The notes below the pieces were generated by a model that was given only the letters and a program-made list of their open reading frames with translations, did not search any database and was not told the origin of the DNA. Both the position numbers and the translations under genes were made by a program. Shown here piece by piece: positions 1-64,000 of a stretch of DNA of 64,000 bases; positions within the stretch are counted from its first letter, which is position 1; every line of letters starts with the position of its first letter. The stretch comes from Pigmentiphaga sp. NML080357 (GTDB taxonomy: Bacteria > Pseudomonadota > Gammaproteobacteria > Burkholderiales > Burkholderiaceae_B): NCBI RefSeq assembly GCF_002188465.1, contig NZ_NINW01000046.1:62001-126000 (forward strand), read 5' to 3'.

Positions 1-702
1 CTCTTCCGGGCGGCCGAGGCGGCCCAGCGGGATCTGTTTCTCGGCGGCGATGCGGGCCGTCCACTGTTCCCACGTGAGCGAGCGGTCTTTGCGTTCTTCG
101 TAGCGGCGGCGCCACTGGCCCGATTCCACCAGGCCCAGCAGGATGCCGTTGACGCGGATCTTCTTGGGGCTCAGTTCGAAAGCCAGCGAACGGACCAGGT
201 TGTGGATGCCGGCGCGCGCGGCCGAGGTGGCGACCATGTGGGGCTCGGGCTGGATTGCCAGGAGCGAGTTCACGCAGACGATGGCGGCGTCCTCGCTCCG
301 CTCCAGTTGCGGAATGAAGCTGCGCGTCGGGTTGATGACCGAGAAGAACTTCAGTTGCACTTCATCGAGCCATGCCGAATTCTCGGTGCTGGCAAAGGTC
401 GAGACGCGCCCCTGGCCCGCGTTGTTGACCAGGATGGAGGCCGTCCCGAGTTCCCGCTGCACGTCGGCGGCGAAGGCCTCGACCTGCTCGGGAACCAGCA
501 CGTCGCAGCGCGACGCGAAGATGCGGGCCTGGGGAAAGCGCGCCAACAGGCCGTCCTTGGCCTGCTGGAGCTTTTCCTCGTTGCGGCCGCAGAAGGCAAC
601 GGCCGCGCCGGCCTCGAGCAGCAGTCCCACCGTCGCCAGTCCGATGCCCGAGGTCCCCCCGGTGACGACGGCGACCTTTCCGGCCAGGTTATACATAGTC
701 AT
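1..702 (-). CDS. SDR family oxidoreductase, C-terminus cut by window edge
   Basis: Short-chain dehydrogenase/reductase, predicted cytoplasmic NAD(P)-dependent oxidoreductase; substrate unknown. The first 234 codons are visible and the rest lies left of the window. The Rossmann glycine motif TGGTSGIG is near residue 15 and the NNAG motif is present. At the usual YxxxK catalytic site the sequence reads ATSAARAG, so Thr159 and Arg163 stand where Tyr and Lys normally are. The following stretch LLGLVESGQWRRR resembles a divergent SDR subgroup that I recall having the same change. The start overlaps the stop of the upstream IclR gene (TAATG), which points to translational coupling. A second ATG lies two codons downstream. 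Confidence 0.85.
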   Translation of the reverse strand, partial: MTMYNLAGKVAVVTGGTSGIGLATVGLLLEAGAAVAFCGRNEEKLQQAKDGLLARFPQARIFASRCDVLVPEQVEAFAADVQRELGTASILVNNAGQGRVSTFASTENSAWLDEVQLKFFSVINPTRSFIPQLERSEDAAIVCVNSLLAIQPEPHMVATSAARAGIHNLVRSLAFELSPKKIRVNGILLGLVESGQWRRRYEERKDRSLTWEQWTARIAAEKQIPLGRLGRPEE

Positions 703-1544
703 TAGGCAACCATTCCGTTCAGTTTTTTATCGAAGCCGTAGGCGTCGTCCTGCCCACGGTAATTAAGCAGTGAAGAAAGCTCGGCGGCGCTGTCGCAAAC
801 GCTGCGCGCCAGGCGTTCGAGCCTCGAGTCTTCCAACGGCACGGCCGGCATCGCCACGCCCAGCGCGGCGACGATGGCCCCGCCCTGGGTGCGGACCGGC
901 GCGGCCAGGGTGGAAATACCGGACTCGAAAAACCCCTCGTGCAACAGGTAGGGACGCCTCCGGTCCCGCTGCAGCAGCGCATGAAGCTCTTCGACGCTGC
1001 GCGGCGTAAAGGAATTCACCGCGGCCAGCGTTCCGTCGGGATAGAGCGCGCGCAGCTCGTCCAGCGCCATCTCCGCCATGAGCACGCGCCCCAGCACCGT
1101 CGCGTGGGCGGGCAGCCGTGTACCGACGTTGACGGAACTGGCCAGCGGCGTGTTCGCCGCGGCCTTCGCCACATAAACGATATCCGGACCATCGCGCACG
1201 ACCAGATGGCACGACAGGTTGAATTCATTGCGCACGCGCTCGAGCAGCGGCGCGCCCAGCTGCGTGAGTTCCAGGGATGCGAGGTATTCGAAACCCAGGC
1301 GCAGCACCGCCATGCCCAGGGAATAGTCGCGGCCGTTCTCGGCGCGCTGGACGAACCCCAGGCGCTCGAGCGTCGCCAGCAGGCGAAAGACCGTGGTGCG
1401 CGGCACGCCCAGGCGGCGCGCCAGGTCGGGCGCCGTGACCGTGCCGTCCCCCTTGCCTACTTCGCAGAGCACGCGCAGCCCCCTTTCCAGCCCTGGAACG
1501 ACATATTTTTCCTGCGCGGCGTCCGATGAGGAGAGGGGTTTCAC
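702..1544 (-). CDS. IclR family transcriptional regulator
   Basis: A 280-residue regulator with an N-terminal winged helix-turn-helix (about residues 15-75, including [20 protein letters not shown]) and a C-terminal IclR effector-binding domain (about 90-265). It is co-transcribed and translationally coupled with the SDR gene that follows. It is clearly paralogous to the IclR protein at 9150-9989: long stretches such as LRLGFEYLASLEL and VGTRLPAHATVLGRV are identical. The SDR gene is the likely target, and the promoter motif shared with the ABC importer operon suggests a common or cross-acting regulator. The effector is unknown. Confidence 0.93.
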   Translation of the reverse strand: MKPLSSSDAAQEKYVVPGLERGLRVLCEVGKGDGTVTAPDLARRLGVPRTTVFRLLATLERLGFVQRAENGRDYSLGMAVLRLGFEYLASLELTQLGAPLLERVRNEFNLSCHLVVRDGPDIVYVAKAAANTPLASSVNVGTRLPAHATVLGRVLMAEMALDELRALYPDGTLAAVNSFTPRSVEELHALLQRDRRRPYLLHEGFFESGISTLAAPVRTQGGAIVAALGVAMPAVPLEDSRLERLARSVCDSAAELSSLLNYRGQDDAYGFDKKLNGMVA

Positions 1545-1622
1545 GGCGAGAGACGAGTAAAGGAGCGATCCCGGGCGTCCGTTTCAAATATGAACTATCA
1601 AACCATCCACGGAACAAGACAG

Positions 1623-1663
1623 AATATAGCGGTTGAAAAGAACGTGTGCGACTAGGGTAAACC
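1623..1663 (-). promoter_or_regulatory. Predicted promoter and activator-type site of the IclR-SDR operon
   Basis: Read on the minus strand, the motif GGTTTACCCTAGTCGC (1663-1648) is followed after 16 bp by CGCTATATT, whose TATATT (1628-1623) fits a -10 box. The same arrangement with identical spacing is found at 13740-13780 upstream of the ABC importer operon. No good -35 hexamer is visible; the conserved motif sits where one would be, as for an activated promoter. A small palindrome, TTCA-N4-TGAA, lies at 1583-1594 between this promoter and the gene. Confidence 0.5.
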
Positions 1664-1815
1664 CTCGAAATGTGGGGAATTCAGCTTGGGCCTCGCCGCG
1701 GGCAAACGGCACGGGTCCGCTGGATCGGCGAAGGCCGGCGCGCTCGGTGAACGACGGGGAACCCCGACGACGCGCGCCAATGTCCAATGTCTCGCCGGGA
1801 CAAGGCCCGCGTGCG

Positions 1816-2133
1816 TCAGATGGCGTTGACGTCGACGCCGAGCACGCGCAATTTCGTCTTGAGCCGGCGTATTTCGTTGCTCATGTCCAGAATCAGCGCG
1901 GCGGCGTCCAGGCTGGCGTCGAAGTCGCGCTGCAGGCTGCGCGCCGCCAGCGCCCGCTGGAGCGCCCCGCTGTCGAAGCGCCAGTCGGCCGGGCGGCCGC
2001 TGGCCTCGATGATGCCTACCTTCACCAGTTGCAGCACCCAGGCCTCTTCGGCGCCGCAGGCCCGGGCCAATTCCCCGGCGTCGAGCGGCTTTTCGCTTCC
2101 CACCAGCGTGGCGGTGACGGCCACCGTCTTCAT
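1816..2133 (-). CDS. cbpM: Chaperone modulator CbpM
   Basis: A 105-residue protein of the CbpM family, small MerR-like helical proteins that bind the J domain of CbpA and inhibit its co-chaperone and DNA-binding activity. The sequence has the family features: a helix-turn-helix-like N-terminal half and a C-terminal helix ending in MSNEIRRLKTKLRVLGVD. It starts 2 bp after the cbpA stop codon, the usual cbpA-cbpM order, so the two are almost certainly co-transcribed. Confidence 0.88.
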   Translation of the reverse strand: MKTVAVTATLVGSEKPLDAGELARACGAEEAWVLQLVKVGIIEASGRPADWRFDSGALQRALAARSLQRDFDASLDAAALILDMSNEIRRLKTKLRVLGVDVNAI

Positions 2134-2135
2134 CG

Positions 2136-3065
2136 TCAGTCTCCCAGGTTCCGGCGCGGATCGAACGGCACTTCCTGCGCCAGGTTTCTATAGGCCTGCC
2201 TGGCCTTTTCGGTGTCGGCCGGCGGCCATACCACCTCGAGCACCAGGTAGAGGTCGCCCGCCGGATCGCCCGGTATGCCCCGGCCCTTCAGGCGCAGCTT
2301 GCGTCCGTTGCGCGAGTTCGCCGGCACCGTGACGTCGACCGGCCCGCCCGGAGTGGGCGCGCGGACGGACGCGCCCAGCATGGCTTCCCAGGGAGCAACC
2401 GGCAGGCTCATGTACAGGTCCCGGCCCTCGACCCGGTACCGGGAATGGGGCTTGAAGCGGATCTCCAGGTAGAGATCGCCATTCTCGCCCCCGCCCATGC
2501 CGGGCATGCCCTGGCCCGCCAGCCGGATGAACTGGCCTTCGCGCACGCCGGCGGGAATGCGGACATTGAGCGTGCGTTCCTGCAACCTGGGCTGCCCTCT
2601 CTCGTCGTGGCCGATGGAGCGCAGCGAGATGTCGCGCGTCGCGCCGTGCAGGGCATCCTCGAGGTCGATCTCGATGGCCGCGTGATGATCTTCGCCGCGG
2701 GCGCGCATGTGTGCGCCGCCGGGACGCCGGCGGCCGCCGAACAAGGACGAGAAGAATTCGCTGAATGCCGCATCGTCGCCCGAGCTCGCGCCGCGGAACT
2801 CGAATCCGCTGTCCCAGCCGGGCGGCGGACGGAAATCGCCTCCCGCCGACACGCCGGCGGCAAGGTTGTCGTACGCGGCGCGCTTCTCCGCATCCTTCAA
2901 GACCTGGTAGGCCTCGTTGACGTCGCGCATGCGCTGCTCGGCGTCGGCCTCCTTGCTGACGTCCGGATGGTACTTGCGCGCCAGCTTGCGGTAGGCATGC
3001 CGGATGTCGTCGTCCGACGCGCCCCGTTCGACGCCCAGGATAGCGTAGTAGTCCTTGAACTCCAT
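2136..3065 (-). CDS. cbpA: Curved-DNA-binding DnaJ-type co-chaperone CbpA
   Basis: A 309-residue class B J-protein. The J domain occupies residues 1-70 with the HPD motif at 33-35, which stimulates DnaK ATPase activity. A Gly/Phe-rich linker follows (about 72-110), then the two beta-barrel C-terminal substrate-binding domains (about 125-295, with [17 protein letters not shown]). There is no zinc-finger region, which separates it from DnaJ itself. cbpM follows after 2 bp. I saw no convincing sigma-32 promoter in the gap to gluQ. Confidence 0.94.
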
Positions 3066-3291
3066 AGCCGCGGTCTCGCAAGAGATGAAGCCGGCAGGGC
3101 ACGCGGCCGGGCCGGCTGATTACTCTAGAGATGAGGACGCACCCGCCGATTTCAATCGGCCCCGAGCCCGCCCGGGCTGCGGGGGGCCGCCCGGACGGCT
3201 CTTCCCGTGCCAGTCTATCAGGGAGCGGCGCGGAATTTGTATCGTATGCTTGAGGGCCTCATTGAACATTCCTTGGACGATCTCCGTCCCG

Positions 3292-4197
3292 ATGCAAGCG
3301 CTTTCGTCCAGACCGCCCCAGGATTACGTCGGCCGCTTCGCGCCCAGCCCTACCGGACCGCTGCACCAGGGCTCGCTGGTCGCCGCGCTGGCGAGCTACC
3401 TCGACGCCCGCGCCCATGGCGGGCGCTGGCTGGTCCGCATCGAAGACCTGGACGCGCCGCGGGTGGTAGACGGCGCGGACCGCGTCATACTGGGCCAGTT
3501 GCAGGCCCTCGGCCTGGCGTGGGACGGCGAGGTGCTGCGCCAGTCCTCGCGCCATCACGCCTATCGCGAGGCCTTCGACCGGTTGCGCCGGCAAGGCGCG
3601 GTTTACGCCTGCGGCTGCACCCGCAAGGAGATTGCCGACTCCATCCTCCATGCGCGCGGCTATCTGCCCGCGGGCGAATTGCCCTACCCCGGCACCTGCC
3701 GCGACGGACTGCATGGCCGGCCTGCGCGCGCCTGGCGCCTGCGGGTGCCGCAAGGCCGGGTGCGCGTCGTCGACCGCTGGATGGGCCCGGTCGAGCAGGA
3801 CGTCGCCGCGGAGGTCGGGGATTTCGTGCTGTTCCGCGCCGACGGCATGTGGGCGTACCAGCTCGCCGTGGTGGTGGACGATGCGGCGCAGGGCGTCACC
3901 GATGTCGTGCGCGGGGAAGACCTGCTCGGCTCGACGCCCAGGCAGAAAATCCTGCAGGACATGCTGGAGTTGCCCGCTCCCCGGTGGATGCACGTGCCGG
4001 TGGTAGTCAATGCCGAAGGTCAGAAACTATCGAAGCAGACCGGCGCCGCCGCGATCGATGTGCGGCAACCCCTGGCCGCGCTGGAAGCGGCATGGCGCCA
4101 CCTGCAATTCGAACCGCTGCAAGCCGGCGAGGTGTCGGCGTTTCTTGCCGAGGCGGTCCGCCGCTGGGCGCGGCGGTGGCGCATCGGAACCGGTTGA
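3292..4197 (+). CDS. gluQ: Glutamyl-queuosine tRNA(Asp) synthetase
   Basis: This truncated GluRS-like enzyme attaches glutamate to the queuosine base at the wobble position of tRNA(Asp). The catalytic Rossmann fold is visible: [13 protein letters not shown] (HIGH-like signature, about residues 16-28) and KLSKQTG (KMSKS-like, about 244-250). A cysteine cluster YACGC followed by PGTC about 25 residues later fits the family's zinc site. The length, 301 residues, is normal and there is no anticodon-binding domain. I chose the ATG at 3292 because it begins just before the conserved domain; upstream in-frame starts would add an unrelated extension. Confidence 0.92.
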
Positions 4198-4218
4198 GGC
4201 GCCGCGGCGCGGCCTTGG

Positions 4219-5625
<1,407 letters not shown>

Positions 5626-5806
5626 GGTGGGCGGACCACCAATGCCGCAACACGATGATGCGTATCAATAGTCCAGAAAAATCAAAGACTTAGATTTTAC
5701 CCCAAAAGTCCACCCGGCCACCAGGCGAAAAACCGGCCCCACGCCACGCCGGACGCCGGCTCGGCCATGCTGTAATGGCGCCATCGCCATCCCGCTTTGC
5801 CGCGCC

Positions 5807-6541
5807 ATGCGCCTGTCCGTCATCATCATTACCCGCAACGAGGCCCGTAATCTGGCCGAGTGCCTGGAATCGGTCCGCTTCGCCGACGAGCTCGTGGTTC
5901 TCGACTCGGGAAGCACCGACGAAACGGTGGAGATCGCGCGCCGCCACGGCGCGCGCGTCGAGGTCGCGCCGGATTGGCCGGGCTTCGGCCCGCAGAAGAA
6001 CCGGGCGCTCGACATGGCCACCGGCGACTGGGTGCTGTCGCTCGACGCCGACGAGCGGGTCACGCCCGAACTGGCCGCGGCCATCGCCCAAACGCTGCGC
6101 GACCCGGCATACGATGCCTACGACATGCCGCGGCTGTCCAGCTTCTGCGGCCGGTTCATCCGGCACAGCGGCTGGTGGCCGGACCGCGTGCTGCGCCTGT
6201 TCCGGCGCGGCACCGCCCGCTTCAGCGACGACCGGGTGCACGAAAAGGTGGTTCCGGCCGGCAGCGTCGGGCACCTCGAACCGCATCTGCTGCACTACAC
6301 GTATCCCGACCTGGACAGCGCGATCGCGAAAATGAACCGCTATTCGACCGACAGCGCGCAAGCGATGCACGCGCGCGGCCGGCGAGCCTCGATCGGGACG
6401 GCGATCGGCCACGGCGCATGGACCTTCGTGCGGCTGTATCTTTTCAAGCGCGGGTTCCTGGACGGCCGCCACGGATTCCTGCTGGCGGTCACGGCCGCCG
6501 CGGGCAGCTTTTACCGGTACGCCAAACTCAGCCTGCAATGA
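5807..6541 (+). CDS. Family 2 glycosyltransferase, WaaE/KdtX-like
   Basis: A 244-residue GT-A fold glycosyltransferase. The N-terminus SVIIITRNEARNLAECLESV is the nucleotide-sugar-binding strand and loop, and LSLDADERVT (about residues 80-89) carries the metal-binding DxD-type motif. The layout, the stretch WPGFGPQKNRALD and the C-terminal basic helical region match the WaaE/KdtX family, which adds a sugar to the inner core of lipopolysaccharide. It acts at the cytoplasmic face of the inner membrane. It precedes dinB by 40 bp, which has no obvious functional link. The precise sugar added cannot be told. Confidence 0.85.
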   Translation: MRLSVIIITRNEARNLAECLESVRFADELVVLDSGSTDETVEIARRHGARVEVAPDWPGFGPQKNRALDMATGDWVLSLDADERVTPELAAAIAQTLRDPAYDAYDMPRLSSFCGRFIRHSGWWPDRVLRLFRRGTARFSDDRVHEKVVPAGSVGHLEPHLLHYTYPDLDSAIAKMNRYSTDSAQAMHARGRRASIGTAIGHGAWTFVRLYLFKRGFLDGRHGFLLAVTAAAGSFYRYAKLSLQ

Positions 6542-6580
6542 GCAGGAGCGCCGAGCCGTACGCTTTTTTCCCACGTCCCC

Positions 6581-7657
6581 ATGCGCAAGATCATCCATTG
6601 CGACTGCGACTGCTTCTACGCGTCGATCGAGATGCGCGACGACCCCAGCCTGCGGGGGCGCCCGCTGGCGGTGGGCGGCCGGCCGGAAACGCGCGGCGTG
6701 GTGGCTACCTGCAATTACGAGGCGCGCAAATACGGCGTCCACTCGGCGATGTCGTCGGCACGGGCGTTGCGGCTGTGTCCGGACCTGCTCATCATCCCGC
6801 CCGCCATGGACAAGTACCGGACCGCGTCGGCCCAAATCATGGCGATCTATCGCGACTACACCGAACTGGTGGAACCGTTGTCGCTGGACGAGGCCTATCT
6901 CGACGTCAGCGGCACTGACCGGCTGCAAGGCAGCGCCACGCTGATTGCGAACGAAATCCGCCGCCGCGTGGCGCAAACCGTCGGCATTACCGTCTCGGCG
7001 GGCGTCGCCCCCAATAAATTCGTCGCGAAGATCGCGAGCGACTGGAACAAGCCCGATGGCCTGTTCGTCGTGCCGCCCCGGGACGTCGACGCCTTCGTGG
7101 CGGCGCTGCCCGTATCCAAGCTCCACGGCGTCGGCAAGGTGACCGGCGCGCGCCTGAAGGCACTGGGCGTCGATACCTGCGCCGACTTGCGCACGTGGGA
7201 ACTGGAGCGGCTGCGCGAGCACTTCGGGGTGTTCGGCGAACGCCTGCACGACCTGTGCCGGGGCATCGACCACCGCGAGGTCTCCCCCACCCGCGAGCGC
7301 AAGTCGGTAAGCGTCGAACAGACCTTCGCCACCGACCTGCCTACGCTGGACGCATGCCAGGAATTGCTGCGCGGCATGCTGGACCAGCTCGATGCGCGCG
7401 TGCGCCGGGCCGACGCCCAGAACCACATCCAGAAACTGTTCGTGAAACTACGGTTCTCGGACTTCAACCGCACTACCGCGGAAGGCGTCGGCGCGGCCCT
7501 GGACGAGGAGCAATACCGCATCCTGCTGACCACGGCCTTCCGCCGCAACCCGCGGGCAGTGCGGCTGATGGGACTGGGCGTGCGGCTGGGCGCCGCCGAC
7601 GGGCAGCTGGCGCTCTTCGGCGATCAGCCCGCCGCTTCGGAACGCGACACTGTATAA
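6581..7657 (+). CDS. dinB: DNA polymerase IV
   Basis: Y-family translesion polymerase of 358 residues. Catalytic acidic residues are in HCDCDCFYASIE at the N-terminus and SLDEAYLDVS near residue 105. The little-finger domain follows the helix-hairpin-helix region (KLHGVGKVTGARLKALGV). The length is normal. Pol IV bypasses minor-groove lesions and causes untargeted mutations under stress. No LexA box is evident in the short gap to the glycosyltransferase gene, so SOS control is unclear. Its 3' end overlaps the tail of the convergent metal-binding gene by 34 bp. Confidence 0.95.
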   Translation: MRKIIHCDCDCFYASIEMRDDPSLRGRPLAVGGRPETRGVVATCNYEARKYGVHSAMSSARALRLCPDLLIIPPAMDKYRTASAQIMAIYRDYTELVEPLSLDEAYLDVSGTDRLQGSATLIANEIRRRVAQTVGITVSAGVAPNKFVAKIASDWNKPDGLFVVPPRDVDAFVAALPVSKLHGVGKVTGARLKALGVDTCADLRTWELERLREHFGVFGERLHDLCRGIDHREVSPTRERKSVSVEQTFATDLPTLDACQELLRGMLDQLDARVRRADAQNHIQKLFVKLRFSDFNRTTAEGVGAALDEEQYRILLTTAFRRNPRAVRLMGLGVRLGAADGQLALFGDQPAASERDTV

Positions 7658-7833
7658 CCGGCATCCTCGATCAGGCGGGCGACGCGGGCCGCATCGTCGG
7701 CGTGTTCGATCCGGACCCGGCCCGCATGGAGATCGACCTCCACGCGGGCTTCGGGATAAACGGACCGGACGGCCTGCGTGACGGCCTTGACGCAGTGGCT
7801 GCAGCTCATGCCTTGTACCTGGAATTGCAACAT
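7624..7833 (-). CDS. Small heavy-metal-associated (CopZ-like) protein
   Basis: A 69-residue single-domain protein with the HMA fold. The motif GMSCSHCVKAV places the two metal-binding cysteines near residues 11 and 14. CopZ/MerP-type proteins of this size carry Cu(I) or another soft metal to a P-type ATPase or regulator in the cytoplasm. I chose the ATG at 7833 because GAGGAG lies 7 bp upstream of it; an in-frame ATG five codons earlier has no such site. No partner copper ATPase is in the window, so it is an orphan here. It overlaps the convergent dinB by 34 bp. Confidence 0.85.
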   Translation of the reverse strand: MLQFQVQGMSCSHCVKAVTQAVRSVYPEARVEVDLHAGRVRIEHADDAARVARLIEDAGYTVSRSEAAG

Positions 7834-7893
7834 AGCGGGACTCCTCATCTCATGTGACGTAGCCGCAGTATCGGCCTTGTCATGATGGGAAGG

Positions 7894-9162
7894 TCAAGAG
7901 GCAGGAGCGGCGGGAGCCCCATGACCTGTCAGCGCTAGCCAGCGAGCCGCGCCCTGCCCCGCCCAGCGCCCGCTCGCCAGGCAGGCCGTCAGCAGGTAGC
8001 CGCCGGTGGGAGCCTCCCAATCCAGCATCTCTCCGGCGCAAAACACGCCGGGCAGCCTGGCCAGCATGGCGTGCGCATCCAGTCCGGCAAAAGAGATGCC
8101 GCCCGCGCTGCTGATGGCCTCTTCGATCGGACGAGGGGCGCGCAACGTGAGCGGCAATGACTTGATCCACCGCGCAAGCCGCGCGGGGTCATGGAAATCG
8201 GCCGCGGGGACGGCCTCGCGCAGCAATCCGGCCTTGACGCCATCCACCCGCACCCGCGCGCGCAAATGGTTGGCAAGGGACTTGCTGCCGCGTGGCCAGG
8301 CCAGTTCCTCCGCCACCCGTTCAAGGCTGAGGCCCGGGGTCAGGTCCAGCAAAACCGTCACGCCGCCGTCCCGCGCGATGGCGTCTCGCAAGCGTGCCGA
8401 GGCCGCATAGATCAGGCTGCCCTCGACGCCATAGTCCGACACCACGAACTCGCCGCTGCGGCGCCATGCGTCGCGCCCGTCTCCCAGGGCCATGGTCACG
8501 GCGCGCACCGGGTGGCCGGCATGGCGGCCCCGGAAGTGCTCGCTCCAGCCGATCTCGAAGCCGCAATTGGCCGGCGCCAACGGAACGATGTCCACCCCGC
8601 GCGCGGCGAGCAGCGGCACCCAGGCGGCGTCCGAACCCAGCCGGGGCCAGCTCGCGCCGCCCAAGGCCAGCACCGTGGCGCCGTGGCGCCGCGCCACGGC
8701 GCCGGACGGCGTATCAAAAACAAGGGCGCCATCGTCCTTCCAGCCTCGCCAGCGGTGGCGCATGTGCAGGCGCACGCCCTGCCCCCGCAAGCGGTGCAGC
8801 CACGCGCGCAGCAGCGGCGCGGCTTTCATTTCCTTGGGAAACACGCGGCCCGAAGAGCCGACGAAGGTCTCGATACCCAGGCCGGCGGCCCAGTCGCGCA
8901 CGGCGCCGGCTCCGAAAGACGCCAGCATGGGGGCGAGCGCATCGGCGCGGTCGCCGTAGCGCGACAGGAACCGTTCGGGAGGTTCGGAATGGGTGATGTT
9001 CAACCCGCCTATGCCGGCCAGCAGGAATTTGCGTCCGGCCGACGGCATCGCGTCATAGACGTCGACCGCGATGCCGGCCTCAGCAAGCGCCTCGGCCGCC
9101 ATCAGGCCCGCGGGCCCGGCGCCGACCACGGCGGCGGAATGCGCCGCCGTCAGTTGTGCCAC
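7894..9162 (-). CDS. NAD(P)/FAD-dependent oxidoreductase, TIGR03862-type flavoprotein
   Basis: A 422-residue flavoprotein. The N-terminal FAD-binding motif VVGAGPAGLMAAEAL is followed by AGRKFLLAGIGGLNITHSEP, characteristic of the HI0933/BaiN-like superfamily and its TIGR03862 subgroup. The C-terminal GVFCAGEMLDWEAPTGGYLL is the second FAD contact typical of these proteins. The reaction and physiological role are not established for this subgroup. Its start overlaps the end of the upstream IclR gene by 13 bp, so it is probably the last gene of the ABC importer/SDR/IclR operon. Confidence 0.87.
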   Translation of the reverse strand: MAQLTAAHSAAVVGAGPAGLMAAEALAEAGIAVDVYDAMPSAGRKFLLAGIGGLNITHSEPPERFLSRYGDRADALAPMLASFGAGAVRDWAAGLGIETFVGSSGRVFPKEMKAAPLLRAWLHRLRGQGVRLHMRHRWRGWKDDGALVFDTPSGAVARRHGATVLALGGASWPRLGSDAAWVPLLAARGVDIVPLAPANCGFEIGWSEHFRGRHAGHPVRAVTMALGDGRDAWRRSGEFVVSDYGVEGSLIYAASARLRDAIARDGGVTVLLDLTPGLSLERVAEELAWPRGSKSLANHLRARVRVDGVKAGLLREAVPAADFHDPARLARWIKSLPLTLRAPRPIEEAISSAGGISFAGLDAHAMLARLPGVFCAGEMLDWEAPTGGYLLTACLASGRWAGQGAARWLALTGHGAPAAPAS

Positions 9163-9989
9163 AAGTTGGCGACCTTGCCCATGGCCTGCATCTTCTCGGG
9201 CGAATAATTCAGCAGCCGCGACAACTCCATGGCGGTGTTGCGCACCCGGCCCACCAGATCGTCGATGCGGTCCGGTTCGAAGCGCGACGAGGGAATGGTG
9301 GCGCCGAGCGCGGCGACGATGCGGCCGGTGCCGTCGCGCACCGGTGCGGCAACGGTCGATACCCGCGCTTCGAAGAACGCTTCCTGCAGCACGTAGCCGC
9401 GTTCGCGGTCCTTCTGCACCATCTCGTAGAGTTCGAGCACCGTATGGGGCGTGCTGGACGAATAGCTTTCCAGGTGTTCTTCGGGAAACAGCTCGCGCAA
9501 CTCATCCAGGCTCAGGTCCTCGAGCAGGACCCGGCCGAGCACCGTCGCATGCGCGGGCAGCCGGGTGCCGACGTGAACCGAGCTGGTGAAAGGCGTAGGC
9601 GCCGAAGACTTGGCGACATAGACGATGGAGCGGCCATCGCGCACGACGAGATTGCACGAGAAACCGATTTCCCCGCGCAGGCGCTCCAGCAGCGGCGCGC
9701 CCAGCTCCGTGAGCTCGAGCGAGGCGAGGTACTCGAACCCCAGCCGCAGCACCGCCAGGCCCAGGCGGTAGTCGTGCCCGCCCTCGGCCCGCTGCACGAA
9801 ACCCATGGACTCCAGGGTCATCAGCAGGCGGAACACGGTCGAGCGGGGCAGGTTCAGCCGGCGCGCCAGCTCGGGCGCCGACAGCTTCCGGTCGCGATGG
9901 TTGAATTGACCCAGCAACAGCAGCCCGCGCTCCAGCGCGGGGACTAGATACTTGTCCTGGGCGGCTTCCGAAACGTTCCCTTTGCTCAT
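9150..9989 (-). CDS. IclR family transcriptional regulator
   Basis: A 279-residue regulator with a winged helix-turn-helix (LARRLNLPRSTVFRLLMTLE) and an IclR effector domain. It is a close paralogue of the IclR protein at 702-1544. It sits within a minus-strand run after the ABC importer and SDR genes and just before the flavoprotein gene, so it probably controls that operon. The ATG at 9989 is preferred; a GTG six codons upstream is possible, and neither has a strong ribosome binding site. The effector is unknown, presumably the imported substrate or a breakdown product. Confidence 0.92.
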   Translation of the reverse strand: MSKGNVSEAAQDKYLVPALERGLLLLGQFNHRDRKLSAPELARRLNLPRSTVFRLLMTLESMGFVQRAEGGHDYRLGLAVLRLGFEYLASLELTELGAPLLERLRGEIGFSCNLVVRDGRSIVYVAKSSAPTPFTSSVHVGTRLPAHATVLGRVLLEDLSLDELRELFPEEHLESYSSSTPHTVLELYEMVQKDRERGYVLQEAFFEARVSTVAAPVRDGTGRIVAALGATIPSSRFEPDRIDDLVGRVRNTAMELSRLLNYSPEKMQAMGKVANLWHN

Positions 9990-10074
9990 GTGTGACCGAC
10001 TATCCACTCGTAGCTTGCGGGACGGAATGATACCGGCCCGGAAGTGCGATGCCGGTCACACCGCCGCCCTTCTT

Positions 10075-10857
10075 TCAATTCATCACGAATCCGCCGTTGA
10101 CCGGCAGCAGCTGGCCTGTCACGAACCTGGCCAGGTCGGACAAGGCGAAGATCACCGAACCGCTCACGTCGTCGGGTACCTGCTCGCGGCTGATCGCACG
10201 CTGGTCGTGGTAGAGCCTGTGCCGCGCCTCGGGCACGTATTCGGTCGCCTCGACCAGGGTCAGCCCCGGCGCGATGGCATTGACGGTGATGTTGTCGGCG
10301 CCGAACTCGCGCGCCAGCGAACGCGTCATCGAGACGACCGCCCCCTTGCTTGCCACATAGGCCAGCAGGTTGGGCGCACCCCACATCGCCGTATCCGAGG
10401 CGAGATTGACGATCGCCCCCCGGCCGGAGGCCTTGAGCGCCTCGTGGCACGCCACCGACATGAGCCAGGTGCCCCGCACGTTGACCTGCATGACCCGATC
10501 CCAGACTTCGACGTCCAGCTGGTGCGCGCTGCGTCCGCCCGAGTTGGTGATCGCGGCGTTGTTGACCAGACCGTCCAGCCCTCCCAGCGCCTGGACGGCC
10601 TCGCCGGCGCACCGCTCGACGGAACCCGGATCGGCCAGGTCGACCTCGATGCCGTGCACCGGAAAACCGCGGGCCTGCAAGGTCTCGACCGACTGGCGCA
10701 GCGTGTCGGCCAGGATGTCGGCCATTGCCACCTTCGCGCCGGCCTGGCTCAGCGCCACCGCGAACTCGTAGCCCAGCCCGCGCGCCGCTCCCGTCACCAG
10801 GATGCGGCGGCCCTGCAGGAGATTACCGATATTGCTTGAATCCAACGTTGCTCCCAT
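10075..10857 (-). CDS. SDR family NAD(P)-dependent oxidoreductase
   Basis: A classical short-chain dehydrogenase of 260 residues. It has the TGAARGLG cofactor loop near residue 22, NNAA, a catalytic serine region (NLASDTAMWG), and the intact active site YVASK. The C-terminus GQLLPVNGGFVMN is typical. It lies between the ABC permease and the IclR regulator in one strand-consistent run. I infer that it oxidises or reduces a product of the imported compound. Unlike the SDR at 1-702, its catalytic residues are all present. Confidence 0.92.
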   Translation of the reverse strand: MGATLDSSNIGNLLQGRRILVTGAARGLGYEFAVALSQAGAKVAMADILADTLRQSVETLQARGFPVHGIEVDLADPGSVERCAGEAVQALGGLDGLVNNAAITNSGGRSAHQLDVEVWDRVMQVNVRGTWLMSVACHEALKASGRGAIVNLASDTAMWGAPNLLAYVASKGAVVSMTRSLAREFGADNITVNAIAPGLTLVEATEYVPEARHRLYHDQRAISREQVPDDVSGSVIFALSDLARFVTGQLLPVNGGFVMN

Positions 10858-10866
10858 GAACCGCGC

Positions 10867-11715
10867 TCAGACCGTGGTGGTCGCCGCACGCGGCAGATAA
10901 TGAAGGACGCGCTTCTCCGCCCAGACGACGCCCGCATAGGCGACGATACCGATCAGCGTGAGCACGGCGATGGTGACGAATACGGCAGCGGTGTTGCCCT
11001 GCCCTTCGCCGTCGACCAGCAGAAAGCCCAGGCCCAGGTTGCCGCCCACCAGCTCGCCCACGGTCACGCCGATGACGGCCAGGGTGGAGGCGATGCGCAG
11101 GCCCGAGAACAGCGCCGGCAGCGCCGACGGGAACTCGACCAGGCGGAAGATCTGCCAGCGGCTGGCGTTGAGCGTGCGGACCAGGTTGACCATGTCGGGA
11201 TCCACGGTGCGCACGGCCGACAGCACATTGATCATGACCGGGAAGAACACGATCAGGATCGCCACCAGGATCTTCGGATAGATGGTATAGCCCAGCCACA
11301 TGACGAACAGCGGCGCGAACGCCACCTTGGGCGCGATCTGCAGCGCCAGGATGTACGGCGACAGGATCGATTCCGTGGTGGGCGACAGGCCCAGCACCAC
11401 GCCCACCACCAGGCCCAGCAGCGCGCCCAGGATGAAGCCGACGATCACCTCGAACGCGGTGATGCCGCTGTGCATGAGCAGCTCGCTGTTCTGCCACATG
11501 TGGCCGAACTCCTGGACCACGCGGCTGAAGCGGGGCAGGATGAATTCCGGCATGTTCAGCAGTCCCGGCCCCCACTCCCAGGCGGCCAGGAACACGAGCA
11601 GGACCAGCAGGCTGCCGCTCGCCGTGGCGACCTTGCCCGCGAAGAACGGGCGGGCGGCCGGCTTGGCGGTGCGCGCCACCGCGGGCGCGCCTTCATTGGA
11701 TACGGATACGGACAT
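10867..11715 (-). CDS. ABC transporter permease, SsuC/TauC-like
   Basis: A 282-residue inner-membrane permease with about six hydrophobic helices and the BPD_transp_1 layout of aliphatic sulfonate, taurine, nitrate and pyrimidine-precursor importers. The EAA-like cytoplasmic loop is around VRTLNASRWQIFRLVEFPSALP (about residues 175-196), where it contacts the ATPase. Its start codon overlaps the stop of the binding-protein gene (TAATG), which implies tight coupling. With the neighbouring binding protein and ATPase it makes a complete importer. Confidence 0.92.
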   Translation of the reverse strand: MSVSVSNEGAPAVARTAKPAARPFFAGKVATASGSLLVLLVFLAAWEWGPGLLNMPEFILPRFSRVVQEFGHMWQNSELLMHSGITAFEVIVGFILGALLGLVVGVVLGLSPTTESILSPYILALQIAPKVAFAPLFVMWLGYTIYPKILVAILIVFFPVMINVLSAVRTVDPDMVNLVRTLNASRWQIFRLVEFPSALPALFSGLRIASTLAVIGVTVGELVGGNLGLGFLLVDGEGQGNTAAVFVTIAVLTLIGIVAYAGVVWAEKRVLHYLPRAATTTV

Positions 11716-12710
11716 TACCGCTCAACTCCGACGAACTGGTTCGTATAAAGATCGGTCAAGGGCGCGGCCTTGGACACGATGCCTTCCGAAACGTAGAACT
11801 TCTGCACCTCGGCCAGGCGGGCGGTGTCCATCTGGCCCAACACCTTCTGGTCGGCGTACACGTACTTGTTGTACAGGCGCAGGATGCGCTCGAGCTTCTC
11901 TTCCTTGCCCTTGAAGGCCGGCGCGGCCTGGGCGTAAGTGGCGGCGGCGCTCTTGGGATCCTTCATCACGTCCTGCATGCCGCGCAGGGTCGCGCGCACG
12001 AGGCGCTTGATCAGGTCCGGATTCTTCTTGATCGTCTCGTCCGAGGCGATGATGGCCTGCGCCATGCTGTTGAAGGGTTTGTCGATCTTCAGGTACTCGG
12101 CATTGCCGTTGGTGGCCTCGTCCGCATCGACCAGCCAGTCGGGCGTGGCGGCCATGCCGTCGGCCTTGCCGGCGGCGAACAATTGCCACACGCCCGCGGG
12201 CCCGGCGGCCTGGATCGACACGTCGCTCTTGCTCAGGTTGTATTTCTTGAGCGTGCCCAGCAGCGCGTAGTAGGTCGTGTCGCTGTAGGAGATCACGGTC
12301 ACGGTCTTGCCCTTGAGGTCGGCGACCGACTTGATCGGGCCGTCCTTCTTGACCGCCAGCGACGACAGCGAACCCGCGCCCAGGACGGCGACGGCCTTCA
12401 CGGGCACGCCATTGGCGCGGACGATGATGGGCGTGTCGCCGATGGCGCCGCCGATTACCGCATTGCCGGCGCCGATCTGCTTGGCGACGTCGACCCCGCC
12501 CTTGCCGAGCACGAAGTTGACCTTGATGTTCTCATCGGCGTAGTAGCCGCGCTGCTGCGCGATCATCCACGGGGCGAAGGCCGGCAGCGTGGGCGGCGCG
12601 GGCAGCAGGTAGTTCACTTCCTCCGGCGCGGCTTGGGCGGCAAGCGGCGAGGCGACAGCCACGGCAACGGTGGCCAGTTTGAAGCTGAAGGAGACCAGAG
12701 CTTTTTTCAT
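11715..12710 (-). CDS. ABC transporter substrate-binding protein, NMT1/THI5-like
   Basis: A 331-residue periplasmic binding protein. The N-terminus, MKKALVSFSFKLATVAVAVA followed by SPLAAQA, is a clear signal peptide with an AxA cleavage site, and this fixes the start at 12710. The mature part has the NMT1/THI5 and SsuA-like two-lobe fold (GYYADENIKVNFVLGKGG, DLKGKTVTVISYSDTTYYAL). The ligand is not predictable; relatives bind sulfonates, nitrate, thiamine precursors or aromatic acids. It lies between the ATPase and permease genes, and the link to an SDR suggests a small organic substrate used as carbon source. Confidence 0.9.
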   Translation of the reverse strand: MKKALVSFSFKLATVAVAVASPLAAQAAPEEVNYLLPAPPTLPAFAPWMIAQQRGYYADENIKVNFVLGKGGVDVAKQIGAGNAVIGGAIGDTPIIVRANGVPVKAVAVLGAGSLSSLAVKKDGPIKSVADLKGKTVTVISYSDTTYYALLGTLKKYNLSKSDVSIQAAGPAGVWQLFAAGKADGMAATPDWLVDADEATNGNAEYLKIDKPFNSMAQAIIASDETIKKNPDLIKRLVRATLRGMQDVMKDPKSAAATYAQAAPAFKGKEEKLERILRLYNKYVYADQKVLGQMDTARLAEVQKFYVSEGIVSKAAPLTDLYTNQFVGVER

Positions 12711-12772
12711 AGGGCTTCCTGTATGAATGGCGCCCACGGGCGCAACGTGCGTGTTGGGAGAGACGAACGGAT

Positions 12773-13558
12773 TCAGTGCAGCTCGGCGGTTTCCTTGCCG
12801 ACCTTCAGCAGTTCCATCAAACGGCCCTGCAGCGGGCCGATTTCCGGCAGCTTGCGCCGTTCCAGCGGGTTGTCGCGCATGGGCAGGTCCACGACGATTT
12901 CCTCGATGATGGTGCCGGGACGCTCGCTCATGACCAGCAGCCGGTCGGACAGCGCGATGGCCTCCACCAGGTCGTGGGTGATGAAAAGCGCCGTCTTGCG
13001 TTTTTCGTACACCATCTTGGCGAGGTCTTGCTGCAGCACCATCTTGGTCTGCGCATCGAGCGCGGAAAAAGGCTCGTCCAACAACAGCACCTGCGGATCG
13101 ACGGCCAGCGTGCGGGCCAGCGCCGCGCGCTGGCGCATGCCGCCGGACAGCTGGTAGGGATAGTGTTCCTCGAACCCCTTGAGATGGCACTTGGCCAGGA
13201 GCTCGTCGGCCACGCTCTTGCGTTCCCGCGGCGCCACGCCTTCGATCTCCAGTCCCAGCTCGACGTTGGCGCGTATGGTGCGCCAGGGCATGAGCAGGTC
13301 CTTCTGCAACATGAACGCGACCTTGCGCACGGGCTTGGTCACGCGCTCTCCGCCTACGTAGACTTCGCCCTCGCTGGGCAGGTAGAGGCCCGCGCCCATG
13401 TTCAGCAACGTGCTCTTGCCGCAGCCGGACGGGCCGATGATGGAGACGACCTCGCCGCTGCGGATGGTCAGGTTGACGTCGGTGACCGCCGCGCGGGGCT
13501 GCCCCGTCTGGCGGTCCAGGAAGCGCTTGCCGACCTTGCGGAACTCGATTTCATTCAT
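12773..13558 (-). CDS. ABC transporter ATPase subunit, SsuB/TauB-like
   Basis: A 261-residue ATPase with Walker A (GPSGCGKST), the ABC signature LSGGMRQRAALARTLAVDP, Walker B (VLLLDEPFSALDA) and the switch histidine in FITHDLVEA. It energises the importer made with the adjacent permease and binding protein. I placed the start at the ATG at 13558 (MNEIEFRKVGKRF), where homology to the family begins; the open frame extends 13 codons further upstream without a recognisable sequence. It is the first gene of the operon, with a predicted promoter about 180 bp upstream and a leader of roughly 175 nt. Confidence 0.92.
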   Translation of the reverse strand: MNEIEFRKVGKRFLDRQTGQPRAAVTDVNLTIRSGEVVSIIGPSGCGKSTLLNMGAGLYLPSEGEVYVGGERVTKPVRKVAFMLQKDLLMPWRTIRANVELGLEIEGVAPRERKSVADELLAKCHLKGFEEHYPYQLSGGMRQRAALARTLAVDPQVLLLDEPFSALDAQTKMVLQQDLAKMVYEKRKTALFITHDLVEAIALSDRLLVMSERPGTIIEEIVVDLPMRDNPLERRKLPEIGPLQGRLMELLKVGKETAELH

Positions 13559-13913
13559 GTTGCGGGGCCTGTATAAACCGAAGCATCTATTCAACAACGA
13601 CCACGGCGGAGAAATTCCGCTCGTCCCGGATGGATTGCGAAGCGGCCTGGGCGCTGCGATAGTGTGCGTCGATCGCTCCGGGTACCTCGTTTGCCGTCTT
13701 AAATACGAAACCTCATCTCATCTACGAAACAGTGGCAAAAATATAGCGCCTCGATTTTGGGGGCGCGACTGGGGTAAACCACTACCAAAGCCAAGCAAAC
13801 GGCGGGCCAGCACGGAAGGGCCCAAAGGCAGCCCGGGCGGGCCTCTCATTGGTGCAAAACGCTGCCCGCCCCGGTGCGACCGTGCCATGAACGCACCATA
13901 AAGGTGCGGACAG
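13559..13913. other. Gene-free gap holding the ABC operon promoter and leader
   Basis: This 355-bp gap lies between the ABC ATPase start and the folE stop. It holds the predicted promoter at 13740-13780 and, in the transcribed leader, two direct copies of GTTTCGTA (read on the minus strand; 13711-13704 and 13730-13723) 19 bp apart. Near folE there is a perfect hairpin CGCACC-ATAAA-GGTGCG (13892-13908) just after the folE stop. It lacks a T run, so it is a doubtful terminator. I see no coding sequence. Confidence 0.6.
13740..13780 (-). promoter_or_regulatory. Predicted promoter and activator-type site of the ABC importer operon
   Basis: On the minus strand GGTTTACCCCAGTCGC (13780-13765) is followed after 16 bp by CGCTATATT, with TATATT at 13745-13740 as the -10 box. 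The 16-bp motif differs at one base from that upstream of the IclR-SDR operon at 1648-1663, and the spacing is identical. Two such matches in paralogous regulatory modules are unlikely by chance. Confidence 0.55.
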
Positions 13914-14459
13914 TCAGCGAATGAGTTCTAGGAATTCGGCGCGAGTGGAAGGATTCTCGCGGAACGCGCCCAGCATGACGGAGCTGACCATCGAGGAATT
14001 CTGCTTCTCGACGCCGCGCATCATCATGCACATATGCTGCGCCTCGATGACCACGGCGACGCCGAGCGCATCGGTCACCTGCTGCACGGCCTCGGCGATC
14101 TGAAGACAGAGATTCTCCTGGATCTGCAGGCGGCGGGCGTACATGTCGACGATGCGCGCCACCTTGGACAGGCCGAGCACCCTGCCGTTGGGCAGGTAGG
14201 CGACGTGGGCCTTGCCGATGAAAGGCAACAGGTGGTGTTCGCATAGCGAGTACAGCTCGATGTTCTTGACCAGCACCATTTCATTGGTGTCGGACGAGAA
14301 CAGCGCGCCGTTGACGATCTCGTCGAGATTCTGGGAATAGCCCTGGCACAGGTATTTCATGGCCTTCGCGGCGCGCTTGGGGGTGTCGCGCAGGCCCTCG
14401 CGATGCGGATCCTCGCCGAGCTTTTCGAGTATGGAGGTGTAATGCTGTTCGAGCGACAT
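13914..14459 (-). CDS. folE: GTP cyclohydrolase I, FolE type
   Basis: A 181-residue enzyme that converts GTP to 7,8-dihydroneopterin triphosphate, the first step of tetrahydrofolate synthesis. The zinc ligands are visible in LCEHHLLPF and in [11 protein letters not shown]. The GTP-binding region VARRLQIQE-like sequence ([14 protein letters not shown]) and the C-terminal [10 protein letters not shown] are present. The length is normal for the shorter bacterial form. It is probably monocistronic; the next gene upstream, murI, ends 146 bp away. Confidence 0.96.
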
Positions 14460-14605
14460 GGAGGCTCCTGTGGGTATCCTGGGAACGCGGCACGAGGCCA
14501 GCCGGATGCGGCACGGCCGCCGGCATGGAAGGCGTGAGGATACTCCATCGCCCCCGGCCGGGCCGGAAAAGCCCTACCCCGCTCCCCAGTGCCTCGCGGG
14601 ACGCT

Positions 14606-15412
14606 TCAGCAGTATTCGGCCGGCAGGCGCTCGACCTCGGCCGTCTCACCGGTCAGGCGGGCGATGCGCCCCGCCGCCTCGGCCGGCGCGCCGCTGGTCA
14701 GGAACCGCACGCTCCCCTCGCCCGCCGCCCGGGCCAGCCCGTGGACCAGCAATTGCCGCTGCAATTGGCGGGCGAACGGCACCCCCGTTTCCAATACTGC
14801 GACGTCCGGCCCCACGTGCCGCCGTATGGGGTCGATCAGGAAGGGGAAATGGGTGCAGCCCAGGACCAGCACGTCGGCGCCTTTGGCAACCAGCTCGGCC
14901 AGCGGCTCGGCCACCAGATGGTCCCGTTCCGGGGTCCAGCCCTCCTCGGCCAGCGCCACCCACCCCGGGCAGGGCTTGAGCAGCACTTCCACACCCGGCG
15001 CCTCACGCCGTACCAGGGCGTGGAAACGTTCGCTGAGCAGCGTGCCGGTAGTCGCCAGCACGCCTATCACGCCGGACTGGGTCAGCCTGGCCGCCGGCTT
15101 GACCGCGGGTTCGATGCCGACGATGGGCAGTCCCGGATAGCGGTCGCGCAGCGCCTCGACCGCGACGGCCGTCGCCGTGTTGCATGGAATGGCCACGGCC
15201 TTGGCTCCGCGCGACAGGAAGAACTCGGCCAGGCGCAGGGCGCGTGCCACGATGTAGGCGGGGGTTTTCTCTCCGTACGGCAAATGGCCGCTATCGGCCA
15301 CGTACAGGAGGTCTTCACGCGGCAAGATCTGCCGGATGGCGTTCAGCACGCTGATGCCGCCGACGCCGGAGTCGAATATGCCTAAGGGGCCGTCGTGTGC
15401 GGCGGAGGTCAT
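14606..15412 (-). CDS. murI: Glutamate racemase
   Basis: A 268-residue enzyme that interconverts L- and D-glutamate to supply D-Glu for peptidoglycan. The two catalytic cysteines lie in PCNTATA (about residue 79) and GCTHFPFL (about 190), and the N-terminal FDSGVGGISVL is the family signature. The length is normal. It starts 9 bp after the stop of the SMR transporter gene on the same strand, so the two may share a transcript, although no functional link is expected. Confidence 0.96.
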   Translation of the reverse strand: MTSAAHDGPLGIFDSGVGGISVLNAIRQILPREDLLYVADSGHLPYGEKTPAYIVARALRLAEFFLSRGAKAVAIPCNTATAVAVEALRDRYPGLPIVGIEPAVKPAARLTQSGVIGVLATTGTLLSERFHALVRREAPGVEVLLKPCPGWVALAEEGWTPERDHLVAEPLAELVAKGADVLVLGCTHFPFLIDPIRRHVGPDVAVLETGVPFARQLQRQLLVHGLARAAGEGSVRFLTSGAPAEAAGRIARLTGETAEVERLPAEYC

Positions 15413-15421
15413 GGATGCGGG

Positions 15422-15736
15422 TCAGGAAGCCAGTTTCAGTCCTATGATACCCGCCACGATCAACCCGAGGCTGACCAGCCGAGCCGGGGTGGCGGCCTCG
15501 CCGAACAGCAGGATGCCCAGCGCGGCCGTTCCCACGGCGCCCACGCCCACCCATATGGCATAGGCGGTGCCCACGGGCAGCGTACGCATCGCCACGCCCA
15601 GCAGCGCCATGCTGACGACCATGGCGGCGACGGTGCCCACGGAGGGCCACAGCCGGGTGAAGCCTTCGGTGTACTTCAAGCCGATCGCCCAGCCGATTTC
15701 CATCAGTCCGGCAATGATCAATATGGTCCAAGCCAT
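15422..15736 (-). CDS. sugE: SMR family exporter, SugE/Gdx (guanidinium) type
   Basis: A 104-residue small multidrug resistance protein with four transmembrane helices. Glu13, the proton/substrate-coupling residue, and Trp16 are present. The stretch [19 protein letters not shown] is typical of the SugE/Gdx branch, which exports guanidinium ion as a dual-topology dimer, rather than of the broad-range EmrE branch. No guanidine riboswitch could be recognised in its leader. It precedes murI by 9 bp and diverges from gdhA. Confidence 0.88.
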
Positions 15737-16053
15737 GTTCGTGCTTCCTGGTTGCGGGAACGCCGCCGCCCGCCATTCCCGGCAGGATTGCCGTCTTGCT
15801 GCGTCCCTATTTTATCGTCTGGAAAGGCACTCAGCCCCCGCTCCGTCCCCATTTGAAGATTGCACTAAATAAGTGCATAAAGTCGTCAATTATCGGCATG
15901 ATGACGGAAAAACGCGTTTACAATGCCGCGTTTTTTCGGTGCAACGCACCGGATCAGAGCAACGCCGCACGCAAAAGGTGCAGCCCTCGACGCCGCTCGC
16001 AGCCCCTCGCGGCAGGACGACCCCAAGCGCCCGGACATTCAACGGAGCCGATA
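15737..16053. other. Divergent regulatory region of sugE and gdhA
   Basis: This 317-bp gap has no supported gene. It contains three GCAC/GTGC dyads described separately. It also holds a hairpin-like repeat, AAAAACGCG with CGCGTTTTT around a 10-bp loop (about 15908-15935), that includes TACAAT (15919-15924), a possible -10 box for gdhA. No clear -35 or sigma-54 element was found. The hairpin could instead be a regulatory structure in the gdhA leader. Confidence 0.5.
15861..15982. promoter_or_regulatory. Candidate NtrC-like binding sites upstream of gdhA
   Basis: Two sites fit the 17-bp NtrC form TGCAC-N7-GTGCA. TGCACTAAATAAGTGCA (15861-15877) is a perfect dyad. CGCACGCAAAAGGTGCA (15966-15982) matches GCAC-N7-GTGC. 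Between them is a perfect dyad CGGTGC-AAC-GCACCG (15937-15951). Glutamate dehydrogenase is often nitrogen-regulated, so NtrC control is plausible. The NtrC consensus is known from enterobacteria; its use in this organism is inferred. Confidence 0.45.
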
Positions 16054-17397
16054 TTGAAACACGCCAGCCTAGACAGCTTTCTTGCGCAGGTTGCCCTGCG
16101 CGACCCTCATCAGCCGGAGTTCCTGCAGGCCGTCAAGGAAGTCATGACGAGCCTCTGGCCCTTCCTGCAAAAGCACCCGCGCTACGCCGAGCACGGCCTG
16201 CTCGAACGGCTGGTGGAATCCGAGCGAGTCATCCAGTTCCGCGTATGCTGGGTCGATGACCGCGGCCAGACCCAGGTCAATCGCGGATTCCGCATCCAGC
16301 ACAACTCCGCCATCGGGCCCTACAAGGGCGGCATGCGGCTGCATCCTTCGGTCAACCTGTCCATCCTGCGCTTCCTGGCGTTCGAACAGACCTTCAAGAA
16401 TTCACTCACCACCCTGCCGATGGGCGGCGGCAAGGGCGGCGCGGACTTCGATCCCAAGGGCAAGAGCGACGGCGAGGTCATGCGCTTCTGCCAGGCCTTG
16501 ATGCTCGAACTCTACCGCCATCTCGGCCCCGACACGGACGTGCCGGCGGGCGACATCGGCGTGGGTGCGCGCGAGGTCGGCTTCATGGCCGGCATGATGA
16601 AGAAGCTGTCCAACAGCGCGGCCGCGGTGTTCACGGGCAAGGGACTGGCCTTCGGCGGCAGCCTGATGCGTCCGGAAGCCACGGGCTACGGCACCATCTA
16701 TTTCGCCGAACAGATGCTGCATCGCAAGAGCCAGAGCTTCGACGGCAAGACCGTCTCGATCTCCGGCTCGGGCAACGTCGCGCAGTACGCCGCCGAGAAG
16801 GCCATGGACCTCGGCGCCAAGGTCGTGACCCTGTCGGATTCGGACGGAACGCTGCACGTGCCGGGCGGCATCGGCATCGACATGCTCAAGGAGATCATGG
16901 ATCTCAAGAACGTCCAGCGCGGCCGCCTCTCGGAATTCGCGGCGCGCAACAAGCTGGCGTTCGAGGCGGGCAAGCGGCCCTGGCACATTCCCGTCGACAT
17001 CGCCCTGCCCTGCGCCACGCAGAACGAGCTGGACGGCAACGACGCCGAAACGCTGGTGCGCAACGGCGTACTGTGCGTGGCCGAAGGCGCGAACATGCCG
17101 TCCACCCTCGAGGCGGTGGACGTCTTCGTCCGGGCCGGCACGCTCTACGCGCCGGGCAAGGCCAGCAACGCCGGCGGCGTGGCGGTGTCGGGACTCGAAA
17201 TGGCGCAGAATTCGCAACGCCTGTCGTGGCACCACGCCGAAGTCGACGAACGCCTGCGCGCCATCATGAAGGACATCCACGAGAACTGCGTGCGGCACGG
17301 CACCCGGCCCGACGGCAGCATCAACTACGTCGACGGCGCCAACATCGCCGGCTTCGTGAAGGTGGCCGACGCCATGCTGGCGCAAGGCATTTATTAG
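16054..17397 (+). CDS. gdhA: NADP-type glutamate dehydrogenase, TTG start
   Basis: A 447-residue enzyme that makes glutamate from 2-oxoglutarate and ammonia. IGPYKGGMRLHPS holds catalytic and substrate-binding lysines, TLPMGGGKGG is the family signature, and ISGSGNVAQYAAEKA is the dinucleotide-binding loop. I propose TTG at 16054 as start: CGGAG lies 6 bp upstream, translation begins MKHASLDSFLAQV, and the length then equals that of the well-known 447-residue enzyme. Upstream in-frame ATGs would add sequence with no family match. The upstream GCAC/GTGC dyads suggest nitrogen control. Confidence 0.94.
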   Translation: MKHASLDSFLAQVALRDPHQPEFLQAVKEVMTSLWPFLQKHPRYAEHGLLERLVESERVIQFRVCWVDDRGQTQVNRGFRIQHNSAIGPYKGGMRLHPSVNLSILRFLAFEQTFKNSLTTLPMGGGKGGADFDPKGKSDGEVMRFCQALMLELYRHLGPDTDVPAGDIGVGAREVGFMAGMMKKLSNSAAAVFTGKGLAFGGSLMRPEATGYGTIYFAEQMLHRKSQSFDGKTVSISGSGNVAQYAAEKAMDLGAKVVTLSDSDGTLHVPGGIGIDMLKEIMDLKNVQRGRLSEFAARNKLAFEAGKRPWHIPVDIALPCATQNELDGNDAETLVRNGVLCVAEGANMPSTLEAVDVFVRAGTLYAPGKASNAGGVAVSGLEMAQNSQRLSWHHAEVDERLRAIMKDIHENCVRHGTRPDGSINYVDGANIAGFVKVADAMLAQGIY

Positions 17398-17400
17398 GGA

Positions 17401-17562
17401 AGCCCACCCCACGCGGCCTGTGGCCGCGCCCCTCAAGGGGCGGCGCTGGACGGAGAGACCACCCCTCGCGGCTTGCGCCGCGCCCCTCAAGGGGCGGCGC
17501 TGGAAGGAGAGACCACCCCTCGCGGCTTGCGCCGCGCCCCTCAAGGGGCGGCGCTGGCGGAC
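17401..17562. repeat. 54-bp tandem repeat, three copies
   Basis: Units run 17401-17454, 17455-17508 and 17509-17562. Units two and three are nearly identical and unit one is diverged in its first half. Each unit contains the palindrome CGCCCC-TCAA-GGGGCG and ends in GGCGCTGG. The array begins 3 bp after the gdhA stop codon, so the hairpins may also act at the gdhA mRNA 3' end. Confidence 0.85.
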
Positions 17563-17740
17563 CGGCAAAGCCGGATCCGCGGCGCCCTGGGTATAGTACG
17601 AGTTTCTTAAATTGCTACACCGTGGCTACCGCTGGCAGCCAGCGAAGCACAAGCGCCCCACCCCAAGATAACGGTACTAGATCCAGGATGCGGTGGATCC
17701 GGCTCCGCCGGTCCACTCGCATCGCCCCCTTGAGGGGGAC

Positions 17741-17833
17741 GCGCGAAGCGCGGAGGGGGTGGGCCTTCCCTGCGCGAAGCGCGGAGGGGGTGGGCCTCCC
17801 CTGCGCGAAGCGCGGAGGGAGTGGGCCTCCCCT
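17741..17833. repeat. 31-bp tandem repeat, three copies
   Basis: Units begin at 17741, 17772 and 17803 and each starts GCGCGAAGCGCGGAGGG. They are followed by GTGGGCC and a C/T-rich end. The array stops 3 bp before the stop codon of the convergent AI-2E transporter gene. The sequence corresponds to the reverse strand of the element family seen on the left side of this gap and at 45531-45606. Confidence 0.85.
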
Positions 17834-17836
17834 GCG

Positions 17837-18901
17837 TCAGCGCATAGGGGGGGGCGGCTCTCTCAGCCACTCGCGCCAGATGGCTACGAGCAGCGCCATC
17901 AGCACCGGGCCGACGAACAGGCCCACCAGGCCCATGGTCTGCACGCCGCCGACCAAGCCGACGAAGGTCGGCAGGAACGGCAGCTTGACCGGTCCGCCGA
18001 CGAGCCGCGGACGCAAGGTCTTGTCGACGACGAAGAGTTCGAAGGTGCCCCAGGCGAACAGGCCGATGCCGGCCACGAGCTTGCCCGATCCGATCAGGTA
18101 CAGCGACACCATGGTGAAGGCCAGCGGGGCGCCGCCCGGCACCAGCGCCATGAAACCCGTGATCAAGCCCAGCAGCGCGGGCGACGGCACGCCCGCTATC
18201 CAATAGGCCACGCCGAGCACCACGGCTTCGCCGATGGCGATCAGGCCCATGCCGGTGACAGTGGCGCTGATGGTGGCCGGCACCACGCGCGAGAGCCGGG
18301 TCCAGCGCACCGGCAGCACCCGCTCGCCCACCGTGTCGAGCTGGGCCACGATGCTCTCGCCGTCCTTGTAGACGAAGAACAGGATGATCAACATGAACAC
18401 CACCGTCAACGCGAGGTGAAAGACGTTGCCGGTGGTGGACAGCACGACCCGGTAGATATTGCCCAGGTGTTCGCCGCTGATGAGCTGCACCCATGCGCCG
18501 AGGGCATGCGGCCGGGACAGATGTTCTTCCCAATAGCCCGCAAGGCGCTCGCCTATCAGCGGCAGGCCGCTGACCCAGTGCGGCACGGGCAGGCCTTCGC
18601 GGTTGGCCTCGAGCAGCCAGCGGATGAGGTTGCTCGCTTCCTGGATGGCGTAGGACAGGCCGAAGGCGAACGGCACGATCAGGCCGACCACGATGACCAG
18701 CAGCGCGCCGCTGGCCGCGAGCGCCGTGCGGCCGCCGCAGATGCGGACCCAGCGCCGGTACAAAGGCCAACTTGCCAGGCCGATGATCAGCGCGGCCAGG
18801 CCGGGCACGAGAAATCCGCTGAAGAAATACGCGCCGGCGAGCAGCATCAGGATCAGCAGCCAGCGGGCCACGAGGCGAGCGGAAAAGACAGGAGGCGTCA
18901 T
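17837..18901 (-). CDS. AI-2E family (PerM/YhhT-like) membrane protein
   Basis: A 354-residue polytopic inner-membrane protein of the AI-2E transporter family, with paired hydrophobic helices at the N-terminus (VARWLLILMLLAGAYFFSGF), a central soluble segment and a C-terminal helix block (VGLVGGVQTMGLVGLFVGPV). Family members have been linked to AI-2 export, Na+/H+ exchange or cell-division functions, so no substrate should be assumed. I chose the ATG at 18901 (MTPPVFSARLVARW) because it precedes the first helix and gives the usual length; no strong ribosome binding site supports any start. Confidence 0.85.
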   Translation of the reverse strand: MTPPVFSARLVARWLLILMLLAGAYFFSGFLVPGLAALIIGLASWPLYRRWVRICGGRTALAASGALLVIVVGLIVPFAFGLSYAIQEASNLIRWLLEANREGLPVPHWVSGLPLIGERLAGYWEEHLSRPHALGAWVQLISGEHLGNIYRVVLSTTGNVFHLALTVVFMLIILFFVYKDGESIVAQLDTVGERVLPVRWTRLSRVVPATISATVTGMGLIAIGEAVVLGVAYWIAGVPSPALLGLITGFMALVPGGAPLAFTMVSLYLIGSGKLVAGIGLFAWGTFELFVVDKTLRPRLVGGPVKLPFLPTFVGLVGGVQTMGLVGLFVGPVLMALLVAIWREWLREPPPPMR

Positions 18902-19018
18902 GAACGGTTGCGAGCGGAATACCGAAGAACGTCGCCGACAACTGTACCAGCTACCCAGAGGGTTGCGGGCGGGATCGCGCATCCGCATGCGACGTATCGG
19001 GCATCCGGCACGCAGCCG

Positions 19019-19930
19019 TCATGCGGACCCCGTGTTCCGTTCCCAGGGCGGCACGGGAGAGAACTCCGCGCGCAGGAAGTCCAGCAAGGCTTGCACCCGC
19101 TCGATCTGCATGCGGTTTTCCGGGACCATGGCCCTGACCCAGATATCGGCCACGCGGAACTCCGGTAGCAAGGTGACCAGGCGGCCGGCCTGGATCGCGG
19201 GAAGCAGCAGGTAGGAGGTCAATAGCGTGACGCCATTGCCTTCCAGCGCATTCTGCAACAGGATCAACCCATCGTTCGAGTCCACGCGCGGGGTCACCGA
19301 TACGGCCACGGGGCCGGTCTTGCCCTCGAATGTCCAGGTCGCGCCCAGGGGCTGGAAGTTGAGTATCTGGTGCCGCAGCAATTCCGAGGGATGCCGCGGC
19401 GCTTCGTTGCGGGCAAGATAGGCTGGCGCGGCCACGGCCAGCCGCGGCACGGCGCACAGGCCGACGTCGACCGATCCTCCGAACGATGCGGGAAACATGC
19501 CGATCGCCATGTCGAAGCCTTCCTGCACGGGATCGACAGGCCGGTCCAGCGCCAGCACGTCCATGGTGATGTTGGGATGTTGATTCTGGAAGCGCGCCAG
19601 CATCCCGCCCAGATAGAACGCGCTCAGCGTGGTGGGCACCTTGATGCGCAGGCGCCCCTCCAGCGCCCGCGGCCTTTTCTGGAGTTGCGCGATGGCGTCG
19701 TCCAGGTCATTGACGAGTCGCGCGGCGGTGGGCATGAAGAGCCGCCCCGCTTCGGTTACCGACACCCTGCGCGTGGTACGTTCGAACAGCCTCTGCCCAG
19801 TTCGCCATTCCAACTGCTCGACCCGCTTGGTGACGACGGACGGCGCCACCCGCAACCGCCGGGCCGCGCCCACGAAGCTGCCGGCTCTCGCCACTTCGAG
19901 AAAGGCCTTCAGGTTGGCGATGGTGTCCAT
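19019..19930 (-). CDS. LysR family transcriptional regulator
   Basis: A 303-residue regulator with an N-terminal helix-turn-helix (FLEVARAGSFVGAARRLRVA, about residues 10-29) and a C-terminal LysR substrate-binding domain (about 90-300). It is divergent from the dioxygenase-led catabolic cluster at 20035-26446 and is its likely activator. The start at 19930 (MDTIANLKAFLEVA) matches the usual family N-terminus. A perfect dyad lies 5 bp upstream of the start codon, a typical place for autoregulation. Confidence 0.92.
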   Translation of the reverse strand: MDTIANLKAFLEVARAGSFVGAARRLRVAPSVVTKRVEQLEWRTGQRLFERTTRRVSVTEAGRLFMPTAARLVNDLDDAIAQLQKRPRALEGRLRIKVPTTLSAFYLGGMLARFQNQHPNITMDVLALDRPVDPVQEGFDMAIGMFPASFGGSVDVGLCAVPRLAVAAPAYLARNEAPRHPSELLRHQILNFQPLGATWTFEGKTGPVAVSVTPRVDSNDGLILLQNALEGNGVTLLTSYLLLPAIQAGRLVTLLPEFRVADIWVRAMVPENRMQIERVQALLDFLRAEFSPVPPWERNTGSA

Positions 19931-19934
19931 GATT

Positions 19935-19951
19935 ATTCTCGCTTCGAGAAT
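19935..19951. promoter_or_regulatory. LysR-type operator, 17-bp perfect dyad
   Basis: ATTCTCG-CTT-CGAGAAT is a perfect 7+3+7 inverted repeat and contains the T-N11-A core of LysR boxes. It lies between the LysR gene and the divergent dioxygenase gene, 5 bp from the LysR start codon. LysR proteins usually bind such sites to repress themselves and activate the divergent promoter. Confidence 0.6.
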
Positions 19952-20034
19952 TGATATCGCGCTATTTGGCCGATTGTAGGGGGAAGTGCGAGCAGTTAGA
20001 GTGTTTCCACCCCATGGAAGCGGTGGAGACGAGA

Positions 20035-21072
20035 ATGGCGACGTTGGATTTTCAGCCCGCACGCGGGCCCTCTGCCTGGACGGGGCAAGGCATGCGGGAT
20101 TCGCGGCAATGGATCTACGAGCTGGACGACGAGGACCGCGCCGACGTCGCGTCGGCGCTCTCGCACGTACGGACTCGCGGCCTGACGATTCCCTTCGGCA
20201 AGGAAGACTTCCCGCTGGGCCGCTTCGCCGTCCGCATGGCTCGCATCCTGGCCGAGGTCGAGACGGGCGCAGGCGTCGTGCTGATGCGCGGGCTGGCCGT
20301 CGACGAATACGGCCTGGAAGGCACCAGGCTGGTGTACTGGGGGCTCGGCGTCCACATGGGGACCGCGCTGGCGCAGACTCCGTTTGGAGACCTGCTGGTC
20401 GACGTGCGGGACACCGGTGGCGATCAATACAGGAACCCCACCCAGCGAGGCTTCCATACCGCGCGCCGGCTGCCCTTCCACAACGACCAGGGCGACGTCG
20501 TCGGACTGCTGTGCTACAGGCGGTCCAAAAGCGGGGGCCTGAGCTGCATTGCCAGCGCCGCTGCGGTCCACAACGAAATACTGCGCACGCGTCCGGACCT
20601 GCTGGAGGTGCTCTACCAGCCCTTCTACTGCGATGCCCGCGGCGAGGAACCCCCGGGCCGCCCTCCCTACTACGTGGAGCCGCGCTTCTCGATGCTGGAC
20701 GGCCGGCTGTTCACCCAGCATGGACGCACCTACGTCGACTCCGCACAGCGCTTTCCCGACGTGCCGCGCTTGACGGCACACCAGGACGAGGCCATGCGAT
20801 ACGTCGACGAACTGTGTGCCAGCGACACGTTCCGGCTCGACATGGATTTCCGGCGAGGCGACATCCAGTTCCTGAACAATCGCGTGGTCCTGCACTCGCG
20901 CACCGACTTCGAGGACTATGAAGAACCCGAGCTGAAACGGCTGCTGATGCGATTGTGGCTACGCACCCCGGGCTACGGCGCCATACCCGCCTATTTCCAC
21001 GAGCGCTTCCAGGACATGGATCACTGGCTGAAGCACCCGCTCGAACGCAAGCCGAAGGCGCAGGCCGCCTGA
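20035..21072 (+). CDS. TauD/TfdA family Fe(II)/2-oxoglutarate-type dioxygenase
   Basis: A 345-residue protein with the TauD fold. The metal ligands appear to be the H-x-D pair in LPFHNDQGD (about residue 149) and the distal His in NNRVVLHSRTDF. The arginine that would bind 2-oxoglutarate lies in RLLMRLWLR. Family members hydroxylate small organic acids, sulfonates, carnitine precursors or phenoxyacetates; the substrate here is unknown. ATG at 20035 is chosen because GGAG lies about 7 bp upstream; an in-frame ATG at 20014 is less well supported. It is the first gene of the LysR-linked cluster. Confidence 0.88.
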   Translation: MATLDFQPARGPSAWTGQGMRDSRQWIYELDDEDRADVASALSHVRTRGLTIPFGKEDFPLGRFAVRMARILAEVETGAGVVLMRGLAVDEYGLEGTRLVYWGLGVHMGTALAQTPFGDLLVDVRDTGGDQYRNPTQRGFHTARRLPFHNDQGDVVGLLCYRRSKSGGLSCIASAAAVHNEILRTRPDLLEVLYQPFYCDARGEEPPGRPPYYVEPRFSMLDGRLFTQHGRTYVDSAQRFPDVPRLTAHQDEAMRYVDELCASDTFRLDMDFRRGDIQFLNNRVVLHSRTDFEDYEEPELKRLLMRLWLRTPGYGAIPAYFHERFQDMDHWLKHPLERKPKAQAA

Positions 21073-21120
21073 CCGCGGCTCCCGCGACGGATCCCGATTT
21101 TTTTCGTTCACGAGGCCGCT

Positions 21121-21952
21121 ATGAAGACCCTGCAGACATGGATGGGAACGCTAACCCTCGCGCTGGGCGCAATCGCCCCGGGCCGGTCGGCGGAATGGCC
21201 CACGCACCCCATCAAACTGGTCGTTCCCTATACCGCCGGCGGGCAATTCGACATCGTCGCCCGCATGCTGGCCGAGAAAATGGGAGCCAGCCTGGGCCAG
21301 CCCGTGGTGGTCGAGAACAAGCCGGGCAACAATACGCTGATCGGCGCCGATTACGTCGCCAAGTCCGGCAACGACGGCTATACCTTGCTGTACGCGGGCG
21401 CGAACATGTTCTCCATCGCGCCCCACCTCTACAGCCGGATGCCTTTCAAGCGCAGCGACTTCCAGACCGTCTCGCTCGTCAGCGAACTGCCCATGGGCCT
21501 GATCGTCAACGGCAAGCTCCCCGTGCGCACCCTTTCCGAGTTCGTCGACTACGTCAAGGCCCATCCCGGCAAGCTCAGCTTCGGGACCTCGGGGGAAGGC
21601 GGCGCCCAGCACCTGCTGTGCGACCGGCGAGCTGCGCATACTGGGCGTCTCGAGCGCCCAGCGCCTGGCCGGCCATCCCGACATTCCGACGTTCGCGGAA
21701 CTGGGCGTGCCCGACGCCACCGTCGCATCGTGGGGAGGCATCGTCGCGCCCGCCGGCTTGCCGCCCGCCGTCTTTGCCGCCCTGCGCAAGGCCGTGGTGG
21801 CCGCCGCCGCGGACCCGCAAGTTCAGGAAAAAATCGTTTCCAGTGCCGCGGTGCCCAGGACCACCACACCCGAGGAATTCGACCGCGTCATCCAGGCCGA
21901 TTCGGACAAGTGGCGGAATGTCATCAAGCGCCTTGGGCTCAAATTCGACTGA
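21121..21952 (+). pseudogene. Bug-family receptor, broken by internal deletion and frame change
   Basis: The 5' part encodes a normal Bug N-terminus: signal peptide ending near GRSAEW, HPIKLVVPYTAGGQFDIVARM and VVENKPGNNTLIGADYVAK, up to GTSGEGGAQHLL (codon ~167). The C-terminal part (GELRILGVSSAQRLAGH to RLGLKFD) continues in another frame from about 21630 to the stop at 21952. The segment between, which in intact Bug proteins carries the conserved HVPYKG region, is missing: roughly 45 codons plus a frame change. If translated from the first ATG, the frame runs on into the metallo-hydrolase gene. A functional receptor is very unlikely. Confidence 0.85.
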
Positions 21953-21975
21953 CCGCACCGCACAAGGACACCCGC

Positions 21976-22818
21976 ATGACCGATTGGAACATATGGGGCT
22001 TTTGCTATGCCCTGGGCCGCCTGCCCCACGACTTCCTCAGCGGCGCGCCGGTGGCGAGCAATCGCGGCACCGTGGAAGTGCCGATGATGATCTCGCTCCT
22101 GAAATCCAGCCGGGGCCAGCTCGTCCTGGTCGATACCGGCTTCGATTCGGGCGCGTCGATGACGGGCAGGAGGTTCGACGATTTCGTGCGCAGCGACGTC
22201 CTGCTGGAACGCTTCGGCGTCGATCCCCGCAAGATAGAGACGCTGGTGTTGACCCACATGCATTTCGACCATGCGGGCAACCTGCGCGGCTTTCCCAACG
22301 CGCGGATCTACGTGCAACGCTACGAGTACGAGTCGTGGAAGCGCGTCATCGAGGAATTCGGAGAGCAGACGTCCAAGAGCCACTGGGCCTTCTCATCGCT
22401 GAACGTGGCCGACTTCCACGCGCTGGAGGCCGCCGCGCGGGACGGCCGGGTGGTGTTCCTGGACGGCGACGCGGCGGTGGCCGAAGGCGTCACGTGCCGG
22501 CTGGCCAAGGATACGCACACCTTCGGCAGCCAGTGGCTGGAAGTGGCCACCCCGGACGGCGCCTATGTCATCGCGGGCGACTGCTGCTATACCTACGAGA
22601 ACCTGGAACGCATGTGGCCGCCCGGCTACATGCAGGGGAATGCCTGGAACATGCTGCGCGAGTTCCGGCGCATGAAAGACGTGGCCGGCGACGACCTGCG
22701 GCGCCTCGTGCCGGGGCATGACATCGCCTTGTTCGACAGGCACCCCGGCGGCAGGCGCGAGGAAACTCGCTTCATCGAAGTTCATCTCGCCAAGGGTGGC
22801 GCGTCCTTCCTCGAATGA
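21976..22818 (+). CDS. MBL-fold metallo-hydrolase, N-acyl-homoserine-lactonase-like family
   Basis: A 280-residue metallo-beta-lactamase-fold hydrolase. The dinuclear metal motif HxHxDH is present as THMHFDH (about residues 94-100), with further ligands likely at the aspartate in VIAGDCCYTYENL and the histidine in LVPGHD. The fold fits the AHL lactonase-like group, but such enzymes also open other lactones or esters. In this cluster a catabolic lactone or ester is a likelier substrate than a quorum signal. ATG at 21976 has AAGGA 8 bp upstream. The gene is in frame with the broken receptor before it. Confidence 0.88.
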   Translation: MTDWNIWGFCYALGRLPHDFLSGAPVASNRGTVEVPMMISLLKSSRGQLVLVDTGFDSGASMTGRRFDDFVRSDVLLERFGVDPRKIETLVLTHMHFDHAGNLRGFPNARIYVQRYEYESWKRVIEEFGEQTSKSHWAFSSLNVADFHALEAAARDGRVVFLDGDAAVAEGVTCRLAKDTHTFGSQWLEVATPDGAYVIAGDCCYTYENLERMWPPGYMQGNAWNMLREFRRMKDVAGDDLRRLVPGHDIALFDRHPGGRREETRFIEVHLAKGGASFLE

Positions 22819-22906
22819 TGGAGCTCCGGGCTCGGGTGACGGCAATCCCGGAACGATGATGCGCGATGCGGCGGGACGGCGGGGCCTCGTCGATTATTTA
22901 TGGAGT

Positions 22907-22921
22907 TTTCGCCCTGCGAAA
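22907..22921. promoter_or_regulatory. Candidate T-N11-A dyad between the hydrolase and second receptor genes
   Basis: TTTCG-CCCTG-CGAAA is a perfect 5+5+5 inverted repeat with a T-N11-A core. It lies upstream of TGTAAT (22933-22938), a weak -10 candidate, and about 70 bp before the receptor start. It may be a second operator of the divergent LysR protein, which would make the back half of the cluster an independent transcript. Confidence 0.3.
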
Positions 22922-22990
22922 CGACGCTGTGCTGTAATCCTCGCACTCGGTGCCACGCCTAGAGAGCACGAACAAACGAGGAGACATACG

Positions 22991-23968
22991 GTGTTCACCT
23001 ATCGCATCCGCGCGCTCTGCCTGGTATTTGCGAGCCTTTGCTGCGCAGCCGGCGCCCACGCGCGGGATACCGACTATCCCTCCAAGCCGGTCAAACTCGT
23101 CGTTCCCTACGCGCCCGGGGGTCCCACCGATCTGGTCGGACGTTCTCTCGCGGCGGCCCTCGCGCGGCGGCTCGGCCAACCGGTCGTCGTCGAGAACAAG
23201 GCCGGCGCCGGCGGCGTCATCGGCACCAGTTCGGTCGTGAACGCCGCGCCGGACGGATACACCTTGCTTTTGGGCCTGCAGGGCCCTATCACCATCAATC
23301 CCGCGCTGACCAAGGTACCCTACGATCCGTTCCGCGATCTGGTCGCGGTGCGGATGATCGCCACCGCTCCGATGATATTGATGGCAAGCAAGAAATCGGG
23401 CATCAGGACAGTCGGCGAGATTACGGCGCGCGCGAAGGCCGGTGCCGCCGGCCTGAACATCGGCTCCTCGGGAACGGGTACGCTTCCCCACGTCGCAGCG
23501 GAGCTGGTCAAGCACGAGACCGGCGCGAATCTGGTCCACGTCCCGTACAAAGGGGCGGGCCCGGCGCTGATCGATCTTCATGCGGGGCACATCGACTTGC
23601 TGTTCACAGACCTCCAGGTAGGCCTCCCGTACGTACAAGCCGGCCAGGTGACGGCGCTGGCCACCACGGCGCCCGACCGGTTGCCGATGCTGCCGAACGT
23701 GCCCACTCTCGCCGAGAGCGGGCTCGGCAACATGAGGCTGGCGGGATGGTACGGCGTGTTCGCGCCCCAAGGCGCCTCGGCGGACGTCTTGTCCCAGCTC
23801 GACCGTGCCATCGACGGCGTATTCCGCGACGAGGCCTTCATGCAAACACTGGCGAACCAGGGTTCCAAGCCGAGCACGCTGAGCGGGCCGAAGTTCGTGG
23901 AGTTCCTGCGCGGCGAATACGACCAGTGGTCGCGCCTGGGGCGATCCATCACCATCAAGATGGACTAG
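22991..23968 (+). CDS. Bug-family periplasmic solute receptor, GTG start
   Basis: A 325-residue receptor of the tripartite tricarboxylate transporter superfamily. The signal peptide ends near GAHARDTDYPSKP. The family motifs VKLVVPYAPGGPTDLVGR, PVVVENKAGAGGVIG and HVPYKGAGPALIDL are all intact. I chose GTG at 22991 because GAGGAG lies exactly 7 bp upstream and the signal peptide begins there. Bug proteins bind carboxylates and other small organic compounds in the periplasm. The MmgE/PrpD gene follows after 4 bp. It probably serves this cluster in place of the broken receptor upstream. Confidence 0.9.
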   Translation: MFTYRIRALCLVFASLCCAAGAHARDTDYPSKPVKLVVPYAPGGPTDLVGRSLAAALARRLGQPVVVENKAGAGGVIGTSSVVNAAPDGYTLLLGLQGPITINPALTKVPYDPFRDLVAVRMIATAPMILMASKKSGIRTVGEITARAKAGAAGLNIGSSGTGTLPHVAAELVKHETGANLVHVPYKGAGPALIDLHAGHIDLLFTDLQVGLPYVQAGQVTALATTAPDRLPMLPNVPTLAESGLGNMRLAGWYGVFAPQGASADVLSQLDRAIDGVFRDEAFMQTLANQGSKPSTLSGPKFVEFLRGEYDQWSRLGRSITIKMD

Positions 23969-23972
23969 GGCC

Positions 23973-25376
23973 ATGGTCGGATTGAGCGAACGACTCGCGG
24001 ACTGGGCCATGGGACTGTCGTGGGACGGCATTCCCCGGGACGTCAAGGACCTCGCACGGCTGCAGATCCTCGATGCGGTCGGGGTCATGCTCGCGGCCAG
24101 GCCATTGGAACCGGTCCATGCCGCGGCCCGCGCGATGGCGCGGACCGACGCCGGCTCGCAAGCCAGGAGCCTTGGCTTCGACGAACCACTGTCGCTGGCG
24201 GGCGCCGCCTTCGTCAACGGCGTCATGTCCTCGCTGCTGGAATTCGACGACACGCACATCGAGTCGTTCGTCCATCCGACGGTAGCGCCATTCTCGGTCG
24301 CCCTTCCCTACTGCCAGTCATCGCGCCTCGGCGGCGCCCGGCTGATGCAGGCGGTGATCGTCGGCAGCGAGCTCAGTTGCCGGCTGGGCCTGGTCTCCCC
24401 CGTGCGCCTGCATGGCGTCGGTATTCATCCGACTGCGATCATGGGTGCGTTCGGAGCCGTGTACGCACTCGCCTCCCTGGCGGAGCTCGATCGCCGGCAA
24501 GTCGCCGACGCAGTCGGCCATTGCGCCAGCATGTGCGGTGGCTTGATGGCTTCATGGGAAGATGGCGCGTCGACCAAGACGCTGCACGTGGGAATGGCGG
24601 CGAGCCAAGCCGTGCGCGCCGTCGCGCTGGGACAGGAAGGCATCAGCGGCCCTCGTTTCGTCTTCGAAGGTCGCTTCGGCTGGTTCCAGACGCATCTTCA
24701 GAAGGTCGAACCGTCGGCCTTTCGGTACGCCATGGCGACCGACCGGCTAGGCAGCCGCTGGGAGCTGCTCGAGGTGGCTTCCAAGCCATATCCCAGCGCG
24801 TTCACCATTCATCCTTACATCGACGCGGTACTCGCGCTCAGGGCCGCGCACGCGATAGTACCCGCCGACATTGCCGAAATCCGCTGCCGCATCGCGCCCA
24901 CCTCCGTGGCGACCTTGTGCGAACCGGCAGCCGAGAAGCTGCGCCCCTTGACCACCTGGCATGGCCGCATCAGCTTGCAGCATTCGCTTGCCGAGGCCAT
25001 GGTGCGTGGCAGTATGGGCAAACACGCCTATAGCCCCGAGGCGCTGGCGGATCCAGCCATCAACGCCTTGGCCGACAAGGTAGTCTACGAGGCACATGCC
25101 TCCCTGAGCGCCGATCCGAAAAAGGCCGGCGCGCACGTTTCGATCCGGCTGAACGACGGCTCGCGTTTCGAGCACGTCATCGACAGTGTGCGCGGCACCC
25201 GCGCCAATCCCATATCGGAAGCTGACTACATCCGGAAATTCCGCTCGAATGCCGACGGGGTCATCGCGCCCGGCAAGATCGACGAAGCCATTGACCGCCT
25301 GATGCAACTGGACAAGCTCGACGATGTCGCTCCGGTATTCGATGCCCTGGCTGCACCGACCCTCCTTCCCGACTAG
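23973..25376 (+). CDS. MmgE/PrpD family protein
   Basis: A 467-residue member of the 2-methylcitrate dehydratase/aconitate decarboxylase superfamily (LEFDDTHIESFVHPTVAPFSVAL near residue 90, MCGGLMASWEDGASTKTLHVGMAASQAV). Family members dehydrate or decarboxylate tricarboxylate-like acids. It is distinct from the canonical PrpD at 44066-45517. It lies 4 bp after the receptor gene and 2 bp before an enolase-superfamily gene, so these three form one operon. I infer that a hydroxy acid taken up by the Bug receptor is its substrate; which one is unknown. Confidence 0.88.
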   Translation: MVGLSERLADWAMGLSWDGIPRDVKDLARLQILDAVGVMLAARPLEPVHAAARAMARTDAGSQARSLGFDEPLSLAGAAFVNGVMSSLLEFDDTHIESFVHPTVAPFSVALPYCQSSRLGGARLMQAVIVGSELSCRLGLVSPVRLHGVGIHPTAIMGAFGAVYALASLAELDRRQVADAVGHCASMCGGLMASWEDGASTKTLHVGMAASQAVRAVALGQEGISGPRFVFEGRFGWFQTHLQKVEPSAFRYAMATDRLGSRWELLEVASKPYPSAFTIHPYIDAVLALRAAHAIVPADIAEIRCRIAPTSVATLCEPAAEKLRPLTTWHGRISLQHSLAEAMVRGSMGKHAYSPEALADPAINALADKVVYEAHASLSADPKKAGAHVSIRLNDGSRFEHVIDSVRGTRANPISEADYIRKFRSNADGVIAPGKIDEAIDRLMQLDKLDDVAPVFDALAAPTLLPD

Positions 25377-25378
25377 CC

Positions 25379-26442
25379 ATGCACATTGCCCAAGTTTCCG
25401 TCATACCCTGCCCCCAGCGCATGCGCGACGCCTCCTGGAAGTTCGCCCGGGCTTCCGTGCCGACCATCGACGGCTACCTGCTGGCCCTCACCGATGACAT
25501 CGGCACGACCGGACTGGGTTATGCGCATGCCATTCCGGCCATCACGAGCCACGGCGAAGGCGTGCGGACCGCGCTCGAGCTGCTCGCGCCGATCGTCTCC
25601 GGCAGGCGGCTGGACCAGATCGCCGCGATCATGAACGATGTCGACCGCAGGCTGGCTTTCCAGCACAGCGCCAAGGCCGCCATCGACATGGCGCTGCACG
25701 ACCTGCTGGCCAGGCGCCTGGGCGTACCGATCAACGTCTTGCTGGGCGGCCAGGTCCATGCCGAGCTGCCGCTGTCTCGCATCCTGTCCATCAAGCCGCC
25801 CTCGGAGATGGCCGCCAACGCGGCCGCGCTGGCGGCCGGCGGATATAGGCAGCTCAAGCTCAAGCTGTCCGGCGACACCGACCTGGACGTCGACCGTGTC
25901 GCCGCCGTACGGGCGGCGGTCGGGCCGGACGTCGTGCTGACGCTGGACCCCAATCAGTCCTACCACGCCAAGCAGATGATGGCCGCCTTCTCGCGCATGG
26001 AACAGTACGACATCGCGCTGATAGAACAACCCGTGCCGGCCCATGACTGGGCGGGCCTCTCATTGCTCACGCGCAGCCTGCCCACCGCGATCGAGGCCGA
26101 CGAAAGCGCCGTCACCGTGCAGGACGTCCACAGGCTGGTCGCCGACCGTGTCGTCGACGCCATCAACCTCAAGGTCACCAAACTCGGCGGCTTCCGCCAT
26201 TTCATGGAAGCCGTGCACATCTGCGAAGCGGGCGGCGTGATATGCCGCGTCGGCGCCGCGTTCGGACCGGCGCTCATGCAGGCCATGAACGCCCATGCCG
26301 CCAGTGCGATCGCCGCCCTGCCCTACGCGTGCGAGCTGTCCGAGCACCAGCAACTGCTCGACGACCCCTGCACCGACCTGCCGGTGGCAAACGGCGTGCT
26401 GACCGTCCCCCGCACGCCGGGCTGCGGCGTCGAGCTGGCGGC

Positions 26443-26446
<4 letters not shown>
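25379..26446 (+). CDS. Enolase-superfamily enzyme (mandelate racemase/muconate lactonizing type)
   Basis: A 355-residue protein of the MR/MLE group. The KxK catalytic pair is in QLKLKLS (about residues 158-164). The metal ligands fit [16 protein letters not shown] and IEADESA, in the usual order at strand ends of the barrel. The C-terminal half ends with the family-typical [18 protein letters not shown]. It could racemise, dehydrate or cyclo-isomerise a carboxylate. With the dioxygenase, MBL hydrolase and MmgE/PrpD protein it completes a catabolic set. Its stop codon overlaps the tail of the convergent fusA by 4 bp. Confidence 0.88.
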
Positions 26447-28554
<2,108 letters not shown>

Positions 28555-28776
28555 GGCTATCTCGTCGAAAGGTTGGGGGGAACGAACCGCGAGCCGCGCC
28601 GGTTCCGGGGGGAATCGGCAGAGAAAGCTAGTTTGCACCGATTCCGGCCGGCCGGGGAGGGGCGGCACGCCACAGCCTGGCGGCCGCCCGGGCATTCCCG
28701 CGCGCCTCGTAGTAACCTCGCACATATATGGGCGCGTTTCCTGAAAACAATCTGAAAAAAGCAAATCCGATCCGCC

Positions 28777-29946
28777 ATGACCGCCACCGAGACACAGCGT
28801 GCCATTCCCGCCCTCTACATGCGCGGCGGCACGAGCAAGGGCGTGTTCTTCCTGCCCGGCGATCTCCCTCCTGATCCTGCCGTCCGGGACCGGGTACTGC
28901 AGAGGGTGGTCGGCAGCCCCGACCCCTACGAGAAACAGATAGACGGCCTGGGCGGCGCCACCTCCAGCACCAGCAAGGTGGTCATCGTCGGCCCCAGCGG
29001 CCGGCAGGACTGCGACGTCGACTACTGGTTCGGCCAGGTCGCCATCGGCCAGCCCATGATCGACTGGAGCGGCAACTGCGGCAATCTCAGCGCGGCGGTA
29101 GGCCCCTTTGCCATCCACCGCGGCCTGGTGCGGCCGGCAGGCGACGGCATGGCGGAGGTCCGCATCTGGCAAGCGAACCTCGGCAAGAAGATCGTCGCCC
29201 ACGTCCCCGTGCGCGGCGGCCAGGTCCAGGAACTGGGCGACTTCGAGCTCGATGGCGTGACCTTCCCCGCCGCGGAAGTCCGGCTGGAATTCCTCGACCC
29301 AGGCGGCGGCGACGGCCCGGACGGCGCGATGTTCCCCACGGGCAACACGGCCGATGACTTGACCATTCCGGGCGTGGGGGAAATTCGCGCGACGCTGGTC
29401 GACGCCGGCAACCCCACCGTCTTCGTTCCCGCCTCGGCGCTGGGACTGGCAGGCACCGAACTGCAGTCCGATGTCAACGGCAATGCCGGCGTGCTGGCCC
29501 GTGCCGAGGCCATCCGCGCCCACGCCGCGGTCGCCATGGGCCTGGCGCCCGATGCCGCTCATGCGACCACCCACCGCCAACATACGCCCAAGCTCGCCTT
29601 CGCCGCCCCGCCCGCGGCCTATACGGCCTCCAGCGGCCGCGCCGTCGGCACGGACGACATCGACCTGAACGTACGCATCTTTTCCATGGGCAAGCTTCAC
29701 CACGCAATGACGGGCACCGGCGCGGTGGCCATCGCCGCCGCGGCCGCCGTGCCCGGCACGGTGCTGGCCGACCTGCTGGGGGGCGCCCGCGACGGACTGC
29801 GCTTCGGCCACCCGTCGGGCACGCTGAAGGTCGGCGCGCAGGCGCGGTGCCAGGACGGGCGGTGGAGCGTCGCGCTGGTGGCCATGAGCCGCAGCGCCCG
29901 CCGGCTCATGGACGGCGTGGTGCTGGTGCCGCCATGGCGGGACTGA
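28777..29946 (+). CDS. PrpF-family protein, aconitate/oxalomesaconate-type isomerase
   Basis: A 389-residue protein with the PrpF fold (two diaminopimelate epimerase-like halves). Signatures include [14 protein letters not shown] at the N-terminus, [10 protein letters not shown] and [17 protein letters not shown]. Known members isomerise 2-methylaconitate or tautomerise 4-oxalomesaconate. It is not with prpBCD here, and those genes include a PrpD that does not need PrpF. It instead precedes a complete TctCBA transporter, so a role with an imported tricarboxylate or aromatic-ring breakdown product is more likely. Confidence 0.88.
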
Positions 29947-30080
29947 ACCTGCCCTGCGGCGGCGCCCGCGGGACCTCGCGTACGCCGGCGTTTGGGCGGA
30001 TACTGTCTTCGTAGCGGAACGGCTGCCTGCCGTTCCCTCCCCGGCGGATCGGCCGCCGACATCGCAGCAAGGAGACATGC

Positions 30081-31034
30081 ATGAAGTTCGTCAAGAAATC
30101 GGTTGCAGCCTTCGTCATCGCCGTCATGCCGCTGGCCGCCATGGCCGCGCCCGCCAAGGTCATGGCCCCCGGCGGACCAGGCGGGGGCTACGATGGCGCC
30201 GCCCGGATACCGCTGCAGGTGATGCAGCAGACGGGCATCTTCACCGACGGTTTCCAGGTCACCAACAAGGGCGGCGCGGGCGGCACCATCGGGCTGGCCG
30301 AGTTCTTCCGGACCAGCAAGGGCGACGACAACGCGATCATGTCCATCGGCGCGATTCTGGTCGGCGCCATCATCACCAACAAATCCCCCGTCACGCTGGA
30401 CCAGGCCGTGCCCCTGGTGAGGCTGACCGACGACGCCGGCGCCATCGTCGTGGCGGCCAACTCGCCCATCAAGACCATTGCCGACGCGGTCCAGGCCCTG
30501 AAGGCCAACCCGGGCGGCACGGCCGTGGCCGGCGGATCGATAGGCGGCACCGACCACGTCACCGCGGCGCTGATCGCCAAGGCGGCCAAGATGGACCCCA
30601 CCAAGGTCAACTACCTGCCCTACACCAGCGGCGCGGAAGTCGTCACCTCGCTGGCCAGCGGCCAAGGCAAGATCGGCATCTCCGGCCTGTCCGAATTGAA
30701 GACCTTCGCCGACCAGGGCCGCATCCGCATCATCGCGGTCTCCTCCGAGAAACGCCTGCCCGGCGTCAACGCGCCCACCCTCAAGGAAAGCGGCTACGAC
30801 GTGGTCGTCGGCAACTGGCGCGGCATCATCGGCGCCCCCGGCATGAGCAAGGCCGGACGCGACATGTGGCTGCAGCGCTATGCCAAGCTGCATGCCTCGC
30901 CCGAATGGAAGAAGACGCTGGCCGACCACGGCTGGGACGACGCCTACCTGGCCGGCGACGACTTCGCCGCCTTCCTGACCAAGGAGAAGGCGCGCCAGGC
31001 CGAAGTGCTCAAGGACGTGGGGCTGGTCAAGTAG
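30081..31034 (+). CDS. tctC: Tripartite tricarboxylate transporter receptor TctC
   Basis: A 317-residue periplasmic binding protein. The signal peptide ends MAAMAAPAK, followed by [18 protein letters not shown], the TctC variant of the Bug motif. AAGGAGA lies just upstream of the ATG. It is the only receptor in the window directly followed by the two membrane components, so it is the cognate subunit of this system. Likely ligands are citrate-like tricarboxylates. The PrpF-like gene 134 bp upstream may act on the same substrate. Confidence 0.92.
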
Positions 31035-31087
31035 ATCCGCACCGACACGAGGCACCGGGCGCCGCCGGCGCCCATCGGAGACACACG

Positions 31088-31570
31088 ATGACAACTCCCC
31101 AAAGGCGCCCCTGGTGGCTGGGCCTGGCGGTCGTATTCATAGGCGCGGTCTGGCTCTACGAGGGCGGCACGCTGCCGCAGATCGGCGGCTATGCCGCGCT
31201 GGGCCCGGGCTTTTTCGTCAGCGCGATAGGCGTGGCCCTGATCGTCCTGGGCCTCATGCTGCTGGTGCAGATCGCGCGGGGGGAGACCTTCTCCCCCCAG
31301 GAAGTGGAGAACGCCGAGGCCGATGCCGGCGCCTCGTGGCCTGCGCTGCTGTGGGCGGCGGCGGGCGCCGCGCTGCCGCTTTTGACCATGAAGCCGCTCG
31401 GCTTCCCCCTGACCGCCATGGGCTCGTTCGCCCTGGTCACGCGGGCTTTCGGCTCGCGGCGCGTCGTGTTCGATTGTGCCGTCGGCCTCGCGCTCGGCGC
31501 GATCTGCTGGCTCGGATTCTCGCACCTGGGCGTGGGCCTGGGCGGCGCCTTTCCTCCGGCCGGGTGGTAA
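31088..31570 (+). CDS. tctB: Tripartite tricarboxylate transporter small membrane subunit TctB
   Basis: A 160-residue membrane protein with four predicted helices ([36 protein letters not shown], and two more near the C-terminus). This is the layout of the poorly conserved TctB subunit. It lies between tctC and tctA, and its stop codon is 3 bp before the tctA start. Its function in the complex is structural or accessory to the TctA channel. Confidence 0.9.
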
Positions 31571-31573
31571 TCG

Positions 31574-33061
31574 ATGGATACCTTCAACTCCCTGCTTGCG
31601 GGGTTCGGCGTCGCGTTACAGCCGATGAACCTGTTCTGGGCCTTCCTCGGTTCCGCGCTGGGGACCGCCATCGGCGTGCTGCCCGGCATCGGCCCGGCAC
31701 TCACGATCGCGCTGCTGCTGCCGGTCACGGTGCAGATCGCGCCGACGGCTGCGTTCATCATGTTCGCCGGAGTCCTGTACGGCGCGATGTACGGCGGCTC
31801 CACCACGTCCATCCTGCTCAACGCGCCGGGCGAGAGCGGCTCCATGATGACCGCGCTCGAGGGCAACAAGATGGCCAGGGCCGGACGCGGCGCCGCCGCG
31901 CTTGCCACCGCGGCCATCGGCTCCTTCGTGGCCGGCACCATCGCCACGCTGGCCCTGAGCTTCGTGGCGCCGGCCATCGCCGAGCTCGCATTCGTGTTCG
32001 GGCCGGCCGACTACTTCGCGCTGATGGTGCTGTCCTTCACCTCGGTCTCGGTGGTGCTGGGCACATCGCGCGTACGGGGCTTCATCTCGCTCTTCCTCGG
32101 CCTGGCAATGGGCGTGGTGGGCATAGACGGCCAGACTGGGCAGGCCCGCCTGGCATTCGGTTCCGCCGACTTGCTCGACGGCATCGAATTGACGGTGGTG
32201 CTGGTGTCGCTGTTCGCGGTGGGCGAGATCCTGTACGTCGCGAGCCGCTACAACAAGGCGCCGCCGCGCATCAATCCGCTGGCGGGCGGCACCTGGATGA
32301 CCCGGCAGGACTGGAAGCGGTCATGGAAGCCCTGGATACGCGGCACGGCGCTGGGTTTTCCCATCGGCGCATTGCCCACGGGCGGCACCGAGATCCCGAC
32401 CTTTCTCTCCTACTCGATCGAGCGCAAGCTGTCCCGGCATCCCGAAGAATTCGGCAAGGGCGCGATCGAAGGCGTGGCCGGTCCCGAAGCCGCCAACAAC
32501 GCCGCGGCGGCGGGCGTGCTGGTGCCGCTGCTGACGCTGGGCCTGCCCACGTCCGCCACCGCAGCCGTGCTGCTGGCGGCCTTCCAGAGCTACGGACTGC
32601 AGCCCGGCCCCTTCCTGTTCACCAGCAGCGGCGACCTGGTCTGGGGCCTGATCGCTTCGCTGTACATCGGCAACCTGATGCTGCTGGTGCTGAACCTGCC
32701 GCTCGTCGGACTATGGGTACGGCTGCTGCTCATTCCCCGGCCCTACCTGTACGCGGGCATCCTGATCTTCGCCATGGTGGGCATCTGGGGCGTGGCGACG
32801 TCGTGGACCGATCTCGCGCTGATGTTCGGCATCGGCCTGATGGGCTACGTCATGCGGGTGTACGACTTCCCGATCGCGCCCGTGCTCATCGGTCTGATCC
32901 TCGGCCCCATGGCCGAAACGCAACTGCGGCGGGCCCTGGCCGTGGGCGAGGGCAATCCCCTCATCCTCGTCTCCACCCCGGTATCGGCCACGCTCATCGT
33001 GCTGGCCATCGCCGCGCTAGTGCTGCCGCTGCTGCTCAGGCGGCTCAAGCGCGAAGCCTGA
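31574..33061 (+). CDS. tctA: Tripartite tricarboxylate transporter large membrane subunit TctA
   Basis: A 495-residue permease with about 11-12 transmembrane helices. The family motifs [19 protein letters not shown] and [19 protein letters not shown] (about residues 35-90) and the repeated-half motif [20 protein letters not shown], which mark the two inverted repeats, are present. It moves the ligand delivered by TctC, driven by an ion gradient. It is last in the tctCBA operon and converges on the YjdF-like gene. Confidence 0.95.
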
Positions 33062-33107
33062 CGCGGCGCCCGCGCGACGGCCGCTGCGGCCGCGCGGGCA
33101 CAACGCT

Positions 33108-33866
33108 TCAGCGCGGGTGGGAGGTAGGAGGCAGATCCGCTCCCCCTGCCTGGGCCTCATGGCGCAACATGCGCCGGATTTCGTCCTCGCCGTAGGGCCG
33201 CGGATCCTTGATCCGCAGGCTCTCGGCCCATTCGCGCGAGAAATCCCGCTGCAGCCAGCGGTTCACCGCTGCCGTGGCGAGCATGGCCACCACGGCGCCG
33301 CCGGCGGCCAGGACCATGTCCTTGTGCGCGTCCCATACATCGCCTTGCGTGCCGAGGTAGGCCACGCCGAGGTCGCCGCCGAACACCTCGGCCGCCGCCC
33401 ACTCGAACAGCTCGAACATGGCCGAGGTCGCGAGCGTGAACTCCAGCGGCAGGAAATAGCCCCAGAAGCCCTTGGCATCCGCCACGCGCAGGAAGACCTC
33501 GCGGATCGGATAAGCCAGCAGCAAGCCGTACGAAAAGTGGACCACCCGGTCAAAATTGTTGCGCTCCCAACCCCACAGGCTGTTGAAGCTGCGCCCGGCC
33601 AGAGCCTGCCACCAGGCATCGTACGGGACCTTCGCATAGGTGTAGTGGGCGCCGATCGCATGCAGGCAGAGGAAGACGAAGATCAACGTGTAGGAAAGGC
33701 GCGAAAAACGGAAGTGCCGCCAGCTCAGCACCAGGCCGGCGCAGAATCCCACGACCAGCACATTCTCCAGGGCCCAGTCGCCACGGTCGAGCGGGCTGAT
33801 CGCCAGCGCCACCCAGATGACGGCGAACGCCGCCGCGAGCGTCGCGACGTAACGTCGATATGCCAT
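33108..33866 (-). CDS. DUF2238 (YjdF-like) inner-membrane protein
   Basis: A 252-residue membrane protein with about six hydrophobic helices and the DUF2238 signatures WERNNFDRVVHFSYGLLLAYP and WDAHKDMVLAAGGA. The function is unknown. Conserved His, Asp and Glu residues in the membrane region suggest metal binding or an enzyme, but this is speculation. Three in-frame ATGs lie within 31 bp; I prefer the one at 33866 (MAYRRYVATL) because GGAGG lies 5 bp upstream. It is divergent from the SRPBCC gene and convergent with tctA. Confidence 0.85.
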   Translation of the reverse strand: MAYRRYVATLAAAFAVIWVALAISPLDRGDWALENVLVVGFCAGLVLSWRHFRFSRLSYTLIFVFLCLHAIGAHYTYAKVPYDAWWQALAGRSFNSLWGWERNNFDRVVHFSYGLLLAYPIREVFLRVADAKGFWGYFLPLEFTLATSAMFELFEWAAAEVFGGDLGVAYLGTQGDVWDAHKDMVLAAGGAVVAMLATAAVNRWLQRDFSREWAESLRIKDPRPYGEDEIRRMLRHEAQAGGADLPPTSHPR

Positions 33867-34060
33867 GCCTGCCTCCATGTTTCCTCCATCGGCCATGCGG
33901 GATCCCCAGTCTACGCTACCAGCCCGCCCACGCCGCCGGGCCTATTTTTTACAGCCGGACCGCGGCAACTTTTACATCTCCCGGTTTGCGTCCCGCTGCC
34001 TCCGCGGGGCACGGCCCTTGCTACGCCGTCCGACGACGCCGCAGCGCAATGGAGACACGC

Positions 34061-34819
34061 ATGGAAGACCGAACGAGCGCGACACCGGACGCCCCGCCTG
34101 GATGGCTCGCATCGGCGGACGGAGACCGCAATGTCGGCCCGGCAGAGCGGCTGGGCTCGGCCGCGGGGGGCTCCTTGCTCCTGCTTTGGGGACTCCGGCA
34201 CGGCGGGCTGCTGGGCGACCTGGCGGCAGCCGCCGCCGCGGGCTTGTTGTGGCGAGCGGCCACGGGCAACTGCCCCGTCAAACGGGCTGTCACGGCGTCC
34301 CCGCTGGAACGGCGCATCGCGCAGGAACAGGGCTGGATCTCGGCCGCGGCGGCCACCTATGCCATCGCCATCGACCGCCCGCGCGAGGAAATCTACCGCT
34401 TCTGGCGCGACTTCTCGAACCTGCCGCGCTTCATGCACCACATCGTCAGCATCGAGGTCATCAACGACCACCGCTCGCGATGGACCGTCAAGGCCCCCTT
34501 CGGCAAGACCGTCGAATGGATCGCTCACGTGGTCGACGACATTCCCAACGAGCGCATCGCCTGGGAGGCGGAAGCGACGGCGGATATCCCCAACCACGGC
34601 TGGGTGGAATTCCGCGATGCGCCGGACGGAACCGGCACGGTGGTGCGGGCCATGATCGCCTATCAACCGCCATTGGGGCAGGCGGGCCGGGTCGCCGCCC
34701 GGCTGTCGCGCGAGAATCCCGCCCGCCAGATGGCCGAAGACCTGCGCCAGCTCAAGCGCTATCTCGAGGCGGGCGCGGCGGCGTTGCCGGCCGGCGAGGC
34801 GCAACCCGCCTCCGCCTGA
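34061..34819 (+). CDS. DUF2892-like membrane segment fused to SRPBCC (cyclase/dehydrase) domain
   Basis: A 252-residue protein. Residues ~28-80 (NVGPAERLGSAAGGSLLLLWG onward, ending GNCPVKRA) resemble the YgaP-type DUF2892 membrane segment with two helices. Residues ~105-230 form an SRPBCC/START-like lipid- or hydrophobe-binding domain (AIAIDRPREEIYRFWRDFSN, HVVDDIPNERIAWEAEA). Such fusions are common in stress-type gene sets and have no defined role. The ATG at 34061 has GGAG six bp upstream; a competing ATG lies four codons earlier. Confidence 0.82.
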   Translation: MEDRTSATPDAPPGWLASADGDRNVGPAERLGSAAGGSLLLLWGLRHGGLLGDLAAAAAAGLLWRAATGNCPVKRAVTASPLERRIAQEQGWISAAAATYAIAIDRPREEIYRFWRDFSNLPRFMHHIVSIEVINDHRSRWTVKAPFGKTVEWIAHVVDDIPNERIAWEAEATADIPNHGWVEFRDAPDGTGTVVRAMIAYQPPLGQAGRVAARLSRENPARQMAEDLRQLKRYLEAGAAALPAGEAQPASA

Positions 34820-35160
34820 TCCGCCGCGCGCCATCGGCTACTGCCGGACCAATACGGGCCCCGCCTTCCCCCCAAGGAAGGGCTCCCGGCAGCTTGGGCG
34901 GTTCGCCCCGTTCTCCGGAGCGGCGCGGACCGCATCCTTTTTGTTTCGTCCGTCCCGCCCCCCGTTGCGTTTCAGCGCCGTTCCACCGTTGACACGCCGA
35001 GTGCAGGCGACCTATCGCTTTCCCTGGAATTCCATGCGCCCGGATCCGCGCGCCGAAGGTCTGCGGTATAACCACGCCGACGCATGCCTCGCATGCGGCG
35101 CCCGCCGCGGCGCGGACGACACATGCATCCGCGCGATGCCGGCTTTCTTTTTTCACGCAG
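34820..35160. other. Gene-free gap upstream of a Bug receptor gene
   Basis: This 341-bp gap has no supported gene. The first ~90 bp after the SRPBCC stop is GC-rich with C and G runs resembling the palindromic elements seen elsewhere in the window, but the match is poor. TTGACA at 34989-34994 followed after 17-18 bp by CTATCGC could be a promoter for the receptor gene, with a leader of about 140 nt. A repeated GCATGC sits near 35085-35100. Confidence 0.45.
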
Positions 35161-36174
35161 ATGGTCACCATGATGTACTCGCAATTCCAATCAGGCAGGC
35201 GCGCCCTGCTCGCGCTCGCTACCGCATGCGCCGCCGGTGCGGCCGCCGTTTCCCTTCCCGCCATGGCCGCGGATTATCCGTCCCGGCCCATCACCATCGT
35301 GGTCGCCTATGGAGCGGGCGGCGACACCGACGCGATGGCGCGGCTCTTCGGCGAAAAGCTGACCCAGCGCCTGGGCCAGCCCGTCATCGTCGAGAACCGG
35401 GCAGGCGCCAGCGGCATCATCGGCAGCAACTACGCCGCACGTGCCAAGCCCGACGGCTATACCCTGCTGCTCGCCCCCAGCACGTTCTCGATGGCGACCC
35501 ACGTCGTCAAGACGAACGCCACCGACACTTACCATCCGGCCAGGGACTTCGCGCCGATCACCCAGACGGCCTATCAGCCGCTGCTGCTGGTCGCCAGCCA
35601 GGCCTCGGGCTATACCTCGGTGGCGCAGGTGATCAAGGACGCCAAGGCCGGCAAGGCGCTGACCTATGCCAGCCCGGGCTCGGGCTCGCCCATGCACATC
35701 CTCGGGGAACTTTTCAACCAGGCCGCCGGCGTCAAGATCACCCACGTTCCCTACAAGGGCGTGGCTCCCGCGGTCAACGACCTGCTGGGCGGGCACGTCG
35801 CGCTGAGCTGGATGACCTACGGCCCGGTGGAGCCCTATCTTGCGTCCGGCAAGGTGCGCATCCTGGCCAACGGCGCCTCGGAACGCACCCCGCTTGCGCC
35901 GGATGCGCCGTCCATGGCGGAACTGGGATACAAGAACGTCAACGTAGCGGCCTGGCAGAGCCTCTATGCTCCCAAGGGCACCCCCGCCGAGGTCATCCGC
36001 ACGCTCAACGGCCACATGGCCGAAATCCTGAAAATGCCCGATGTGGTCGCGAAGATGCGGGTCTTCGGCGCCTTCGCCAAATCGAGCACGCCGGAAGCCT
36101 TCGGCAAGCTGACCGCCGACGAATACGAGTATTTCGGCAAGGTCGTCAAGGAGTTCGGCATCCAGGCCGACTGA
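35161..36174 (+). CDS. Bug-family periplasmic solute receptor
   Basis: A receptor of about 335 residues with a signal peptide (LLALATACAAGAAAVSLPAM, then AADYPSRP) and the family motifs ITIVVAYGAGGDTDAMAR, PVIVENRAGASGIIGSNYAA and HVPYKGVAPAVNDLL. No TctA/TctB genes are adjacent, so it must use a shared membrane component or act as a sensor receptor. Three ATGs occur within the first five codons (35161, 35170, 35173) and no clear ribosome binding site separates them. The alpha/beta hydrolase gene follows after 61 bp. Confidence 0.88.
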   Translation: MVTMMYSQFQSGRRALLALATACAAGAAAVSLPAMAADYPSRPITIVVAYGAGGDTDAMARLFGEKLTQRLGQPVIVENRAGASGIIGSNYAARAKPDGYTLLLAPSTFSMATHVVKTNATDTYHPARDFAPITQTAYQPLLLVASQASGYTSVAQVIKDAKAGKALTYASPGSGSPMHILGELFNQAAGVKITHVPYKGVAPAVNDLLGGHVALSWMTYGPVEPYLASGKVRILANGASERTPLAPDAPSMAELGYKNVNVAAWQSLYAPKGTPAEVIRTLNGHMAEILKMPDVVAKMRVFGAFAKSSTPEAFGKLTADEYEYFGKVVKEFGIQAD

Positions 36175-36235
36175 GGAAACACCCCGCCGCCATGTCGGCG
36201 GGGAACCTCCGGCGGCGCCGGCTCTCTGATTGAGC

Positions 36236-37090
36236 ATGTGGATCCGCCGCCTCGCCACCCTCGCTTGCCTGTTCGCGCTTGCCTGCGCGGGCTACGTGGC
36301 GCTCGACCGCTGGCAGCGCCAGATGATTTTCTCGGTCGAGCTGGGCGAGCGCTCGTGGTGGCGCGAACCGCCCGCCGGCACCGAGGTCTACGACCTGGGC
36401 ATGCCGGGCGGCGACACGTTGCGCACCTGGTACTGGCAGCATCCCGACCGGGACGCCCCCACCATCCTGTATCTGCACGGCTCGCGCTGGAACCTGAACG
36501 GCAGCGCCTTCCGCATCGGCCGCTGGGCCGACCTCGGCTATTCCATCCTCGCTATCGACTATCGCGGCTTCGGCGCCTCCTCCGCCCGGCTGCCGTCCCA
36601 GGCCAGCGTACGGCGGGATGCCGAGACTGCCCTGCGCGAACTGGCGCGCCGGCAGCCGGATCCGGCCCGGCGCTTCGTCTACGGCCACAGCCTGGGGGGC
36701 GCGATCGCCATCGACCTCGTATCCCGGTCCGGTACGCCGCCGGTGGCAGGCCTGATCGCCGAGTCGACCTTCACCCGCATCCGCGACATGATCGCCACCA
36801 CGCGCTGGAGCGAGCTTCCCGGCTTGGGACTGCTGGTCACGCAGCCCTTCGATTCGGTGCGTGCCATCGCTTCGCTGCGCACCCCGGTCCTGTTGCTGCA
36901 CGGCACCGAAGACCGCGTCGTGCCCCACGCCATGAGCGATGCCCTATGGGCCGCGGCGCAGCACGCGCCGTTGAAGCGACTGGTCAAGATCGAGGGCGCT
37001 TCCCATTCGGGAGCGAGCCGCGCCGGCCCCGCCTACGATGAAGCCGTGCACGGCTTCGTGCGCGACGCCACCGCGGCCTATCGAGGCTGA
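36236..37090 (+). CDS. Alpha/beta hydrolase, membrane-anchored type
   Basis: A 284-residue hydrolase with an N-terminal hydrophobic segment (LATLACLFALACAGYVAL) that probably anchors it to the inner membrane. The nucleophile elbow GHSLGG lies near residue 159 and the acid region LLLHGTEDRVVPH near 222. The final His is in EGASHSG. The oxyanion region is YLHGSRWNLNG. The fold and length match the serine aminopeptidase/BEM46-like group. The substrate is unknown. ATG at 36236 is preferred over a TTG two codons upstream. Confidence 0.85.
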   Translation: MWIRRLATLACLFALACAGYVALDRWQRQMIFSVELGERSWWREPPAGTEVYDLGMPGGDTLRTWYWQHPDRDAPTILYLHGSRWNLNGSAFRIGRWADLGYSILAIDYRGFGASSARLPSQASVRRDAETALRELARRQPDPARRFVYGHSLGGAIAIDLVSRSGTPPVAGLIAESTFTRIRDMIATTRWSELPGLGLLVTQPFDSVRAIASLRTPVLLLHGTEDRVVPHAMSDALWAAAQHAPLKRLVKIEGASHSGASRAGPAYDEAVHGFVRDATAAYRG

Positions 37091-37092
37091 CG

Positions 37093-37308
37093 TCATTCCA
37101 CTTCGACCTTGGCCTGGAATTGCCTTTCCAGGAACGCGATCGCCCCTGCCCGGGCCGCATCGGCCGAGGGGAAGAGCTCGCCGTCCTGCATCAGCGGAAA
37201 GCCCAGCACCCGCACCCGGAACTGATAGCCGCCCTCGCCGGGTGCCGTATCTATCTCGAAATTGCGTTCGTTGACCCAGCCACGCGCCTGCGGCGTCCAG
37301 TCCTCCAC
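37093..37308 (-). CDS. Small conserved-looking protein of unknown function, GTG start
   Basis: A 71-residue protein without a domain I recognise: VEDWTPQARGWVNERNFEID, then a Gly-containing segment, then RVRVLGFPLMQDGELFPSAD and a C-terminal helix. I chose GTG at 37308 because GAGGAGG lies 4 bp upstream of it. An ATG at 37359 would add an arginine-rich stretch with no such site. It is convergent with the hydrolase gene (2 bp gap) and lies downstream of the chromate transporter genes on the same strand. Confidence 0.6.
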   Translation of the reverse strand: MEDWTPQARGWVNERNFEIDTAPGEGGYQFRVRVLGFPLMQDGELFPSADAARAGAIAFLERQFQAKVEVE

Positions 37309-37369
37309 AACGACCTCCTCAGAGCGGCGCGCCGGCCGGCAGGATGCCTTCCGCGTCAAACGAGCCGCA

Positions 37370-37897
37370 TCATCCCAGCGCGACCAGAAAGACGACCGCC
37401 CCCAGCCCCAGCATCAGGAACGGGCTGAGCCGCGTCAGCATCAGCGCCAGCGTCGAAACCGCCGCCACGCCCCAGGCCCATGCGCCACCCTCTGCCGCGC
37501 GCAGTACTGTGCACGAAGCAGCCAGAACCATGCCTGCCGCCACCGGCACCAGCCCAGCCTCCACCGCGCGTATGCAACGGGTTCCCTTGAAGCGCGTCCA
37601 CAAATGGGCAAGCCCATAGACCAGCAGCGAACTGGGAATGAAGATCGCGGCCGACGCCACCAGCGCCCCCGCCAGGCCCGCCGCCTGCCACCCCACCAGC
37701 GTCACCAGCAAGGCGCCGGGCCCCGGGATGATGCGCGACAAGGCATACAAGTCCATGAACTGCGCATTGTTCATCCAGCCGTAGACGTCCACCGACTGAC
37801 GGTGGATGTCGGCCACGATGCTCTGCCCGCCGCCCACCGTCAGGAAAGACAGCGGCACGAAAACCAGGACCACCTCCAGCAGCGACTTCAGGTTCAT
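37370..37897 (-). CDS. Chromate transporter, C-terminal-half subunit
   Basis: A 175-residue membrane protein of the chromate ion transporter family, one half of the two-gene (short-chain) form. It has the repeat signatures PLSFLTVGGGQSIVADIHRQ and DLYALSRIIPGPGALLVTLVGW and about six helices. Its ATG overlaps the stop of the partner gene (ATGA), so both halves are made together. Short-chain pairs form a hetero-oligomeric exporter of chromate. Some family members may carry other anions such as sulfate. Confidence 0.88.
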   Translation of the reverse strand: MNLKSLLEVVLVFVPLSFLTVGGGQSIVADIHRQSVDVYGWMNNAQFMDLYALSRIIPGPGALLVTLVGWQAAGLAGALVASAAIFIPSSLLVYGLAHLWTRFKGTRCIRAVEAGLVPVAAGMVLAASCTVLRAAEGGAWAWGVAAVSTLALMLTRLSPFLMLGLGAVVFLVALG

Positions 37898-38481
37898 GAT
37901 CCCTCGCGTGCACGAAGGCGCAGATAAGCCAGGCCGACAGAAAGCGGCGCCATCGTGCCGACCACCCACAGCAGCGGCAGGCGCAGGAAGAAAATCGCCC
38001 CGAACGTCGCGGCCATGATCGCCGCGGCCGCCATGCTTTGCGCAGCCCGCCGCGCGGCGCGCAAGCCCGTTTGCAGAGACAGCCCCACCGCGGCGGCGGC
38101 GACGCCGGCCAGGGCCACGTGCACGGAATCGGACTTGGCCGCCGCCGAGAACGCGCCCACCACCGCCAGCGCCAGGAGCATGGCCGGCACCACCAGTCCG
38201 AGTGCGCCTGCCAGCGCCCCCACGCCGCCGCGCAGGCGGAAGCCGACCCAGATCGACATGTTGATGACATTGACGCCGGGAAATGCCTGGGCCAGCGCCA
38301 GGCCGCTCAGGAACTCGGCCTCGGAAAGCCATTCCCGCCGCTGGACGAACTCGCGCATCATCCAGCCGCTCAGGCCGCCGCCGAAGCTGGTCAGGCCGAT
38401 CTTGGCGAAGGCGAGAAAGAGCTGGAAGGCGGAAGGAGGCGGGGCATCGCCGGGGCGAAGGGAAGAAGGCGTCGGGATCAT
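37894..38481 (-). CDS. Chromate transporter, N-terminal-half subunit
   Basis: A 195-residue membrane protein, the first gene of a two-gene chromate transporter. AKIGLTSFGGGLSGWMMREFV and GLALAQAFPGVNVINMSIWV are the family repeat motifs, the counterparts of those in the second half. The gene ends in a 4-bp ATGA overlap with the partner. It is divergent from the GntR regulator gene, and the GntR operator cluster lies in the gap, so regulation by that protein is possible although it more likely controls the downstream Bug/DUF1028 genes. Confidence 0.88.
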   Translation of the reverse strand: MIPTPSSLRPGDAPPPSAFQLFLAFAKIGLTSFGGGLSGWMMREFVQRREWLSEAEFLSGLALAQAFPGVNVINMSIWVGFRLRGGVGALAGALGLVVPAMLLALAVVGAFSAAAKSDSVHVALAGVAAAAVGLSLQTGLRAARRAAQSMAAAAIMAATFGAIFFLRLPLLWVVGTMAPLSVGLAYLRLRAREGS

Positions 38482-38558
38482 GGCGGACCTGGCGATCGGG
38501 AATCGCCATATTACGGATTTCGGGTGTCGGACAGCTTAATGGCCGTCGCGCCAGCGAT

Positions 38559-38612
38559 ATCATGACCGCATTGACATCATGACGTCATGCTGTCATGATG
38601 GGCTGACATCAT
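38559..38612. promoter_or_regulatory. Clustered GntR-type operator half-sites
   Basis: The gap between the chromate and GntR genes contains TGACATCAT twice (38572-38580 and 38604-38612, 32 bp apart, three helical turns). The inverse forms ATCATGAC (38559-38566) and TGTCATGAT (38591-38599) lie between and beside them. The centre has the perfect palindrome ATGACGTCAT (38579-38588). The pattern of TGAC/GTCA half-sites 18 bp before the GntR start codon fits autoregulation by that protein. Confidence 0.55.
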
Positions 38613-38629
38613 AACGGTATGCTACTTGC

Positions 38630-39382
38630 ATGAGCATTCCCAATCCGCTCCTCACCGAAGGCGCCGCCCCACTCTACCGCCAGGTGGCGGACCATCTCAT
38701 CCAGCGCATTACCAGCGGGCAGCTCGCCCCGGGCGACGCCCTGCCTCCGGAAGACAGCCTGTGCCGCGAGTTCGGCGTGAGCCGCATCACCGTCCGCAAG
38801 GCAGTCGAAGAACTGCTCGACCGCCATCTGATCGTCCGCCGCCGCGGCGTCGGCACTTTCGTCAACGATCCGCGCCGGGCCACCAAGGCCGTGACCTTGA
38901 TAGGCGTGATCGACGAGGTCCTGCCGCGCAACCAGGTAATCGTCGTCGACGAAGCCCTGACGATCCTGCCGGCCAAGCTGCGCGAGCTGTTCGGCCTGGG
39001 GACGCAGAAATGGAAATGCGTGCGCGCGGTCAACCACGTCGCCCCCAACGAACCGCTGGACTACGCGCATTTCTATTTCGCCGATCACATCGCCGGCGGG
39101 ATCGGGGCCGCCGAGGTAGCCGGCCCGTTGCCACCGATCAAGTATCTCCAGACGCATTTGAATGTCCGCATCGACCATGCCGACCAGCTCGTCGAGCCCA
39201 TGGCGGCCACTGCCGAAATCGCCGCCCGCCTGGACATTGCCAAGGGCACGCCTGTGCTGCGGGCCATCCGCATCTACTACGACGCGCAAAGCCGACCGGT
39301 AGAGATCGTCGATGCGGTCTATCACCCCGAACGCTACCGATACGCGGCCACCCTTTATCCCAAGGCGGGGGCCGGCAACTGA
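38630..39382 (+). CDS. GntR family regulator with UTRA domain (HutC subfamily)
   Basis: A 250-residue regulator. The winged helix occupies about residues 14-82 (DALPPEDSLCREFGVSRITV, then RKAVEELLDRHLIVRRRGVG) and the UTRA small-molecule-binding domain about 95-245. It precedes a Bug receptor and a DUF1028 gene on the same strand and probably represses them and itself in the absence of ligand. The TGACATCAT repeats upstream are its likely operators. The effector is unknown. Confidence 0.92.
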   Translation: MSIPNPLLTEGAAPLYRQVADHLIQRITSGQLAPGDALPPEDSLCREFGVSRITVRKAVEELLDRHLIVRRRGVGTFVNDPRRATKAVTLIGVIDEVLPRNQVIVVDEALTILPAKLRELFGLGTQKWKCVRAVNHVAPNEPLDYAHFYFADHIAGGIGAAEVAGPLPPIKYLQTHLNVRIDHADQLVEPMAATAEIAARLDIAKGTPVLRAIRIYYDAQSRPVEIVDAVYHPERYRYAATLYPKAGAGN

Positions 39383-39410
39383 TTCCTCGTCGTCTCTCAA
39401 AGGATTCGCC

Positions 39411-40403
39411 ATGCGCTCGACCGGACGAAACGATAGGTTGTCGAAGTGGTCCAGCTGCCTGCTGCTCGGGGTGGCGGTGGGAAGCGGCCAGGCGGTCGCG
39501 CAGGACTACCCGGTCCGCCCGGTCAAGCTGGTCAGCCCCTGGGCGCCCGGCGGCGCGAACGATATCTTCTGCCGCGCGCTGGCGCAGAAACTGAGCGAAT
39601 CGCTGGGCCAGCCGGTCGTCGTGGAAAACCGTCCGGGCGCGGCCGGCACCATCGGCTCCGACTTCGTGGCGAAGGCGCCCGCCGACGGATATACGCTGGT
39701 GATGGGAAGCTCGCCCACTCATTCCATCGCGCCGGGCCTCTACCCCCGCCTGCCTTACGACCCGATGCGCGACTTCACGCCCATCACACTGGCCGCCGTG
39801 GTCCCCAACATCCTGGTGGTGCACCCTTCGCTGCCGATCCGGTCGGTACCCGAACTGATCGACTACGCCAAGGCCCATCCCCGCCAGTTGAACTTTTCCT
39901 CCACGGGCAACGGTTCTTCGCAGCATCTGTTCGGCGAACTGTTCAAATACCTGGCCCGCGTCGACATCGTGCACGTGCCCTACAAGGGCACCGGGCCCGC
40001 GCTGAATGATCTCCTGTCCGGCCAGGTGCAGATGGCCTTCGAGAACCCTCCCGCCCTGCTGCCCCACATCCAGGCCGGCCGCCTGCGCGCGCTGGCGGTG
40101 GCGGGCAGCAAGCGATCGGCTTCCCTGCCCGACCTGCCCACCGTGGCCGAAGCCGGGCTGCCCGGCTACGACGTCGCCGTCTGGTTCGGCATCTTCGCGC
40201 CGGCCGGCACGCCCCAGCCTGTCGTCGCCCGCTTGCACAAGGACATCGCCGCGGCCCTCGCCTCGCCCGACATCAAGACACGCATGGACGGCTTCGGCGC
40301 GGAGATCATCGGCACGGGACCGGAGCAGTTCGATGCCCACCTGCGCGCCGAAATCCCCAAGTGGGCCGCCATCATCAAGGCGGCCAACGTCAAGGTCGAC
40401 TAG
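39411..40403 (+). CDS. Bug-family periplasmic solute receptor
   Basis: A 330-residue receptor with a signal peptide (SSCLLLGVAVGSGQAVA, then QDYPVRP) and the motifs VKLVSPWAPGGANDIFCR, PVVVENRPGAAGTIGSDFVA and HVPYKGTGPALNDLLSG. The start at 39411 has AAAGGA about 6 bp upstream. It lies between the GntR regulator and the DUF1028 gene, so its ligand is probably the compound sensed by the regulator. There are no adjacent TctA/TctB genes. Confidence 0.9.
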   Translation: MRSTGRNDRLSKWSSCLLLGVAVGSGQAVAQDYPVRPVKLVSPWAPGGANDIFCRALAQKLSESLGQPVVVENRPGAAGTIGSDFVAKAPADGYTLVMGSSPTHSIAPGLYPRLPYDPMRDFTPITLAAVVPNILVVHPSLPIRSVPELIDYAKAHPRQLNFSSTGNGSSQHLFGELFKYLARVDIVHVPYKGTGPALNDLLSGQVQMAFENPPALLPHIQAGRLRALAVAGSKRSASLPDLPTVAEAGLPGYDVAVWFGIFAPAGTPQPVVARLHKDIAAALASPDIKTRMDGFGAEIIGTGPEQFDAHLRAEIPKWAAIIKAANVKVD

Positions 40404-40431
40404 CCACCATACGCTCCCCAAGGAGGTACTC

Positions 40432-41133
40432 ATGACGTTTTCCGTGATCGCCCGCTGCCCGCGCACGGGCATGTTCGGCATCGCCATCGCCACGCGCCCC
40501 ATGGCCATCGGTGCCAAGTGCCCGTTCCTGCGACCCGGCATCGGCGGGCTCGTCGTGCAGGCCAACGGCGATCCCCGCCTTGGGCCGCTGGGCCTGTCGC
40601 TCCTGGAACAGGGCTATTCCGCCCGGAAGGTGCTGAACGACATCATCGAAAGCGACGGGGAAGACAACATCGCCTGGCGGCAGATCGCCGTCATCGACAA
40701 GGACGGCCGGACCGCCGCCGTGACCGGCAAGGACAACGAGGACTGGAAGGGTCACGTCGCCAAACAAGACTATGCCGTGCTGGGCAACCGCCTGACCAGC
40801 GAACGCACGCTCACCGCCATGTCCGAAGCCTTCGAACGACACGGCGACCTGGAGCTGGCCGACCGGCTGGTGTGCGTGCTGGAAGCGGCGCGCGATGCCG
40901 GCGGCCAAGTGGCCGGCCAGCACTCCGCCGCGCTGCTGGTGCACAACAGGAAATCGTACGCGTGGGTGGATTTGCGGGTGGATGAGCACGATGAGCCCAT
41001 CGGGGAGCTGCGCCGCTTGTACCAGTTGTATATGCCGCTGATTCCGTATTACGACCAGCGGCCGGCGAATCCCAGCATGCCGCGGGATGATGACTGGAGG
41101 AAAGCGACGGGGGTGCAGGGAGGGCCGAGGTAG
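40432..41133 (+). CDS. DUF1028 family protein (Ntn-hydrolase-like)
   Basis: A 233-residue protein of the DUF1028 family. The N-terminus MTFSVIARCPRTGMFGIAIA and the stretch VVQANGDPRLGPLGLSLLEQ are typical. The family is predicted to adopt an Ntn-hydrolase-like fold, so an amide or peptide hydrolase is possible, but no reaction is established that I know of. AAGGAGG lies 5 bp upstream of the ATG at 40432. It follows the Bug receptor by 28 bp, so the pair probably imports and cleaves one substrate. Confidence 0.88.
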   Translation: MTFSVIARCPRTGMFGIAIATRPMAIGAKCPFLRPGIGGLVVQANGDPRLGPLGLSLLEQGYSARKVLNDIIESDGEDNIAWRQIAVIDKDGRTAAVTGKDNEDWKGHVAKQDYAVLGNRLTSERTLTAMSEAFERHGDLELADRLVCVLEAARDAGGQVAGQHSAALLVHNRKSYAWVDLRVDEHDEPIGELRRLYQLYMPLIPYYDQRPANPSMPRDDDWRKATGVQGGPR

Positions 41134-41159
41134 CCAAACTCGGGGCTGAGCGGAAGCAT

Positions 41160-42188
41160 CTACCGTGGAGCTACTGCACGCAACCACATCTTCTCGACCT
41201 GGCTGGTCATGTTCCGTGGAATCAACTCAACTTCCGGATGCGCGCTTCCATATACACGGAATAGCTCATCAGCAAAGGCTTGGCCGATTTCCTGCACCTC
41301 CGAGAAATCCAGAATGACCTTCTTGAAACGATCGAACCGTGCGATCAACCGTTTGGCCTGAGACCGGGATACCAATTGTTCGCCGCCGTATTTGGCAAGC
41401 TTCATGGGAACGACGGTTTTCGAAAAATCATAGTCTTCAGGCGCATCGGTGAACTGCTCGTAGACTTCGGCAGCAGTACGCTGACTTGCCAATCCAATTC
41501 TCATGAAAACCGTCGTGCCCTCATCAAACAAGCTTTCCTCCTCTCTCAACCAGTCGTCGGGGGAGCCGTCCTCATGATTGAATGTCAACCCATTGGCAAT
41601 GATCTCAAATTGATCGAACATCCTAGAAGTAAAGAAAACTCCTTCCCCAGTATGCCTTGATGGATCGGTTGTCAGTTTTCCCTTCGATAACTCGAACAAG
41701 GCTTGCCGCATGTCGGCGAGTCCAAGCGAGTTTGTAATTTTGGCAAAAATCCCCACTCCATCATCGGAAACGACAATGCTCAACGTTTTTTCGTCTTGGC
41801 TAACCCAAACGAAGACCGACTCACCGCCGGAATGATCGATTGCGTTGTTGACCATTTCTGTAAAGCCATGCACCGCAATGCGTTGAATATTGTTTGGGAG
41901 CGAGAAGTACGGCTTGAAAGCGCTTTCCCAAATGGAGTGTTCTTCAAGCCCTGCCAAGGGATAAAGATGCGCCACCCGGCGTTTATAGCCAGGGCTAAAA
42001 ACAGGATGAGTAGACGGGCCGCTGCGTGCAATCCATCCCTCTGCCTCCAGGCGCTGGATGTATTTATTGGCCGCAACACGAGAAACGCTGTATTTATCAG
42101 CGTAGTACCGCGTTAAGTCACGGGGATGTTCAACGACATCCCGGGTGACCGTTCTGACTAGTTCATCAAATTTCGACGATTTGGCCAT
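41160..42188 (-). CDS. Winged-helix / GHKL ATPase / DUF4325 (STAS-like) fusion protein
   Basis: A 342-residue protein with three parts. Residues 1-58 look like a winged helix (YSVSRVAANKYIQRLEAEGW). Residues ~90-235 are a GHKL (histidine kinase-like) ATPase: N box E111-N115 with D118/H119, G1 box DDGVGIF at 142-148, G2-like box HTGEGVFF at 179-186. Residues ~255-340 match DUF4325, STAS-like (VSRSQAKRLIARF, VILDFSEVQEIGQAFADELF). There is no phospho-acceptor His domain. The layout resembles an anti-sigma kinase joined to its antagonist and a DNA-binding domain. The gene is clearly AT-richer than its neighbours, suggesting transfer. Its promoter is made of 22-bp-spaced repeats. Confidence 0.85.
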   Translation of the reverse strand: MAKSSKFDELVRTVTRDVVEHPRDLTRYYADKYSVSRVAANKYIQRLEAEGWIARSGPSTHPVFSPGYKRRVAHLYPLAGLEEHSIWESAFKPYFSLPNNIQRIAVHGFTEMVNNAIDHSGGESVFVWVSQDEKTLSIVVSDDGVGIFAKITNSLGLADMRQALFELSKGKLTTDPSRHTGEGVFFTSRMFDQFEIIANGLTFNHEDGSPDDWLREEESLFDEGTTVFMRIGLASQRTAAEVYEQFTDAPEDYDFSKTVVPMKLAKYGGEQLVSRSQAKRLIARFDRFKKVILDFSEVQEIGQAFADELFRVYGSAHPEVELIPRNMTSQVEKMWLRAVAPR

Positions 42189-42196
42189 GGCGCACT

Positions 42197-42249
42197 TTGT
42201 AAACCACCAACACCAACATTGTAAACCAAAAAGGCTAACATTGTAAACC
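42197..42249 (-). promoter_or_regulatory. Three 22-bp-spaced direct repeats forming promoter and operator
   Basis: TTGTAAACC (GGTTTACAA on the coding strand) occurs at 42197-42205, 42219-42227 and 42241-42249, each start exactly 22 bp apart. On the minus strand the outer repeat supplies TTTACA (42247-42242) as -35 and the middle repeat TACAAT (42223-42218) as -10, with an 18-bp spacer. The third repeat lies in the 5' leader, 8 bp before the start codon. Any protein binding these repeats would block transcription, so autorepression by the encoded winged helix is likely. Confidence 0.65.
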
Positions 42250-42277
42250 TACAGCCCTCATCCTGTCGCGCAAAAGA

Positions 42278-42308
42278 AAACCCGCAGCGCCAGGAACGGT
42301 GCGGGTTT
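42278..42308 (-). terminator. Rho-independent terminator downstream of tRNA-Ile
   Basis: On the minus strand AAACCCGCACCG pairs with CGCTGCGGGTTT across a short loop, and TTTTCTTTTG follows. The strong stem and T-rich tail lie about 40 bp after the tRNA 3' end. The same sequence is also just upstream of the repeat promoter of the three-domain gene and would insulate it from tRNA transcription. Confidence 0.75.
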
Positions 42309-42345
42309 CACGATGAACAGTCGCGGACTAATTCAGATAAGTACT

Positions 42346-42424
<79 letters not shown>

Positions 42425-42493
42425 GAGGGCGCAATTCTACACCGACTTGCCCCCCGGAGACGCTGGAACGCCCGATCGCCCTACAATCCCGCC

Positions 42494-43300
42494 ATGGACG
42501 ACACCACCCAGTTCTGGCGCGACCCGGCTCTGCCGTATGCCGAGAGCAGACGCGCCTGCCACAGCCGTGCCTGCTACCGGCCTCATAGCCACCCAACCTT
42601 CTCCATCGGCGCCGTGGACGAAGGCGCCAGCGTGTTCACGGGTGCCTCGGGCGGTCCGGTAGGGCTACGTCCCGGTACCCTGGTTTTCGTGCCGCCGCAG
42701 CGCGTCCATGCGTGCAATCCCGAACCGGACCGGGAGTGGAGCTACCAGATGCTGCACCTGGATGTGCAGTGGTACGAGTCGATCCGGCGAGAGAATGGCC
42801 TTTATGCCGCGCATGCCGACGAGCCCGTCTGGATGAGCCGTGAACCGGCCTTCTACGCCGGGTTTTGCCGGCTCAACGGACTGCTGTTCTCGGATGCCGG
42901 CCCGCACGAAAAAGAAATCGCGTTGATCGAATTCGTGGCCGAGTGCGATGCCCAGGCCGGCCACCGAATTCCCCTCGTCTCGGCCCGCGGCCGGCGCGAC
43001 CGACTGGCGCCGGTGCTGGACGCGCTGCAGAGTGCGGACATGCCTCCGCGTTCTTTGTCCGAACTGGCGGCGCTGGCAGGCATGAGCCGCTATCAGCTGA
43101 TCCGCGCTTTCCGCGCGGAAACCGGGTTGACGCCGCATGCCTGGCAGCTCGACCAGCGCGTCAGCCAGGCCCGCGAACGGCTGCGGGCAGGCCAGCCCCT
43201 GGCCGAAGTCGCCTATGGCCTCGGCTTCGCGGACCAGAGCCATTTCCAGCGCGTGTTCAAGGGGCACGTCGGCGTCACGCCGGGCAGCTATCGCCGCTAG
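42494..43300 (+). CDS. AraC family transcriptional regulator
   Basis: A 268-residue regulator with an N-terminal cupin-type sensing domain (about residues 15-150) and a C-terminal double helix-turn-helix (about 165-265; LAALAGMSRYQLIRAFRAET and the family end motif VAYGLGFADQSHFQRVFKGH). It is followed by a LysE-type exporter gene on the same strand, a common pairing in which the regulator senses the exported amino acid. TACAAT lies only 6 bp before the ATG, so the mRNA may be leaderless. Confidence 0.92.
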   Translation: MDDTTQFWRDPALPYAESRRACHSRACYRPHSHPTFSIGAVDEGASVFTGASGGPVGLRPGTLVFVPPQRVHACNPEPDREWSYQMLHLDVQWYESIRRENGLYAAHADEPVWMSREPAFYAGFCRLNGLLFSDAGPHEKEIALIEFVAECDAQAGHRIPLVSARGRRDRLAPVLDALQSADMPPRSLSELAALAGMSRYQLIRAFRAETGLTPHAWQLDQRVSQARERLRAGQPLAEVAYGLGFADQSHFQRVFKGHVGVTPGSYRR

Positions 43301-43376
43301 CGCAATTTTCTTCAATACCCGCCGCGGCGGCGCCGGCATGCTTGCGGGCCTGTTCTCCGCAAACCGATCCTGGCGC

Positions 43377-44015
43377 ATGCAGCAATTCCTGATGATCGCG
43401 GCCGCGCACTTCCTGGCGCTGCTGTCTCCCGGCCCCGACTTTTTCCTGATTGCCCGCACGTCGCTGGCGTTGGGATGGCGGATCGCGTGCGGCGCCTGCG
43501 CCGGTATCGCGCTGGCCCATTGCGCATTCATCGTGGCTGCGTTCGCGGGCGTCTCGGCGCTGCGGCCGCACAGCGCGGCCTTCATCGCCTTGCAGGTGCT
43601 GGGCAGCCTATATCTGCTCTACCTCGGCTACTTGTTCATCCGCCATGCAGGCAGGACCACGCTCGGGCCGCCGGATGAGCCGCCTCGTCTTGCGGCGTCG
43701 GCGCAAACCGCGTCGCTGGGCCGGGCAGCGGCCATGGGTTTGCTGGTGGCGATCCTGAACCCCAAGAATGCGCTCTTCTATGCCAGCCTGGCGTCAATGC
43801 TGGCGGGGCCCGGCGCCACGGCGGCCTGGAAGACGTTCTACGGAGCGTGGATGACTTGCGTCGTCCTGCTGTGGGACCTGCTGGTAGCAGCGACGATCGG
43901 CAACGGGCGAATCCTCAAGCGATTCTCGCGCGCCTTGCCCTGGCTGGAACGCGCCTCGGGCGCGGTGCTGGCGCTGGTCGCCCTGGCGATGCTGGGCGCC
44001 CTGGCTCTGGAGTGA
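43377..44015 (+). CDS. LysE family amino-acid-type exporter
   Basis: A 212-residue inner-membrane protein with about six helices and the LysE/RhtB signatures LLSPGPDFFLIARTSLALG (N-terminus) and LLVAILNPKNALFYASL (about residue 123). Members export lysine, threonine, homoserine or related compounds. I chose the ATG at 43377 (MQQFLMIAAAHFLALL), where the family homology begins; an ATG 39 bp earlier would add an arginine-containing extension. The AraC regulator lies immediately upstream. Confidence 0.88.
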   Translation: MQQFLMIAAAHFLALLSPGPDFFLIARTSLALGWRIACGACAGIALAHCAFIVAAFAGVSALRPHSAAFIALQVLGSLYLLYLGYLFIRHAGRTTLGPPDEPPRLAASAQTASLGRAAAMGLLVAILNPKNALFYASLASMLAGPGATAAWKTFYGAWMTCVVLLWDLLVAATIGNGRILKRFSRALPWLERASGAVLALVALAMLGALALE

Positions 44016-44065
44016 TGCGGCGGCACGGGCCAGGCATCCGGCGTGCCGCCGCGCCATCGGCATCG

Positions 44066-45517
44066 TCAGATCACGTAGAGATCCACATATTCATGCACCG
44101 GCATGGCCTCCAGCGCCTGCTGGTCCAGCGACACGTCCAGGATGGCCTGCTGCTGCTTGCCCGGGAAGCGCCGCGCCAGGTTGGTCCGGAACTTGGCCTC
44201 GAGCAGCGGGATGCCGTCCTTGCGGCGGCGCTTGTGGCCGATGGGATATTCGCAGACGATTTCCTTGAGCTTCTTGCCGTCCTTGAATTCCACCGTCAGC
44301 GCGTTGGCGATGGAGCGCTTCTCGGGGTCGTGGTAGTCCTTGGTGAAGGCCGGATCCTCGACGCAGACGATCTTGTCGCGCAGCTGGTCGATGCGCGGGT
44401 CCTTCGCCACCTCGTCCTCGTAGTCGGCGGCGGTCAGGCGGCCGAACAGGATGGGCACGGCCACCATGTACTGGATGCAGTGGTCGCGGTCGGCGGGGTT
44501 GTCCAGCGGGCCCTTCTTGTCGATGATGCGGATGCAGGCCTCGTGGGTGCGGATGGTGATCTTCTTGATGTCGTCCGCGCTGCGGCCCTGCTTCTGCAGC
44601 TGCTTGTGGATCTCCATGGCGCATTCCACCGCGGTCTGCGAGTGGAACTCGGCCGGGTACGAGATCTTGAACAGCACGTTCTCCATCACGTAGCTGCCGT
44701 AGGGCCGCTGGAACTTGAAGGGCTGGCCCTTGAACAGCACGTCGTAGAAGCCCCAGGTCTTGGCGGTCAGCACCGAGGGATAGCCCATTTCCCCGGTACG
44801 GGCGATCAGGGCCAGGCGCACGGCGCGGCTGGTGGCGTCGCCCGCCGCCCAGCTCTTCCTCGAGCCGGTGTTGGGCGCGTGGCGATAGGTGCGCAGGCTC
44901 TGGCCGTCGACCCAGGCCAGCGACACGGCGTTGATCAGTTCATCGCGGGTCAGGCCCAGCATCTGGCCCACCACCGCGGTGGAAGCCACCTTCACCAGCA
45001 CCACGTGGTCCAGGCCCACGCGGTTGAACGAGTTCTCCAGCGCGATGCAGCCCTGGATCTCGTGGGCCTTGATCATGGCGGTCAGCACGTCGCGCATGGT
45101 CAGCGGTTTCTTGCCCGCCGCCACGGCCTGGCGCGACAGCCAGTCGGCCGTGGCCAGGATGCCGCCCAGGTTGTCCGAAGGATGGCCCCATTCGGCGGCC
45201 AGCCATGTGTCGTTGAAGTCCAGCCAGCGGATCATGGCGCCGATGTTGAACGCGGCCTGCACGGGATCGAGCTGGAACTGGGTGCCGGGCACCTTGGCGC
45301 CGTTGGGCACGACGGTACCGGGGACGATGGGTCCGAGCAGCTTGGTGCAGGCCGGATACTCCAGCGCCTCCAGGCCGCAGCCCAGGGTATCGATCAGGCA
45401 GTTGCGCGCGGTTTCGTAGGCCAGCTTGCTGGTGATGCGCTTCTTCAGGACGTAGTCGACGATGTCGACCAGGACCTGGTCGGGTTTGGGACGGACGGCG
45501 GAAACGGCAGAAGACAT
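44066..45517 (-). CDS. prpD: 2-methylcitrate dehydratase
   Basis: A 483-residue enzyme that dehydrates 2-methylcitrate to 2-methyl-cis-aconitate in the methylcitrate cycle for propionate. Family features include [38 protein letters not shown] and [16 protein letters not shown]. The start at 45517 has a GGGGGAG-type site and gives the expected N-terminus. It is the last of prpB-prpC-prpD and is separated from prpC by 151 bp that contain a palindromic repeat element, unusual inside an operon. Confidence 0.95.
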
Positions 45518-45530
45518 GGGGCTCCCCCCT

Positions 45531-45606
45531 ACGCGCTTCGCGCGCCCCCCAGGGGGCGGCACTGACGGACCGGCGGAGCCGGATCCGCTGTGCCCTGGGG
45601 GGGCGG
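45531..45606. repeat. GC-rich palindromic element between prpC and prpD
   Basis: This ~76-bp element carries ACGCGCTTCGCGCG, CCCCCAGGGGGCGGC, GGACCGGCGGAGCCGGATCC and TGCCCTGGGG, each with local dyad symmetry. Very similar sequence, in either orientation, occurs in the repeat block at 17563-17833. It lies within the prp operon, so its hairpins might attenuate prpD expression relative to prpC. Confidence 0.7.
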
Positions 45607-45668
45607 CTTGCGCGGTGCGGGTTTAGTTGGTTGAAGAATACGGATGTCGTTGCAAAAGCGGACGATCT

Positions 45669-46844
45669 TTACTTGCGCTTGGCCAGCGGCACGAACTTGC
45701 GGTCTTCGGGGCCGGTGTAGTTGGCGCTGGGGCGGATGATCTTGTTGTCGATGCGCTGTTCGATGATGTGGGCCGACCAGCCGGCGGTACGGGCGATCAC
45801 GAACAGCGGAGTGAACATGGCGGTGGGGACGCCCATCTCGTGGTAGCTGACGGCGCTGAACCAATCGAGGTTGGGGAACATTTTCTTGGCATTCCACATC
45901 ACGGTCTCGAGACGCTCGGCGATCTCGAAGAGGCGGGTGTTGCCCGACTCCTTGGACAGGCGCCGCGCCACTTCCTTGATCACCTGGTTGCGCGGATCGG
46001 AGACGGTGTAGACGGGATGCCCGAAGCCGATCACCACTTCCTTGTTCTCGACGCGGCGGCGGATGTCGGCCTCGGCTTCGTCCGGCGTTTCGTAGCGGCT
46101 CTGGACCTCGAAGGCGACCTCGTTCGCTCCGCCGTGCTTGGGGCCCCGCAGCGCGCCGATCGCGCCGGTCAGGGCCGAATACATGTCGGAGCCCGTGCCG
46201 GCGATGACCCGGGCCGTGAAGGTGGAGGCGTTGAACTCGTGCTCGGCGTACAGGTTCAGCGAAGTGTGCATGGCGCGCACCCACGACGCCGGCGCCGGCT
46301 TGCCGTGCAGCAGGTGCAGGAAGTGGCCGCCGATGCTGTCGTCGTCGGTGTCGACGTCGATGCGCTCGCCGCGATGGCTGTAGTGGTACCAGTACAGCAG
46401 CATGGAGCCCAGCGAGGCCATGAGCCGGTCGGCGATGTCGCGCGCGCCGGGCAGGTTGTGGTCGTCCTTCTCGGGCAGCACGCAGCCCAGGGCCGACACG
46501 CCGGTGCGCATCACGTCCATGGGATGGCTGGCCGCGGGCAGCCATTCCAGCGCCGCCTTCACGTTCGCCGGCAGCCCGCGCAGCGCCTTCAGCTTGGCCT
46601 TGTAGGCCGCCAGCTCGTTGCGGTTGGGCAGCTTGCCGTGCACCAGCAGATAGGCGATCTCCTCGAACTCGCACTCGTCGGCGATGTCCAGGATGTCATA
46701 GCCGCGATAGTGCAGGTCGTTGCCGCTACGGCCCACCGTGCACAAGGCGGTATTGCCCGCCATCACGCCCGACAGCGCCACCGACTTCTTCGGCTTCGGC
46801 CCCGCGGCCGGCTGGTCTTTTTGATTGGATACTGTTGCGCTCAT
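45669..46844 (-). CDS. prpC: 2-methylcitrate synthase
   Basis: A 391-residue citrate synthase-fold enzyme that condenses propionyl-CoA with oxaloacetate. Typical motifs are [20 protein letters not shown], catalytic His region [17 protein letters not shown], and [16 protein letters not shown]. The length matches PrpC and is shorter than GltA. ATG at 46844 begins [12 protein letters not shown]; an ATG eight codons upstream cannot be excluded. It starts 34 bp after prpB. Confidence 0.95.
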
Positions 46845-46878
46845 CGTCTCGCTCGCTCCATTTGGCATGGTAGGGGGC

Positions 46879-47769
46879 CTACCTCTTCTTGAACAAAGTA
46901 TCGAGGCTCTGCTCGAACGCGTGATAGCCAATGCGATCGTACAGCTCCTCGCGCGTCTGCATCATGTCGATCACGTTCTTCTGGTGCCCGTCGCGGCGGA
47001 TGGCGGTATAGACCGTTTCGGCGGCCTTGTTCATGGCGCGGAAGGCGGACAGGGGATACAGCACCATGGAAACGTCGGCGCTGCGCAGCTCTTCGACCGT
47101 GAACAGGGGCGTCTGGCCGAACTCGGTGATATTGGCCAGCACCGGCACCTTCACCGCTTCGGCGAACTTGCGATACGTGGGCAGGTCGTAGGCCGCCTCG
47201 GCGAAGATGCCGTCGGCGCCGGCTTCCACGCAGGCCTGCGCGCGCTCGATGGCGGCGTCCAGCCCTTCGACGGCGATGGCATCGGTGCGGGCGACCAGGA
47301 AGAAATCCGGATCGGTCTTGGCATCGGCCGCCGCCTTCACGCGATCCACCATTTCCGCCGCCGAGACGATTTCCTTGCCGGGACGATGGCCGCAGCGCTT
47401 GGCGCCGACCTGGTCCTCGATGTGGCAAGCGGCCGCGCCGGCCTTGATCAGGCTCTTGACGGTCCGGGCAATGTTGAAGGCCGACGGACCGAACCCGGTG
47501 TCGATGTCCACCATCAGCGGCAGGTCGCACACGTCGGTAATGCGGCGTACGTCGATCAGCACGTCCTCCAGCGTATTGATGCCGAGGTCGGGCATGCCCA
47601 GCGATCCGGCTGCCACGCCGCCACCCGACACGTAGATGGCGCGAAAGCCCGCGCGCTTGGCCAGCAGCGCGTGGTTGGCGTTGATCGTGCCGATGATCTG
47701 CAGAGGATGCTCGTCTTGCAGCGCCTGGCGGAAACGGGCGCCCGGCGAGGCTTGCCTGGAATGTGTCAT
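46879..47769 (-). CDS. prpB: 2-methylisocitrate lyase
   Basis: A 296-residue enzyme of the isocitrate lyase/PEP mutase superfamily that splits 2-methylisocitrate into pyruvate and succinate. The catalytic cysteine lies in [14 protein letters not shown] and the metal-binding region is [10 protein letters not shown]. It is the first gene of prpBCD, about 24 bp after the predicted sigma-54 transcription start. The upstream gap is shared with the divergent activator gene prpR. Confidence 0.95.
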
Positions 47770-47803
47770 GGCGATAACTCGGTCGACGGAAATGCCAGCT
47801 TAC

Positions 47804-47819
47804 TGCAAAGACCGTGCCA
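47804..47819 (-). promoter_or_regulatory. Sigma-54 promoter of prpBCD
   Basis: On the minus strand TGGCAC-GGTCT-TTGCA matches the -24/-12 consensus (TGGCAC-N5-TTGCW) at every defined base. The expected start of transcription is near 47793, 24 bp before the prpB start codon. The divergent prpR encodes a sigma-54-dependent activator, so position and partner agree. Confidence 0.85.
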
Positions 47820-47932
47820 TGCCTCGCCCGGATGCCGTCCGACCAGCCGCCAACCGGCGCCGCGCAAGGCCGGGCGGCCGTCTTCGCCGCCATGCGGTCC
47901 TGCTTCCATGGCTCCGTTTCGAGGCAGCTTTA

Positions 47933-47956
47933 TTTCATTTTTGAAACCTCTATAAT
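47933..47956. promoter_or_regulatory. Candidate PrpR upstream site and prpR promoter
   Basis: TTTCA-TTTT-TGAAA (47933-47946) is a perfect dyad about 140-150 bp upstream of the prpB transcription start, a normal distance for a sigma-54 activator site. It overlaps the probable -35 region of prpR, whose -10 is a perfect TATAAT at 47951-47956. Binding there would both activate prpB and repress prpR. The dyad as PrpR site is inferred. Confidence 0.5.
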
Positions 47957-47985
47957 CATCTTTGATATAGATTGCGGACGACCGC

Positions 47986-49968
47986 ATGGCACTGGCCACC
48001 TCCCTTCCCTTGCGCACCGCACGCCCCACGATCTGGGCCATGGGCATCAGCCGGGTATCGCGCGCCTTCGCCGAGCTCACCCCCGCCTACGCCGGCCAGG
48101 CCGATTTCCGCATCGTCGACGAAGGCTTCGAGACCGCAGCCCGTTCCATCAACGAGGCGGCCAGGCAGGGCTTGGTCGACGCAGTAGTGGCGGGCGGTTC
48201 GAACGGCGCCTACCTGCGGCAGCACGTCGACGTGCCGGTCATCCTGATCAAGGTCACCGGATTCGACGTCATGCACGCGCTCACCACGGCCAAGCAGTTG
48301 TCGAACCGCCTGGCCCTGGTCACGCACGCTTCCACCTTTCCCGAGACCGAGGCCTTCAAGCAGGCCTTCGGGCTGGATTTCCCCAGCCACAGCTACGTCA
48401 CGACCGAGGACGCCGCCATGCAGGTCAAGGCGCTCAAGCGCGCCGGCATGGAGGTGATCGTCGGGCCGGGACTCGTATCGGACCTGGCCGAGCAGCAGGG
48501 CCTGGCGGGCGTCTTCCTTTATTCCAGCAACTCGATACGCGTCGCGCTGGAAGACGCCATCGAGGCAGCCCGGCTGGCGCGCATCGAGCAGCGCCGGCGC
48601 GAATACCTGAACACGGTGCTCTCCCATCTGAACGAAGGCGTGGCGGCGGTCGACGCCGAAGGCCGCATCCAGTCGCTGAACCCACCCATGGAGCGTCTGC
48701 TGGGCCTGCGGCGCGATCAGGTCATCGGACGACCGCTGGAAGAGGAAGCGCCGGCGATCTCGCTCGACGGTCCGCTGCGCCATGGCCAGAAAGAGCTGGA
48801 GACCATCCAGAAGGTCAACGACAAGGTTCTGATCCTGAATCGCATCCCGATCCAGAGCGGCGGCGAACTGCTGGGCGCGGTCGTGACGGCGCAGGACGCC
48901 AAGGCCATCCAGCGCGTGGACCGCAATCTGCGCACGGGCGCCACCGCGCGCCCGGCCGGCACGCGCTACGGGCTGGAAGACCTGCTGGGCGGTTCGGCCG
49001 CCATCCAGCGCGTACGCGAACTGGCCCGGCTCTACGCCGAAGTCAGCTCGACGGTGCTGATCGAGGGCGAAAGCGGGACCGGCAAGGAGGTCCTGGCGCA
49101 GGGCATGCACCGCGCCAGCCCGCGGCGCGACTTCCCTTTCGTCGCCATCAACTGCGCCGCCTTCCCCGAACCGCTGCTGGAAAGCGAACTGTTCGGCTAC
49201 GAGGAAGGCGCCTTCAGCGGCGCGCGCAAGGGCGGCAAGACCGGCCTGTTCGAAGCCGCGCACAATGGCACGATTTTCCTGGATGAGATCGGCGACATGC
49301 CGCTGGCGCTGCAGGTGCGCCTGCTGCGCGTGCTGCAGGAAAGGCAAGTGCTGCCCGTGGGCGCCCTGGAACCGGTGGCCGTCAACGTGCGGGTCATCGC
49401 CGCGACCCACCGCGATCTCCACGCGATGGTGCGCAGCGGCGAGTTTCGCCGCGACCTGTTCTACCGGATCAACATCCTGCGCATCGCCATGCCGCCCCTG
49501 CGCGAGCGGGACGGCGACGTCGAAGAACTGGCGGAAGTGCTCTATGCCCGGGCCCAGCGGCGGCTGGGCATCGCGCGGCCCGTGCGCCTGCCCGCCTTCG
49601 TCAAGGCGCTGTGCGCCAGTTACGCCTGGCCGGGCAATCTGCGCGAAATGGAGAACGTGCTCGAGCGCGTGGCCGTTTCACACGCCGGGCGCAAGATCAA
49701 CCGCAGGGAATTGGAGCTGGAACTGGAGATAACGGTGCCGGAGCTCTACGGCGCGACGGACGGCGATGCGCCGTCCGGGTCACCGGACGCTCCGCCCCTG
49801 GTTTCGCTCGACGAGGTGGCCCGGGCCAGCCAGGCCGCCCATGCCCGCCGCGTGCTTGAGGCATGCGGCGGCGATCGGGCCGCGGCATGCCGGATACTGG
49901 GTATCAGCCCCGCCACACTGTGGCGCAAGCTCAAGGACGGCAGGGGAGGACGGACAGGCTCCGCCTAG
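47986..49968 (+). CDS. prpR: Sigma-54-dependent propionate catabolism activator
   Basis: A 660-residue activator. Residues 1-190 form the PrpR_N sensor domain, believed to bind 2-methylcitrate. A PAS-like region (about 205-300) follows. The AAA+ domain (about 335-560) has Walker A GESGTGKE at 361-368 and the sigma-54-contacting loop, which reads GAFSGA (408-413) instead of the usual GAFTGA. The C-terminal Fis-type helix-turn-helix is at ~625-655 (AAACRILGISPATLWRKLK). It diverges from prpBCD and should activate their sigma-54 promoter. Confidence 0.94.
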   Translation: MALATSLPLRTARPTIWAMGISRVSRAFAELTPAYAGQADFRIVDEGFETAARSINEAARQGLVDAVVAGGSNGAYLRQHVDVPVILIKVTGFDVMHALTTAKQLSNRLALVTHASTFPETEAFKQAFGLDFPSHSYVTTEDAAMQVKALKRAGMEVIVGPGLVSDLAEQQGLAGVFLYSSNSIRVALEDAIEAARLARIEQRRREYLNTVLSHLNEGVAAVDAEGRIQSLNPPMERLLGLRRDQVIGRPLEEEAPAISLDGPLRHGQKELETIQKVNDKVLILNRIPIQSGGELLGAVVTAQDAKAIQRVDRNLRTGATARPAGTRYGLEDLLGGSAAIQRVRELARLYAEVSSTVLIEGESGTGKEVLAQGMHRASPRRDFPFVAINCAAFPEPLLESELFGYEEGAFSGARKGGKTGLFEAAHNGTIFLDEIGDMPLALQVRLLRVLQERQVLPVGALEPVAVNVRVIAATHRDLHAMVRSGEFRRDLFYRINILRIAMPPLRERDGDVEELAEVLYARAQRRLGIARPVRLPAFVKALCASYAWPGNLREMENVLERVAVSHAGRKINRRELELELEITVPELYGATDGDAPSGSPDAPPLVSLDEVARASQAAHARRVLEACGGDRAAACRILGISPATLWRKLKDGRGGRTGSA

Positions 49969-49988
49969 CGTCGCCCCGCCCGCCACGC

Positions 49989-51191
<1,203 letters not shown>

Positions 51192-51329
51192 GTCTCGCGG
51201 ATGGTTGTCAGAACAGGCGGAGTCCGGATCGGATGGCATTTCATGCCGCTACCCGGCCTCCTCCCGGCGTATTCCCTGCACGATATACGCATTCGCCTTT
51301 GGCGCCAAACGAGTTCTTTTCACTTATCT

Positions 51330-51344
51330 GTGCGTTCCACGCAC
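51330..51344. promoter_or_regulatory. LysR-type T-N11-A dyad between gcdH and LysR gene
   Basis: GTGCG-TTCCA-CGCAC is a perfect 5+5+5 inverted repeat with a T-N11-A core, 40 bp before the LysR start codon and 140 bp upstream of gcdH. This is the normal place for a LysR protein to control both divergent genes. Confidence 0.5.
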
Positions 51345-51384
51345 TTGGTAAAGTAGGGCCTGAGCACATTTCCCGGGGCAGACG

Positions 51385-52350
51385 ATGCGCCGCAAACTTC
51401 CCAGCACCGCCGCGCTCGCCGCTTTCGAAGCAGCCGCGCGCCATCAGAGCTTCACCAAGGCGGCAGCCGAACTGGCGCTGACCCAGAGCGCCGTCTGCCG
51501 CCAGATCGCCGGCCTCGAATCCTTCCTGGGCCTGAAGCTTTTCCGCCGCACGCGCCGGGGCGTTGCGCTGACCCAGGCCGGCCAGACCTACGGCGAGGTG
51601 GTCGCGCGCCGGCTGGACGAGGTCGAACGCGACACTCTGGATCTCATGGCCCGGCGCGGCGAAGGCGGCGTGCTGGAACTGGCGTCCGTGCCCACCTTCG
51701 CCACCCGCTGGCTCTTGCCGCGCCTGGGCGATTTCGAACGCCACGCTCCCAACATCGTGCTCAACATCACCCCCCAGAGCCGCCCCTTCCTGTTCGAGGG
51801 CACTCCCTTCGACGCCGCCATCTACGCGGGCGACGGCCCGTGGCCGGGCACGGAGGCGGTCTTCCTGATGCCCGAGAAACTGGTCCCCGTGTGCTCCCCC
51901 AGACTGCTGGGCGTGCGCAAGCGCATCATGCCCGAGCAGTTCTCCGCCTACCGGCTCCTGCAACAGAGCACCCGCCCCTATGCCTGGCGCCAATGGTTCG
52001 CGGCGCAGAACGTCAGCCACCCCCACGACCTCGGCGGCCCCCGGTACGAACTGTTCTCCATGCTGGTGGAAGCCGCCGTGCACGGCCAGGGCATCGCCCT
52101 CGTGCCGCGACTGCTTGCGGAACAGGAACTCGAGTCGGGCCGGCTGATCATCGCCTGCGAGCGGGAATCGGTGCGGGACAAGAACTATTACCTGGTCCTG
52201 CCGGAATGGAAAGCGGACCACGAGCCACTGCACCTGTTCGCGCAGTGGCTGGCCGGACAGGCGGCCGGCTACCGGGCACAACATGGGCTGGAAAGCGAGA
52301 CGCCGCCCTCCGCCACTCGTCGGCGAACGAGCGCCGCAACGCGGGTCTAG
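51385..52350 (+). CDS. LysR family regulator, GcvA/GcdR-like
   Basis: A 321-residue regulator with an N-terminal helix-turn-helix (FEAAARHQSFTKAAAELALTQ) and a LysR effector domain whose sequence (TFATRWLLPRLGDFERHAPNI) is typical of the GcvA-like branch. It is divergent from gcdH and probably activates it in response to glutarate or glutaryl-CoA, as described for GcdR-type proteins elsewhere. The last ~20 residues are Arg/Thr/Ala-rich and may be disordered. Confidence 0.9.
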   Translation: MRRKLPSTAALAAFEAAARHQSFTKAAAELALTQSAVCRQIAGLESFLGLKLFRRTRRGVALTQAGQTYGEVVARRLDEVERDTLDLMARRGEGGVLELASVPTFATRWLLPRLGDFERHAPNIVLNITPQSRPFLFEGTPFDAAIYAGDGPWPGTEAVFLMPEKLVPVCSPRLLGVRKRIMPEQFSAYRLLQQSTRPYAWRQWFAAQNVSHPHDLGGPRYELFSMLVEAAVHGQGIALVPRLLAEQELESGRLIIACERESVRDKNYYLVLPEWKADHEPLHLFAQWLAGQAAGYRAQHGLESETPPSATRRRTSAATRV

Positions 52351-52489
52351 GCCGCACTGACGAGGTAGACGAGGGGCAGTCCGGCGGGCGCCGTCCCGCC
52401 GGGCCGCGCGACCATCCCCGTTTTCACTACCGGCCCCGCACCGCCTTGCCTTCCCTGCCTAGACCCGGGAGATGACGCCACAAAAACAA

Positions 52490-52518
52490 AACCCCCTGGC
52501 CTCACGGCACAGGGGGTT
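52490..52518 (-). terminator. Rho-independent terminator of rpoD
   Basis: On the minus strand AACCCCCTG pairs with CAGGGGGTT across an 11-nt loop and is followed by TTGTTTTTG. It begins about 30 bp after the rpoD stop codon and closes the rpsU-yqeY-dnaG-rpoD block. Confidence 0.85.
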
Positions 52519-52546
52519 GAAACATCATGGCGTAGGGTGGGCTTGC

Positions 52547-54937
<2,391 letters not shown>

Positions 54938-55250
54938 GGTCGGTCAACCACTCCTAATATTTCATCTGGCGGCCGGATCACCCGGCCCCACCCTTGTCCG
55001 GCGCCAAACGGCACCGTTTTCGGCCGCCGCCCGGGTACAGGCGGCGCTCGAACCACTCGGCCTCGTTCATCACGGCTTCCCGGGGGACGCCGCAAGGCCG
55101 CCATCCCCGGGAAGGCCGATCCGCCCGGCCGTCGCACGCGGGCGTCCGCATCACACGGGCGCTATCCGATGCGATGGACGAAGCCATCGTTACAAACCTA
55201 TACCAGAAAACCGGGGGAAAAGGTCCGCTATCAGACCTGCGGTAAACCTT
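54938..55250. other. Gap between dnaG and rpoD with GC-rich hairpin
   Basis: This 313-bp gap has no supported gene. Its main feature is a strong inverted repeat, CTTCCCGGGG (55076-55085) with CCCCGGGAAG (55105-55114), around a 19-nt loop that can itself pair in part. There is no T run, so it is not a simple terminator. In the E. coli equivalent operon the dnaG-rpoD gap is an RNA processing site; a similar role is possible here. I found no convincing separate rpoD promoter by eye. Confidence 0.5.
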
Positions 55251-57263
55251 CTATTCTACCACCCTCGGCTTCTTCAACTCTAGGATTCTTTCCGTCAAGG
55301 CCAGATATCTGGCCTTGTCCTGCGCATCTTTCAGGCCTGAAGCGGCCAGCTTTTGCTGTTCAGCGCTGACGGCATGCAACTCGACCATGCGCAACGCGTC
55401 GCGCAGCTCGCTGTCGGGATCGGGCAGCTCTTCTTCATAAATGGTGGCCGTCGAGGCCATTACAAGAGTCTGCGCCAGATCGCTGCCTTCGGCAGCCTGC
55501 AGCAAGGCGCCCGCATGTTGCGCGCCCGTGCTGCGCACCAGCGCCAGCAGCGCCCGGACCGATTCGTAACCTTGGTTGGCCTCCAGCAAACGTTCGGCAT
55601 CGTCGCCTATGTGCCGGACCAGGCCGGGATGCGCCAGCAGCAGCTGGAGCAGGCGTCCGGCGATGGGAGTCACCCTGGGGCGCGGCCCGGCGTATCCTTG
55701 GGGCCGTTCGTCTCCGTAGCGGCCGTTGCGGTCCCGAAAACGCCCGCTCTTGAAGCGTCCCGGCCGGAAGCCGCCGCCATGCCCGGGCCCCTCGGATCTT
55801 TCATGGAAATCGGGGGCCGGCTCGTAAAAATGGTCGTCAGGCGGCTCGTGGTCGGGAACCCAGGGGGGGTCTTCGGCACTGCCTTGTACGCCATTAGACT
55901 CAGAGCGGGCCGGAACCGGCGAAGTTCCCCGCATTTGCGCGGGCGTCTGCACCAGGGGGCCGCTGGGGGTATCCTGCAGCGGCACGAGCTGGGCGAGCTC
56001 ATCCGTGGTCAGGCGTGTCAGCTGCGCCAGTTCCCGCTGCACCTGCATGCGCAACGCGCCGGCCGGCATGGCCTGCAGCAAAGGCCGGGCATCATGCACG
56101 CAGCGTGCCCGCCCCTCCGCTTCCTCCATGGGATGGCGCTCGGCGAGTTCGCCAAGCATGAACTGCGACAGCGGCATGGCTTCGCGCAATGCCTTCCTGA
56201 AGCTCTCGGCGCCGAATTCCCGCACGTACGAGTCGGGATCGTGGTCGTCCGGCAGGAACAGGAAGCGGATCGAGATGTCGTCGCGCAGGAGCGGCAGGCA
56301 GGCCTCCAGCGCGCGCCAGGCGGCCTTGCGCCCGGCCTTGTCGCCGTCGAAGCTGAAAATCACGCTGTCGCTCGCCCGCAGGAGCTTCTGCACGTGCACC
56401 GGCGTGGTCGCGGTGCCCAGCGTCGCCACGGCGCATTCGATGCCCAGCTGGGCCAGGGCCACGACGTCCATGTAGCCCTCCACGACCACCACCATGCCTT
56501 CCTTGCGGATGGCCTGGCGCGCCTCCCAGAGGCCGTAGAGCTCCGACCCCTTGGAGAAGATGGGCGTTTCGGGCGAATTCAGGTACTTGGGCTCGCCCTT
56601 GCCGATGATGCGGCCGCCGAAGCCGATCAAGTGGCCACGGGCGTTGCGGATCGGGAACGTGATCCGCTCGCGGAAGCGGTCGTAGCGGCGCCCGTCCTCG
56701 CTCTGGATCACCAGGCCGGCCTCCACCAGCAGCGGATCGTCATAGCTGGGCAGCACGGCAGCAAGGCCCTGGCGCTCGGCGCCGGCCCAGCCGAGCCCGA
56801 AGCGGGCGGCGATCTCGCCCGACACGCCGCGCCCTTTCAGATAGGCAACCGCCGCCGCGGCACCGCGCAGCTGCTGCCGATACCAGGTGTTGGCCGTCTC
56901 CAGCACCTGGCTGTGGCGCGACACCATGGCCTCGCGCTGCTGCCGCGCAGCGCGCTGGCGGGGGCTGCGCTCCTCTTCGGGCACCTGCATGCCGACCATG
57001 CCGGCGAGGCTGCGCACCGCCTCCGGGAAGCCCGCGCCCGTATGCTCCATCAGGAAGCGGATGGCGGTGCCGTGGGCGCCGCAGCCGAAGCAATGGTAGA
57101 ACTGCTTGGTAGGACTGACGGTGAAAGACGGCGTCTTTTCGCCGTGAAAAGGGCACAATCCGAGCAGATTGGCCCCTGCCTTGCGCAGCTGGACATGCTG
57201 GCCCACCACGTCGACGATGTCGACCCGGGCCAGCAGATCCTGGATGAATGACTCGGGAATCAT
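55251..57263 (-). CDS. dnaG: DNA primase
   Basis: A 670-residue primase. The N-terminal zinc-binding domain has LCPFHGEKTPSF and HCFGCGAHG (about residues 38-65). The TOPRIM catalytic core has VVVEGYMDVVALAQLG and FSFDGDKAGRKAAWRA (about 255-320). The C-terminal helicase-binding domain follows a low-complexity Gly/Arg/Pro linker (about 430-530) that is longer than in E. coli. It makes RNA primers at the replication fork. It is in the classical block with yqeY, rpsU and rpoD. Confidence 0.97.
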   Translation of the reverse strand: MIPESFIQDLLARVDIVDVVGQHVQLRKAGANLLGLCPFHGEKTPSFTVSPTKQFYHCFGCGAHGTAIRFLMEHTGAGFPEAVRSLAGMVGMQVPEEERSPRQRAARQQREAMVSRHSQVLETANTWYRQQLRGAAAAVAYLKGRGVSGEIAARFGLGWAGAERQGLAAVLPSYDDPLLVEAGLVIQSEDGRRYDRFRERITFPIRNARGHLIGFGGRIIGKGEPKYLNSPETPIFSKGSELYGLWEARQAIRKEGMVVVVEGYMDVVALAQLGIECAVATLGTATTPVHVQKLLRASDSVIFSFDGDKAGRKAAWRALEACLPLLRDDISIRFLFLPDDHDPDSYVREFGAESFRKALREAMPLSQFMLGELAERHPMEEAEGRARCVHDARPLLQAMPAGALRMQVQRELAQLTRLTTDELAQLVPLQDTPSGPLVQTPAQMRGTSPVPARSESNGVQGSAEDPPWVPDHEPPDDHFYEPAPDFHERSEGPGHGGGFRPGRFKSGRFRDRNGRYGDERPQGYAGPRPRVTPIAGRLLQLLLAHPGLVRHIGDDAERLLEANQGYESVRALLALVRSTGAQHAGALLQAAEGSDLAQTLVMASTATIYEEELPDPDSELRDALRMVELHAVSAEQQKLAASGLKDAQDKARYLALTERILELKKPRVVE

Positions 57264-57295
57264 GCGCGCAGGGCGGGGGAGGAACGCCTCGCGGC

Positions 57296-57757
57296 TCAGC
57301 CCAGGCGGGCCTTGATCAGCTTCGACACCTCGGCCATGTCGGCGCGGCCGGCCAGCTTGGGCTTGACCAGCCCCATGACCTTGCCCATGGCCGCCCCGCC
57401 GGTCACGCCCTGGGCCGAAACCTCGGCCACCGCGGCCGCCACGACGGCGGCGATTTCCTCCTCGGAAGCGGCCTGGGGCAGGAACTCCTGCAGCACGGCC
57501 ATCTCGGCGCGCTCCTGGGCGGCGGATTCCGTGCGCCCGGCCTGCTCGAACGACGCGATGGACTCGCGGCGCTGCTTCACCTGCTTTTCGACGATGGCGA
57601 CGATGTCGGCGTCCCCCAGGTCGCGGCGCTCGTCGACTTCCTTCTGCTTGATGGCGGCAGCCAGCAGGCGCAGCGTGCCGAGGCGCTCGGTGGCCTTGGC
57701 GCGCATGGCGCTCTTGATTTCATCGGACAGGCGGGCTTTGAGGGTATCTGCAGTCAT
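57296..57757 (-). CDS. yqeY: GatB/YqeY domain protein
   Basis: A 153-residue all-helical protein of the YqeY family, similar to the tail domain of the amidotransferase subunit GatB that contacts tRNA. Motifs: MRAKATERLGTLRLLAAAIK, FLPQAASEEEI, GAAMGKVMGLVKPKLAGRAD. Its role alone is not settled. I chose the ATG at 57757 (MTADTLKARLSDEIK), which gives the normal length; upstream in-frame ATGs add a non-homologous tail. It lies between rpsU and dnaG, as in many proteobacteria. Confidence 0.92.
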   Translation of the reverse strand: MTADTLKARLSDEIKSAMRAKATERLGTLRLLAAAIKQKEVDERRDLGDADIVAIVEKQVKQRRESIASFEQAGRTESAAQERAEMAVLQEFLPQAASEEEIAAVVAAAVAEVSAQGVTGGAAMGKVMGLVKPKLAGRADMAEVSKLIKARLG

Positions 57758-57917
57758 GAGCATTCCGCGGTGTGAGGGTTCGGACGTCGCGGGCGGACGC
57801 CGAAAAATGAAGAATAACGGCAAAAACGCCAAAAGCCGCCCGGCTGGCGCCGTAGCGGCTCTGACAACTCTGCGAAACTACCGGAAAGCTTACATCGCGC
57901 ACGCGGCGCGGCAGCAA

Positions 57918-58130
57918 TCAGTACAGGCGCTTGGGCAGTTGCTGGCTGCGGATGCGCTTGTAGTGGCGCTTGACGGCAGCAGCGTGCTTGCGCTTGCGCT
58001 CGGCCGTGGGCTTTTCGTAAAACTCGCGCGAGCGCAGTTCGGTCAGCAAGCCAGTCTTTTCAATGGTGCGCTTGAAACGACGCAGGGCGACCTCAAACGG
58101 CTCATTTTCTTTAACGCGAATTGTCGGCAT
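57918..58130 (-). CDS. rpsU: 30S ribosomal protein bS21
   Basis: A 70-residue basic protein: [20 protein letters not shown] at the N-terminus and a basic C-terminal helix ending [13 protein letters not shown]. bS21 helps the 30S subunit engage natural mRNAs. It is the first gene of the rpsU-yqeY-dnaG-rpoD block and has a good sigma-70 promoter upstream. The gap to yqeY is 160 bp, long enough for a regulatory leader. Confidence 0.96.
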
Positions 58131-58173
58131 GTAACGATTGCCTCGGGGTTGCTAGGGGTTAATCAAGCCTGCC

Positions 58174-58203
58174 AATATAGCAGATCCCGCGCCAACTTGC
58201 CAA
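58174..58203 (-). promoter_or_regulatory. Sigma-70 promoter of rpsU
   Basis: On the minus strand TTGGCA (58203-58198), an 18-bp spacer and TATATT (58179-58174) each match the consensus hexamers at five of six bases. Transcription would start near 58167, giving a leader of about 37 nt before the rpsU start. Confidence 0.65.
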
Positions 58204-58277
58204 TGCTTCTGCGGCCTCGGTGCTACACTGCCCGCTAGGGTTAACTCGCATCATAATCGCGTCCACGCTCATTTTCC

Positions 58278-59306
58278 ATGATCGTCCTCGGCTTTGAAAG
58301 TTCCTGCGATGAAACCGGCGTGGCCGTGGTCAGCACCGAGCGCGGGCTCCTCGCCCATGCCTTGCACTCCCAGGTGGAGATGCACCAGGACTATGGCGGC
58401 GTCGTCCCGGAACTGGCTTCGCGCGACCACGTGCGGCGGGTACTTCCCCTGACGCGCCAGGCGCTCGACGCCGCGGGCCTGGCCCTGGAAGACGTCGACG
58501 CCATTGCGTACACCGCCGGGCCGGGCCTGGCCGGGGCGCTGCTGGTGGGCGCCAGCGTGGCGCAGGCCATCGCCTGGGCGCGCGACCTGCCCTCCATCGC
58601 CATCCACCACCTGGAAGGCCATCTGCTCTCGCCGCTGCTGGCCACGCCGCGCCCGGAGTTTCCCTTCGTCGCGCTGCTGGTATCCGGCGGACACACCCAG
58701 TTGATGCGGGTGGATGGCGTCGGCCGCTATGCGCTGCTGGGCGAGACCCTGGACGACGCCGCCGGCGAGGCCTTCGACAAGACCGCCAAGCTGCTCGGCC
58801 TGGGCTACCCCGGCGGGCCGGCGCTCTCCCGGCTGGCCGAATCCGGACATGCCGAGCGCTTCGACCTGCCCCGCCCCAAGCTGCACAGCCCCGACCTCGA
58901 CTTCAGCTTCAGCGGGCTCAAGACGGCCGTGCTCACCCGCATGAGGAACCTCGAACCGGACGACGCGCAGGCCCGCGCCGACCTGGCCGCGGCCACGCAG
59001 GACGCCATCGTGTCGGTGCTGGTCGCCAAGTCCGTCAAGGCGCTCGAGGCCACCGGGCTGAAACGGCTGGTCATCGCCGGCGGCGTGGGCGCCAACAAGC
59101 TGCTGCGCGAACGGTTGGCCGCCCGGCTCGAGCGCCTGGGAGCCCAAGCCTTCTTCCCGCCACTGGAATTGTGCACCGACAACGGCGCCATGATCGCCTT
59201 CGCCGCCGCCCTGCGCCTGCAAGCCGGCCTGGCCGACCCCGCCGAGCGCCACAGCGGCTTTACGGTCCAGCCGCGATGGGAGCTGGGTTCCCCTCCTACG
59301 CGCTAG
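58278..59306 (+). CDS. tsaD: tRNA N6-threonylcarbamoyladenosine transferase
   Basis: A 342-residue ASKHA-fold enzyme that transfers the threonylcarbamoyl group to A37 of ANN-decoding tRNAs, together with TsaB and TsaE. The N-terminal [13 protein letters not shown] and the metal-binding histidines in IHHLEGH (about residues 113-119) are intact. The nucleotide-binding stretch LVSGGHTQL and C-terminal [14 protein letters not shown] are also present. It is divergent from rpsU, the usual arrangement in gamma- and betaproteobacteria. Confidence 0.97.
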
Positions 59307-59359
59307 GGAGGCCCCCCCCTTTTCGGCCTGCGGCCGCTCCCCCTCAAGGGGAGGGCGGC
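59307..59359. repeat. GC-rich palindromic element between tsaD and plsY
   Basis: The element fills the gap between these convergent genes and runs into the plsY stop region. It contains CGGCCTGCGGCCG and the hairpin CTCCCC-CTCAA-GGGGAG (59337-59353). The TCAAGGGG core is shared with the 54-bp repeat units at 17401-17562. It may serve as a two-way terminator. Confidence 0.6.
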
Positions 59360-59970
59360 TTATGGCCTATTCGGCTTTCCTTGCCGGCCAGGAGATTCGC
59401 GATGTTCTTCTGGTGGCGGTAGAGCAGCAAGAGCGCCATGATGCCAATGGCCGTGCCGATGCGGGCGTCGGCGGTCCAGGCCACGCCGTGGCCGAATACG
59501 TAGTAGATGGGAGCGAAGATGGCGGCGACGATGGCGGCGAGGGAGGAATAGCGGAAGAACACGGCGACGATCAGCCAGGTGGCCAGGGTTGCCACGCCCA
59601 GCCATGGCTGCAGTCCGATCAGCACGCCCAGCGCCGTGGCCACGCCTTTGCCGCCCTTGAAGCGGAAGAACACCGGATAGAGATGGCCGAGGAATACCGC
59701 CAGCGCGACTACCGCGATGGTGGTCTCGCCCATGCCGAGCCGCGGTGCATAGACCTGGGCCAGCCATACCGCGAGCCAGCCCTTGAAGGCGTCCCCCACC
59801 AGGGTGATGACGGCAGCGGCCTTGCTGCCCGAGCGCAGGACATTGGTGGCCCCGGGATTCTTGGAGCCGTAGGTGCGCGGGTCGGCGAGCCCCATGACGC
59901 GGCTGACGATGACGGCAAACGATATGGAGCCGATCAGGTAGGCGACGACGGCGGCGGCAATGGTGATCAT
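59344..59970 (-). CDS. plsY: Glycerol-3-phosphate acyltransferase PlsY
   Basis: A 208-residue inner-membrane enzyme that uses acyl-phosphate to acylate glycerol-3-phosphate, the first step of phospholipid synthesis. It has about five helices and the three conserved loops: [11 protein letters not shown] with [35 protein letters not shown], and the C-terminal [18 protein letters not shown]. The length is normal. It converges on tsaD with a palindromic element in between. Confidence 0.95.
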
Positions 59971-60133
59971 GGAAAGGGAATCCTCGGGCCAGTGTGGCCA
60001 CGGTGCAATGACAAAGGCATGACAGCCGGCGATTCTACCGGTTGGCCATCATGCTGTCCCGCGGCGGCGCGAGCGGCGCCTGGCCATGATCGCGGGCACG
60101 CATGACAGGAAGGCGGGCGCCTCGGTTCCGGCG

Positions 60134-60619
60134 TCAGAGCGCCGCCGACACGGGAACGGCGCGCAGCAGGCGCACCAGCTCGCGCGGATCGATGCCGACC
60201 AGGTAGCCGCGCTTGCCGCCGTTGATGAATATGCGCGGCAGTTCGAGCACGCTGGCCTCGACGTAGACCGGCATGGCCTTGCGCGTACCGAACGGCGACG
60301 TGCCGCCGACCAGGTAGCCGGAATGGCGCTGCGCGACTTCGGGCTTGCACGGCGCCACCTTCTTCGCGCCGATCTGGCGGGCCAGGTTCTTGGTGGACAC
60401 TTCGCGGTCCCCGTGCATGAGGATCACCAGCGGCCTGGCCTCCTCGTCCTCCATGATCAGGGTCTTGACCACGGCATGCTCGTCCTCGCCCAGTTGGCGC
60501 GCCGATTCGGCGGTGCCGCCATGCTCCACGTACTCGTAGGCATGCTCGGTAAAAGCCACGCCGTGCTTGCGCAGGAATTGCGTCGCGGGTGTCTCGGAAA
60601 CGTGCTTGGATTTGCTCAT
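60134..60619 (-). CDS. ybaK: Cys-tRNA(Pro)/Cys-tRNA(Cys) deacylase YbaK
   Basis: A 161-residue YbaK/EbsC-type editing protein that hydrolyses mischarged Cys-tRNA(Pro) in trans. The conserved pattern QLGEDEHAVVKTLIM (with the catalytic lysine), KVAPCKPEVAQRHSGYLVGG and the C-terminal GGKRGYLVGIDPRELVRLL is present. The length is normal. It lies 39 bp downstream of xerD? In transcription order xerD precedes it on the same strand (38-bp gap), so co-transcription is possible. Confidence 0.93.
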   Translation of the reverse strand: MSKSKHVSETPATQFLRKHGVAFTEHAYEYVEHGGTAESARQLGEDEHAVVKTLIMEDEEARPLVILMHGDREVSTKNLARQIGAKKVAPCKPEVAQRHSGYLVGGTSPFGTRKAMPVYVEASVLELPRIFINGGKRGYLVGIDPRELVRLLRAVPVSAAL

Positions 60620-60657
60620 GTGCTTCGCCGGCGCGGCCGGCCCGGTGAAATGCGCGG

Positions 60658-61599
60658 CTATCCTCGCGGATGGTGCCGGGCGTGCAGGAGTTTAAGCCGC
60701 TCGCGCGCGATATGCGTATAGATCTGGGTGGTCGAGATGTCGGCATGGCCAAGCAGCATCTGGACCACGCGCAGGTCGGCGCCGTGGTTCAGCAGATGCG
60801 TGGCGAAAGCGTGGCGCAGCACGTGGGGCGACAAGGCGGCGCGTATGCCGGCACGAATGGCGTATTTCTTGATGATGAGCCAGAAACTCTGGCGCGTCAT
60901 GGCCTCCGCGCGCGCGGTGACGAAGAGCACGTCGCTGATCCGGCTTCCGAGCAGGGCCGGGCGCGACTCGGCCAGGTAGCGCGTGATCCAGTGCGCCGCC
61001 TCGGCGCCCAGCGGCACCAGGCGATCCTTGCCGCCCTTGCCCATGACGACGCGCACCACGCCTTCGTTGAGCCCCACGTCGAGCGACTTCAGCGCGACCA
61101 GCTCGGATACGCGCAGGCCGGTGGCATACAAGGTCTCCAGCATGGCGCGATCGCGCAATCCCAGGTCGGTATCCAGGTCCGGGGCCCCCAGCAAGGCCTC
61201 TACCTGGGCCTCGGACAAGGTCTTGGGCAACCGCGGCGGCTGCTTGGCCGCGCGCAGCGTCAGGCATGGATCGGCCTCGACGCGATGCATGCGCAGCGCC
61301 CACTGGAAATAACGCCGCAGCGTCGCCAGCCGCCGGTTGGCCGTGGTGGCCTTGCTGTGGGAATGGACGGCGGCAAACCAGGCCTCGATGTCGTGGCCCT
61401 GCGCGCGGTCGAGCGCGGACCCGCGCGCTTCCTTGAGCCAGGCGTCGAAGGCCGCCAGGTCCTGGCGATACGCACGCAAGGTATTGTCGGACAGGCCGTC
61501 CTCCAGCCACATGGCTTCGATGAAGGCCGCTATGCCGGGGTCGTCGCCGGGACGCATCACGCCTTGGCGCGCCTTGGGCTTGTCGCGCAGGACGCTCAT
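60658..61599 (-). CDS. xerD: Site-specific tyrosine recombinase XerD
   Basis: A 313-residue recombinase that with XerC resolves chromosome dimers at dif. The N-terminal SAM-like domain covers about residues 18-110. The catalytic domain has Arg in TGLRVSELVAL, Lys in GKGGKDRLVPLG, HxxR in SPHVLRHAFATHLLNHG, His in LLGHADISTTQIYTH and the Tyr nucleophile in the same stretch. ATG at 61599 is preferred because AGGGGGG lies upstream. The context with housekeeping genes supports XerD rather than a mobile-element integrase. Confidence 0.93.
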   Translation of the reverse strand: MSVLRDKPKARQGVMRPGDDPGIAAFIEAMWLEDGLSDNTLRAYRQDLAAFDAWLKEARGSALDRAQGHDIEAWFAAVHSHSKATTANRRLATLRRYFQWALRMHRVEADPCLTLRAAKQPPRLPKTLSEAQVEALLGAPDLDTDLGLRDRAMLETLYATGLRVSELVALKSLDVGLNEGVVRVVMGKGGKDRLVPLGAEAAHWITRYLAESRPALLGSRISDVLFVTARAEAMTRQSFWLIIKKYAIRAGIRAALSPHVLRHAFATHLLNHGADLRVVQMLLGHADISTTQIYTHIARERLKLLHARHHPRG

Positions 61600-61675
61600 C
61601 GCATACCCCCCTGTCGCTGCGCGACATCCTCCCCGAGGGAGGAAGCGCGCCCTTCGGCCGGCCGGCCGGGCGCGC

Positions 61676-62386
61676 TCATTCCCCCCCTCCCCGTCGCCGT
61701 CGGCCGGGCGCCGTGGCGGGGGCGAGCAGTGCCACTTCCAGCACCGCAAGCACCTCGTCGCCGGCGCGCGAGGCATAGACGGGCACCGATTGCTGTCCGC
61801 GCCATCCATCCAGGCGGCCCTCCAGCAGCAAGGTGGCAAAGCCGTGTACCGCGGACCATGCCAGTATCAAGCGACGGTCGAAATCGGGTCCCTTCTCCGC
61901 CAGCCCCCGAGTCGCCAGCGCGGCGGCCAGGGTGTCGGACAAATGCCCGGCGGCCTCCCGGCCGGCCTCGTCCAGGCCGGAATCACCGGGCGCCAGCCTG
62001 TCATCGCGGAACATCAATTGGAACTGTGCCCGGTGGCCGATGGCGAAGTCGATGTAGGCCAGGCCGACGGCTCGCAGCTGGGCCTCGGGCTCGGCCGGCG
62101 CGGCTTCCCGATAGGCCCGCATCAGGGCGGACAACTGGCGGAACCCGGATGCCGCGAAGGCCGTGAGCAGGCCCGCCACATCGCCGAAATGATGCGCCGG
62201 CGCGGCATGGGAGACACCGGCGCGCCGCGCGCACTCGCGCAGCGTGAATCCCTCGAGCCCGCGCTCTTCGAGAATGGACTGCGCCGCATCGAGCAGGGCC
62301 TGGCGCAGATCGCCATGGTGATAAGCGCCCGCGCGCGTGGCGGGACGACGGCCGCCCCTGCCGCCGGTGGATTGATCGACTGCCAT
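61676..62386 (-). CDS. TetR family transcriptional regulator
   Basis: A 236-residue regulator with an N-terminal helix-turn-helix (ILEERGLEGFTLRECARRAG, then VSHAAPAHHFGDVAGLLTAF) and an all-helical ligand domain. It resembles the group with a WHG-type C-terminal domain. It is divergent from a DUF2214 membrane protein, which it probably represses. The gap has a pair of inverted 10-bp arms overlapping the predicted promoter of that gene. The start at 62386 begins MAVDQSTGGRGGRRP; the ligand is unknown. Confidence 0.9.
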   Translation of the reverse strand: MAVDQSTGGRGGRRPATRAGAYHHGDLRQALLDAAQSILEERGLEGFTLRECARRAGVSHAAPAHHFGDVAGLLTAFAASGFRQLSALMRAYREAAPAEPEAQLRAVGLAYIDFAIGHRAQFQLMFRDDRLAPGDSGLDEAGREAAGHLSDTLAAALATRGLAEKGPDFDRRLILAWSAVHGFATLLLEGRLDGWRGQQSVPVYASRAGDEVLAVLEVALLAPATAPGRRRRGGGE

Positions 62387-62453
62387 GCCGCATCTTCGCA
62401 AACAAATCTTTACGTCGTCAAATTGACCGCGCCTTCTTCGAGGAAAATAATTC

Positions 62454-62510
62454 TTGACACTGTAAACATTCATGTTATCGTGACGCTTCCAGCAATCTAG
62501 ACAGTGTCAA
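62454..62510. promoter_or_regulatory. Inverted-repeat operator and promoter between TetR and DUF2214 genes
   Basis: TTGACACTGT (62454-62463) and its exact complement ACAGTGTCAA (62501-62510) face each other across 37 bp. Between them is AACAT-TC-ATGTT (62465-62476), another perfect dyad. TTGACA in the left arm is a consensus -35 for the rightward gene, with TATCGT 16 bp later as a -10. The right arm lies 4 bp before the DUF2214 start codon, so binding would block both initiation and elongation. Confidence 0.55.
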
Positions 62511-62514
62511 CAAA

Positions 62515-62967
62515 ATGACCACCGACTTCCTGCTCGCGTGGATGCACCATCTCTGTTTTCTCGGCATGGCGGCCGCGCTGGCCATGCAGTGGGCACTATT
62601 GAGCCCGTCGCGCCCGTTACCCCTGGCCGCCCTGGGCCGGACCGACGCCTGCTACGGCAGCCTGGCCGGCCTGATCCTGGCCATCGGCGCCGCCCGCGTC
62701 GCCTGGGGTCCCAAAGGCATGGATTTCTATCTGGACAACCCCATCTTCTGGGCCAAGATCGGGGTATTCCTGGCAGTGGGCGCCGTATCGGCCTTTCCCA
62801 CCATCAATTACCTGCGCTGGCGGCAGCAAGCCCGCCACACCCCCGACTTCCACCCCGCAGCCACAGACATCGTCAAGGTCCGCACCGCCATCAAGATCCA
62901 GGCCGCCGGCTGGGCCGCCCTCCCCATCCTCGCCGCCGCCATGGCCCGGGGCCTGGGCCATTCCTAG
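62515..62967 (+). CDS. DUF2214 family membrane protein
   Basis: A 150-residue membrane protein with four predicted helices (HHLCFLGMAAALAMQWALL, GSLAGLILAIGAARVAWG, FWAKIGVFLAVGAVSAFPTI and a C-terminal helix). It matches the DUF2214 family of predicted inner-membrane proteins. The function is unknown. The divergent TetR gene and the operator-like repeats in its promoter suggest that it responds to a specific compound. Confidence 0.82.
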   Translation: MTTDFLLAWMHHLCFLGMAAALAMQWALLSPSRPLPLAALGRTDACYGSLAGLILAIGAARVAWGPKGMDFYLDNPIFWAKIGVFLAVGAVSAFPTINYLRWRQQARHTPDFHPAATDIVKVRTAIKIQAAGWAALPILAAAMARGLGHS

Positions 62968-63047
62968 CAGACCGCAGGCCCGCCAGCGCCGCCCCCTCGA
63001 GGAAGGGAGCGGCCGAAGGCCGCCGGGGGGTTGGCCCTGCCGGGGAC
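62968..63047. repeat. GC-rich palindromic element between convergent genes
   Basis: The 80-bp gap between DUF2214 and the Bug receptor contains GCCGCCCCCTCGAGG, GAGCGGCCGAAGGCCGCCGG and a G run, with GCGGCC-GAA-GGCCGC as a perfect hairpin. It resembles the element at 59307-59359. A two-way terminator is plausible. Confidence 0.55.
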
Positions 63048-64000
63048 TCACTCCAACTTGATGTTCTGCTTCTTCACGACGTCCTTGGCCTTGTTGAGCT
63101 CCTTCTCGATCTCGGCCCGGAACTCGGCGGGCGTATTGCCCACCGGCGCGGCCCCTTGCTTGGCCAGCGTATCCTTGACCTGCGGATCGGCCAGCACCTT
63201 CACCGCGGCATCACGCAGCTTGTTGACGATCTCGGTCGGTGTCCCGGCCGGCGCCAGCAATCCGTACCATGCCGGATCGTTCATCAGCGGCAGCCCCAGT
63301 TCCTTGAACGTCGGCACGTTGGGCAGGCCATCGACCCGTTCCGGCCACGCCACGGCCAATGCGCGCAGCTTGCCCGCCTGGATGTTGGGCATGGACGAGG
63401 GCAGGTTGTCGAACAGCATCTGCACCTGACCGCCGACGACGTCGGCAATGGCCGGACCCGAACCGCGATAGGGAATGTGGACGATCTTGGCGCCCGTGCC
63501 CAACTGGAAGAGTTCGCCCAGGAAGTGATTGATGCTGCAAGTGCCCGACGTGGCGAACGAGAACTTGCCCGGTTCCTTCTTGGCCAGCTCGAGGAAGGCC
63601 TTGAAATCGTTGGCCGGGACCTTGGGATTGACGGCCAGCACGTTGGCGGTGTGGGCGAAATTGGTGACCGGCTGGAAATCCTTGAGCGGGTCGTAGCCCA
63701 GCTTGGCATTGCAGGCCGGATTGATCGCCATCGTGGAAACGGTGGCAATGCTCAGGGTATAGCCGTCGGGCGCGGCACGCGCGGCCTCGCTGGCGCCGAT
63801 GGCGCCACCGCCGCCGCCACGGTTCTCGATCACGAAGGGCTGGCCGAGCTCCTTGCCCATGCGTTCGCCCACCAGCCTGGCGATGATGTCGGTCGAGCCG
63901 CCGGGGGCAAACGGCACGATGACGCGCACCGGCCGGTTCGGATAGGACTGCGCGAAGGCTGCGCCGGGTGCCGCGGCGAACGTGGTGACGGCCGCCGCCA
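63048..64000 (-). CDS. Bug-family periplasmic solute receptor, N-terminus cut by window edge
   Basis: The visible 316 codons include the end of a signal peptide (AAPGAAFAQSYPNRP) and the family motifs VRVIVPFAPGGSTDIIAR, FVIENRGGGGGAIGASEAAR and HIPYRGSGPAIADVVGGQV. The start codon lies right of the window. Only about 10-20 residues are likely missing. It has no visible TctA/TctB partner here. The ligand is unknown. Confidence 0.9.
   Translation of the reverse strand, partial: AAAVTTFAAAPGAAFAQSYPNRPVRVIVPFAPGGSTDIIARLVGERMGKELGQPFVIENRGGGGGAIGASEAARAAPDGYTLSIATVSTMAINPACNAKLGYDPLKDFQPVTNFAHTANVLAVNPKVPANDFKAFLELAKKEPGKFSFATSGTCSINHFLGELFQLGTGAKIVHIPYRGSGPAIADVVGGQVQMLFDNLPSSMPNIQAGKLRALAVAWPERVDGLPNVPTFKELGLPLMNDPAWYGLLAPAGTPTEIVNKLRDAAVKVLADPQVKDTLAKQGAAPVGNTPAEFRAEIEKELNKAKDVVKKQNIKLE

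Follow-up and report, generated by a model that had tools for sequence, protein, structure and literature searches.

A solitary wHTH-GHKL-DUF4325 protein preceded by evenly spaced repeats in Pigmentiphaga sp. NML080357: a putative single-chain autoregulator

Described kinase-STAS switches and the single-chain protein

The closest described systems are CapK+CapS and VapKSC (Chambers et al., EMBO J 2026; PMC13373217). In response to ssDNA, which is accommodated in a groove between its own STAS and GHKL domains, CapK modifies the STAS-wHTH repressor CapS by phosphorylation of a serine, and CapS then leaves the DNA; CapS represses its own promoter from operators that overlap promoters, and CapK+CapS precede a known or predicted immune operon in 348 of 443 cases. 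In VapKSC, VapS acts as antitoxin to a PIN toxin (PMC13373217). In the SpoIIAB/SpoIIAA and RsbW/RsbV pairs the partners are likewise separate proteins, here with no DNA-binding domain, a sigma factor as target and a phosphorylated STAS serine (PMC13373217).

The window analysed here, 64,000 nucleotides of a Pigmentiphaga sp. NML080357 contig, encodes what looks like a one-piece relative of these two-protein switches guarding bacterial immune genes (Table 1). As in CapK+CapS, a single regulatory unit contains a wHTH together with a STAS domain and a GHKL domain of the anti-sigma type; however, CapK+CapS are two proteins (HTH-STAS-GHKL and STAS-wHTH) and the window protein is one chain in the order wHTH-GHKL-STAS (PMC13373217). 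CapS operators are palindromes of TTAA half-sites, whereas the window family has direct repeats 21-22 bp apart, and the acceptor Ser54 of CapS is replaced by Gln in 51/51 members of the window family. CapS represses itself, and in the window tandem repeats cover the predicted promoter; CapK+CapS are ssDNA-activated and mostly stand before an immune operon, whereas the window gene is solitary and has a convergent neighbour (PMC13373217). In VapKSC, the link is one of sequence, VapS being related to DUF4325 through a DUF4325 protein (L154) that matches the solved VapS chain 9z7o_A; as described, VapS has no wHTH, carries the acceptor S48 and inhibits a PIN toxin, whereas the window gene has no PIN neighbour (PMC13373217). 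An earlier note on this DNA had known of no characterised example with this promoter. That statement is due for revision: CapK+CapS and VapKSC are a close two-protein precedent (PMC13373217). No description of the single-chain wHTH-GHKL-DUF4325 form was found in the available open-licence literature. The available portions of that article contain no mention of "single chain", "fusion", "direct repeat" or DUF4325, and in the open-licence full text available, DUF4325 is mentioned in two papers, as a table entry in each; PMC5982333 lists a DUF4325 "ATPase" of the fungus Rhizophagus irregularis with the genes that resemble bacterial ones.

Table 1. Features of the regulator gene and its upstream region (positions in the window)
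Feature	Position	Strand	Remark	Basis
Single-chain wHTH-GHKL-DUF4325 regulator gene	41160..42188	-	342 aa, ATG start, stop included	ORF, Pfam, AlphaFold2
wHTH domain, residues 6-66	41991..42173	-		AlphaFold2 secondary structure; weak Pfam HTH
Third wHTH helix, residues 37-49	within 41991..42173	-	first residue R37	AlphaFold2
GHKL ATPase/kinase domain, SpoIIAB/RsbW type, residues 68-235	41484..41987	-		VIA/SpoIIAB Z 14.2, HATPase_c, invariant boxes
STAS-like DUF4325 domain, residues 250-342	41163..41441	-		PF14213 at 277-331; STAS folds match domain model
Gln303 codon	41280..41282	-	at phospho-serine position of STAS partners	Q 51/51; aligned via L154 to VapS Ser
Putative operator repeat 1	42241..42249	-	GGTTTACAA in gene direction; contains -35 TTTACA	exact match, promoter scan, repeat search
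Putative operator repeat 2	42219..42227	-	contains most of -10 TACAAT	exact match, promoter scan, repeat search
Putative operator repeat 3	42197..42205	-	end 8 bp from ATG	exact match, repeat search
Predicted sigma-70-type promoter TTTACA-18-TACAAT	42218..42247	-	from repeats 1 and 2	promoter scan
tRNA-Met (CAT)	42346..42424	-	just upstream of regulator gene; landmark, outside the switch	

The description of one AT-rich gene for three domains is borne out: windows within the gene have a GC of 0.486-0.496 and the flanks one of 0.63-0.72, Pfam recovers DUF4325 (PF14213; residues 277-331, E 2.5e-13, 49.9 bits against a curated cut-off of 23) and HATPase_c (residues 106-183, E 5.9e-7, 30.3 bits against 26.4), and in an AlphaFold2 model built with 47 sequences (mean pLDDT 83.4, pTM 0.78) the secondary structure is that of a wHTH at the N terminus, a GHKL domain, and a STAS-like domain at the C terminus. 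The Pfam HTH matches, at residues 30-55, are weak and all below threshold; the wHTH is assigned from the AlphaFold2 helices and strands, with ten-residue block means of 93-95 from residue 11. A GHKL domain without a phospho-acceptor domain had also been proposed, and no HisKA or other phospho-acceptor His domain appeared in the protein in a Pfam scan up to E 1. The same protein has no toxic or enzymatic domain by Pfam besides GHKL and STAS, no replication domain by Pfam, and no PADLOC match.

The best fold match of the GHKL domain is SpoIIAB (VIA; Z 14.2, rmsd about 2.4 over 132 residues), followed by RsbW (Z 13.1), LvrC, a response regulator of Leptospira (11.2), and DesK (9.8). A check for loss of its nucleotide-binding residues found them kept, the seven N, G1 and G2 box residues E111, N114, N115, D142, G144, G146 and G181 being invariant in 47 rows (alignment A1 is without 7 of the 54 homologues: L018, L024, L032, L033, L042, L047 and L050). 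S274, S276 and T258 are also invariant in the homologue alignment. When the DUF4325 domain was modelled alone, its matches were mainly STAS proteins and SLC26/SULTR transporters, with RsbS at Z 7.6 over 82 residues and SpoIIAA at Z 7.0, and RsbS as best Foldseek match (E 0.017); since every Z is below 8, the likeness to the STAS fold is modest. The window protein thus has the GHKL fold in common with SpoIIAB and RsbW and a STAS-like fold in common with SpoIIAA.

Two-gene relatives and the acceptor position

DUF4325 family searches gave matches in 27/185 and 29/398 genomes, some of them as short separate proteins. A GHKL gene lies directly upstream of, and often overlaps, 81 of 86 short DUF4325 genes, mostly of one subfamily (the base being 97 short DUF4325 loci minus 7 without upstream room and 4 seeds). 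Many of these GHKL-DUF4325 gene pairs are in proviruses; the proviral short DUF4325 set comes from one query (L144, with search peptides including SFLEEAFG) and comprises the best 80 of 157 relatives, so that the counts drawn from it here and below (81/86, 81/97 and 1/80) describe mostly one subfamily. A profile of six of the separate GHKL partners aligns with the single-chain GHKL domain (probability 90.6, E 1.3e-6). Scanned by Pfam, seven partners gave five weak GHKL matches (E 3.9e-6 to 0.08, below cut-offs) and two none, and no HTH family in any of the seven; the GHKL identity of the separate partners, a prediction, is based on the profile comparison and not on single-protein Pfam matches. 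DUF4325 and GHKL being adjacent genes elsewhere, the single chain unites an existing pair, the signalling domains of the window protein being encoded by two adjacent, often overlapping genes in those relatives.

The pairs have further features of their own. In L144, L146 and L183-L262 the module consists of a GHKL gene, a short DUF4325 gene and a third short ORF on the same strand; a following ORF (mechanical) is found in 77 of 78 proviral module loci, with a hydrophobic 19-mer in 35 of the 77 (best 80 of 157 relatives), and the arrangement resembles a kinase paired with its substrate, to which a membrane partner may belong. In L154 (299-1202), the DUF4325 gene overlaps a gene whose PIN match is weak (E 0.14, below cut-off), an arrangement that resembles the VapS-VapC part of VapKSC, and in L137 (1363-3159) a short DUF4325 gene with the single-chain-type motif IGPAFADELF sits beside a Fic-domain gene. 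L152 has, in one genome, a second, partial DUF4325 copy about 1 kb from the full gene and with an equal Pfam score.

Single-chain and separate proteins differ at the position where STAS partners are phosphorylated. Residue 303 is Gln in all 51 homologues reaching that column, and since residue 302 is Gly and residue 304 Ala or Gly, a shift of one residue either way restores no Ser or Thr. The position was identified through L154 (DUF4325 by Pfam, E 3.9e-13), whose match to the VapS chain 9z7o_A (E 5.9e-10) aligns the serine of the L154 "ISAF" with a VapS serine (chain residue 66 by count, which would be S48 of PMC13373217 if the tag has 18 residues); the "IGQAF" of the window protein places Gln303 at the same point, this last register being read by eye together with the family alignments. 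Against solved structures, the A4 profile reached VapS at E 0.63 among chance matches, and L144 had no match. Of 18 short DUF4325 proteins from the Pfam-family searches, 15 have Ser or Thr at one of positions 303 and 304, versus 1 of 21 long ones (the profile missed 17 of the 58 family-search loci, and one of the three short exceptions, L152, is the partial copy of a fused gene). The long exception, L169, has a GHKL domain that scores well with the pair-type profile, and two distant long members, L166 and L171, have Pro or His in place of Gln303. Among the 97 short proteins from genome and proviral loci, 81 have Ser at the acceptor site (mostly one subfamily, the proviral part being the best 80 of 157).

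An invariant Gln at the acceptor position makes phosphorylation at the canonical site unlikely and a nucleotide- or ligand-gated contact more likely; judged by sequence, the usual phosphorylation switch seems to have been lost in the single-chain family and the ATP site kept. The idea of a one-chain partner switch controlled by ATP binding or phosphorylation is therefore only partly sustained: the pair does exist elsewhere as adjacent genes (81/86), but the conserved Gln (51/51) speaks against phosphorylation at the canonical site.

Upstream repeats, their reach and the genomic setting

Exact copies of TTGTAAACC start at 42197, 42219 and 42241, with no further exact copy in the window and, allowing one mismatch, 4 matches there against 2.2 expected; a repeat search of 41100-42460 returned one direct-repeat family, of three copies with spacings of 22 and 22. 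On the minus strand the promoter scan found TTTACA-18 bp-TACAAT, scoring 10/12, with its -35 in the distal and its -10 in the middle repeat, and a weaker match, GCGACA-18-TACAAT (9/12), with its -10 inside the distal repeat; shuffled sequence gave 0.2 promoter matches on average. The exact search and the promoter scan thus agree with the earlier note, which had seen three TTGTAAACC repeats with two of them doubling as -35 and -10. Its spacing of exactly 22 bp holds in the window, but becomes 21 or 22 bp in the family, and its word "iteron" can serve as an analogy only, because no replication function was found (no Pfam replication domain in the protein, and no plasmid record matching it). By eye and outside the scan output, repeats 2 and 3 (42189-42225) can also be read as -35 and -10, TTTACA-18-TACAAA, which would place the transcript start near the ATG and make a leaderless message possible.

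Homologues came from relatives, from 24 loci on named genome contigs and from a class sample of 369 genomes, giving 54 upstream regions of at most 220 bp once the fragments L054, L055 and L060 were dropped. Scored loosely (at least 7 matches in an 8-base window at a given lag), a repeat occurs at lag 22 in 40/54 and at lag 21 in 28/54, versus about 4.4 in shuffles, and each lag outside 21-22 and the 42-44 harmonics is found in at most 9/54. Repeats of the 21-23-bp type, which were to be looked for upstream of homologues, are thus present: lag 21 or 22 occurs in 51 of 54, versus 61 of 226 for the sequence in front of other ORFs at these loci (Fisher 7.8e-21, kinship ignored; the controls are mechanical ORFs of at least 150 aa, unvetted as genes), and in 13 of 16 proviral homologues (19 IMG/VR loci without L070, L073 and L083). 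Lag-21/22 repeats are missing in L003, L028 and L031 of the 54 and in L067, L068 and L080 of the 16. Under a strict criterion (9/10 bases), repeats precede 44/54 homologues versus 1/80 two-gene GHKL/DUF4325 loci, mostly of one proviral subfamily; the loose criterion gives 15/80 for the latter. The gene pairs also have a mostly Ser/Thr acceptor and, usually, a third short ORF behind. The contrast in strict repeats between single-chain and two-gene loci is the strongest sign that the repeats go with the wHTH-bearing protein. Evenly spaced repeats before the relatives' own genes suggest that the protein probably controls itself.

Repeat sequence varies by clade, and the 21-22-bp spacing is kept. 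The commonest types are TTTACAAT or TTGACAAT, one clade has TTGTCGAT and another CCTTTAAGAAA, and L026 and L029 have an ATTTCC type; TTTACAAT, TTGTCGAT and CTTTAAGAAA are among the clade-distinct types, and inverted copies were read by eye in L026, L029 and L034-L037. In L042, of the TTGTCGAT class, the predicted promoter (TTGATA-16-TATAAT) sits between the repeats, so that promoter geometry alone is unlikely to account for the 21-22-bp spacing; in L041 it is again built from the repeats. Among 38 dereplicated loci, wHTH similarity correlates with repeat similarity (Mantel, 0/2000 permutations), and does so weakly once the rest of the protein is controlled for (partial Mantel r 0.16, 14/2000), and flank similarity shows no rise with wHTH similarity (r -0.08). 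The rest of the protein has an equal partial correlation with the repeat (0.16, a value with no permutation behind it), so part of the wHTH-repeat correlation is plain relatedness. A residue-base code was also considered: of 44 proteins whose repeats are clean, 36 have Arg at residue 37, and ACAA occurs in a repeat unit in 33/36 with R37 versus 1/8 without Arg. As proof of a code this was dropped, since a tree of 42 has three changes at residue 37 and ten of the ACAA state and the sign test cannot reach 0.05 (the tree counts, made with a shorter unit window and minus two truncated proteins, differ from the table of proteins); with changes this few and this loose, the R37-ACAA link counts as no more than consistent with such a code.

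Potential targets were sought with exact paired-repeat patterns in 13 whole genomes. Paired sites occur in 9 of the 13, each directly upstream of the homologue, and are absent in G083, G228, G303 and G391; no second exact paired site away from the homologue was found in the 13. In the gene's own genome (5.73 Mb), both paired matches are its own promoter; paired-site searches of two sets of genomes gave matches in 6/9 and 3/4.

The window gene is solitary. Its downstream neighbour in the ORF list is convergent, no same-strand gene stands directly behind its stop (the only frames on that strand are mechanical ORFs lying antisense to the convergent neighbour), and no PIN toxin gene was found in the downstream frames inspected. 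Flanking genes vary between homologue loci, with no conserved partner: 82 neighbours include 94 Pfam families, of which the 25 among the matches listed belong for the most part to metabolism or signalling. Scanned with PADLOC, 82 of the 90 neighbours of L010-L031 gave 76 families, the 25 among the matches listed with one protein each; from this uncontrolled count of families, placement in defence islands is a possibility.

The gene is probably horizontally acquired. It is absent from ten same-genus genomes, near full length in only 3 of 100 relatives besides its own genome, and has homologues in 30/368 other genomes of the class sample (E 1e-30). The protein matches nothing in plasmid or phage records, and carriage as plasmid or phage cargo was set aside on that ground; 19 IMG/VR loci carry relatives, and since some neighbours are of phage type (integrases, endolysins and replication proteins among the 81 of 94 neighbour ORFs scanned), proviral carriage does occur. 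Homologues 76, 65 and 45% identical (L019, L022 and L031) are in bins labelled Acidimicrobiaceae, Cryomorphaceae and Melainabacteria, through either gene transfer or mis-binned contigs.

Insertion at the tRNA as the edge of an acquired segment was considered and rejected. The best match to 42260-43300 begins at the tRNA 3' end in 9/10 same-genus genomes, but these matches span the tRNA alone plus at most about 33 bp past its 5' end, and so do not fix the edge. The direct-repeat search of 41100-42460 found the three 22-bp-spaced copies and nothing else, and therefore no duplication of the tRNA end of at least 12 bases. In five relatives (G002, G003, G004, G006 and G008) both the tRNA and the flanking gene are kept, separated by about 3-5 kb, so that none of them offers a clean empty site. 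A tRNA gene lies within about 320 bases of 5/54 homologues (L011, L012, L038, L053 and the window).

A proposed switch, its alternatives and its meaning

On balance, and with moderate confidence, we favour a solitary, horizontally spread autoregulator, in which the wHTH acts on tandem operators to repress its own gene and the GHKL and STAS domains form a nucleotide or ligand switch that dispenses with the usual serine phosphorylation. The wHTH would bind the tandem direct repeats of 9-10 bp, 21-22 bp or two DNA turns apart, over its own promoter, and the bound protein would repress its own transcription, as family-wide conservation of the repeats suggests. The GHKL and STAS-like domains, elsewhere the products of two adjacent genes, would constitute a sensory switch in one chain: under control of a nucleotide or a ligand (ssDNA, for example), the STAS domain may dock on the GHKL domain and thereby alter DNA binding. 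Docking might be head-to-tail between neighbouring protomers on the repeats; direct repeats on one face of the DNA need head-to-tail contacts, and the GHKL-STAS interface could be such a contact, although the inverted copies in some clades strain a purely head-to-tail model. The fullest version is a phosphorylation-free one-chain switch in which the Gln-bearing STAS domain docks on its neighbour's GHKL domain in a nucleotide- or ssDNA-dependent way, with protomers head-to-tail, in a single self-repressing mobile gene whose own promoter is its sole detectable target and whose repeat and recognition helix are co-tuned in each clade. Taken as a whole, this is tentative and somewhat unlikely.

Another possibility is that classical phosphorylation persists at some other Ser or Thr (S274/S276 or T258, for instance), in cis or in trans, and frees the wHTH from DNA. 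The invariance of the GHKL catalytic residues and of these three side chains would suit such a scheme, as would the release of CapS from DNA on phosphorylation by CapK (PMC13373217), but the site used in SpoIIAA, CapS and VapS is Gln in 51/51, and it is the separate partners that mostly keep Ser/Thr (15/18); we consider this unlikely. The protein could instead be mainly an effector, of one-gene defence or growth arrest, kept silent by autorepression, with the repeats limiting its dose. A solitary and sporadic gene (3 near-full-length copies in 100 relatives, 30/368 class genomes), sometimes in proviral contigs (19 loci) and with no second exact paired site, might be expected of an effector, which nevertheless seems a rather poor prospect for a protein that has no PADLOC match and, apart from GHKL and STAS, no Pfam domain of a toxic or enzymatic kind; some PADLOC-type proteins do occur among the neighbours.

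Among solved structures the closest fold is that of an anti-sigma factor, which brings up regulation of distant targets with single or degenerate sites, perhaps via a sigma factor through the SpoIIAB-like domain. No exact paired site lies elsewhere in the 13 genomes, and sporadic presence speaks against a core regulon; distant regulation accordingly ranks low in our estimate. Could the repeats be a promoter or recombination feature independent of the protein? Those of the window do double as -35 and -10, but the spacing is kept where repeats are not promoter-like and strict repeats are near absent in the two-gene relatives, which leaves very little probability for an independent feature.

If the favoured self-repressing single-chain switch is correct, the gene's only visible target is itself, and the question becomes what maintains such a solitary gene in genomes. 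DUF4325, of unknown function in Pfam, is now tied to the kinase-STAS immunity regulators described in 2026; the GHKL-STAS pair occurs also in a single chain that carries a DNA-binding domain of its own and no phospho-acceptor. Such a protein is a compact, testable system for the ways in which contact between GHKL and STAS might govern DNA binding when phosphorylation takes no part. For dozens of divergent proteins the conserved repeats amount to operator predictions, and would provide a natural series for the study of wHTH specificity.
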